NCBI GenBank assembly: GCA_017465475.1
Contig: JAFTWC010000045.1
Span: 1 to 36,927, forward strand
DNA length: 36,927 nt
Origin: Lachnospiraceae bacterium
GTDB taxonomy: Bacteria; Bacillota; Clostridia; Lachnospirales; Lachnospiraceae
Direction of reading: 5' to 3'
Positions within the stretch are counted from its first letter, which is position 1. Every line of letters starts with the position of its first letter. Position numbers and translations under genes: made by a program. This document shows, in pieces, positions 1 through 36,927 of this stretch. Below the pieces are notes generated by a model. The model was given only the letters and a program-made list of their open reading frames with translations. It ran no database searches and was not told where the DNA came from.

Positions 1-2
1 AT

Positions 3-539
3 TTTGTTGGTGTTTGTTGCAGAATGGCAGCATTTACATTGTTGAGAGATGATATCCTGGTAAATAACACTGATTTTCAAAAAACATCTATGATGTCATT
101 GACGTTTGATAATTATTCGTTTGAAAAGATGCCCACTAAATATATGACAGATGAAAATTTAAAGGCATTTGAAAACTTTTATGTACCAATACCTACAAGC
201 ACATCAACAGATAAAGAGGTTCAAAAAAAAGTTTTGGAGCAAGCTCTTAAGGAGAGAGGAATTCAATTTAAAAATCCCAATTTAAAGTTTATAGGTATGG
301 TTGGGCACAATACCATAGATGAATCTGATCCGTTTCTGTTTATAGATCATGCAGGAGTGATATACGAAAAAAATGGCTCTGTATATCTTTTGGAAAAATT
401 AGCGTTCCAGGAACCATATCAATGGATCGAATTCCCATCCGAAGAAGAGATTATTAAATATTTTGAGTCAAAATATAATTTAGATTCAACCGGTAAAATG
501 GCGGAACCTATATATATGATCAATGATAAGCTGTTTTAA
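3..539 (+). CDS. DUF4300-family protein, 3' part (5' end outside window)
   Basis: The frame is open from the window edge, so the ATG at 24 is probably internal; reading upstream of it adds F-V-G-V-C-C-R before M-A-A-F. The visible part resembles the C-terminal two thirds of DUF4300 lipoproteins of Firmicutes: a C-R-x-x-A-F-x-L-L segment at the left, a P-T-S-T-S-T-D-K-E-V-Q segment followed by K-E-R-G-I-Q-F, then H-A-G-V and E-K-L-A-F-Q-E-P-Y-Q. Family members are usually about 300 residues with a lipoprotein signal, which would lie upstream. Function is unknown. The gene is clearly more AT-rich than the genes from 1365 onward. Family assignment is from remembered motifs, not a search. Confidence 0.75.
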   Translation, partial: FVGVCCRMAAFTLLRDDILVNNTDFQKTSMMSLTFDNYSFEKMPTKYMTDENLKAFENFYVPIPTSTSTDKEVQKKVLEQALKERGIQFKNPNLKFIGMVGHNTIDESDPFLFIDHAGVIYEKNGSVYLLEKLAFQEPYQWIEFPSEEEIIKYFESKYNLDSTGKMAEPIYMINDKLF

Positions 540-621
540 CACAGTTATACACATTCCTAAAAGCGACACTGTAGGTGTCTTTGCGAATAGGCGCGGACTG
601 AACTGTAAGTATAAGAAAGCA

Positions 622-650
622 TTGAAAAAAGATAAAGTATGTGTTATAAT
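622..650 (+). promoter_or_regulatory. Consensus sigma-A promoter of an antisense RNA
   Basis: TTGAAA (622-627), 17-bp spacer, TATAAT (645-650). It is one of the best promoters in the window, yet no protein gene follows; the predicted transcript starts near 656 and runs into the hairpin at 711-752. Confidence 0.75.
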
Positions 651-655
651 CAAGT

Positions 656-757
656 CATAAAGAGAGCAACCGCCACACAAGGTGGTTAGCTTCCTATAGT
701 TAAGTTCACAATAAACTCACCTACGACCCGCTAAGTACATAGGTGAGTTTATTTATT
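656..757 (+). ncRNA. Type I antitoxin-like antisense RNA
   Basis: About 100 nt between the consensus promoter (622-650) and the terminator hairpin (711-752). It contains a small 7-bp hairpin (arms around 669-675 and 681-687, one G-U pair). The terminator is shared in inverse orientation with the small hydrophobic remnant ORF on the opposite strand (753-806). This convergent layout, toxin mRNA and antitoxin RNA overlapping at their 3' ends, is that of the TxpA/RatA-like (holin-like toxin) type I systems. The assignment is inference from architecture and partial recall of similar loci in gut Firmicutes; the RNA may be orphaned because the toxin is truncated. Confidence 0.55.
711..752. terminator. 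Bidirectional terminator hairpin
   Basis: Perfect 13-bp inverted repeat, arms 711-723 and 740-752 (ATAAACTCACCTA and its complement), 16-nt loop. T-rich sequence follows on the plus strand (751-759). Confidence 0.8.
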
Positions 758-806
758 TTCGCTTGTTGTTCCTATCTATGTAGGCAAGCAGTGCAATGAG
801 CATCAT
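753..806 (-). pseudogene. Remnant of a small hydrophobic (holin-like) toxin
   Basis: On the minus strand an ATG-ATG start at 806 opens a 17-codon frame ending at 753: M-M-L-I-A-L-L-A-Y-I-D-R-N-N-K-R-K. A hydrophobic stretch followed by a basic tail is the C-terminal pattern of TxpA/Fst-like type I toxins, which are usually 25-35 residues. The frame is closed by a stop three codons upstream of the ATGs, so the N-terminal half of the membrane segment is missing. The break lies next to the start of the orphan ORF at 836. I read it as a decayed toxin; an intact but very short peptide cannot be excluded. Confidence 0.4.
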
Positions 807-835
807 AGCAAATTACCGCATTTGGTGAGACGGTT

Positions 836-1135
836 ATGGAACTGTTGCCGGTCGGAGTTACCATTCCGACATTTAGTGACGAGATAGAAGGAATAGAGTT
901 GGATGCTGATTTGCATGCAGAGGTTTGCGGAGTGTATTATGCACCTGAGATGGAATCTGAATATGAAGATGAGGCCGGTACATATGAAAGTGCATTTGCT
1001 ATATCAGAAGACGGATACCTTTATGAATGGGATGATAAGCATGCGATAAGTCCGGACGGACAGTGGCACAAATACCCGATTGTCAGATTGGAAGGTTACG
1101 AGGCGGAAATTATGTGTATGGATTTTATGTTGTAG
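836..1135 (+). CDS. Small acidic protein, possibly the 3' remnant of a larger gene
   Basis: 99 residues, very acidic, with many Asp/Glu and aromatic residues; no signal peptide or membrane segment. A weak RBS (GGTGAG, about 824-829) precedes the ATG. The same frame stays open upstream to a stop at about 806-808, adding I-T-A-F-G-E-T-V before the Met. That makes it plausible that this is the C-terminal piece of a longer protein cut by the recombination that also truncated the toxin at 753-806. I do not recognise the family. Base composition is intermediate between the AT-rich left edge and the helicase gene. Followed by the hairpin at 1203. Confidence 0.5.
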   Translation: MELLPVGVTIPTFSDEIEGIELDADLHAEVCGVYYAPEMESEYEDEAGTYESAFAISEDGYLYEWDDKHAISPDGQWHKYPIVRLEGYEAEIMCMDFML

Positions 1136-1202
1136 AATGTGAAAAAGTAGATACGTTGCCAAGTAACGTTCCTGCGCCGAACTAAATAGATAAAAAGACA
1201 AA

Positions 1203-1236
1203 AATGAAGTGTGCGTATTTTTACGCACACTTCATT
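1203..1236. terminator. 15-bp terminator hairpin
   Basis: Perfect inverted repeat AATGAAGTGTGCGTA (1203-1217) / complement (1222-1236) with a TTTT loop. The T-rich tail is on the minus strand (complement of the A-rich run 1191-1202), so termination of leftward transcription is at least as likely as of rightward. It covers the first in-frame ATG (1209) of the helicase frame, which argues against that start. Confidence 0.7.
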
Positions 1237-1287
1237 ATGTATTATACAACAAATCGCATTACAAGTCTATACCTTTTTTTGAAAAAG

Positions 1288-1296
1288 TGCTAGAAT
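1288..1296 (+). promoter_or_regulatory. Possible extended -10 promoter of the helicase gene
   Basis: TGC-TAGAAT at 1288-1296, 69 bp upstream of the chosen ATG; no convincing -35 box. Confidence 0.35.
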
Positions 1297-1364
1297 ATTT
1301 TCGTAACAAAGAAACGAAGATTGTGAAGGGATGTGCACAAGAGGATCAAAAGGAGGAAATCCAA

Positions 1365-4300
1365 ATGAAGGTATTGGGAACCGGTAGGGAAGAGGAAGAA
1401 TTGCAGTTGCAAAAAATCCTGGAAGTTGCACAGAAAAATTTGGAACGGACGGAGAAACGTCAGGCAGGACTGTCGGAGCAGTTGAAGGAAATGTTAGAGT
1501 CCTTTGATGCCAGCGACAAAGAAATGCAGGCTTTATGGAACAACACGGAGTCCTTGTTTCAGGAGAGCAAGAGGGAAATACTTCGGAGCAGAAAGGCAAG
1601 TAAAAAGCCTTACTTCGGAAGAATTGATTTTACGGGGGCAGGTCTTACGGAGCCGGAATCCTATTACGTGGGACGTGCAGGGATTTCGTTGGACGGAGTA
1701 GAGCCGTTGGTAATTGACTGGAGAGCTCCCATTGCATCGGTGTATTACGAAAATGCGCTGGGAACCTGCACCTATGAGGTAAAAGACACCACAGAAGATG
1801 AAACAAGAGTGCAAGAGATTGACTTGTTCCGGAAACGTACTTACGAAATCGAAGACGGGAAACTGATTGATTTCTTCGATTCGGATATTGTGGCCAACGA
1901 TGATCTTCTGACAAAGTATTTGGCTAAGAGTAAAAAGGCCGTGTTGGGCGAAATCATCGGAACCATACAAAAAGAACAAAATGCCATAATCAGAATGTCT
2001 CCAAAGACAAATCTGATTGTGCAGGGAGTGGCAGGTTCGGGAAAAACCACCGTTGCCATGCACCGCATTTCCTACATTTTGTATAACTATGAGCAGTTTC
2101 GTCCGGTGGATTTTTATATTGTGGGAAGTAACCGGATTTTGTTAAATTACATTACCGGTGTGCTGCCGGAACTGGACGTATACGGTGTTTCTCAGATGAC
2201 CATGGAGCAGCTGTTTACCCGTCTGCTTTATGAAGATTGGGATGATAAAAAGTATAAAATCGTGGCTACGGACCAAAAGAATAAAGAGGCATATCGAAAA
2301 GGGGAATCTGCCTGGTTTCATGATTTGGAAGCCTTTTGTGAGGAATACGAGGAAAAAACGATTCCTACAGAGTCGGTGGTTATTGAGAAAAACGGTGTGG
2401 TGCTGTTAGAAAAAAAGTCCATTGAAAATTACAGAAAGAGTAACCCGCAACTGTCGGTGCAGGCAAAGATTAATGCACTGAATGAGTGGTTGCTGGGAAG
2501 ACTGGAAAATGAATTAACCGGAAAGTCGGTTTCTTATACGCCGGAGGAGAAAAAGGAACTGAACAGAAGTTGTAAAGTGCATTTCGGAAAAGATGAATGG
2601 AAAGGGTCCATATTCGACGTATACGAAGCGTTTTTGAAAAGCCAAAGAAAACGGGGATATAGCATTTTTGCGGAACCGGGGAGCTATGACGTGTATGACC
2701 TGGCGGCACTGGCATACTTGTACAAGCGGATTAAGGAAATCGACCCAATCCGTGAAGCGTCTCATGTCATTATCGACGAGGCACAGGACTTCGGCATGAT
2801 GGTATATTCCACCCTTGCTTATTGCCTCAGGGGGTGTACCTATACGATTATGGGGGATGTTTCCCAGAATATCCATTACGGTTACGGATTAAATGATTGG
2901 GAAGAATTACGGAAGCTTATTCTGACGGGAGATTATGATAACTTCGGTATTTTGAAGAAGAGCTATCGTAATACGGTGGAAATCTCGGAATTTGCCACAG
3001 AGATTCTGCGCCACGGAAGCTTTTCCATTTACCCGGCAGAGCCGATTTTGCGTCACGGAAACCCGGTGAGTGTGACGGCATACGACACGGACGAAGAAAT
3101 GAACCGGGCAGTAGTGGATATTATTGAAAACTGGAAAAAGGACGGTCACGGAACCATTGCGGTAATCTGTGCCGATGAGCAGGAAACGGCATATGTCACA
3201 CAGGTGTTAAGTGAAAAAATGACGTTGGCGGATAATAATCCGGAGACGGCAGTGTTTGACGAAGGAGTTATGGTGCTTCCGGTGGAGTACACAAAGGGCT
3301 TGGAATTTGATGCCGTACTACTGTATCATCCGTCGGGACAGCATTATCCGGCAGAAGACCGGTATGTAAAGCTACTGTATGTGGCGGCCACCAGAGCGTT
3401 GCATGAATTGGCAGTGGTACATAGAAACGATTTGACGGACTTGATAGGGGCACCGGTGTCAGATGAAAAGAAGTTGCGTTCCTTGGAAAAACAACAGGAT
3501 ATTTTACGGGTGGCGGCACCTCGCATTATTCCGAAGATTACGGAAGAAAAAAAGCAGGATGAGCTTGCAAGGATACTTGAGCGGACCACGAAGCGTTATG
3601 GGCTGAATCAGCAAAAAAAGCAGGCGGAACCTGCAAAAACAACTGAGAAAGCCGTAGGGAAAGCAGAAGAACAGAAGGTACAAAAACCCGGGGAAACCGA
3701 TGCGGAACTCAACCCATCGCCGTATCAGTTTAATTCCATTGTGGAAAAGGAAAAACTGACACCAAAGGGGCACGGCAGAATTGACTGCGGAGTACGCTGG
3801 GTAACAAAATCAAAGACCTTTGTGGAGGCGGTGAGCAACTACGGAATTCTTCGTGTGACACCGGTTACCGATGAAATCGTCCGGGTTCAGTTTATCAGAG
3901 GACAGGAGAATACCTTTGCGGACGGAAAGCAGAAGTATACAGGAGAGGAAAAGGTGTCCTTTACCACCAGAGAAAACACCACTGCATACGAGATTATTAC
4001 GAAAAAGCTGGTGGTTCGTATCGGGAAGAAGAGTGGTGCCATTACCTTTTTGGATGCCAAGGGAATGCTTCTTTTGAAAGAATCCGAAAAAGAACCGCGC
4101 CAAATCGAACCGGAGGTTTCAACGACCTGGAACTATTTTGATTGGGAAAAGAGTGAAAAAATCACTGCCAAGGGGATTTCGGATTCGGAGTTGGAGTTTG
4201 TAAACGGGAAAGCACGTTATATATCCATGGGCGGAAAGAAAAAGAGAATGCCTTTGTTACTGTCCAAAAAGGGATACGGAATTGCGGTTTCGGCAGAGAG

Positions 4301-4433
4301 TACCGTCTCGTTCTGCGGTGTAGGAGTGTACGGACAGTACCTTTGTACCGAAGAAGAACAACAGATTGATTATTACGTATTATTCGGCGGAACCAACGAA
4401 GCGAATATACGGTTATACAAATCGTTCTCGTAA
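1365..4433 (+). CDS. HelD-like SF1 helicase/ATPase fused to a GH31 N-terminal domain
   Basis: 1022 residues from ATG 1365, chosen because AAGGAGG sits at 1350-1356 and an in-frame ATG at 1209 lies inside a terminator. Residues 1-80 are a charged coiled-coil region as in HelD, the UvrD-like ATPase that releases stalled RNA polymerase in Firmicutes. Motifs: Walker A G-V-A-G-S-G-K-T (221-228), Walker B D-E-A-Q (471-474), motif V around E-Y-T-K-G-L-E-F-D, motif VI V-A-A-T-R-A-L (about 675-681). HelD proteins normally end near residue 750. Here a K/E/Q-rich linker (about 735-795) leads to about 220 extra residues (800-1022) resembling the beta-sandwich N-domain of GH31 alpha-glucosidases: R-V-T-P-V-T-D-E-I-V-R-V-Q-F, L-L-L-S-K-K-G-Y-G-I, and I-D-Y-Y-V-L-F-G. 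No GH31 catalytic barrel is present. Helicase call is firm; the GH31-like tail is from pattern recall. Confidence 0.85.
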   Translation: MKVLGTGREEEELQLQKILEVAQKNLERTEKRQAGLSEQLKEMLESFDASDKEMQALWNNTESLFQESKREILRSRKASKKPYFGRIDFTGAGLTEPESYYVGRAGISLDGVEPLVIDWRAPIASVYYENALGTCTYEVKDTTEDETRVQEIDLFRKRTYEIEDGKLIDFFDSDIVANDDLLTKYLAKSKKAVLGEIIGTIQKEQNAIIRMSPKTNLIVQGVAGSGKTTVAMHRISYILYNYEQFRPVDFYIVGSNRILLNYITGVLPELDVYGVSQMTMEQLFTRLLYEDWDDKKYKIVATDQKNKEAYRKGESAWFHDLEAFCEEYEEKTIPTESVVIEKNGVVLLEKKSIENYRKSNPQLSVQAKINALNEWLLGRLENELTGKSVSYTPEEKKELNRSCKVHFGKDEWKGSIFDVYEAFLKSQRKRGYSIFAEPGSYDVYDLAALAYLYKRIKEIDPIREASHVIIDEAQDFGMMVYSTLAYCLRGCTYTIMGDVSQNIHYGYGLNDWEELRKLILTGDYDNFGILKKSYRNTVEISEFATEILRHGSFSIYPAEPILRHGNPVSVTAYDTDEEMNRAVVDIIENWKKDGHGTIAVICADEQETAYVTQVLSEKMTLADNNPETAVFDEGVMVLPVEYTKGLEFDAVLLYHPSGQHYPAEDRYVKLLYVAATRALHELAVVHRNDLTDLIGAPVSDEKKLRSLEKQQDILRVAAPRIIPKITEEKKQDELARILERTTKRYGLNQQKKQAEPAKTTEKAVGKAEEQKVQKPGETDAELNPSPYQFNSIVEKEKLTPKGHGRIDCGVRWVTKSKTFVEAVSNYGILRVTPVTDEIVRVQFIRGQENTFADGKQKYTGEEKVSFTTRENTTAYEIITKKLVVRIGKKSGAITFLDAKGMLLLKESEKEPRQIEPEVSTTWNYFDWEKSEKITAKGISDSELEFVNGKARYISMGGKKKRMPLLLSKKGYGIAVSAESTVSFCGVGVYGQYLCTEEEQQIDYYVLFGGTNEANIRLYKSFS

Positions 4434-4460
4434 CTGTGTCTGTATTAACCAAATAATAAG

Positions 4461-4497
4461 AAAAGGTTGCATATCCGATTGGGTATACAACCTTTTT
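4461..4497. terminator. Bidirectional terminator between convergent genes
   Basis: AAAAGGTTG/CAACCTTTT stem extended inward by ATATCC/GGGTAT (one G-U), T-rich tails on both strands; serves the helicase gene and the convergent LysM gene. Confidence 0.8.
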
Positions 4498-4535
4498 GCT
4501 TATTTTCTTATAGTCTCAGTTGTTATGTAAGTGAC

Positions 4536-5885
4536 TTACGGGAAAACGATGAGCTGACCAACTTTGATTAAATCAGCGTTCTCGATTGCGTTTGCACTTA
4601 CAAGATCAGCTACGGTATAGCCGTATGCCTTTGCAATCTTACCAAGAGTATCGCCTGCTACTACCAGGTGTCTCTTTGCAGTATCAACGGACGGAACTGC
4701 TAATTTAGCACCAACCTTGATTAAGTCTGCGTTTTCAATGCTGTTTGCTTCTGCGAATTCCTTTACGGTTAAACCGTATGCTGCTGCAATCTTACCAAGG
4801 GTATCGCCAGCCTTAACTACGTACTCACCTGCGGTAACTTCTACAGCCGGCTCTTCGGTCTTCGGCTCTTCTGCAACCGGCTCATCAGCCTTCGGCTCTT
4901 CTACAGCCGGCTCGTCAGCCTTCGGTTCCTCTGCCTTCGGCTCTTCTGCTGCTGCATCTTCTAAAGTAATACCGTAAACGGTAACATTGTCAATGTATAC
5001 GCCGTAACCGGAGCTTGCGAATAAAAGCTCGGTGGAATCAGCTGCTGCGGTTAAGGTGAGAGTCTTCTCAACCTTGGTGCCAACGCCTTCGTTTGCGATG
5101 GACTGAATTTCGGTAGCAGTACTTGCATCGTTTGCATTGTTGATTAAGTAGAAACGAACACCTGCATCAGCTTCGGAATCGAACTGTAATGCAACCTTGA
5201 AGGTGATGGAATCACCGGCAGCCAATACTTCCGGAAGTGCGAAAGAACACTTCATGGTAGCACCGCCGTTGAAGGTGATGGAACCGTCAGCGTTGTTTAC
5301 CGGGTCAGCACCGTTGTTGAATACTCTCTTGCTGATGTCAAGAGCAACACCGCTTGCAGCCGGAGTCTCTGCCGGAGCTTCAGCCGGCTTGTCACCTAAG
5401 AAGATGTCGTAGATGGTAACATTGTCAATATTTACGCCGTAACCGGAGCTTGCAAATAAAAGCTCAGTGGAATCAGCAGCTGCGGTTAAGGTGAAGGTCT
5501 TCTCAACTACGGAGCCGGTACCTTCGTTTGCAATCGTCTGAATCTCGGTAGCAGTGCTTACATCCGAAGCGTTTGCAATTAAGTAGAAACGTACAGCGGT
5601 GTCTGCATCAGAATTGAACTGCATCTTTACGTTAACCTTAATGCTTTCACCTGCAGCAAGGGTGGTCGGAAGAGCGAAAGAACTCTTCATGGTATTCTGG
5701 CCGCTGAAGGTAATAGAACCGTCAGCATTGTCTACCGGACCGGAACCGTTAACGAATACTCTTGTTGCAATATCCAAAGAAGCAGCCTCCTCTGCTGCCT
5801 GTGCCACGGACATGTTGCCCATGGAAAGAACCATCATGGCTGCTGCCATAGCAACGGCCATAGCTCGACGAACGAACTTTTTCAT
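4536..5885 (-). CDS. Secreted LysM protein with two duplicated CBM-like domains
   Basis: 449 residues. Signal peptide 1-30 (basic M-K-K-F-V-R-R, hydrophobic Ala/Met core, A-Q-A-A cleavage region), so exported. Two copies of a ~130-residue beta-rich domain (about 38-165 and 180-305) share D-N/N-N-A-D-G-S-I-T-F, R-F-Y-L-I and T-E-L-L-F-A-S-S-G-Y-G-V, resembling carbohydrate-binding or jelly-roll modules. An E-E-P-K-A/T/D repeat linker (about 310-345) follows, then two LysM domains (about 350-395 and 404-449), both with A-G-D-T-L-G-K-I-A and ending V-G-x-x-x-x-x-P. LysM binds N-acetylglucosamine polymers, so the protein is probably anchored non-covalently to peptidoglycan and displays the paired domains. 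RBS AGGAGG precedes the ATG on the minus strand. Only long minus-strand gene in the window. Confidence 0.9.
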   Translation of the reverse strand: MKKFVRRAMAVAMAAAMMVLSMGNMSVAQAAEEAASLDIATRVFVNGSGPVDNADGSITFSGQNTMKSSFALPTTLAAGESIKVNVKMQFNSDADTAVRFYLIANASDVSTATEIQTIANEGTGSVVEKTFTLTAAADSTELLFASSGYGVNIDNVTIYDIFLGDKPAEAPAETPAASGVALDISKRVFNNGADPVNNADGSITFNGGATMKCSFALPEVLAAGDSITFKVALQFDSEADAGVRFYLINNANDASTATEIQSIANEGVGTKVEKTLTLTAAADSTELLFASSGYGVYIDNVTVYGITLEDAAAEEPKAEEPKADEPAVEEPKADEPVAEEPKTEEPAVEVTAGEYVVKAGDTLGKIAAAYGLTVKEFAEANSIENADLIKVGAKLAVPSVDTAKRHLVVAGDTLGKIAKAYGYTVADLVSANAIENADLIKVGQLIVFP

Positions 5886-6052
5886 TTTTTTATCCTCCTA
5901 AAAAATGTATTGGTGTAAAAAAATTTGTCTTAATCACACCACGGAGATAAGTCTATCATTTTTTTTGGTTATTCTCTACAAGAATATTGCTATTTACTGT
6001 GCGAATTTTGCTATTTTTGCCATGTTTTGCATTTTTAGTGATCGATTTAAGG

Positions 6053-6081
6053 TGGAATTTTCCGCTTGCGTGATGTATAAT
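6053..6081 (+). promoter_or_regulatory. Probable promoter of the Ser/Thr kinase operon
   Basis: TATAAT at 6076-6081; a weak -35 (TGGAAT, 6053-6058) at 17 bp. Predicted start about 70 bp upstream of the kinase ATG. Confidence 0.5.
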
Positions 6082-6158
6082 GGAGTAACGAACATGCCTT
6101 ACAGTAAAATTACTACGACAAAACGGTACGGAAAATCGTATCATGAGCAGGGGTTTAT

Positions 6159-7949
6159 ATGAGCAGGATGCAGTATCAGGTGATAATGACAATAAAAGAA
6201 TCCAATAAGGGAAGCGTGTATCTTGCCTCTGTGGAAGGATATGACTTCCCTTTGATTGTGAAACGGTTAAAACACGGTAACCGGGCGGTGTTTGAAGCAA
6301 TAAAAGAAATGAAAAACGAGCATATCCCCGAGATTTATGAAATAGAAGAAACAAAAAACGGCCTTTTGGTGGCGGAAGAATACATTGAAGGAGAGTTGCT
6401 GTCGGAGTTTTTGAACGGAAAGTCTCCGGATGAGAAGGAGTGTATTCGGATTGCAAAACAGCTCTGCGAGGGGTTAAAGGCAATGCACGAACATAAACCG
6501 CCTTTGATTCACCGTGACATTAAACCGTCCAACATTATTATAAATTCCAAAGGAATATTAAAGATTATTGATTTTGATTCTTCCAGGCAGTACAAAGAGG
6601 AGTCGGAAAGTGATACCAGGTTGTTAGGAACCGAGAAATATGCCGCTCCGGAGCAGTACGGCTTTTCCCAGACTGACTGCAGAAGTGACATATATTCCCT
6701 GGGAGTGGTATTCGGAAGTTTCCCGAAGGGAGAATCCGAAAAGAAGAATCGACGCTGGAAAAAGCTGGTGGAAAAGTGCACCTTGTTTGCACCGGAAAGC
6801 AGATTTCAGTCCATGGATGAAGTGGAAAAAGCACTGAGAAAAATAGAAAAAGCGGAATTTTCCGGATGGATAAAAGCAGGAGGTACGGCAGGCGGAGTTT
6901 TGCTTCTTGGCGGTATGCTTTTTGTTTTGTCAGGCGGGAGAGGCACTTCGAAAGAAAAGGAAGGAGCTGCCGTAACACCGTCTCCGGTGACGACAGGCAG
7001 TGAGAATCCTACCAGGACAGAGCCCGGTCCTACGTCGGAAGCCGGTTTTTCATCGGAGCTGAGTCCTACGCCGGAATCCGGTTTTTCATCGGAGCTGAGT
7101 CCTACGCCGGAATCCGATGTTACGCCGGGGCCAACCATTGCGCCGGAACTGACTACTACGCCGGAGCCGACCACTATGCCGGCACCGACTTCTGCACCGA
7201 AGCCCGGCCCTACACCCATTCCGGAGTTTGTCTACGAACAAAGCGACATGCCGGAGGAAGTATTATCGGAGGAATATAAAACCATCCCACCGGAATGGAG
7301 AGATGCAGAAACGGACTCTCAGGCGGTGGTTGAACTTAAAAAAAGGATACGGGAAGAACAGCTGCATGTGGAGTATTGCTTTAAAGACAGACTGGGAGAA
7401 AAGGATTACTTGTTGCATGAGCAAATGTTAACGCAACCGAACAGAACGTATGTGGCCATGAGTTTGTTGTCGTATCAGACAGCGAAACGGGTTACCATAG
7501 GAGAACATCTCGTAAAAGCGGAGGGCGGAATTATTCAGATTGCGGGCGAGTTTATGAGAAGCCTCCCGAACGGATATTATACGATATCATTATTTATCAG
7601 TGATTCGGATGTTACGGGGATTTCCCAAAATAATATCATTCTTTATGTGGCTGACAGTGATATGTTGGAAGAGCCTCAAATGTGGCTACAGAATACAACC
7701 ATGTGGGCCCAGGGCGAGGAAGAAGAAACTGTTTTTGCCGCTGTAAAAAACGATTCGGATAAGAAAATATCAGCTTTGATTGAAGAAGGAAAAGGTGCTG
7801 TAAGTAAGGATCTGTACCGAATTCTTTATGACGGCCGGGTGGTGGAATTATCTAATGAATTGCTACAAATGTGTGGAGATTACACGGTTTTCTATGTTAT
7901 GAGTACGGACGGCGGAAGAGAAATGATAAGTGTAACAAAGGAGTATTGA
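6159..7949 (+). CDS. Membrane-anchored eukaryotic-like Ser/Thr protein kinase
   Basis: 596 residues. Cytoplasmic kinase domain about 5-230: short Gly loop (S-N-K-G-S-V-Y-L-A), catalytic Lys in I-V-K-R-L, H-R-D-I-K-P-S-N (about 117-124), metal-binding motif D-F-D in place of D-F-G (about 137-139), and G-T-E-K-Y-A-A-P-E activation segment. One membrane helix at about 239-260, then an extracytoplasmic P/T/S linker including a twice-repeated 12-residue unit (G-F-S-S-E-L-S-P-T-P-E-S) and a ~220-residue C-terminal domain I do not recognise; there are no PASTA repeats, so it is not PrkC/Stk1-like in its sensor. Probably phosphorylates cytoplasmic targets in response to an outside signal. Start at 6159 (M-S-R-M-Q); 6168 is an alternative. 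The small HTH protein downstream is likely in the same transcript. Confidence 0.9.
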   Translation: MSRMQYQVIMTIKESNKGSVYLASVEGYDFPLIVKRLKHGNRAVFEAIKEMKNEHIPEIYEIEETKNGLLVAEEYIEGELLSEFLNGKSPDEKECIRIAKQLCEGLKAMHEHKPPLIHRDIKPSNIIINSKGILKIIDFDSSRQYKEESESDTRLLGTEKYAAPEQYGFSQTDCRSDIYSLGVVFGSFPKGESEKKNRRWKKLVEKCTLFAPESRFQSMDEVEKALRKIEKAEFSGWIKAGGTAGGVLLLGGMLFVLSGGRGTSKEKEGAAVTPSPVTTGSENPTRTEPGPTSEAGFSSELSPTPESGFSSELSPTPESDVTPGPTIAPELTTTPEPTTMPAPTSAPKPGPTPIPEFVYEQSDMPEEVLSEEYKTIPPEWRDAETDSQAVVELKKRIREEQLHVEYCFKDRLGEKDYLLHEQMLTQPNRTYVAMSLLSYQTAKRVTIGEHLVKAEGGIIQIAGEFMRSLPNGYYTISLFISDSDVTGISQNNIILYVADSDMLEEPQMWLQNTTMWAQGEEEETVFAAVKNDSDKKISALIEEGKGAVSKDLYRILYDGRVVELSNELLQMCGDYTVFYVMSTDGGREMISVTKEY

Positions 7950-8046
7950 ACGGAATTTTTTTGCAAAATGAATGAGTTTATTTTCCTGTATTATGCTGCC
8001 AGCATTGGAGTTTTGTGGAAGAAATTATTATAATGAAAGAGAGGTC

Positions 8047-8529
8047 ATGGGACAAATGACAGATATGAAACAAAATTATCTTGAGGTGTTGGAAGACGTG
8101 GAAAAGAGTACGGAAGAACTGATGCACGAGTTACAAAAAGCAGAGGATGTATTTGCATTTGCAAAAGAAAATGAGATGGAACTGGAGTCGGTTTCCCTTA
8201 CGGAACTGTTGGAACAGTTAGTAAATAAATATCAAAAACAGAAAAAAGATATTATTAAAGATGCCGGCCTGGATATGACCTACGGCTATCAGATATTTGA
8301 CGGAAGGAAGAAACCGAGACGTGACAAACTGCTCCAGCTTGTGTTCGGATTTCCGCTTACGGTGGACGAGGCCAACCGGGTATTACGGGCAGGCGGAGTC
8401 AGCGGTCTTTATGTACGTTGCAAAAGAGATACCATCTGCATGTATTGCTTACAGCAGAAGATGACGGTGGGGGAATGTGATGATTTGCTGGATCAGGCAG
8501 GAGAAGAAACGCTGATGCAGGACAAGTAA
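8047..8529 (+). CDS. Cytoplasmic protein with XRE-like HTH domain
   Basis: 160 residues from ATG 8047, preceded by AGAGAGG; ATGs at 8056 and 8068 are alternatives. Residues 1-50 are a charged helical segment. Residues about 55-150 match a conserved helix-turn-helix module seen next to Ser/Thr kinases in Clostridia: L-L-E-Q-L, Y-G-Y-Q-I-F-D-G-R-K-K-P-R-R-D-K-L-L-Q-L, then L-T-V-D-E-A-N-R-V-L-R-A-G-G-V-S-G-L-Y-V-R. The gene follows the kinase by about 100 bp with no terminator between them, and a strong terminator follows it. It may be a kinase substrate or a DNA-binding output of the kinase, which is inference from position. Confidence 0.7.
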   Translation: MGQMTDMKQNYLEVLEDVEKSTEELMHELQKAEDVFAFAKENEMELESVSLTELLEQLVNKYQKQKKDIIKDAGLDMTYGYQIFDGRKKPRRDKLLQLVFGFPLTVDEANRVLRAGGVSGLYVRCKRDTICMYCLQQKMTVGECDDLLDQAGEETLMQDK

Positions 8530-8564
8530 GATGTGAGAAGAGGAATGAAAGAAAATAGGTGTAG

Positions 8565-8596
8565 AAAACCGGCTCCCTGTGGAGCCGGTTTTTTTG
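8565..8596 (+). terminator. Strong intrinsic terminator
   Basis: AAAACCGGCTCC (8565-8576) / GGAGCCGGTTTT (8581-8592), 12 bp with a CTGT loop and a run of T to 8595. Confidence 0.95.
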
Positions 8597-8609
8597 CAAA
8601 TAAAAATGT

Positions 8610-8636
8610 GTATCTTGACAAAATGTGTCAAGATAC
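8610..8636. promoter_or_regulatory. Palindromic operator candidate with embedded TTGACA boxes
   Basis: Perfect 11-bp arms GTATCTTGACA (8610-8620) and complement (8626-8636), spacer AAATG. The left arm contains a consensus -35 TTGACA (8615-8620) and, by symmetry, so does the opposite strand. A -10 at the ideal distance is poor (GTGCTA 8638-8643; TAGTAT at 8642-8647 is too far). It lies 86 bp upstream of the PH-like gene and probably binds a dimeric regulator over its -35 region. Confidence 0.55.
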
Positions 8637-8722
8637 AGTGCTAGTATAAGGTTGTAACAAAGAAATGAATGATGGATATAAGAACATCAAAAATGCAAAC
8701 AAAACACAAACGGAGGTAAAAA

Positions 8723-9310
8723 ATGAGCGGATTATTTTCAATGATGGACGAAATGGTAAATGCAACGGTAGGACGTACCATGACAAAGATGGATTCTATG
8801 GCGGCAAGCCCGTTAAAGAAATTTATCCTGAGCTGTGATACGGATAAGTTAGGAGACTGTGTGGTGAGAGGTTCCCAGATATCCAAGGAACTGTCCAACG
8901 CAGCCACCGCGATTTGCAGAAGACGTTTTAAGTGGGACGAAATCATTTTAATGGTGGTGCTTGATCCGGAGGAAGAAGGAGAAGCGGGAATTGTGTTTAC
9001 CGAAAAGGGAATTTATCACTGGTTGGAAAATGAAGAATTTGTATTCGGCCTCACCTACGAAGAAATCGATGCCTTTGGCTACCAGGGCGACAGCGTAATT
9101 CTCACCACGTCCGAAGATGATAACGTCATCCTGTTCTGCGGTGACAACGCAGAGGAAGAAAAGTACAGCAGATACATGTACAACTTCATCGCCGATATTT
9201 ATGAGTTCCGCGGACAGCTGAAGCGTCCGGAAGACGAGAAGAACGAATCGTTAAAAAGACAGGACGCAGAGGAAGTTGTAAAGGTAGAAGGAGAGGTTGT
9301 GGAGGAGTAA
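8723..9310 (+). CDS. Cytoplasmic protein of unknown function, PH-like fold suspected
   Basis: 195 residues; CGGAGGT RBS 6 nt before the ATG. No signal or membrane segment. The middle (about 70-150) has the rhythm of a bacterial PH-like domain: G-I-V-F-T-E-K-G-I-Y-H-W, then F-V-F-G-L-T-Y-E-E-I, and alternating hydrophobic strands (V-I-L-T-T, V-I-L-F-C). The C-terminus (about 160-195) is a Lys/Glu-rich tail. Monocistronic between the palindrome at 8610 and the promoter at 9373. I do not recognise a named family; PH-like assignment is a guess from strand pattern. Confidence 0.6.
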   Translation: MSGLFSMMDEMVNATVGRTMTKMDSMAASPLKKFILSCDTDKLGDCVVRGSQISKELSNAATAICRRRFKWDEIILMVVLDPEEEGEAGIVFTEKGIYHWLENEEFVFGLTYEEIDAFGYQGDSVILTTSEDDNVILFCGDNAEEEKYSRYMYNFIADIYEFRGQLKRPEDEKNESLKRQDAEEVVKVEGEVVEE

Positions 9311-9372
9311 GGGGCAGCAAAAGAAAAAATATCAGTTAGTATGCTGGCAGCATAAGAAAATGTAGAAAAAGT

Positions 9373-9401
9373 TTGATATAATTAGGCGAGTTTGGTATAA
9401 T
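9373..9401 (+). promoter_or_regulatory. Extended -10 promoter for the small ORF at 9530
   Basis: TTGATA (9373-9378), 17-bp spacer, TGG-TATAAT (-10 at 9396-9401). A second TATAAT overlaps at 9377-9382. The leader to the ATG is about 120 nt and otherwise unremarkable. Confidence 0.75.
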
Positions 9402-9529
9402 TGAGACATACATACTGATAATTTTCACATCAGCGAGTGGAGAGTCAGAAAATGCCTAGTGTTTCGAAATGATGTAGAGAAGTGCTATAAGTATGCATTG
9501 TGATTTGCAATTTGAAAGGAGTGAGGTTT

Positions 9530-9724
9530 ATGCGTGGTATGACGCAAAAGGTATTTTTGGTAAGAAGTGATAAGTTGGAAGAGGTAAATGAATTACTTGC
9601 TAAAGGTGCAAGCATTGTAAAGATTTGTCCGGTTGCTATACCAACAGAATATAATGGATTTGATGCGCAAGGTGTTTATGCGTATATTGTTATTGAAGGT
9701 GACGTTCTTACTATGGGACGCTAG
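9530..9724 (+). CDS. Small protein of unknown function
   Basis: 64 residues from ATG 9530, chosen over the in-frame ATG at 9500 because GAAAGGAG lies at 9514-9521. No signal or membrane segment. The pattern V-N-E-L-L-A-K-G-A-S-I-V-K-I (helix then strand) followed by a Tyr/Val strand (Y-A-Y-I-V-I-E-G) suggests a small alpha/beta fold, similar in rhythm to short 'V-N-x-L-L-x-x-G-W' proteins common in Clostridia. It has its own strong promoter and long leader. Function unknown. Confidence 0.6.
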   Translation: MRGMTQKVFLVRSDKLEEVNELLAKGASIVKICPVAIPTEYNGFDAQGVYAYIVIEGDVLTMGR

Positions 9725-9795
9725 AAGTATTGTGTTGCAATAATAATTATTTTTTTCTGTCCCCTCCCGGTTGACAAACTTCCACCTCTATTTGG

Positions 9796-9824
9796 TTGAT
9801 TTTCTCACCTCCATGCGTTATGAT
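9796..9824 (+). promoter_or_regulatory. Promoter of the XRE regulator gene
   Basis: TTGATT (9796-9801), 17-bp spacer, TATGAT (9819-9824). A TTGACA at 9771-9776 has no matching -10. Confidence 0.6.
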
Positions 9825-9850
9825 ATACCCATAAATAACGTATGGAGGTG
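9806..9850. promoter_or_regulatory. 16-bp inverted-repeat operator spanning promoter to RBS
   Basis: CACCTCCATGCGTTAT (9806-9821) and ATAACGTATGGAGGTG (9835-9850) are inverted repeats with a single mismatch, spacer 13 bp. The left arm lies in the spacer and -10 of the promoter, upstream of the predicted start, and the right arm holds the GGAGGTG ribosome binding site. Only the right arm would be transcribed from this promoter, so a DNA operator (autoregulation by the XRE protein) fits better than an RNA hairpin. Confidence 0.65.
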
Positions 9851-9857
9851 CTTTTTT

Positions 9858-10874
9858 GTGACATTGGGAAATAAGATTCAGGAGATTCGGAACGCACGTG
9901 GCATGAGTCAGGAACAGTTCGGTGAGATGCTTGGAACGACGAGACAGACGGTGTCCAAGTGGGAGCTTGATCAGGTGGTGCCGGATATTCGAAAGATTGT
10001 GGCCATCAGTAAGCTGTTTTGTGTTCCGACAGAGGAGTTGCTTTTGAAGGTAACTACCTTTGAGAACGAAGGAGTACGGTTTGCCTGCGGAGTGTACCGG
10101 GATGCGAAGTCTGAGATTGTGGAGACAGAGAAGGTGGCGCTATATTATTATTGCAATGACGATAAGTCGGTGATGGGAGCTAAGGTGTACGAAGGAAACG
10201 GGGATGTGAAGCGGCTTGTGGCGGTTTGCGAGCGTCTGATGGAAGAAAAGGTAACGTATTATGCCTACAGCTATGAGGATGATATGGGAACCGAGAAGTA
10301 CGGGGGAAACAGTGAGAGATACAAAGGAATGTTAGGCGAGGACTTTGACAGGGCAAGGCTTGCTAAAATGGAATGTCTGGAACGGTTTTATGTGAATCAC
10401 GGGGATGTGAAGATTCATACGGTGAAAGAAGCGGGGATAAGACAGTGCCTGGAGGAATGGCGAAAGGGAATGGTGGCATCTGTTTCCGAAGATTGCTTTT
10501 TCATAAATCTTTGCACCGGAAAGACGGAGTATATTTATCAAATTCATCCGTTGGACGACAACATTTATTGCGGAATCAGTTACAACATTCCGTTTGAGCT
10601 GGGGCTTCGTTCCTATGGTCAGTTTTTCCGTCTGCGAAATTACGGAGATAATTCCCAGTCATTTTGCGGTTTTCGTTGCAATTTTTCTTACCGGATGCCG
10701 GAGGAAGAAGAAGGGGCGGATTATGTAGAGCTTGGCGGAAATACCGACGGCAGCTGCGGCTGGTTGTGCTGGTTCGTAAAACGGTACAAAAATGAGGAAA
10801 TTGTACTGGACGGCTGTGGCGGAGAAGATTACATTTTTCGAAGAAATGAGGATAAGTTGGAACGGTTTGCATAA
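9858..10874 (+). CDS. XRE-family transcriptional regulator with unknown C-terminal domain
   Basis: 338 residues from GTG 9858. GTG is chosen because GGAGGTG at 9844-9850 is ideally spaced and the protein then begins V-T-L-G-N-K-I-Q-E-I-R, the usual XRE start; an upstream ATG (9771) would run through the promoter. HTH at about 6-60 (M-S-Q-E-Q-F-G-E-M-L-G-T-T-R-Q-T-V-S-K-W-E). The remaining ~270 residues are not recognised: rich in Tyr, Cys and Gly, with no membrane segment, presumably a ligand or effector domain. The palindrome over its own promoter suggests autoregulation. Ends 27 bp before the next promoter. Confidence 0.85.
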   Translation: MTLGNKIQEIRNARGMSQEQFGEMLGTTRQTVSKWELDQVVPDIRKIVAISKLFCVPTEELLLKVTTFENEGVRFACGVYRDAKSEIVETEKVALYYYCNDDKSVMGAKVYEGNGDVKRLVAVCERLMEEKVTYYAYSYEDDMGTEKYGGNSERYKGMLGEDFDRARLAKMECLERFYVNHGDVKIHTVKEAGIRQCLEEWRKGMVASVSEDCFFINLCTGKTEYIYQIHPLDDNIYCGISYNIPFELGLRSYGQFFRLRNYGDNSQSFCGFRCNFSYRMPEEEEGADYVELGGNTDGSCGWLCWFVKRYKNEEIVLDGCGGEDYIFRRNEDKLERFA

Positions 10875-10901
10875 AAGAAGACGAAAAAATGTAAATTTGT
10901 G

Positions 10902-10929
10902 TTGACTAATCATTAAAATATGGTATACT
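10902..10929 (+). promoter_or_regulatory. Promoter of the type III toxin-antitoxin operon
   Basis: TTGACT (10902-10907), 16-bp spacer, TGG-TATACT (-10 at 10924-10929). May also drive gatCAB. Confidence 0.75.
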
Positions 10930-10935
10930 AGTCTA

Positions 10936-11030
10936 AGAGGAGAGTCCTGCCGCAAAGTGTGACTGCTAAAAGCGTTAGCAACTCTAATGGAGTTACTACA
11001 ACAGATGGCTATGCGTTTTCGCATAGCCAT
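10936..11030 (+). ncRNA. Candidate type III antitoxin RNA (ToxI-like) with attenuator hairpin
   Basis: Structured leader between promoter and toxN. Two adjoining hairpins (TGCTAA/TTAGCA at 10964-10969 and 10975-10980; AACTC/GAGTT at 10980-10984 and 10990-10994) are followed by an 11-bp perfect hairpin, arms 11005-11015 and 11020-11030 with TTTT loop, at the place where type III systems carry a leaky terminator controlling toxin dose. ToxI antitoxins are normally tandem repeats of about 35-50 nt; I can see only one unit here, so exact antitoxin boundaries are uncertain. Confidence 0.6.
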
Positions 11031-11046
11031 TGTGATAAGGAGATAT

Positions 11047-11571
11047 ATGCAATCTGATTTTTTTCTTTATAAGGTAGATATGAAATATATTCGAAATCTA
11101 CATAATCTGGATGATAAAGTTTTATCGGTTTCCCCACAGACAGGAAAAGATAATAGGGTATTTATAGGAATCGTAGTTGTTTGTAGTGGGCACAAATACT
11201 GTATTCCGTTATCTTCTCCAAAAGAAAAGCATAAGAGAATGAAAAACTCAATGGACTTTTCAAAAATAGAAGTAGCTGGAAAACTTTTGGGTGTTCTGAA
11301 CTTTAATTTGATGATACCGGTCGAAGAAAAGCAATTGCAAGAGATAGATATTGTAATTCGCAAAAGAGATAAAGAAATTATTAAAACATATAAGGGATTA
11401 TGTCTACAAGAGTTGGAATGGTGCAGGTTAAATAGTGAAACTGTTTGCAATAAAGCGAATGTGTTATATAAAAAATACATTAGCGGAGAAGCATTTGTTG
11501 GAAAGAAGCGATGTTTGGATTTTCCTAAACTTGAAAAAGAGTGTGTAAAATATAACCTAAAAAAGAGGTGA
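11047..11571 (+). CDS. ToxN/AbiQ-family type III toxin endoribonuclease
   Basis: 174 residues from ATG 11047 (AAGGAG at 11038-11043). Hallmarks of ToxN/AbiQ: N-terminal F-F-L-Y-K-V-D-M-K-Y-I and D-D-K-V, then R-V-F-I-G-I-V-V, G-H-K-Y-C-I-P-L-S-S-P-K-x-K-H, M-K-N-S-M-D-F-x-K-I, and F-N-L-M-I-P-V. The family cleaves RNA, is neutralised by direct binding of the repeat RNA encoded upstream, and often gives abortive-infection phage defence. It normally runs 160-200 residues, so this one is complete. Strikingly AT-rich compared with gatCAB, only 3 nt downstream, which points to recent acquisition. Confidence 0.9.
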   Translation: MQSDFFLYKVDMKYIRNLHNLDDKVLSVSPQTGKDNRVFIGIVVVCSGHKYCIPLSSPKEKHKRMKNSMDFSKIEVAGKLLGVLNFNLMIPVEEKQLQEIDIVIRKRDKEIIKTYKGLCLQELEWCRLNSETVCNKANVLYKKYISGEAFVGKKRCLDFPKLEKECVKYNLKKR

Positions 11572-11574
11572 ACC

Positions 11575-11868
11575 ATGATTACAATCAACGATACCGATTT
11601 AAAAAAAGCCGAGCTTTTGGCAAAGCTTTCCATAGAACCTGAGAAGCGGGAACGTACCATGGCGGAGATGGAAAAACTATTTGGCTATGTGGAGAAGTTA
11701 AAGAAAGTGGATACGACAGGGGTGGAGCCTTTGGCTCATACGTCGGAGATAACAAAGGAGAACCGGTTCCGCAGGGACGAGGTGACAAATCCGGACGGAG
11801 CAGAGGGAACACTTTTTAATGCACCGGCAAAAAAGGACGGGCAGTTTGTGGTGCCGAAGACGGTGTAA
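11575..11868 (+). CDS. gatC: Aspartyl/glutamyl-tRNA amidotransferase subunit C
   Basis: 97 residues; complete GatC with L-A-K-L-S-I, typical helical N-half, V-E-P-L-A-H-T and the C-terminal N-A-P-A-K-K-D-G-Q-F-V-V-P-K-T-V signature that wraps around GatA/GatB. Part of GatCAB, which converts misacylated Glu-tRNA(Gln) and Asp-tRNA(Asn) to the cognate amide forms. RBS AAAGAGGTG lies within the last codons of toxN; only 3 nt separate the genes, so no independent promoter is visible. Confidence 0.97.
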   Translation: MITINDTDLKKAELLAKLSIEPEKRERTMAEMEKLFGYVEKLKKVDTTGVEPLAHTSEITKENRFRRDEVTNPDGAEGTLFNAPAKKDGQFVVPKTV

Positions 11869-11878
11869 GGGGGAGAAC

Positions 11879-13495
11879 ATGGAATTATTACAGATGTCCG
11901 TAAGGACGCTAAGCGAGAAAATACGTACGAAGGCACTGGGGGTGGAAGAAACGGTGTCGGTACTGCAAAAAAGAATTGAGGAAACGGACCCGGAGCTTTG
12001 CGCCTTTCTTACCATAGAGAAAGAGCAGGTGGCGCATCGTGTGGAGGAAGTGCAGAAGGGAATCAAAAGCGGAATATATGCAGGGCCTCTTGCCGGTGTG
12101 CCGGTTGCCGTAAAGGACAATATTTGTACGAAGGGCCTGCGAACCACCTGTGCCTCAAAGATGTTGGAGAATTTTGTGCCGGCCTATGATGCCACGGTGA
12201 TTACACGGTTGCAGAATGCCGGTATGATTGTGCTGGGAAAAACCAATATGGATGAGTTTGCTATGGGAAGCACCACCGAGACCTCGGCCTTTCGGGTGAC
12301 GAAAAATCCGTGGAATACCCACCATGTACCGGGCGGGTCTTCCGGCGGTTCCTGCGTGGCAGTGGCAGCGGGAATGGCACCTTTGGCATTGGGGTCCGAT
12401 ACCGGAGGCTCCGTACGACAGCCTGCGGCGTTTTGCGGCGTGGTAGGATTAAAGCCTACCTACGGCAGAGTATCCCGGTACGGATTGGTGGCCTATGCCT
12501 CTTCCATGGACCAAATCGGGCCTATCGGGCAGACCGTGGCGGATTGCAAGGCGCTTTATGAAGTGATTGCAGGATTTGACGAAAAGGACGCTACATCCGT
12601 GGACAAGGAAATTAATCCGGCTGCAATCAAAGACCGGGAAAACCGGAACGATATGTCATACATGACGGGAGAGTACCCGAACAAAATGTGTATACAGCGG
12701 TTAAAAGGCATGCGCATCGGGGTTCCGAAGGAGTACTTCGGAGAAGGGGTCAGCCCGGAGGTGAGAGCATCGGTAAAGGCGGCAGCGACATTACTTGAAG
12801 CTAACGGTGCTGTAGTGGAAGAGCTGTCGTTACCGATGACGGATTATGCGGTGGCGGCCTATTATATCATTGCCTGCGGAGAAGCGAGCTCCAATCTGGC
12901 CCGGTTTGACGGAGTAAAATACGGGTATTGTACCGCAGAGGAAGGAAGCCTTCATGAGCTGTATAAAAAGAGCCGTACCGAAGGCTTCGGAGAGGAAGTA
13001 AAACGCAGGATTTTGTCCGGTTCCTTTTTGCTGAGCGAAGGGTACTATGATGCCTACTATTTGAAAGCTTTAAAGGTAAGACGATTGATCAAAGAAGAAT
13101 ACGAATCTGTATTTCGACGCTACGATTGCCTGCTGACACCGACGGCACCGGGGACGGCGCCGAAGCTTTCGGAAAGCCTTCAAAATCCTCTTCGGATGTA
13201 TCAGGCAGATGTAAACACGGTGGCGGTAAATCTTGCCGGTCTGCCGGCCATCAGCGTGCCTTGCGGTTTTGATAAAAACGGACTGCCTATCGGGGTGCAG
13301 TTTATCGGCAATGCCTTTTGCGAAGAGACACTGTTTACGGTGGCAGAAGCCTACGAAGTACTGCGGGGAGAGTTCCCGAAGGTGTGGAAACAGCAAAAAA
13401 ACGGACAAAAGAAAGAGGAACGGTTAGGAGTGCCGGAGAAGAATTCGGCCGGCAAAGAGGGAAACGGAAAGGCAGGTGGCTGTGATGGAATCTAA
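11879..13495 (+). CDS. gatA: Aspartyl/glutamyl-tRNA amidotransferase subunit A
   Basis: 538 residues from ATG 11879 (GGGGGAGAA upstream). Amidase-signature enzyme that frees ammonia from glutamine for GatB. Catalytic Lys79, cis-Ser154 and nucleophile Ser178 are all present (V-A-V-K-D-N, G-G-S-S-G-G-S, G-S-D-T-G-G-S-V-R-Q-P). About 50 residues longer than usual: roughly 20 extra residues (about 245-270) before the G-M-R-I-G-V-P-K-E-Y segment, and a low-complexity Lys/Gly/Asn tail after about 505. The tail overlaps the start of gatB by 11 nt. Confidence 0.97.
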   Translation: MELLQMSVRTLSEKIRTKALGVEETVSVLQKRIEETDPELCAFLTIEKEQVAHRVEEVQKGIKSGIYAGPLAGVPVAVKDNICTKGLRTTCASKMLENFVPAYDATVITRLQNAGMIVLGKTNMDEFAMGSTTETSAFRVTKNPWNTHHVPGGSSGGSCVAVAAGMAPLALGSDTGGSVRQPAAFCGVVGLKPTYGRVSRYGLVAYASSMDQIGPIGQTVADCKALYEVIAGFDEKDATSVDKEINPAAIKDRENRNDMSYMTGEYPNKMCIQRLKGMRIGVPKEYFGEGVSPEVRASVKAAATLLEANGAVVEELSLPMTDYAVAAYYIIACGEASSNLARFDGVKYGYCTAEEGSLHELYKKSRTEGFGEEVKRRILSGSFLLSEGYYDAYYLKALKVRRLIKEEYESVFRRYDCLLTPTAPGTAPKLSESLQNPLRMYQADVNTVAVNLAGLPAISVPCGFDKNGLPIGVQFIGNAFCEETLFTVAEAYEVLRGEFPKVWKQQKNGQKKEERLGVPEKNSAGKEGNGKAGGCDGI

Positions 13496-15044
13496 GAATG
13501 TGGAGAAAACGGCACCTGTAAAGGGACGCCCAAAAACGGCAGAATGTCGTCGGTATGACACCGTCATCGGCTTGGAAGTGCACATTGAACTATCCACAAA
13601 GACAAAGATTTTTTGCGGTTGCTCCACAAAATTCGGAGCCCTGCCCAACACCCAGACCTGTCCGGTGTGTACGGGAATGCCGGGAAGCCTTCCGGTGTTA
13701 AATAAGAAGGTAGTGGAATATGCCATTGCCTTGGGACTTGCTACCAACTGCCGAATCAATCAGAGAACATTGTTTGACCGGAAGAACTACTTTTACCCGG
13801 ACAATCCTCAGGACTACCAGATTTCCCAGTTGTATGAGCCTATTTGTTTGGATGGGTATCTGGAGATTGCACAGGACGAGGGAGAAAAGCGGGGAAGCAG
13901 CACAGCGAGTGAGAACAAAACCGGCGGAGGCACAAGTACCGTCTGTAAGAAAGCCACCAAGACCATCCGCATCCACGAAATGCATATGGAGGAGGATGCG
14001 GGGAAGCTGACCCATGATGAAAGTGAGGGGATTTCTTTGGTGGATTACAACCGGAGCGGTGTGCCGCTTATTGAAATCGTGTCGGAGCCGGATATGGAAA
14101 CGGCAGAGGAAGTTATTGCTTATTTGGAAAAGCTTCGGATGATTTGTTTGTATTTGGGCATTTCCGATTGTAAGTTACAGGAAGGGTCCATGCGGGTGGA
14201 TGTGAATCTGTCCGTAAAAGAAGCGGGGAGCGACATACTCGGAACCCGTACCGAGATGAAAAACTTAAACTCCTTTAAGGCCATTACCCGTGCCATCGCG
14301 GCGGAGCGGGAACGGCAAATCGCATTGTTGGAGTCGGGAGAAAAGGTAGAACAGGAGACGAGACGCTGGGATGATACGGCGGGTGCCTCCTATTCCATGC
14401 GTTCCAAAGAGGACTCCAAGGATTACCGGTACTTTCCGGAACCGGATGTCATGCCTGTGGTGATTTCCGATGCATGGATTGAGGAGATAAAGCAAAGACA
14501 GCCGGAGTTTAAAGAGGAAAAGGCAGCCAGGTTTGAACGGGAGTATGGGATTCCGGCTTACGATGCGGACATATTAACCCAGTCAAGGCATTTGGCTTCC
14601 TTGTTTGAGGAAACAGCAACGTTGTCCGGACAGCCGAAGAAGACTGCCAACTGGTTTATGGGAGAATTGTTTCGCATAATAAAGGAAACGGGAAAAGAAC
14701 CGGAAGAGTTTACCTTTTCGCCGAAGCATGCCGCAGATCTGATTGTAGCGGTAGAAGAGGGGAAAATCAATCAGGCAGGGGCGAAGGAAGTGTTTGCAAA
14801 GGTTGTGTTGGAAGACATAGAGCCCCTTTCTTATATGGAACAGCACGGTCTTATGAGCTTGTCGGATGAGGGAGCCTTGCAGGCAGCGATAGAAGAAGTT
14901 ATTGCGGAGAATGGGGCCATAGTGGAAGAATATCGCTCAGGCAAGGATAAGGTATTTGGATTTCTCGTTGGTCAGGTCATGAAAAAGACGAAAGGCAAAG
15001 CCGATCCGGGGAAAGTGAATGAGCTTCTGAAGCGTAATCTTTAG
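13485..15044 (+). CDS. gatB: Aspartyl/glutamyl-tRNA amidotransferase subunit B
   Basis: 519 residues. ATG 13485 is favoured by AAAGGCAGG at 13468-13476; GTG 13476 or 13482 are possible. Kinase-like N-domain activates the tRNA-bound Glu/Asp (G-L-E-V-H-I-E-L near residue 30, zinc-site cysteines in C-G-C and C-P-V-C, D-R-K-N-Y-F-Y-P-D-N-P-Q-D-Y-Q-I-S-Q, H-M-E-E-D-A-G-K), followed by the helical YqeY-like C-terminal domain ending V-N-E-L-L-K-R-N-L. An extra Ser/Thr/Gly/Lys-rich loop of about 15 residues (about 130-155) interrupts the usual sequence before R-I-H-E-M-H-M-E-E-D. Overlaps gatA by 11 nt. Confidence 0.97.
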   Translation: MESKNVEKTAPVKGRPKTAECRRYDTVIGLEVHIELSTKTKIFCGCSTKFGALPNTQTCPVCTGMPGSLPVLNKKVVEYAIALGLATNCRINQRTLFDRKNYFYPDNPQDYQISQLYEPICLDGYLEIAQDEGEKRGSSTASENKTGGGTSTVCKKATKTIRIHEMHMEEDAGKLTHDESEGISLVDYNRSGVPLIEIVSEPDMETAEEVIAYLEKLRMICLYLGISDCKLQEGSMRVDVNLSVKEAGSDILGTRTEMKNLNSFKAITRAIAAERERQIALLESGEKVEQETRRWDDTAGASYSMRSKEDSKDYRYFPEPDVMPVVISDAWIEEIKQRQPEFKEEKAARFEREYGIPAYDADILTQSRHLASLFEETATLSGQPKKTANWFMGELFRIIKETGKEPEEFTFSPKHAADLIVAVEEGKINQAGAKEVFAKVVLEDIEPLSYMEQHGLMSLSDEGALQAAIEEVIAENGAIVEEYRSGKDKVFGFLVGQVMKKTKGKADPGKVNELLKRNL

Positions 15045-15081
15045 GAAAAAGCGTTTTCCGACACATTCTTTACCGTTTTGC

Positions 15082-15110
15082 TTGACAAACGCGGATAGGA
15101 TTGATAAAAT
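15082..15110 (+). promoter_or_regulatory. Promoter of ilvN-ilvC
   Basis: TTGACA (15082-15087), 17-bp spacer, TAAAAT (15105-15110); another TATAAT at 15120-15125 lacks a -35. The leader of about 30 nt is too short for a T-box or leucine attenuator. Confidence 0.8.
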
Positions 15111-15148
15111 ACACTTTGATATAATACAGTGAGAAAGAAGGGGACCTT

Positions 15149-15655
15149 ATGAGCCGAATGGTATTGTCACTTTTAGTAGAGAATACGGCAGGTGTATTAA
15201 GCCGTGTATCCGGTTTGTTCAGCCGTCGTGGTTACAACATTGACAGTCTCTCCGTGGGTGAGACGGAGAATCCGGAGTATTCCCGCATGACGGTGGCAGT
15301 CAGCGGTGAAGACGGTATCTTGGAGCAGATTCACAAGCAGCTTGCAAAGCTGGAGGATGTAGTAGAGATTACGGAGCTTCTTCCGGGTGAGTCGGTTTGC
15401 AGAGAACTGGTACTGGTAAAGGTACAGGCCAATCAGAAGGAGCGTCAGGCAGTGATTTCCGTGGCGGATATTTTCCGTGCGAAGGTTGTAGATGTGGCAC
15501 CGGAGTCATTGATGATTGAGCTTACCGGCAATCAGGCAAAGATTGATGCTTTCATGCGTTTGCTTGAGGGCTTCACCATCAAAGAATTTGTACGCACCGG
15601 TATTACCGGTCTGGTACGAGGCGTTGGCGATATCGAAGATTATATCGCAGAGTAG
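15149..15655 (+). CDS. ilvN: Acetolactate synthase small (regulatory) subunit
   Basis: 168 residues, full length for IlvN/IlvH. N-terminal ACT domain: L-S-L-L-V-E-N-T-A-G-V-L-S-R-V-S-G-L-F-S-R-R-G-Y-N-I-D-S-L, then T-E-N/P-E-Y-S-R-M-T-V-A-V. The C-terminal half is the ALS small-subunit domain with R-E-L-V-L-V-K-V. It activates and gives valine feedback to the catalytic subunit IlvB, which is not in this window. RBS GAAAGAAGGGG upstream; ilvC follows after 59 nt. Confidence 0.95.
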   Translation: MSRMVLSLLVENTAGVLSRVSGLFSRRGYNIDSLSVGETENPEYSRMTVAVSGEDGILEQIHKQLAKLEDVVEITELLPGESVCRELVLVKVQANQKERQAVISVADIFRAKVVDVAPESLMIELTGNQAKIDAFMRLLEGFTIKEFVRTGITGLVRGVGDIEDYIAE

Positions 15656-15702
15656 TCGAGCGTACGACGCATGAAGTTGCGCATACCATATAGAAAAATT
15701 AG

Positions 15703-16725
<1,023 letters not shown>

Positions 16726-16756
16726 ATCGCTTTAATTGAATAAGAAAAAATAGGAA

Positions 16757-16806
16757 AAGTCCCTTTTTGATGCATGAAAAGATGTGTCGAAAAGGGACAA
16801 TTTTTA
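16757..16806 (+). terminator. Terminator after ilvC
   Basis: GTCCCTTTT (16759-16767) / AAAAGGGAC (16790-16798) with a 22-nt interior, then ATTTTTA. Confidence 0.85.
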
Positions 16807-16835
16807 TTGCAAAAATACAGTTTTTGTGGTAAGAT
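16807..16835 (+). promoter_or_regulatory. Promoter of the agr-type two-component genes
   Basis: TTGCAA (16807-16812), 17-bp spacer, TGG-TAAGAT (-10 at 16830-16835), 39 bp before the regulator ATG. Confidence 0.7.
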
Positions 16836-16874
16836 GTATCGTGTTAAAGTGTTACAAGAATGAGGTAAAACGAT

Positions 16875-17594
16875 ATGCTGAAGATAGCAGTTGTAGACGA
16901 TGAAGTTACAGTGGCGGCTCGGACGGAACGCTTGTTGATAGATGTGTGTAAGGAGTTACAGTTAGAGGCGGAAATCGATACTTTAGGTTCCGGAGAGGAA
17001 GCAGTTCGCTTTTTGAAGGAGGATGCGGTATACCATTTGATCTTTTTAGATATTGAAATGGGAGCCTGCAGCGGTATTGATGTGAGCAGGTTTGTACGTG
17101 AAGCATTACAGGATGATATGACCCAGATTGTGTATGTTACCGGAACAGAAGGGTATGACAGACAGTTGTTTCAGTTCAGGCCTTTTGGCTTTATTGAGAA
17201 GCCGGCAACTGCGGAAAAGGTAAGTGAGATACTTGCGAAGTATATGCGTATTTATGGTCTTAAGCAGGAAGTTTTTGAGTATAAGTCCGGTCATGGCACC
17301 TATTGGGCGAAGTTAAGTGATATTTTGTATTTTGAGAGCGAGGACCGTAAGGTACGGATGCAGACACTGACAGGGGAAGAAACTTTTTACGGTTCGCTTA
17401 GAAAACTCTCCGTGCAGCTTTCGGAGAAAGGTTTTTTTATGCCGCATAAATCCTATCTGGTAAATTATCGGATGATAAAATCCTTTCACCCGGATGTTCT
17501 GACTTTACTGAATAACGCTGAGATTCCCATAGCAAAAGGGAAACGGAAAGAGATTGCAAGATTACAACTGATGATGGAAAATGGGGGACGGTAA
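16875..17594 (+). CDS. AgrA-like LytTR response regulator
   Basis: 239 residues. Receiver domain 1-120 with acidic pair Asp8/Asp9, phospho-acceptor Asp59 in L-I-F-L-D-I-E-M, Thr in V-Y-V-T-G and Lys in I-E-K-P. C-terminal LytTR DNA-binding domain about 132-235: F-E-Y-K-S-G-H-G-T-Y-W, I-L-Y-F-E-S-E-D-R-K-V, M-P-H-K-S-Y-L-V-N-Y-R-M-I and P-I-A-K-G-K-R-K-E-I. LytTR domains bind paired 9-bp direct repeats about two turns apart, and such a repeat sits before agrD (18881-18908). First gene of the agr block; the kinase gene overlaps its 3' region closely (1-nt gap to ATG 17596). Confidence 0.95.
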   Translation: MLKIAVVDDEVTVAARTERLLIDVCKELQLEAEIDTLGSGEEAVRFLKEDAVYHLIFLDIEMGACSGIDVSRFVREALQDDMTQIVYVTGTEGYDRQLFQFRPFGFIEKPATAEKVSEILAKYMRIYGLKQEVFEYKSGHGTYWAKLSDILYFESEDRKVRMQTLTGEETFYGSLRKLSVQLSEKGFFMPHKSYLVNYRMIKSFHPDVLTLLNNAEIPIAKGKRKEIARLQLMMENGGR

Positions 17595-17595
17595 G

Positions 17596-18894
17596 ATGGA
17601 GTTTGATACTTATACGATAGTTTATTTGATAACGAATTTGTTTAATATTGTGGTACTTCATAGATTTATGATAACATTTTTTGATAAAAGACGGGTTACA
17701 GCGGGAGTATGTGCACTGACGTATATTTTTCATTTTGTAGTGTCGAGTCTTTTGTATTTGTACGTGGATATTCCTTTGCTGACACTACTCGTCAACTTTC
17801 TATTGATTTATTTAATTTCTCTGAATTACAAGGCAAATGCATTAAAACATATACTGAGTTCTCTTTATACGTTAGCATTTTGTTTACTTACCGAGGTGAT
17901 AGTTGCAGCATATATCGGATATTTTCAATATTCTGTTTTTACCGAAGGGAATTTTAGCAGTAGCATGGGATTAATTGCAATGCGATTAATTTCTTATATG
18001 GAAGCGTTACTTCTTTATAATTTTAAGTCCATTCGACGAAATTATGAAACAAAATTATCTGTTTGGTTGGCATCTGTACTTATACCGGTAATTACATTCA
18101 TATTACATGCATTTATTGTGAATTCTGATGATGCAACACAGACAAAGGTGTTAGTAGCGACTGTGTTAATCTTGTTGATAAATGTTACAACCTTTTATTT
18201 ATATGATTCTCTAGCGACCAGTTACATAAAAATTGCGGAAAATGCAGTGTTGGAAAAGGAACGTGAACTTTATTTTAATCAGTGTACTATGATGCAGAAT
18301 TCAACCAATGAATTGCGGGCGTTTCGTCATGATTTAAAGAACCAGTTGATTGGTGTATCAGAGCTTATAAGTGGCAGGAGGTATGAGGAGGCGAAGAAGT
18401 TAGTGGGAGGACTGTCCGGAAAGCTAAATACAAAGCTGTTATTCAGTACGACAGGCAACATCTCGGTAGATAGTATTATAAATTATAAGTTACAAAATAC
18501 AGGAAATGAGCAGATTCGTGTGGAAACAGAGATTGCGATTCCGGCAGAGTTTGATATGGATATTGCGGACTGCATTACGGTTCTTGGTAATCTTTTAGAT
18601 AATGCCTTGTATGCTCTGCAACAGGTAGAGGAGCAGGAGCGATACTTGAAATTAGAGGTAGTGTTTGACAAAGGGCGTTTGATGATTCAATGTGCAAATC
18701 CCTATGTGACAGAGGTGCAATATGAAAAAGGTAGAATAGTAAGTGCAAAAACTGACCGAACTATGCATGGGTTTGGTTTGAAAAATATAGAATCGGTGGC
18801 AAAAAAATATGGTGGCTATATGAATGTGAATCATGGGGACGGTACTTTTATTGTGGATGTTTTACTGTATCTTCCCGTTGACTGCAAAAAGTAG
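17596..18894 (+). CDS. AgrC-like sensor histidine kinase
   Basis: 432 residues from ATG 17596, chosen because GGGGGAC at 17583-17589 gives good RBS spacing; ATG 17581 overlaps the regulator gene. N-terminal ~200 residues form six or so membrane helices, the peptide-sensing half in AgrC. Phospho-acceptor His245 lies in F-R-H-D-L-K-N-Q-L, followed by a GHKL ATPase: N-box L-G-N-L-L-D-N-A-L-Y-A-L, then H-G-F-G-L-K-N-I and Y-G-G-Y-M-N-V. Expected to autophosphorylate on binding the cyclic peptide made by the downstream agrD-agrB and to signal to the LytTR regulator upstream. Its last codons carry the first half of the predicted LytTR-binding repeat. Confidence 0.95.
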   Translation: MEFDTYTIVYLITNLFNIVVLHRFMITFFDKRRVTAGVCALTYIFHFVVSSLLYLYVDIPLLTLLVNFLLIYLISLNYKANALKHILSSLYTLAFCLLTEVIVAAYIGYFQYSVFTEGNFSSSMGLIAMRLISYMEALLLYNFKSIRRNYETKLSVWLASVLIPVITFILHAFIVNSDDATQTKVLVATVLILLINVTTFYLYDSLATSYIKIAENAVLEKERELYFNQCTMMQNSTNELRAFRHDLKNQLIGVSELISGRRYEEAKKLVGGLSGKLNTKLLFSTTGNISVDSIINYKLQNTGNEQIRVETEIAIPAEFDMDIADCITVLGNLLDNALYALQQVEEQERYLKLEVVFDKGRLMIQCANPYVTEVQYEKGRIVSAKTDRTMHGFGLKNIESVAKKYGGYMNVNHGDGTFIVDVLLYLPVDCKK

Positions 18895-18941
18895 CCTTTT
18901 TACTGCAACTTCTCGCACAAGATGTCGTTTTATGTTAGATT
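18881..18941 (+). promoter_or_regulatory. LytTR-binding direct repeat and activator-dependent promoter of agrD
   Basis: ACTGCAA occurs at 18881-18887 and again at 18902-18908, 21 bp start to start (two helical turns). It is followed by TG-T-TAGATT (extended -10 at 18936-18941) whose -35 position (18913-18918, TCGCAC) is far from consensus. A direct repeat ending just upstream of a defective -35 is the classic layout for an activator contacting RNA polymerase. LytTR regulators of the AgrA type bind such repeats; the assignment to the RR at 16875 is inference. Confidence 0.65.
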
Positions 18942-18982
18942 ATGGTTGCCCAAAAGGATAAAGGAAAGGAGGGGACTGTGGC

Positions 18983-19126
18983 ATGAAGATATTTCGCGGG
19001 AAAAGTATGCAGGTTCTGGCTACGTTTGCGTTGATTGTAGCAACAATGGTTACTAATTCAGCATGTTTTTATATTGCTCATCAGGAGCCGTTGCCTGAAT
19101 GTGCGAAAAGGCTTCGTAAATTTTAA
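18983..19126 (+). CDS. agrD: AgrD-like cyclic autoinducer peptide precursor
   Basis: 47 residues; AAAGGAGGGG RBS at 18966-18974. Three parts as in AgrD: a basic then hydrophobic N-terminal leader (1-24), a peptide core around Cys28 (N-S-A-C-F-Y-I-A), and a C-terminal tail E-P-L-P-E-C-A-K-R-L-R-K-F recognised by AgrB. Aligning the conserved Pro of the tail (Pro38) with that of staphylococcal AgrD places the AgrB cut after Ala32, giving a five-residue thiolactone ring C-F-Y-I-A with an N-terminal tail of undetermined length. An extra Cys40 in the tail is unusual. The TAA stop shares one base with the agrB ATG (TAATG). Confidence 0.92.
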   Translation: MKIFRGKSMQVLATFALIVATMVTNSACFYIAHQEPLPECAKRLRKF

Positions 19127-19716
19127 TGTTTGGGAATTTATCGAAGTGTATAACCGAAAGGTTGCTTATGAATGGTACGATTTCAAGGGAAGACAAAGAA
19201 ATTTACGTATACGGAATGCAACAAGGTATGATTGCTTTGTTGAACCTTGGAACGACGATACTACTCGGAATGGTATTCGGAAAGCTGTTAGAATGCATTG
19301 TTTTTATGGTGGCATATATGCCACTTCGAAGCTTTGCCGGAGGATACCATGCTAAGACAGCGATACGCTGTTACATTTTCTCAATTGTGATGATGAGCGC
19401 AGTACTTTGGGTAATGAGATATGTGATGTATTCCGGTCTCGTATGCGGTTGTCTGACTGCAATCTTTGGTAGTATGATATGGTTTCTTGTACCTGTGGAA
19501 GATAGAAATAAACCGCTGGATGATGTGGAGAAGGTCGTCTATAGGAAACGAGCAAGAGGAATATTACTGTTTGAAATTGTAATCATGGTTATTTCATTGT
19601 TATTAAATGATAAGCGCATTGCTATATGCATGATGATGGTGTTTGGCATTATGGCAATTATGCTGTTATTGGGGCAATGGAAGAATAGGTATTTGAGAAA
19701 ATTACAAAATTTTTAA
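19126..19716 (+). CDS. agrB: AgrB-like membrane endopeptidase for the autoinducer peptide
   Basis: 196 residues. Catalytic His75 and Cys82 (R-S-F-A-G-G-Y-H-A-K-T-A-I-R-C) have the spacing found in staphylococcal AgrB (His77/Cys84). Around them are four to six membrane helices and a basic cytoplasmic N-terminus. The protein cuts the AgrD C-terminal tail and forms the thiolactone. Start overlaps the agrD stop, so translation is probably coupled. The 39-nt gap to the next gene contains an AGGAGG but no terminator or promoter. Confidence 0.95.
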   Translation: MFGNLSKCITERLLMNGTISREDKEIYVYGMQQGMIALLNLGTTILLGMVFGKLLECIVFMVAYMPLRSFAGGYHAKTAIRCYIFSIVMMSAVLWVMRYVMYSGLVCGCLTAIFGSMIWFLVPVEDRNKPLDDVEKVVYRKRARGILLFEIVIMVISLLLNDKRIAICMMMVFGIMAIMLLLGQWKNRYLRKLQNF

Positions 19717-19755
19717 CGTGAATCAGTGTAGAAAACAGAAGGAGGATGAGCTTTT

Positions 19756-20142
19756 ATGAAATGCATGAAGAAAGTATTAGCATGTACATTATTGGTAGCC
19801 ACGACTTTTATGACGAGTGGCGTAAGTAAAGTAGAGGCATTTGAAGATCCATATGCAGAATTTTATTGTCATGAAACACAAAGAGAATTGCGTTGTGTAG
19901 GACCGATGAGCAGTACTGGAATTACGATTCCTCATTTAGTGATCAATTCATCGAATGTATCGGTTTATTGCGGTGTGGTGGAAATCTATGGAAGACATGA
20001 TTTGCATTGTGTAAAGTGTCACGAATACGTAGATAGTTTGGAGCTTCCACATGTAAGATACCATGACATATGTGACACGGAGAACGGTTTGTGTCAGGAG
20101 TATTATAAAAATAATATTGAAAAAAAAGAGAATGAAATGTAA
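19756..20142 (+). CDS. Small Cys-rich secreted protein of the agr locus
   Basis: 128 residues; RBS GAAGGAGG. Signal peptide about 1-28 (M-K-C-M-K-K, hydrophobic core, V-E-A-F). The mature part (about 100 residues) has seven cysteines, including C-V-K-C-H-E and an I-C-D-T-E-N-G-L-C motif, plus several His (Y-C-H-E-T, H-D-L-H-C). The pattern suggests disulfides or metal binding. It ends in a Lys/Glu/Asn-rich tail. Secreted or cell-surface; no family recognised. Directly behind agrB and before the lipoprotein pair, so probably quorum-controlled; possible roles are secreted effector, bacteriocin-like product or accessory to peptide perception, none shown by the sequence. Confidence 0.75.
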   Translation: MKCMKKVLACTLLVATTFMTSGVSKVEAFEDPYAEFYCHETQRELRCVGPMSSTGITIPHLVINSSNVSVYCGVVEIYGRHDLHCVKCHEYVDSLELPHVRYHDICDTENGLCQEYYKNNIEKKENEM

Positions 20143-20151
20143 ATGCATAAA

Positions 20152-20192
20152 CAAGTACGAGAGCTTTTCATGTTGGAAAGCTCTCGTACTTG
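20152..20192 (+). repeat. 16-bp perfect hairpin just before the lipoprotein RBS
   Basis: CAAGTACGAGAGCTTT (20152-20167) / complement (20177-20192), 9-nt loop, ending 7 nt before the AAGGAGGAG of the next gene. No T-run follows, so it is not a standard terminator; a processing or mRNA-stability element within the operon is more likely. Confidence 0.75.
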
Positions 20193-20211
20193 CAGAAGGA
20201 GGAGATGACGC

Positions 20212-21348
20212 ATGAAACTAAAAAAAATCGGATATGTATTGGGGATTATGTGTATTTGCACGCTTGCTGCCTGCGAAAAAGCGGAGTCGGGAGATACGCT
20301 GGTAACTCCCGGTGCGACGAAGAGTGTAATGAGTGATGTGACGAATGAGGCAGAAATGTCAGCAGAACCTGTAGAGAAAAACGTAACAAAGGCGCCGGTG
20401 GCAACCAAGACACCTGTAGTGAAGGAGAAAGAAACAGAATATACAAATGTAACCGAGGTTGTAACCGGAGAAGCATGGGAGCTTGGTAATTTACAGGGAA
20501 ACCTGTTGAATGAGGGCTGGGTTTGTGAGAACGACGGAATGGTATATTATAGAGATTGTAATCACGATAACTTTTTGTGTAAAATGAATCCGGACGGTTC
20601 CGGAAAGCAGATATTGGCTGAAGAAGTACCGAGAGCAATCCAGGTGGTAGGAGACTGGGTATATTTTATAGATGACGAGGCGGACGGGGCACAGCGAGGA
20701 AGGATGAAGCGTGTCAGCAAAAACGGTGGAGAGGTAACCGTAATCGGAGAGGATAAGGCCGGCTACATGCTTGTAACAGAGAAAGAAATTATTTATACTT
20801 CGTATGATATCAAGAAAATGAACCTGGACGGAAGCGAGTGTTGTGTGGTTCAGAAGTTTACGGGACAGCTTGAGTATGCATGGCTTAGTATTTTTGGAGA
20901 TTGTGTTTTTACGGCGGATATTTTTTCCGGGAAAAAGTTGTATGCGGTAAAGAAGGATGGTAGCGGGCAATACATATTGGATGAGGGCGCACTATATCCT
21001 ACGGTAAACGGGGATGCATTGTGGTATGCGGGAAAGAAAGGAGCATTAACAAAACTTTCTTTGACAACGGGAGAAAAAAAAGTATGGGATGGAACCTATG
21101 CAATGAGAAGTGTTCAGTATAAGGACAAGGTGTACTATCACGATTTGGATGATATTTATGCAATAGGGGAAGCGAATCAGGAACCTGTGAAGCTATATCC
21201 GAAGGATTCTGCAAGAAGACATTTTATTGAACTATTCTGGGTTGCAGCGGATAGAATATATTTTTGTGACTATATGACGGATAAAGACATAACGACAACC
21301 TTTCTGTATATGGATTTGACCACCGGAGAGGTGGGAATTGTTCCGTAA
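20212..21348 (+). CDS. Lipoprotein with DUF5050-like beta-propeller, copy 1
   Basis: 378 residues. Lipobox L-A-A-C at about 18-21, so lipid-anchored outside the membrane. Residues 22-75 are a Thr/Val/Lys-rich spacer. The rest is made of short repeats typical of DUF5050 propellers: W-V-Y-F-I-D-D, M-N-P-D-G-S-G-K, M-N-L-D-G-S, K-V-Y-Y-H-D, R-I-Y-F-C-D. These domains are thought to act in binding or sensing at the surface. It is followed after 66 nt by a near-identical copy; by my count the two differ at about 19 of 298 positions from N-V-T-E-V-V-T onward, but strongly in the spacer. Confidence 0.85.
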   Translation: MKLKKIGYVLGIMCICTLAACEKAESGDTLVTPGATKSVMSDVTNEAEMSAEPVEKNVTKAPVATKTPVVKEKETEYTNVTEVVTGEAWELGNLQGNLLNEGWVCENDGMVYYRDCNHDNFLCKMNPDGSGKQILAEEVPRAIQVVGDWVYFIDDEADGAQRGRMKRVSKNGGEVTVIGEDKAGYMLVTEKEIIYTSYDIKKMNLDGSECCVVQKFTGQLEYAWLSIFGDCVFTADIFSGKKLYAVKKDGSGQYILDEGALYPTVNGDALWYAGKKGALTKLSLTTGEKKVWDGTYAMRSVQYKDKVYYHDLDDIYAIGEANQEPVKLYPKDSARRHFIELFWVAADRIYFCDYMTDKDITTTFLYMDLTTGEVGIVP

Positions 21349-21414
21349 AAAGAAACTTTTTATGGAGAGAATCGGTTGAGACTGAAATGTACTTGCAGAA
21401 GGAGGAAAAGACGC

Positions 21415-22509
21415 ATGAAACTTAAAAGAATAGGGCATATCTTTGGAATTATGAGCATCTGTATGATGGTTGCTTGTGGGAACCCGGAGCTGGGAGAAAC
21501 AACAAAGGCTACTAGTGTAACAAACGGAGTGGAGGTATCGGAAAATCATACTGAGAAGACGGTGACAAAAGCTCCGACAGAGGAAGCCAAGAAAGCAGAA
21601 TTTGCAAATGTAACCGAGGTTGTAACCGGAGAGGCATGGGAGCTTGGTAATTTACAGGGAAACCTGTTGAATGGGGGTTGGGTTTGTGAGAACGACGGAA
21701 TGGTATATTATAGAGACTGCAATCATGATAGTTTTTTGTGTAAAATAAATCCGGACGGTTCCGGAAAGCAGATATTGGCTGAAGAAATACCGAGAGCAAT
21801 CCAGGTGGTAGGAGACTGGGTGTATTTTATAGATGACGAGGCAGACGGGGCACAGCGAGGAAGGATGAAGCGTGTCAGCAAAAACGGCGGAGAGGTAACT
21901 GTAATCGGAGAGGATAAGGCCGGCTACATGCTTGTAACAGAGAAAGAAATTTTCTATACTTCAATCGACATTAAGAAAATGAATCTGGACGGAAGCGCTT
22001 GTTGTGTGGTTCAGGAGTTTATGGGACAGGCTGAGTATGCATGGCTTAGTATTTTTGGAGATTGTGTTTTTACGGCGGATGTTTTTTCAGGGAAAAAGAT
22101 GTATGCAGTAAAGAGAGATAGTAGCGGGCAATACCTATTGGATGAGGGTGCACTATATCCTACGGTAAACGGGGATGCATTGTGGTATGCGGGAAAGAAA
22201 GGAGCCTTAACAAAACTTTCTTTGACAACGGGAGAAAAAAAGGTATGGGATGGAACCTATGCTATGAGAAGTGTTCAGTATAAGGACAAGGTGTACTATC
22301 ACGATTTGGATGATATTTATGCAATAGGGGAAGCGGATATGGAACCTGTGAAGCTATATCCGAAGGATTCTGCAAGAAGACATTTTATTGAACTATTCTG
22401 GGTTGCAGCGGATAGAATATATTTTTGTGACTATATGACGGATGAAGACATAACGACAACCTTTCAGTATATGGATTTGACCACCGGAGAGGTGGGAATT
22501 GTTCCGTAA
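21415..22509 (+). CDS. Lipoprotein with DUF5050-like beta-propeller, copy 2
   Basis: 364 residues from ATG 21415 (AGGAGG at 21400-21405; an upstream in-frame ATG at 21376 gives no signal peptide at the right place). Signal peptide with lipobox V-A-C-G at about 20. Spacer (about 22-60) shorter than and unlike that of copy 1; propeller nearly identical. Changes cluster at surface-type positions (for example Y-T-S-Y versus Y-T-S-I, K-F-T-G-Q-L versus E-F-M-G-Q-A), which may tune binding. Its 3' end reads on into the solute-binding protein gene, whose RBS lies 32 nt after the stop. Confidence 0.85.
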   Translation: MKLKRIGHIFGIMSICMMVACGNPELGETTKATSVTNGVEVSENHTEKTVTKAPTEEAKKAEFANVTEVVTGEAWELGNLQGNLLNGGWVCENDGMVYYRDCNHDSFLCKINPDGSGKQILAEEIPRAIQVVGDWVYFIDDEADGAQRGRMKRVSKNGGEVTVIGEDKAGYMLVTEKEIFYTSIDIKKMNLDGSACCVVQEFMGQAEYAWLSIFGDCVFTADVFSGKKMYAVKRDSSGQYLLDEGALYPTVNGDALWYAGKKGALTKLSLTTGEKKVWDGTYAMRSVQYKDKVYYHDLDDIYAIGEADMEPVKLYPKDSARRHFIELFWVAADRIYFCDYMTDEDITTTFQYMDLTTGEVGIVP

Positions 22510-22555
22510 AAAGAGACGAAAGGGATTATGGTGGTTTCGTAGGGGAGGTATTATG

Positions 22556-24649
22556 ATGAAGCGTGTGATGACTTGTTTATTACTGATATTTTGTTTTTGT
22601 GGCTTGTGCGGATGTAAGAAAAACGCGGAAGAGAAGAAAGTGGAAACGGAAGCGGATTTTGTTTATCCCACGGATGACATTTCCTTGTTTTGTTTGGATG
22701 AGGAAGGAAATCTGTATGCTTATAAAAAGGATACCGGAAGTATTGGTGTGTTTGATAAGGACGGAGTACAGATAAAAAACATTCAGGTGGCAGAAAAGGA
22801 GTATTTTACACTTTGTTATGGGAACGGAGTTTTGTATGCCTTGATTGCCGGAGACGGGGATGCAATGTACGTAAACGGAGTCTGTTTGGTGGAAATCTCA
22901 CAGGAGGACGGAAGCTTGAAGACGCTTTATGAAAACCCGAATGCGTATGCTGCGCATAATTTGACCTACGGAGCCGGAAGGTTGTTTTTTGTTGAGAGAG
23001 AACCGGTTGAGACAGAAAAATCGAATATGTTAAGTGACCTTGCGGGGAGGTACACGTATGCGGGAGAACGGTTGATGAGCTTTTCTTTAGAGAGTGGTAG
23101 GGCAGAGGAGCTTTTAATCGACCGAATCAAAGCTTTTACAGAGAAGGATGAGAAAACGCTTTTTGTATATGCCTATGATTTTGATTGCGGAAAGTATTAC
23201 TTTGCAACATATGAGCCGGAAACGGGTGTGATGGGGCAGAAAAGCTATGTGGGAGAGTATTTTAATGTATTTTTAGAGGATTTTGCCTATGATGAGGAAA
23301 ATGACAAGCTCTTGCGGGAAGAGGTTTTAAAAACAGTGCTGGTGGCCATGGATCCGGCAGAGATTGAGAATCAGTCCAGTTTCTATAATGTAGACGGAGT
23401 GTTGGGAGGAATTGGTTTGTGCTGTCAGAGGGGGCGTAGTTATTTTCTTTTAAACAGCAAAGTACACCGGATAAAAAACGATAATTATATAAAAGAGTAT
23501 GAACCATTGAGGATTTATTACAATACCCATGTGTTTGAAATACCGGAGGGAACCGGATTTGAAATCAATATGGTGAAGGTAGATGACGAAACCATGGCAA
23601 TGTCCATGATGGCAGGCGACAGTGATTATGATTTTCTGTTGCTTTCTACCGATTCTCCGGTGGCGGAACAGATTCGCCGGGTAGGAGCTTATGAACCGCT
23701 AAATAAAGTAGAAGGCGTGGAAATCTACTTGCAAAACAGTTTTGAGTTTATGAAGGAAGCGGCAACAGATACCAACGGAGCAGTATGGATGCTTCCTTGT
23801 GATATCAGCTGTGACGTGTTGGTGTACAATCCGGAGCTGTGTAAGGAGTACGGAGTGGATTTGGATACGAAGTATTCCAATGAAACGCTGTACCAGTTGC
23901 AGAAAGCGTTGGAGAAAGCGGAAGAGAACGGAAATCCGGCATATTACAGTTATCATTTTAAGAGTGAATATAATCGTCTTATGAATATGTATCTTGCAGA
24001 TTATGCGGTAGTAAACGGAGTAGCAAGCTTTGATACTCCGCTGTTCCGAAAGTATTCCGAATGGTATAAGACGGAGAGAGACAGCAGCAACGATAATGTA
24101 TACCGTTATTCGTATATGAATCCGGGGGCATCGGCTCCTTATCTGGGGGCTACAGAGGAGGAAGTAGCAGCTTATTTTAAGGAGTACTTTTCTCAAGTGG
24201 CAGTGGCAGCAACGGAGAAGAAGACATTATCCCAAGAATATAGTGTAAGTGTGGACGGAGGGTCTTACGGATTTTTAGATTATGATTTCTTTTCTGCCAA
24301 GCCGATGCCGTCCTTGGAGGAAGATAAGCAGGGGGAGAATCTCGCGGATGCCTATATTCTTGTGGTAAATCCGAAATCGGCGCATCTTGAGGAGGCAAAG
24401 GAATTTTTGACTGTGCTGACGGAGCGGCTGATTGGAGAAGAGAGTATTTACCGTACCAGGGTGCTTACCGGAGAGTATAACGCATTGGAACGTAAGGTAC
24501 ATGAAATCTATGGAAATTCAAGGATTGTCTTTTCCTATCCGGATGATGTGTTCTGGAAAGAATACTTGAACTATTTAAACGGTGAGAAGTCTCTGGATGA
24601 GGTGATTCCTGAGTTGGAGCGTAAGTTAAATTTGTATTTAAAAGAATAA
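22556..24649 (+). CDS. Large lipoprotein with C-terminal ABC solute-binding domain
   Basis: 697 residues from ATG 22556 (GGAGG at 22544-22548, 7-nt spacing); ATG 22553 is one codon longer. Lipobox L-C-G-C near 18-21. Residues about 40-310 look like a propeller-type sensor domain (L-Y-A-Y-K-K-D-T-G-S, repeated strand-turn units). Residues about 320-697 resemble a family 1 extracellular solute-binding protein: Y-D-F-L-L-L-S-T-D-S, G-A-V-W-M-L-P-C-D, V-L-V-Y-N-P-E-L-C, and S-A-H-L-E-E-A-K-E-F-L. The adjacent MalF/MalG-type permeases support a role as the binding protein of an importer. The substrate cannot be inferred; the N-terminal fusion is unusual. Confidence 0.8.
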   Translation: MKRVMTCLLLIFCFCGLCGCKKNAEEKKVETEADFVYPTDDISLFCLDEEGNLYAYKKDTGSIGVFDKDGVQIKNIQVAEKEYFTLCYGNGVLYALIAGDGDAMYVNGVCLVEISQEDGSLKTLYENPNAYAAHNLTYGAGRLFFVEREPVETEKSNMLSDLAGRYTYAGERLMSFSLESGRAEELLIDRIKAFTEKDEKTLFVYAYDFDCGKYYFATYEPETGVMGQKSYVGEYFNVFLEDFAYDEENDKLLREEVLKTVLVAMDPAEIENQSSFYNVDGVLGGIGLCCQRGRSYFLLNSKVHRIKNDNYIKEYEPLRIYYNTHVFEIPEGTGFEINMVKVDDETMAMSMMAGDSDYDFLLLSTDSPVAEQIRRVGAYEPLNKVEGVEIYLQNSFEFMKEAATDTNGAVWMLPCDISCDVLVYNPELCKEYGVDLDTKYSNETLYQLQKALEKAEENGNPAYYSYHFKSEYNRLMNMYLADYAVVNGVASFDTPLFRKYSEWYKTERDSSNDNVYRYSYMNPGASAPYLGATEEEVAAYFKEYFSQVAVAATEKKTLSQEYSVSVDGGSYGFLDYDFFSAKPMPSLEEDKQGENLADAYILVVNPKSAHLEEAKEFLTVLTERLIGEESIYRTRVLTGEYNALERKVHEIYGNSRIVFSYPDDVFWKEYLNYLNGEKSLDEVIPELERKLNLYLKE

Positions 24650-24723
24650 TATGACCGGACTGAAAGTGCATGTTAGAAACGGAAGCGGGGGAGCAGATTT
24701 TCCGCGGAAAGGTAGGGATAGCG

Positions 24724-25509
24724 ATGAAAAAGTATCTACTGAAATGCCGGTTGTTGCTGATTCCGAGCATACTCGGGGTGGCGGTGTTTTACGTGTTGCC
24801 CTATTTGCGGGTAATCTATTATTCCCTCATTGAGAATCAGTTCAGTCGGAGGTTTGTAGGGCTGCAAAATTACAAAACGGTATTGCAAAACGAGTATTTC
24901 CGGTTGGCACTGAAAAATTCTTTGTTACTGATTTTGATTGCTGTACCTGTGTTGGTGGCGGCAGCGTTTTTATTGTCCCTTCTGCTTCTTAAGATGAAGG
25001 GGTACTGGAAGCTGTTGCGGATTGCGTTTATTTTCCCAATGTTAGTGCCTACCGCCAGTGTGGTGGTAGTATGGCGGACATTGTTTGATGCCGGTGAGTC
25101 GGTATGGCCGGTGTATTTGTTGTTTATTTATAAAAACATCGGACTTCTCATCATTTTGCTCAGTGCGGCTTTTTCTACGCTGGACGGTGAGGTGTATGAG
25201 GCAGCACGGTTGGACGGGGCTCATGGTTTTGCTTTACATAGGAAAATTACATTACCGCTTATCTCACCAACCTTGTTGTTTACAGTGTTAATCGGCGTGG
25301 TGTACAGCTTTAAGGTGTTCCGGGAAAGCTACCTGTATTTCGGGACAAGCTATCCGCCGGACCACAGTTATACGTTACAGTATTACATGAACAACCATTT
25401 CTATAAGTTAAATTATCAGAATCTGGCATCCGGTGCGGTACTTACCTCGCTGATTGTAGCGGTAATCGTGGTAGTGGGTGTCAGACTGCAGAAGAAATTC
25501 ACGATATAA
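24724..25509 (+). CDS. ABC transporter permease, MalF type
   Basis: 261 residues from ATG 24724 (GGTAGGGATAGCG before it); longer in-frame starts lack a membrane-protein N-terminus. Six predicted membrane helices. The cytoplasmic EAA loop reads Y-E-A-A-R-L-D-G-A-H-G-F-A-L-H-R-K-I-T-L-P, close to the binding-protein-dependent sugar permease consensus, so it should dock an ATPase. Forms the heterodimeric channel with the next gene, 15 nt downstream. Confidence 0.92.
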   Translation: MKKYLLKCRLLLIPSILGVAVFYVLPYLRVIYYSLIENQFSRRFVGLQNYKTVLQNEYFRLALKNSLLLILIAVPVLVAAAFLLSLLLLKMKGYWKLLRIAFIFPMLVPTASVVVVWRTLFDAGESVWPVYLLFIYKNIGLLIILLSAAFSTLDGEVYEAARLDGAHGFALHRKITLPLISPTLLFTVLIGVVYSFKVFRESYLYFGTSYPPDHSYTLQYYMNNHFYKLNYQNLASGAVLTSLIVAVIVVVGVRLQKKFTI

Positions 25510-25524
25510 GGGGGGGAGAAACGG

Positions 25525-26328
25525 ATGAAAAAGATAGTTGGGAAAGCTGTACTTTCGGCTTGTGCGTTACTGTTTCTGCTCCCTATCCTGTTGACGGTGC
25601 TTCATTCCTTTACGACACAGTCCGTGGATGCAGAGGGATTCCGGCTCACGGGATTGCTGCCTTCCGGTTTTTCTTTGGCGGGATATTATGATTTGTTGAT
25701 TGAGCATTCTTACGTGCTACGGAATTTTTGGAATTCGGTGTTTTATGCGGTGACGATTACGTGCTTCAATATTGTGGTATCTGTACCGGCGGCCTATGCT
25801 TTTTCCCAAGCAAGATTTAAAGGAAAGGATTTGCTGTTCTTTTTCTACATTATGCTCATGATGATGCCGTTGCAGGTGACATTGCTTCCGAACTACATCG
25901 GACTTCGGGATATGAAGCTTTTGGATACGCCGTTTGCGATTGTGTTACCGTCGGTGTTTGCACCTTTTAGTGTGTTTTTACTGACTCAGTACATGAAGGG
26001 ATTGGAGCAGTCCTATGTGGAGGCTGCCCTTCTTGAAACAAAGTCGGTGTTCCGGATTATGCTACAGATGATTGTGCCTCAGCTTCGGACTTGTATCCTG
26101 GCAGTATTTGTATTTGTGTTTGCGGAGTACTGGAACATGGTGGAGCAGGCGGACATTTATTTGCGGAAGGAAGTTTTAAAGCCGCTGTCCAGCCTCCTTG
26201 CTATCGGGGAAGGCCTGTCAACTTCGGAGGTGTTGGCCGGTTCGGTGATTTTTATGATGCCTATTGTCATTTTGTATTTGTACTTCCATGACAGTCTGGA
26301 GGTCGGATTGGAGAGTATGAAGCTATGA
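25525..26328 (+). CDS. ABC transporter permease, MalG type
   Basis: 267 residues; RBS GGGGGGAG. Six membrane helices. The EAA loop is Y-V-E-A-A-L-L-E-T-K-S-V-F-R-I-M-L-Q-M-I-V-P, in which the usual Gly after E-A-A-x-x-D is replaced (E-T-K), a mild departure from consensus. Pairs with the MalF-type permease upstream. There is no ATP-binding subunit in the window; Firmicute sugar importers often share a single MsmK/MsmX-type ATPase encoded elsewhere. Its stop overlaps the next start (ATGA). Confidence 0.92.
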   Translation: MKKIVGKAVLSACALLFLLPILLTVLHSFTTQSVDAEGFRLTGLLPSGFSLAGYYDLLIEHSYVLRNFWNSVFYAVTITCFNIVVSVPAAYAFSQARFKGKDLLFFFYIMLMMMPLQVTLLPNYIGLRDMKLLDTPFAIVLPSVFAPFSVFLLTQYMKGLEQSYVEAALLETKSVFRIMLQMIVPQLRTCILAVFVFVFAEYWNMVEQADIYLRKEVLKPLSSLLAIGEGLSTSEVLAGSVIFMMPIVILYLYFHDSLEVGLESMKL

Positions 26329-27047
26329 AGACGAAAAAAGCGGCAGATATCGTGTTGACGATGTTCTTGATTAGTATGGTGATGTTAACGGTGTTTGCAA
26401 AGGAGTTGTACCGGCTGACTTTGCCGAAAGTGGTTACGGCAGAGGTAGTCAGAGCCGTATTTCCTTGTGAAGTGACCGGACCGGACGGAACTGTTTACGA
26501 GACAACGCGTACGGCTCCGGCAATCCCGAAAGAAGCCTTACAGGGAACAACGGTTTATGTGGTAAACGAAACGGAAAAGGGGTATTATCTGGAGGAGTGC
26601 GTTCTTGGAACCGGAGATGAAGCAGACGGTTTTGTCGAGGTGACGGAGGGAGCATATGTAAAGACAAAAGTGGTTATCGGAAGCGATAGGAATCTGCAGG
26701 CGGGACAACAGGTGCTGCTAACCGAGCAAAATGAATGGGTGGAGCTGCATATGCTGCGGACGCAGGGAGAAGATATATCGGAGTATGCAAAGCAGGTGCA
26801 GAAGGGTTTTGATTATAACCTGTATTACGTGACAATTGGGATTCTCAGTACGGTGGGAATGGTGGTGGCATGCAAAATATATTGTAAAGGGCGATGGAAG
26901 TGGATACAGCTTCCGGTATTGCTTGTATGGTGTGTTATTTTAGGCTTTTTTTTACGGGGAGCCATTGTCATACCGGGTGAGTGGATTCCGGGAAAGCTCA
27001 TTGACTGGGCCGGATGGAGAGCGAATATGGCAAGGTTTCCGTTTTGA
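26325..27047 (+). CDS. Membrane protein, last gene of the transporter operon
   Basis: 240 residues, start overlapping the upstream stop by 4 nt. One N-terminal helix (about 9-28), an extracytoplasmic domain of ~135 residues and two C-terminal helices (about 168-187 and 194-213). The middle contains strand-rich V-T-E-G-A-Y-V-K-T-K-V-V-I and L-Q-A-G-Q-Q-V-L-L, reminiscent of the barrel of HlyD/MacA-type adaptor proteins, but without a coiled coil. It could be an accessory subunit linking the importer to the surface lipoproteins. Not a recognised family. A terminator follows at 27064. Confidence 0.75.
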   Translation: MKTKKAADIVLTMFLISMVMLTVFAKELYRLTLPKVVTAEVVRAVFPCEVTGPDGTVYETTRTAPAIPKEALQGTTVYVVNETEKGYYLEECVLGTGDEADGFVEVTEGAYVKTKVVIGSDRNLQAGQQVLLTEQNEWVELHMLRTQGEDISEYAKQVQKGFDYNLYYVTIGILSTVGMVVACKIYCKGRWKWIQLPVLLVWCVILGFFLRGAIVIPGEWIPGKLIDWAGWRANMARFPF

Positions 27048-27063
27048 CGGAGGATGCATTATG

Positions 27064-27105
27064 GAGAAGCAGTTTTTCTGTAGAAGAGGAACTGCTTCTT
27101 TTTCT
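27064..27105 (+). terminator. Terminator closing the agr-ABC operon
   Basis: AGAAGCAGTT (27065-27074) / AACTGCTTCT (27090-27099), then TTTTTC. Confidence 0.9.
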
Positions 27106-27134
27106 TAAGAAATTCTTAGTTTTCTTATGAAAGA

Positions 27135-27163
27135 TTGAAGAAGGAATGAGAAAATGATAGAAT
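27135..27163 (+). promoter_or_regulatory. Promoter of the second solute-binding lipoprotein
   Basis: TTGAAG (27135-27140), 17-bp spacer, TGA-TAGAAT (-10 at 27158-27163). Confidence 0.65.
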
Positions 27164-27240
27164 AAAACTATAAAATGATAACAGTGGCGGAACAGACAGA
27201 TGAGTTGAAAAGATGATAAATTTCTTGGGGGGTGACGTAA

Positions 27241-29181
27241 ATGTTTACACGAAAAGCAAAAGTACTTATTTGTATCGTGGTGATGTTTACATTGTTGGCA
27301 GAAGGGTGTGGCGGGGACCATACCGTGGCGAAAAATCTTAGAAAGTCGGAACAGATGCCGGAGATTGTATTTTGGTATCATGGTGATTTCAGAGATGTGC
27401 ATGAAAAGGACAGAATACAGGGAGTGTGGAGGTTTTGTGACAGAAACGGAAATTTTTACAAACTGGAGGAATGGAGAGAAGAGTCCTGGGCGATTTGGGA
27501 TATTGAAGAACAGTTTGCATCGGGAGCATTATTAGACAAGGTGGAATTGTATACCACTTGTGAGGTTGAGGCGTTATTTGAAAACTATCAGAAGTTATGT
27601 GAAATCAGCAAAAACAAAGAGTATGAAGTAGAACGACCGGAAGAAGGCCCCGGAGTACAGATGCCCCGCGGCGGATGGTACGGAGGGTATTATGATAAGG
27701 ATGGAAATATGCAAAGTATAGAGTTGTATGCTTATGATGCCTTTGGAACACATACTGCGAATGATGAGCGGGCAAACGAAATTGTGGAGTGGCTTGAAGG
27801 GGTATATTCTAATGCTGCTTCACAAAGAACCCCAACGCCGGAAATAACGAAGGAGCCGGAAGTAGTAAGAGACTTAAACGGCTTGCAGATTATTATCGGG
27901 GATACCTATTCTCCCGAAGTTACGCCGGAACCCACCAATGCATACGAGGAAGCTACCGGGTTTTATCGTAAGACGCTAATGGAAAAACATAATTTTACGA
28001 TTTCTGCAAAAAAGGTGGCCGATTGGGAGGAAATGGAAGAAGTTTATATATCTTCCGTGGAAGCCGGTGAACCGGTAGCCCAGGTATTTGAACTGGATTA
28101 TCGTTTTCTTGCAAAGCCGCTGTCAAGGGGACTGTTCTATGACCTGACTACGCTTAAGGAGTTGGGCGTCAGTGTCGATGAAAGAGAACATAGGGAGAAG
28201 TGGAGTCCTGCGGTAAATAAGGTTATGACCAAAGGGGAGAGTATTTACGGCATGCGCCCAGAGTGGATGGAGCCGGGAGGCGGTATCATCTTTAATAAAA
28301 GATTGTTTGAGGAAGCGGGACTTGACCCGAATTTGCCGTATGATTTGCAGGCAAGGGGAGAATGGACCTGGTCCAAGTTTGAAGAGATATGTGCAATCTT
28401 AACCCGTGACACGGATGGGGACGGGCAGACGGATGTGTATGCCACCTGTTCTGACAGCAGGGATACGCTGCAGTGTCTGGTATCTTCCACGGGAGAAGAT
28501 TTTATTGCAGTGGATAAGGAAGGAATCCTTTATAACAATTGCAAGTCTGAGTCTGTGCTTGGTGCCATGGAATATGCGGCAGAGCTTTACGAAAAGGGCT
28601 ATGAGAAGCCTGAGCCGTCAGATGCTACATCGGATTGGTACATTATGGAGTTTCGGGAAGGAAAGGCTGCGATGCAGTTTGCCGAGGAAACTCTATGTAA
28701 GGCGGATGCGCCTTACGGAGAAAACAATATGACGGATGAGATTGGCTTTGTGGTGCCGCCGAAGCCGGACGGACAGGAGGAGTACTATACCTATGTGTAT
28801 GGAAATGTTTGGGTGATTCCTTCCTGTTACGATGCGGAAACGGCAGCGGATATTGCCTTTGCTTATGACCTTTATACCGGTGAAACACCGGGCTATAACG
28901 ATCCGATATCCTATGAAGACCTCTATGAGGATGATTTTTACAGAAACGGCAAGTATGATAATCGGGCTTTGAAAGAAACCCTTCCGTATTACGATGATAA
29001 GGAAAAGGATACGGTAAACTTCTTAACCTGTTATTTGGTGGATGGGCTGGACATTTATGAGCTGACAAAGAACTATCCGTTTGCGGAGAAAACGCCGGAG
29101 GCGTGTGTGGAAGAACTTTGGGCTTCCTGGCAGGTGTTGATTGATAAGAGTAATATGGGAGAAGATACAGATGTTGAATAA
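27241..29181 (+). CDS. Lipoprotein, ABC solute-binding family 1 with N-terminal extension
   Basis: 646 residues; RBS GGGGGTGACG. Signal ends in a lipobox-like L-A-E-G-C (about 20-24). Residues 30-195 are an extra domain of unknown type (W-Y-H-G-D, G-G-W-Y-G-G-Y-Y-D). After a P-T linker (about 197-235) the remainder is a family 1 extracellular solute-binding domain: F-E-L-D-Y-R-F-L, Y-G-M-R-P-E-W, G-G-I-I-F-N-K-R-L-F-E-E-A-G-L-D-P, W-T-W-S-K-F-E-E-I, and a Ca-loop-like D-T-D-G-D-G-Q-T-D-V-Y. It probably captures an oligosaccharide or similar ligand; it may feed the permeases encoded just upstream, although it has its own promoter. Confidence 0.85.
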   Translation: MFTRKAKVLICIVVMFTLLAEGCGGDHTVAKNLRKSEQMPEIVFWYHGDFRDVHEKDRIQGVWRFCDRNGNFYKLEEWREESWAIWDIEEQFASGALLDKVELYTTCEVEALFENYQKLCEISKNKEYEVERPEEGPGVQMPRGGWYGGYYDKDGNMQSIELYAYDAFGTHTANDERANEIVEWLEGVYSNAASQRTPTPEITKEPEVVRDLNGLQIIIGDTYSPEVTPEPTNAYEEATGFYRKTLMEKHNFTISAKKVADWEEMEEVYISSVEAGEPVAQVFELDYRFLAKPLSRGLFYDLTTLKELGVSVDEREHREKWSPAVNKVMTKGESIYGMRPEWMEPGGGIIFNKRLFEEAGLDPNLPYDLQARGEWTWSKFEEICAILTRDTDGDGQTDVYATCSDSRDTLQCLVSSTGEDFIAVDKEGILYNNCKSESVLGAMEYAAELYEKGYEKPEPSDATSDWYIMEFREGKAAMQFAEETLCKADAPYGENNMTDEIGFVVPPKPDGQEEYYTYVYGNVWVIPSCYDAETAADIAFAYDLYTGETPGYNDPISYEDLYEDDFYRNGKYDNRALKETLPYYDDKEKDTVNFLTCYLVDGLDIYELTKNYPFAEKTPEACVEELWASWQVLIDKSNMGEDTDVE

Positions 29182-30982
29182 AAAGAAATTAGGGATACCG
29201 GCAGTTGTACTGACTTTATGCTTTGGTATGGTTGCCTGTGGAAATCAGGAGAAGGAAAATATCCGCGTGTCCGGAGGGATGCTTCCGACGTTAACAATTG
29301 CGCCTACTGAAACACCGATGTCTACGGCCACGGTAGCGCCGATTGAGGGGATAGTCATTTCGGAGGAAAACTTCGGAGATGCAAGATTTTGTGATTACTT
29401 GAAGGAAAAGTTTGACTCCGATAAGAATGGTTATTTTTCGGACGCGGAGTTGGCGGAGGTAAAGGAAATAAGGGCCGGTATGAGAACTATTCTTACACCG
29501 TATTCCGAAATGAAAGGTTTTTCTTATTTTCCTGAGTTGAAACGGTTACAGTTGAATTCGGCCAATAAGGTGGAGATTTGCGATGTGCCGAAGCTTTCGG
29601 AGATTGAGCTGGCCGGTTCTGATAGTGAGCAGACCTATCAATTGGGGGATGTGACGATAAACAACTGTCCGGAACTGGAGAATATTTTCATACGAGATAT
29701 GAAGCTACTTGAGGAGAAGGAGGTTGTAGAGTTCACGGTAGATAATTGTCCGGAGCTTCGAACGATGTATTTGGTAGAAGAAAGAATCAACCCTTTGAAT
29801 AGGATGATTTTGAAGATTTCCGGAGTGCCGAAGCTTTCTTTATGGCCTTTGAGAGGATATCCGGAAGAGTTGATATTGGACACGGCTGCGTATCAGTCTA
29901 TTGAATTTCCGGTTGTGGATGTGGTAAACATGAAAATTGATAATTCCGGGAATTCTTATATCACCTGGGTGGGAGATGTTGCGACAGAATACAGGGAGCC
30001 GTTAACGGAGTTGGCAGAATTGGTGAGGAAGTTGGAGGATGGCTTTTTTGTGGAGGTACAGGAGGTATCCCCTGCGTTATATGATGAAGAAGGAAGAAAG
30101 GCATACCAGGTACTTGTAAACAATCGGTATTTGTCCGGCGACAATTACGCAATCACTGATGTAAGAGAAGGATATTTTGTGACCTATGAAGAGGATGCGT
30201 TTGTAATGTACAGTGACGAGCCGTTAACAGGGGATGACTTTTACTTTTGGTGGCAGGAGCTTTTGACGATGCCGGTGGATTCGTATTCGCCGCTTCAGGG
30301 TGTTTACGGAGAGTTTTACGGAACTGTGCCGGGAGATGATGATGATACCAGACACGGGCTCGCCGGTTATTTGATGTGCCGTAAGGAAGGAGATAAGCAA
30401 AATGACGGCGGAGACCTGCATAATTACGGAGAAATTGAGGTGACCATTAACTATTCCGTAACACAGGAGGACGGCTTACGGTTCTGGACGAAGATAGATT
30501 ACGATTACGATGAAAATTCGGAAGAACGGTATGTGGCGGAGGGAATCTGGCTCGCAGAGACTTCGGAAACCGTGCCTCCCACAGCGGAGGAACTGCCGAT
30601 TACGAAAGAGTATTTTTCAAATCTCATATTCCGGGAGTATTTGGAAGAATGGGTAGACCTTGACCGTAATGGGTATTTGTCCGTGGCTGAACGGGAGGAT
30701 GTGACCGGAATCTATGCAGGAGACTATGACATGGGACCGAATGTGGTGGATGGTTTTGAGTTCTTCCCGAATTTGAGTAAAATTTGTATCGGCACATGCG
30801 AGAAGCTGGTTTGTAAGAATTGTCCGGAGCTTCGCCTGATTGCAATTTTCGGAGACTCACCCGAGGATGCGGTTATCAGAGAGGGAGATGCAGAGGTGGT
30901 AACAGAGAATTGCCCGAAATTGGAAGTGATTGACACGGCAATGCATCCGGATGTTTACTGGGATAATTATTTGGATTGGTAA
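29171..30982 (+). CDS. Surface lipoprotein with EF-hand-like and leucine-rich repeats
   Basis: 603 residues from ATG 29171, overlapping the upstream gene by 11 nt (GGGAGAAG RBS lies inside it). Lipobox V-A-C-G near 19-22, then a P/T linker. Two copies of a module common in Lachnospiraceae surface proteins, F-x-x-x-x-F-R/C-x-Y-L, D-x-D/N-x-N-G-Y-F/L-S and a following E-V-K/T-x-I segment (about 58-100 and 485-525), each lead into short leucine-rich turns of the type N-C-P-E-L-x-x-I. Between them, about 270-470, is a Tyr/Asp-rich region with an Asp run. Probably a surface binding or adhesion partner of the solute-binding protein upstream; actual ligand unknown. Confidence 0.8.
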   Translation: MLNKKKLGIPAVVLTLCFGMVACGNQEKENIRVSGGMLPTLTIAPTETPMSTATVAPIEGIVISEENFGDARFCDYLKEKFDSDKNGYFSDAELAEVKEIRAGMRTILTPYSEMKGFSYFPELKRLQLNSANKVEICDVPKLSEIELAGSDSEQTYQLGDVTINNCPELENIFIRDMKLLEEKEVVEFTVDNCPELRTMYLVEERINPLNRMILKISGVPKLSLWPLRGYPEELILDTAAYQSIEFPVVDVVNMKIDNSGNSYITWVGDVATEYREPLTELAELVRKLEDGFFVEVQEVSPALYDEEGRKAYQVLVNNRYLSGDNYAITDVREGYFVTYEEDAFVMYSDEPLTGDDFYFWWQELLTMPVDSYSPLQGVYGEFYGTVPGDDDDTRHGLAGYLMCRKEGDKQNDGGDLHNYGEIEVTINYSVTQEDGLRFWTKIDYDYDENSEERYVAEGIWLAETSETVPPTAEELPITKEYFSNLIFREYLEEWVDLDRNGYLSVAEREDVTGIYAGDYDMGPNVVDGFEFFPNLSKICIGTCEKLVCKNCPELRLIAIFGDSPEDAVIREGDAEVVTENCPKLEVIDTAMHPDVYWDNYLDW

Positions 30983-31056
30983 TAACATCCCGTTTTCGGT
31001 ACAGCATACCCATTTGAACTATGCTATGCTTAAGCTACCACGTGGAAGGGAAGTTG

Positions 31057-31950
31057 ATGGATATGAACCGGATTTTAGATTATATGGAAGCGCATCTGGA
31101 AGAGAAGCTGACCAATAAGCAGTTGGCGGATATTGCCGGATATTCGGAGTATCATTTTTTGCAGTTGTTTAAGAATCATACCGGAGAGACGGTAATGGAG
31201 TACCTTTGCAGAAGACGCCTGTTCCGGGCTATGGACGAGATCCTTGCGGGAAGCAGAATCATTGATGTGGCGTTTCGGTACGGCTTTGAATCTCACAGTG
31301 CTTTTTCCAGAGCGTTTAAACGGGAATTCGGTTTTTCTCCGTCCCTTCTCAGAACTTTGAGACTGGAGCTTGATTGCATAGGAGGGAACTGTATGGAACA
31401 GATTTTTTTAAACAGTACGAAGTTAGGAACCCCAAAGGAAGAGTTATTTGCGGGATTAAAAGAGTTGCTTAAGAAGAACAATGTAGAGGGAACGGGAGCG
31501 GTGCTGGATGAAGTGTACAGTCTGGCTTGCAAGGTATACGAAGGAAAGCACCGGTATTCCGGGGATGAGTTTGTGACACATACATTAAATGTGGCGATGC
31601 TGCTGACTGAGCTGGGAGCAGATGCTGACACGGTACTTGCGGGACTGTTATCGGACATCTCGGAACGCACAGCGGCGGTGGATTTATCTGCTGAGCTGCC
31701 GGAAAATGTATGGGATATCGTGGAGAAAATCGGCCTGTGGCATACGGACAGAGACAATTGTCCGGAGGAAGTAGTCCTCATAAAGCTTGCGGAACGGTTA
31801 CACAACATGCGTACCATCGAGTATCTTGCGGAAGAGAAGCGTGCCGCAAAAGCGAAAGAGACCATTGAGTTCTACCTGCCGTTGGCCCGTAAAGTAAACA
31901 ATCAGAAGCTTATGGAGGAGTTAAACGATTTGGCACGGAAGTATGCGTAA
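31057..31950 (+). CDS. AraC-type DNA-binding domain fused to RelA/SpoT-like HD domain
   Basis: 297 residues from ATG 31057 (GGAAGGG at 31044-31050). Residues 1-105 are a complete AraC/XylS double HTH (L-A-D-I-A-G-Y-S-E-Y-H-F-L-Q-L-F-K, then D-V-A-F-R-Y-G-F-E-S-H-S-A-F-S-R-A-F-K). Residues about 120-297 resemble the (p)ppGpp hydrolase HD domain: H-T-L-N-V-A-M-L-L, A-G-L-L-S-D-I-S-E, I-K-L-A-E-R-L-H-N-M-R-T and E-F-Y-L-P-L-A-R-K. His173 and Asp200 are kept, but the His of the HD dyad is Ser199, the following E-D is E-R, and the L-A-D-R-L-H-N Asp is Glu246. So it may bind a nucleotide without normal hydrolysis. There is no (p)ppGpp synthetase domain. Confidence 0.85.
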   Translation: MDMNRILDYMEAHLEEKLTNKQLADIAGYSEYHFLQLFKNHTGETVMEYLCRRRLFRAMDEILAGSRIIDVAFRYGFESHSAFSRAFKREFGFSPSLLRTLRLELDCIGGNCMEQIFLNSTKLGTPKEELFAGLKELLKKNNVEGTGAVLDEVYSLACKVYEGKHRYSGDEFVTHTLNVAMLLTELGADADTVLAGLLSDISERTAAVDLSAELPENVWDIVEKIGLWHTDRDNCPEEVVLIKLAERLHNMRTIEYLAEEKRAAKAKETIEFYLPLARKVNNQKLMEELNDLARKYA

Positions 31951-32006
31951 GGGGAGTTGTAAAGGGATTTGAAAGGAAATGCATAGACGCATTTGCCACG
32001 GAAGTG

Positions 32007-32035
32007 TTTACAGAAGAATTTATAAAAGTTATATT
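32007..32035 (+). promoter_or_regulatory. Promoter of a candidate small RNA
   Basis: TTTACA (32007-32012), 17-bp spacer, TATATT (32030-32035). No start codon with a good frame follows before the terminator at 32083-32134. Confidence 0.5.
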
Positions 32036-32041
32036 CGGAAA

Positions 32042-32134
32042 GTGAGCATAATGGAAAGGGTAAAAGGAGTTTAAACAAAAGGCTGCCATAGTTGCGAAAA
32101 TGAATTTGTAACTATGGCGGTTTTGGTTTTGTAC
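32042..32134 (+). ncRNA. Candidate ~90-nt small RNA
   Basis: Defined by the promoter at 32007-32035 and the hairpin at 32083-32134. The only ORF is seven codons. Not recognised as a known RNA family. Confidence 0.3.
32083..32134 (+). terminator. Intrinsic terminator
   Basis: GCCATAGTT (32085-32093) / AACTATGGC (32110-32118) followed by GGTTTTGGTTTTG. Confidence 0.75.
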
Positions 32135-32163
32135 CATTGCTATCGTCAAAAACTATCTTTTGA

Positions 32164-32239
32164 TGGTAAAATGTTCGTTAGCACTTCCAAAGTTGTCTTT
32201 GTATGATGTATGGAAAAAGACGTCGGCTGTCTTTGGAAG
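32164..32239 (+). other. Nested inverted repeats downstream of an extended -10
   Basis: TGG-TAAAAT (-10 at 32167-32172, no good -35). Just after it, outer arms CTTCCAAAG (32184-32192) / CTTTGGAAG (32231-32239) enclose inner arms GTCTTT (32195-32200) / AAAGAC (32216-32221). This could be a structured RNA or a nested operator; no T-run follows. Confidence 0.4.
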
Positions 32240-32323
32240 CTATGAGACACATGGAAATAAACATATATTATTGTGAATGTTCGAATATTGATAAAATGTC
32301 AGAAATTCTATAACGATATTTTA

Positions 32324-32352
32324 TTGACAGTATCAGAAAAACAAATTACAAT
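32324..32352 (+). promoter_or_regulatory. Promoter of the MATE transporter gene
   Basis: TTGACA (32324-32329), 17-bp spacer, TACAAT (32347-32352); leader of about 105 nt. Confidence 0.8.
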
Positions 32353-32360
32353 GACTTTTG

Positions 32361-32392
32361 AGAAGGCGGGACGCAGTAGCGTGTCGCTTTCT
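32361..32392 (+). promoter_or_regulatory. Hairpin at the 5' end of the MATE leader
   Basis: AGAAGGCG (32361-32368) / CGCTTTCT (32385-32392, one G-U) with inner ACGC/GCGT (32371-32374, 32379-32382), starting at the predicted transcription start. Possible mRNA-stabilising or regulatory structure; not a terminator because no T-run follows. Confidence 0.45.
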
Positions 32393-32463
32393 TATTGCAT
32401 GATAGAACAATGGTAGGAAGTAAATGTGTAGTATTCATATTTTGAAATCAGACGAGGTGACCT

Positions 32464-33840
32464 ATGAGCAATACAAAAGTCAGAGATATGACCAAAGGCA
32501 GTCCCATGAAACTGCTTCTGTTATTTTCCCTTCCGGTTCTTTTGGGGAATGTGTTCCAGCAACTATACAATATGGTAGATACCATTATCGTAGGAAGATA
32601 TTTAGGGTATCAGGCGTTGGCGGCGGTGGGCACCACCGGTTCCTTAAACTTTCTGGTACTGGGCTTTGCCAATGGCCTTACCAGCGGATTTGCGGTGTTG
32701 GTGGCGCAACGATTCGGAGCAAAGGATGAAGCCGGACTGAAAAAAGCGGAAGCCAGTGCAGTGGCGTTAAGTGTGGGATTTACGGTGGTGATTACACTGC
32801 TTGCGCTACTTACAGCCAGACCGCTCCTTACACTGATCCATACACCGGAGGATATTATCGGGGATGCAGTGACCTATATCAGTATTATTTACGCCGGTAT
32901 CGCAGCTATCATGATGTATAATCTTCTCGCATGTTTCCTGCGTGCAGTGGGCGACAGCAAAAGTCCGCTGTACTTTTTGATTATTTCCTCACTCCTTAAT
33001 ATTGTACTGGATATTGTATTGATCCGGTATGCACATATGGGAGTGGCAGGTGCGGCACTGGCAACGGTGATTTCCCAGTTGGTATCCGGTATTTGCTGCT
33101 TGTTTTATATTCGAAAAAAGTATCCGATTTTGCATTTATCCAAAGAGGATTTTAAAGCACCGGTATCCATGTACCGGAGACACCTTAATATCGGTCTTCC
33201 TATGGCATTTCAGTTTTGTATTACCGCCATCGGTACGGTAGTGGTGCAGGGAGCGCTGAATTTGTTCGGAACTGCAAAGATTGCTGCTTTCACGGCGGCA
33301 TGTAAAGCAGAGCAGCTGGTGACCCAGCCGGCATTAACCTTCGGTGTGGCTATGGCCAATTATTCCGGACAGAATATGGGCGCGGGCCGCACGGATCGAA
33401 TCAAAGAAGGTGTGGCAAAGTGTACCATGCTGACCTTGATTTGCGCGGTGATTTCCATGGTGATTCTGTTTGTGCTGGGAGAGCCGATTACGAAGTTGTT
33501 TATGACTTCGGAAGAAATGGATGCTATGGTAATCGAAGAGATTCTTGCTTCGGCACAGTTGTATTTACGTCAGGCAGCGATATTTTTCCCGTTCTTAAAC
33601 ATGATTTTTGTGTACCGGAATGTATTGCAGGGCATCGGCAGAAGCTTTATGCCTCTTATGGGTGGTGTGTTCGAACTCATTACCCGTGTGGCAGCGTCTT
33701 ACATTTTGCCGGGCCTCATCGGATACCGCGGAATTTGTCTGGCGGGCCCTCTTGCATGGATTTCGGCAGCGGTGCCGCTTGGAATCGCGTATTATTATAT
33801 GCGGAAGCGAAACTTCTACTTGATTGAATCCGGGAAATAG
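32464..33840 (+). CDS. MATE-family efflux transporter
   Basis: 458 residues, 12 membrane helices, usual MATE length. N-terminal signature M-T-K-G-S-P-M-K-L-L-L-L-F-S-L-P-V-L-L-G-N-V-F-Q-Q and N-M-V-D-T-I-I-V-G-R-Y-L-G, then A-V-G-T-T-G-S and a second inverted half with Q-N-M-G-A-G-R. Expected to be an Na+ or H+ antiporter exporting drugs or metabolites across the membrane. Its start (RBS GAGGTG, 7 nt spacing) lies about 105 nt from a consensus promoter; a terminator closes the single-gene unit. Confidence 0.95.
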   Translation: MSNTKVRDMTKGSPMKLLLLFSLPVLLGNVFQQLYNMVDTIIVGRYLGYQALAAVGTTGSLNFLVLGFANGLTSGFAVLVAQRFGAKDEAGLKKAEASAVALSVGFTVVITLLALLTARPLLTLIHTPEDIIGDAVTYISIIYAGIAAIMMYNLLACFLRAVGDSKSPLYFLIISSLLNIVLDIVLIRYAHMGVAGAALATVISQLVSGICCLFYIRKKYPILHLSKEDFKAPVSMYRRHLNIGLPMAFQFCITAIGTVVVQGALNLFGTAKIAAFTAACKAEQLVTQPALTFGVAMANYSGQNMGAGRTDRIKEGVAKCTMLTLICAVISMVILFVLGEPITKLFMTSEEMDAMVIEEILASAQLYLRQAAIFFPFLNMIFVYRNVLQGIGRSFMPLMGGVFELITRVAASYILPGLIGYRGICLAGPLAWISAAVPLGIAYYYMRKRNFYLIESGK

Positions 33841-33848
33841 GCTATACT

Positions 33849-33882
33849 AAAAGAGTGCCGATTCAGTTGGCACTCTTTTGAT
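33849..33882 (+). terminator. Terminator after the MATE gene
   Basis: AAAAGAGTGCC (33849-33859) / GGCACTCTTTT (33869-33879). Confidence 0.85.
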
Positions 33883-34011
33883 AGTATTCGGCGGAAGGCG
33901 CGAATTTGTTGGGGAAACAGCAGATTCGCAGCACTAATTCGGAGGGAAAATGCTCTGAAAAGTGTTTTCATATAGAACAGAAAATTAATAATCCGAAAGG
34001 AAGGTAATGAT

Positions 34012-35436
34012 ATGGCAACAAAAAAGGCAGAACCGACAAAGGACAAAAAGGGCACAAAGCCGAGTAAGAATGCATGGTTAAAGTATTCTGAGAAGGATAA
34101 GAAGGCTGTGTTTGATTTTGCAGAAGGATATCGTAAGTTTATTTCCGATTGTAAGACCGAGCGCGAGTGCGTGGACGAGGTACTTCGTCAGGCAAAGGCA
34201 GAAGGGTATGTGGATTTAAAGGATGCCATTGCAAAGAATACGGCACTTAAGGCAGGCGATAAGGTCTATGTGAATCACATGGGAAAGGCAGTTGCTCTTT
34301 TCTTAATCGGTGAAGAACCGATGGAGAATGGTATGAAGCTTCTCGGCGCCCACATTGATTCCCCGCGTCTTGACTTAAAGCAGGTGCCGTTTTATGAGGA
34401 TACGGAGATGGCAATGTTAGATACCCATTACTACGGCGGTATCAAGAAGTATCAGTGGGTAACTCTTCCTCTTGCTCTCCACGGTGTGGTGGTAAAGAAG
34501 GACGGCACGGTGGTAAATGTAGTGATCGGAGAGAAGGATACGGACCCGGTGGTGGGTATTACCGATCTTCTTGTTCACTTGTCCGCAAAGCAGATGGAAA
34601 AGAACGCTGCAAAGGTAGTAGAGGGTGAAGACTTAAATATTTTAGTGGGAAGTATTCCGCTTGAAGGCGAGGAGAAGGAAGCGGTAAAGAGCAATATCCT
34701 TGCCATGTTAAAGGACAAGTATGACATCGAAGAAGATGATTTTGTATCTGCGGAAATTGAAGCGGTTCCGGCAGGTGCGGCAAGAGAATTTGGTATCGAC
34801 CGCAGCATGATTATGGGTTACGGCCACGATGACCGCGTGTGTGCATATCCGTCCTTAAAGGCATTGTTTGCACTGAAGAAGGTGGATCGTACCGCAGTTT
34901 GTATTTTAGTAGACAAGGAAGAAATCGGCAGTGTGGGTGCAACCGGTATGCATTCCCGTTTCTTTGAAAATGCGGTAGCTGAGGTCATGAACCTGTGCGG
35001 AGACTATTCTGAGCTTAAGGTGCGTCGTGCCCTTTCTAATTCCCAGATGCTCTCATCTGACGTAAGTGCGGCATTTGATCCGAACTATCCGTCTGTCAGC
35101 GAAAAGAAGAATACCGCTTACTTTGGCAAGGGTCTTGTATTTAACAAATACACCGGTTCCCGGGGAAAGTCCGGCTCCAATGATGCCAATGCGGAGTATA
35201 TGGCAAGACTGCGTGCCGCACTGGATGCCCACAAGGTAACCTTCCAGACTTCTGAGCTTGGTCGCGTGGACGAAGGCGGCGGCGGAACCATCGCTTACAT
35301 TATGGCAAACTATGGTATGGAAGTTATCGATAGTGGTGTTGCGGTGCTTAACATGCATGCTCCGTGGGAGATTATCAGCAAGTCTGATTTATACGAAGCA
35401 TATTGCGGTTATGTGGCATTTTTAAAGGAGATATAA
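34012..35436 (+). CDS. M18-family metalloaminopeptidase
   Basis: 474 residues, as expected for clostridial M18 (aminopeptidase I/aspartyl aminopeptidase). Two-metal site residues: His114 in G-A-H-I-D-S-P-R-L-D, Asp273 in G-H-D-D-R, the Glu pair in D-K-E-E-I-G-S (about 305), Asp in S-S-D-V-S-A-A-F-D-P, and His449 in N-M-H-A-P-W-E. It removes N-terminal residues from peptides in the cytoplasm; no signal peptide. The first ~20 residues are a Lys-rich extension. RBS AAAGGAAGG. The dUTPase-like gene follows after 6 nt. Confidence 0.95.
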   Translation: MATKKAEPTKDKKGTKPSKNAWLKYSEKDKKAVFDFAEGYRKFISDCKTERECVDEVLRQAKAEGYVDLKDAIAKNTALKAGDKVYVNHMGKAVALFLIGEEPMENGMKLLGAHIDSPRLDLKQVPFYEDTEMAMLDTHYYGGIKKYQWVTLPLALHGVVVKKDGTVVNVVIGEKDTDPVVGITDLLVHLSAKQMEKNAAKVVEGEDLNILVGSIPLEGEEKEAVKSNILAMLKDKYDIEEDDFVSAEIEAVPAGAAREFGIDRSMIMGYGHDDRVCAYPSLKALFALKKVDRTAVCILVDKEEIGSVGATGMHSRFFENAVAEVMNLCGDYSELKVRRALSNSQMLSSDVSAAFDPNYPSVSEKKNTAYFGKGLVFNKYTGSRGKSGSNDANAEYMARLRAALDAHKVTFQTSELGRVDEGGGGTIAYIMANYGMEVIDSGVAVLNMHAPWEIISKSDLYEAYCGYVAFLKEI

Positions 35437-35442
35437 GACACT

Positions 35443-35976
35443 ATGACATTTGATTATCCGAGCGCACCGCGGATTGCAGCCTTTTCGAAAGTCAGCAAGG
35501 AGCGGTTTGCAGCAGATTTTTCCGATGCGTTTCCTAATGAAGCAGGTCGTGCGGAGGAGATTTTTGAGAACTTAAAGCTTCCGGTCAGAGCCACTACAGG
35601 CTCTGCCGGATATGATTTCTTTATGCCGGTAACGGTTACCTTAAACCCGGGAGAGACGGCAAAGATTCCTACCGGAATCCGGGCAGAGATGGCAGAGAGT
35701 TTTGTACTTATGTTGTTTCCGAGAAGCGGTCTCGGGTTTAAGTATCGCTTGCAGTTAAACAATACCGTAGGTGTGATTGACAGCGATTACTTCTATTCCG
35801 ATAACGAAGGACATATTTTTGTAAAGGTAACCAACGATTCCAACGAAGGAAAGACGGTTGTGTTAGAAGCCGGAACCGGCTTTGCCCAGGGGATTTTCCT
35901 CCCTTACGGCATTACCGTAGACGATGCTGCAGAAGGAAAGCGAAACGGCGGATTCGGCAGTACCACGAAGAAGTAA
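35443..35976 (+). CDS. dUTPase-family nucleotidohydrolase
   Basis: 177 residues. All five trimeric dUTPase motifs can be placed: G-S-A-G-Y-D-F (motif 1), P-R-S-G-L-G (2), N-T-V-G-V-I-D-S-D-Y with the catalytic Asp (3), G-T-G-F-A-Q-G (4, with Gly-rich change from R-I-A-Q) and N-G-G-F-G-S-T (5). It hydrolyses dUTP (or a related dNTP) to the monophosphate, limiting uracil in DNA. The ~45-residue N-terminal extension and an insertion between motifs 3 and 4 (Y-S-D-N-E-G-H) set it apart from short bacterial Dut. RBS AAGGAG overlaps the end of the peptidase gene, so the two are co-transcribed. A terminator follows at 36076. Confidence 0.88.
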   Translation: MTFDYPSAPRIAAFSKVSKERFAADFSDAFPNEAGRAEEIFENLKLPVRATTGSAGYDFFMPVTVTLNPGETAKIPTGIRAEMAESFVLMLFPRSGLGFKYRLQLNNTVGVIDSDYFYSDNEGHIFVKVTNDSNEGKTVVLEAGTGFAQGIFLPYGITVDDAAEGKRNGGFGSTTKK

Positions 35977-36075
35977 AATCGTTTTGTGGGTAGATTTTGT
36001 TGAGAATCGGCAAGAATCGGTAACATTGAGAAGATTTGAAAAGAGTCGGTAAGACTTGATAAAGAGTGAAACAGG
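35977..36075 (+). other. Short gap with degenerate direct repeats
   Basis: Contains loosely repeated AGAATCGGCA / AGAATCGGTA / AGAGTCGGTA (about 36002-36050). No ORF or promoter recognised. Confidence 0.4.
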
Positions 36076-36106
36076 CAGCGTGTCCATAAGGACACGCTGT
36101 TTTTTG
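36076..36106 (+). terminator. Terminator after the dUTPase-like gene
   Basis: CAGCGTGTCC (36076-36085) / GGACACGCTG (36090-36099), ATAA loop, then six T. Confidence 0.95.
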
Positions 36107-36137
36107 CTTTATAGGAAATTGCGCATTTCCTATAAAG
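36107..36137. repeat. 13-bp perfect palindrome, REP-like
   Basis: CTTTATAGGAAAT (36107-36119) / complement (36125-36137), loop TGCGC. It follows the terminator directly and begins a GC-rich stretch (36143-36226) unlike the surroundings, ending in another hairpin, AGAGTCCGC (36206-36214) / complement (36218-36226). Looks like a dispersed repetitive extragenic element. Confidence 0.6.
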
Positions 36138-36205
36138 TAAAAAACGCTCCGCGGGATGCGCACTCACGCGATTGGAAGATGTCGCATGCGACCGCGCACG
36201 GCGCG

Positions 36206-36226
36206 AGAGTCCGCAAAGCGGACTCT
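36206..36226 (+). repeat. 9-bp GC-rich hairpin with T-rich tail
   Basis: AGAGTCCGC / GCGGACTCT with an AAA loop, followed by TTGTTC. Right end of the GC-rich element. Confidence 0.6.
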
Positions 36227-36299
36227 TTGTTCTGGGGAGTTGGGGAAGAAAAAGGAGATGGCCTAATTTTGGGTGGTGGCAGAAGAGCTTTTTTGAGGA

Positions 36300-36719
36300 G
36301 TGCCATGATAAGATTTGCTGCGAGGGATGTCATGGTACAAAAATTGAGCTGTTTTGAGAAAGTACCATGAGGAATCCATGAAAAGAGGGATGTCATGGTA
36401 CAAAAATTGAACTGTTTTGAGAAAGTACCATGAGAAATATGAATGGGAAGCTATATCATGGTACAAGAGAAGAAGAAGAAAGGATTTTGTACCATGAGAA
36501 AACTACAAATGGAGATTATCATGGTATGAGAACAGAAAGGAAATGAGATTTGTACCATGAAGAGAATGGAAGAATGGGAAGTTCATGGTAAAAGACTAGA
36601 CATTTGAAAAACTGTGTACCATGAGGAAAATGAAAAGTAGGGAATCTCATGGTACAAGTCGAAAGTGGGGATGATTTTGTACCATGACGAGCAAGAAAAG
36701 TGGAGAATCTCATGGTAAA
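36300..36719. repeat. Array of 14 alternating half-sites at 31-32 bp steps
   Basis: TCATGGTAC (plus) and GTACCATGA (its complement) alternate. 8-bp cores start at 36300 (GTGCCATG, degenerate), 36331, 36362, 36394, 36425, 36457, 36489, 36520 (ends T), 36552, 36584 (ends A), 36616, 36648, 36679, 36711 (ends A). Steps are 31 or 32 bp throughout, mean about 31.6, i.e. three turns of B-DNA. The flanking T (before) or A (after) is present at all 14. Only the first two spacers resemble each other (ATTGA[G/A]CTGTTTTGAG); the others differ, mostly purine-rich. Confidence 0.9.
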
Positions 36720-36730
36720 AGCAAGAATTG

Positions 36731-36927
36731 TTAGTTGGTAGGAAGCGAAATAGCCCAACGAAAAGAGGAAAAAGCAAGAATCGTTGGGTGCCAAGAAGCG
36801 AAATAGCCCAACGAAAAGAGAAAAAATCAAGAATCGTTGGGTGCCAAGAAGCGAAATAGCCCAACGAAAAGAGGAAAAAGCAAGAATCGTTGGGTGCCAA
36901 GAAGCGAAATAGCCCAACGAAAAGAGA
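36731..36927. repeat. 53-bp tandem repeat, 3.7 copies, running off the window
   Basis: Units begin at 36731, 36784, 36837 and 36890 (last one cut at 36927). Units 2 and 3 differ at two positions; unit 1 has a divergent first dozen bases. Each full unit carries inverted arms CGTTGGG (for example 36782-36788) and CCCAACG (36807-36813), with GAAGCGAAATAG between them and a purine-rich link (AAAAGAGGAAAAAGCAAGAAT) shortened here in description to its A/G-rich nature. Starts 12 bp after the last CATGGTAA half-site. Confidence 0.92.

Follow-up and report, generated by a model that had tools for sequence, protein, structure and literature searches.

Helically phased intergenic arrays of alternating half-sites in a Lachnospiraceae genome, a putative platform for protein assembly

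Introduction

Among repeated DNA elements, the BIME/REP sequences come nearest to those reported here: they are intergenic, dispersed, and composed of regularly spaced units in alternating orientation, and a role in chromosome organization is suggested for them in the consulted sections of one account (PMC2817692). A second point of reference is provided by the Lrp/AsnC family, including Ss-LrpB, for which excerpts of PMC2995911 describe sites on one face of the DNA at two or three turns, cooperating dimers, and wrapping of the DNA. On the basis of these Lrp-family complexes, three-turn spacing together with wrapping by cooperating dimers is known to occur in nature. In the ParR system, again from part of the source, the bound DNA wraps into a solenoid (PMC9426499).

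The locus considered here lies at the end of contig JAFTWC010000045.1 of a Lachnospiraceae bacterium (assembly GCA_017465475.1; 3.07 Mb, 81 contigs, 89% complete), hereafter referred to as G000. The whole contig of 36,927 nucleotides, labeled C17, was analyzed and is called the window. An inspection of its letters, here termed the sequence-only reading, had pointed to a phased array of alternating half-sites and had named no described element with such geometry. A literature search of open-access full texts, with subscription papers mostly outside its coverage, likewise found no description of such arrays.

Results

Provided in Table 1 are the coordinates of the window array, referred to as type A, and of its neighbors. 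A search of the window with TCATGGTAC, allowing at most one mismatch, yields 29 matches as compared to a mean of 5.96 and a maximum of 13 in 100 shuffles. Fourteen of these, on either strand, fall within 36300-36718 (10 of them exact, the other 4 carrying one mismatch), and the orientation alternates at all 13 steps, exactly as had been claimed. The strict step of 31 or 32 bp must be corrected. The 8-mer steps are 29, 33, 30, 33, 30, 34, 29, 34, 30, 34, 30, 33, and 30 bp, such that short (29-30) and long (33-34) steps alternate with a mean of 31.5 bp and the 62-64-bp period spans approximately six turns. Because of this alternation, the natural unit is the divergent pair TACCATGA-N21/22-TCATGGTA of 37-38 bp. 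The half-site had been described as 8-9 bp in length; the ninth base (C) varies, and the first half-site is TGCCATGA. The presence of the array at 36301-36717 is thereby confirmed. A protein-coding repeat was considered and rejected: each of the six frames contains 2-8 stop codons within the window array, and the 62/64-bp units break the reading frame, which argues against coding. Open reading frames (ORFs) overlapping some of the other arrays were judged to be spurious.

Table 1. Positions of the half-site arrays and neighboring features in the window.
Feature	Coordinates	Strand	Description
dUTPase gene (dut)	35443..35976	+	upstream of type A array
Terminator-like hairpin then T run	36076..36099	+	between dut and array; read from sequence
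Type A array	36301..36717	.	14 half-sites = 7 divergent pairs TACCATGA-N21/22-TCATGGTA, period 62-64 bp
Pair 1 (outermost left)	36301..36337	.	step 29; left half-site TGCCATGA
Pair 2	36363..36400	.	step 30
Pair 3	36426..36463	.	step 30
Pair 4	36490..36526	.	step 29
Pair 5	36553..36590	.	step 30
Pair 6	36617..36654	.	step 30
Pair 7 (outermost right)	36680..36717	.	step 30
Type B array	36717..36927	.	half-site TTCGTTGGGT, steps 24/29, 4.0 copies of 53 bp, truncated by contig end

The type B repeats at the end of the window contig are 90% identical to those that end contig C8, where the nearest gene encodes a phosphoribosyltransferase (apt by reading). The window type B array probably continues at the end of C8. 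On the basis of this match, and of the apt-like gene that directly follows dut in the congeners G003 and G005 (by reading), the order of the locus is probably dut-A-B-apt. Within the first 1000 bp read after dut, no array is present in any of the eight informative congeners, the ninth, G006, being uninformative. The array at this locus was either gained in G000 or lost in the congeners.

The type A array is not confined to the window. Ten loci are found in G000 (C4, C5, C13, C17, C33, C37, C48, C53, C61, and C68), all alike in the order and steps of their sites; that of C37 carries an asymmetric half-site variant, TACCATTG being confined to one strand. The exact pair pattern occurs in 4 of 80 genomes, namely G000 and the three congeners G003, G005, and G007, and is absent from the other six of the nine congeners, including G004 (90% complete), and from all 70 genomes outside the genus. 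With a looser pattern, TCATGG-N23/28-NCCATGA, isolated matches appear in four further congeners (three in G001, one each in G006, G008, and G009) and none in G002 or G004; these isolated matches resemble the reversed-pattern control (0-2). A three-site pattern gave 12 stretches in the genome_contigs collection of 84,980 species, every one belonging to one of three assemblies of uncultured Lachnospiraceae: RGIG7215 (buffalo cecum), RGIG5355 (sheep colon), and SIG307. These assemblies are not additional to G003, G005, and G007. Viral contigs contain no match to the type A pattern, and a plasmid or phage origin was set aside after blastn gave no match in either collection.

When alternating phased chains of at least six sites were sought without a predefined motif, one chain being listed per 600 bp, the window array alone was recovered from 347 kb of G000, the adjoining type B array falling within the same 600-bp listing. 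The scan was negative over 398 kb of G007 and 596 kb of G004, as well as over a single block-shuffled control made from the G007 stretches; the latter themselves contain one four-site and one degenerate type A array, both under the scan threshold. The approximately 1.34 Mb scanned thus revealed no further motif families with arrays of at least six sites.

A tree built from two loci places G004 (90% complete) with G003 and G005, at support values of 88 and 91, and G006 (72% complete, no arrays found) with G007 (support 93). Because these non-carriers group with carriers, the arrays were likely lost from non-carrier congeners and are likely dispensable, incomplete assemblies limiting the inference.

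For an analysis of the overall architecture, 22 type A arrays were compared (ten from G000, nine from G007, two from G003, and one from G005, excluding single pairs and G007 C50). Over the 20 arrays with at least four exact sites, 201 of 208 steps alternate. Nine of the 22 follow one plan, with 12 site positions, a central step of 75-77 bp, and mirror symmetry about a center of 67-69 bp; the offsets on both sides of this center are 0, 30, 63, 93, 126, and 155, within 1 bp. The plan is 393-395 bp in length where both ends are intact, and in six of the nine arrays one or more of the 12 sites is missing by exact match. These arrays (G000 C5, C13, C33, C48, and C61; G007 C9, C11, and C46; G003 C25) represent six independent loci after merging of orthologs. 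The remaining arrays have centers of 45, 65, or 86 bp, or none, and the window array is without an enlarged central gap. Note that the 65-bp center of C4 holds one extra site. After subtraction of the ordinary 33 bp, the centers of 45, 65, 75-77, and 86 bp, entered by hand from the array step lists, amount to 1.14, 3.05, 4.0-4.2, and 5.05 turns at 10.5 bp per turn, all close to whole numbers, the gap-phase and symmetry patterns having been noticed before testing and on partly homologous loci. No convincing conserved motif was observed in the central gap.

The base following TCATGGTA is mostly C (0.60) in sites that face the center and A (0.75) in those that face outward. In arrays with a central gap, the 33-bp-step linkers number nine CA and zero AC on the left and zero CA and 11 AC on the right (p = 6e-6, orthologs included), with 20 further linkers showing other combinations. 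For G000 alone, the values are 5:0 on the left, 0:5 on the right, and 13 others (p = 0.008). When all arrays are considered, with the midpoint taken as the center where the gap is absent and with L069, L070, and C37 left out, the ratios are 10:1 and 1:11 in G000 (p = 1e-4), weak in G007 at 5:3 and 2:9 (p = 0.07), and 3:0 and 0:2 in G003 (p = 0.1). The window array displays poor mirror polarity, its linkers being CC, CC, CC, TC, AC, and CC. The dyad of the pair is enriched in A/T (101/130 versus 357/650 bases, p = 9e-7).

Several arrays have orthologs in place. That of C13, which follows the ribosomal protein L1 gene, corresponds to G007 C9, G003 C25, and G005 C8, and that of C68 to G003 C19 and G007 C56; C33, C4, and C53 have their counterparts in G007 C11, C25, and C35, respectively. 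In seven ortholog pairings with G000, with sites defined on the G000 row and columns gapped in either row dropped, the half-sites are 94.3% identical (n = 610 bases) and the spacers 59.3% (n = 1778; Fisher p = 7e-70), values to be read with the non-independence of the bases and the possible leaning of the alignments on the sites in mind. The claim that selection acts on the sites, rather than that the array arose by recent tandem duplication, is thus borne out. Comparison of spacers between different G000 arrays gives a mean similarity slightly above that of letter-shuffled sequences (0.41 versus 0.35 and 0.37 versus 0.33), and spacers within an array resemble each other a little more than those between arrays (0.46 versus 0.41).

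Orthologous arrays differ in length by multi-base amounts of 20 (three times), 30, 32, 62 (twice), and 64 bp. The phasing expected in relatives accordingly stands insofar as these differences are near-whole turns; further differences are one of 226 bp in the short G005 array, a 10-bp run between G007 and G003, and single-base indels scattered inside arrays. Given these indels and steps of 29-34 bp, the phase is kept approximately, not absolutely. The C61 array, with 12 site positions of which one is degenerate, is by gene order represented in G007 C38 by a single pair, located between a GH9 gene and one that is ArgC-like by reading. Together with the length differences, this indicates that arrays grow and shrink with their sites kept. 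The sequence-only reading had named three findings that would speak against functional phasing, namely occurrence at this place only, broken phase in close relatives, and half-sites changing as fast as spacers. All three were looked for and none was obtained, and its interpretation of a phased array under selection at the sites is supported.

The second array type, type B, shows steps of 24 bp in 61 of 62 cases and of 29 bp in 55 of 60. Its logic parallels that of type A in that the 53-bp period is a whole number of turns (five) and AAA or TTT (W3) lies at the dyad of the 29-bp gap. In G000 there are at least 12 contig placements, which reduce to about nine arrays since three pairs of contig ends match; besides the window these comprise at least eight other places (C8, C10, C18, C24, C34/C62, C50, C52/C56, C53 near 124,369-125,011, and C59). 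Most arrays consist of nearly identical units, and the units differ from one array to another. By reading, the purine-rich strand follows the direction of the neighboring genes, and several contigs end inside type B arrays. G007 contains one type-B-like array (L072:10060-10540) approximately 4 kb from a type A array, with the half-site TTCATTGGT / ACCAAY and steps near 24/29. Across 61 genomes the pattern TTGGT/ACCAA forms an array in G007 only, isolated matches occurring in G027 (one) and G063 (two). The likeness of TCATGGTA, TCATTGGT, and TCGTTGGGT and a period difference of about one turn suggest that types A and B may be served by paralogous binding proteins. The mirror symmetry, the central gap, and the second array type go beyond what the sequence-only reading had found.

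Viral contigs gave 11 stretches matching type B, none with more than four consecutive half-sites near type B steps. Four of these contigs, high in GC (L211, L213, L215, and L216), contain REP-like doublets built on the core GTTGGG...CCCAAC, the steps being 21-26 and mostly 28-31 bp; a single 12.5-kb phage-like stretch includes five such places. The other viral matches were taken for chance by judgment, with no computed expectation.

The arrays occupy gaps between gene-like ORFs, and those of their flanking genes that were scanned show no relationship to each other (ribosomal protein L1, a PurL-like enzyme, an esterase, GH9, PadR, DeoR, sigma factors, dUTPase, and others). An all-against-all blastp comparison of up to three ORFs on each side of 21 array placements revealed, besides ORFs inside arrays, only ABC ATPases (four placements) and one sigma-factor-like pair as recurring neighbors. 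An isolated autoregulatory site was considered as a route to the binding protein. The candidate in G007 C38 is, by gene order, the reduced counterpart of the C61 array; the single pair in G003 C14 and the four sites in G007 C50 adjoin unrelated genes. Three type A arrays close to contig ends (L022, L024, and L039) are adjoined by DNA that resembles insertion sequences by eye, and arrays may be insertion targets. Another intergenic region of G000 (L127:339-560) contains tandem repeats of approximately 71 bp with CACGCGGTACGCGTG-like palindromes.

Discussion

We consider it somewhat probable that the array serves, at the level of DNA, as a platform on which a putative sequence-specific protein would assemble into a two-fold symmetric complex. 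From the arrangement of the sites we infer protein binding, dimers, and assembly along one face. The basic unit would be the 37-38-bp divergent pair, most simply bound by one dimer, with the DNA bent at the A/T-rich dyad. Since the unit repeats every 63 bp (6.0 turns), successive dimers would be located on one helix face and able to touch. The linkers between units are polar, and the subunits would point outward from the middle; the flip of polarity at the center of the central-gap arrays would render the full complex two-fold symmetric.

About ten such complexes along the chromosome could provide foci for condensation or bridging, or for anchoring. A chromosome-organizing or anchoring role is plausible, though guessed, and roughly ten intergenic complexes fit chromosome organization somewhat better than regulation of neighbors. 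The roles originally put forward, nucleoid organizer, partition, or defense filament, are guesses. The patchy presence, with none found in the 90%-complete sister G004, argues against an essential role. In a more specific and tentative version, bipolar filaments of a lineage-specific protein might assemble on fixed phased platforms and bridge or organize the chromosome at about ten points, paralogs serving the 63- and 53-bp families. If true, the geometry of a protein complex, including its units, polarity, center, and ends, could be read from DNA sequence alone, and a defined handle on chromosome folding or anchoring would be available in an unstudied clade. As the searched genomes carry from none to about eleven arrays, of 2 to 18 half-sites each, they amount to a natural mutagenesis experiment.

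Mobile repeats of the BIME/REPIN or MITE kind, with the half-sites as transposase recognition sites and the arrays as non-autonomous elements, are an unlikely explanation. The arrays are indeed multi-copy, intergenic, alternating in orientation, and variable in unit number, and their presence at the window locus differs between species. In blastn, alignments that take in the half-sites link the window array with six further type A loci at 66-84% identity; with the slightly similar G000 spacers, this makes a common origin by old copying possible. The TACCATTG variant lies beside different genes in G000 C37 and G007 C50 (L039:4546-4886, L206 ~9130-9235), and its spacers are partly similar between the species, hinting at copying or relocation. 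Against this, several orthologous arrays stay in place with their sites under constraint, the half-sites are not palindromes, and neither a terminal repeat nor a target duplication was recognized by eye. A Y1 transposase (PF01797) was found in only two of ten genomes (one each in G003 and G008) and not in G000, G005, or G007.

Equally improbable in our estimation are regulatory arrays acting as operators, silencers, or insulators for adjacent genes. Many bacterial regulators bind phased repeated sites, the arrays are intergenic, and that of the window follows the terminator-like hairpin of dut and, by inference, precedes apt. The scanned flanking genes are unrelated, however, some arrays lie between convergent genes (C61, and C5 by reading), and 10-18 half-sites far exceed the usual need of an operator.

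There is a slight chance that the arrays are centromere-like, parC-type sites of a chromosomal partition system, as the wrapping of ParR-bound DNA might suggest. The known sites of ParR, however, are direct repeats adjacent to parM, whereas those here alternate and lie in about ten places, and an inspection of the listed array-flanking ORFs revealed no parM- or parR-like neighbor.

The alternative offered by the sequence-only reading, a row of RNA hairpins in a transcript with a function in processing, termination, or as a sponge, is very unlikely. The 8-bp arms are complementary, but in type A pairing of the bases beside them does not exceed the shuffled level in the 30-bp gap and falls below it in the 33-bp gap (first base 20/81 versus 36.9 expected), and double changes at the variable site base occur in just 3 of 109 and 1 of 81 pairs. 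Hairpins are thus disfavored for type A, and for type B the results are mixed: the base outside the arms is paired at 0.93 versus 0.58 in a between-loci control, which fits a stem or a symmetric half-site variant alike, whereas of nine tested loop positions six pair below the control level, one pairs above it, and two are at or near it. A search of the window with 4227 Rfam families gave no gathering-level match. A neutral satellite, grown by recent tandem duplication without function, is scarcely credible: whole units are gained and lost, two window units (repeat family D4) are 96% identical, and spacers are slightly more alike within than between arrays, but the sites are conserved relative to spacers across species, the geometry recurs at loci whose spacers differ greatly, and a mirror in the polarity would not be expected if units had simply been duplicated in tandem.

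With an assembly platform as the preferred reading, the arrays can be set beside the known systems. They differ from CRISPR in having alternating 8-bp sites rather than long, near-identical direct repeats with unique spacers, and no cas genes were noticed upon inspection of the listed array-neighbor ORFs. GTAG-tagged REP dimers resemble the viral doublets, which share the GTTGGG...CCCAAC core with type B; judged by reading against the consulted portion of PMC3733652, these doublets are GTAG REPs. They have a GTAG-like tag and a GC-rich body, whereas type B forms long arrays and has a TTC flank and an inner stretch rich in A/G.

The parC of ParMRC plasmids is likewise a cluster of repeats, and it nucleates a higher-order protein-DNA assembly; in plasmid R1, ten repeats reportedly flank a promoter. 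Its repeats are direct and lie beside parM/parR on plasmids, in contrast to the alternating, chromosomal, many-copy sites described here. The arrays share with those of Lrp/AsnC proteins the placement of sites on one face at three-turn spacing, but the latter are described for control regions with few sites, whereas here there are 10-18 half-sites at many intergenic places.

With caution, the class of element is new, even if its protein may prove to be a familiar one; it is so called because no description was found in the literature and because the nearest kind, BIME, differs in two of the three defining features tested. As in BIME/REP, the arrays are dispersed, intergenic, alternating in orientation, and variable in unit number. 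Unlike BIME/REP, they are without the REP palindrome, the units being 8-bp non-palindromic half-sites rather than imperfect palindromes of 20-40 bp; a Y1/RAYT transposase was not found in the 89%-complete G000; and they display helical phasing and a mirror-symmetric blueprint of approximately 394 bp.
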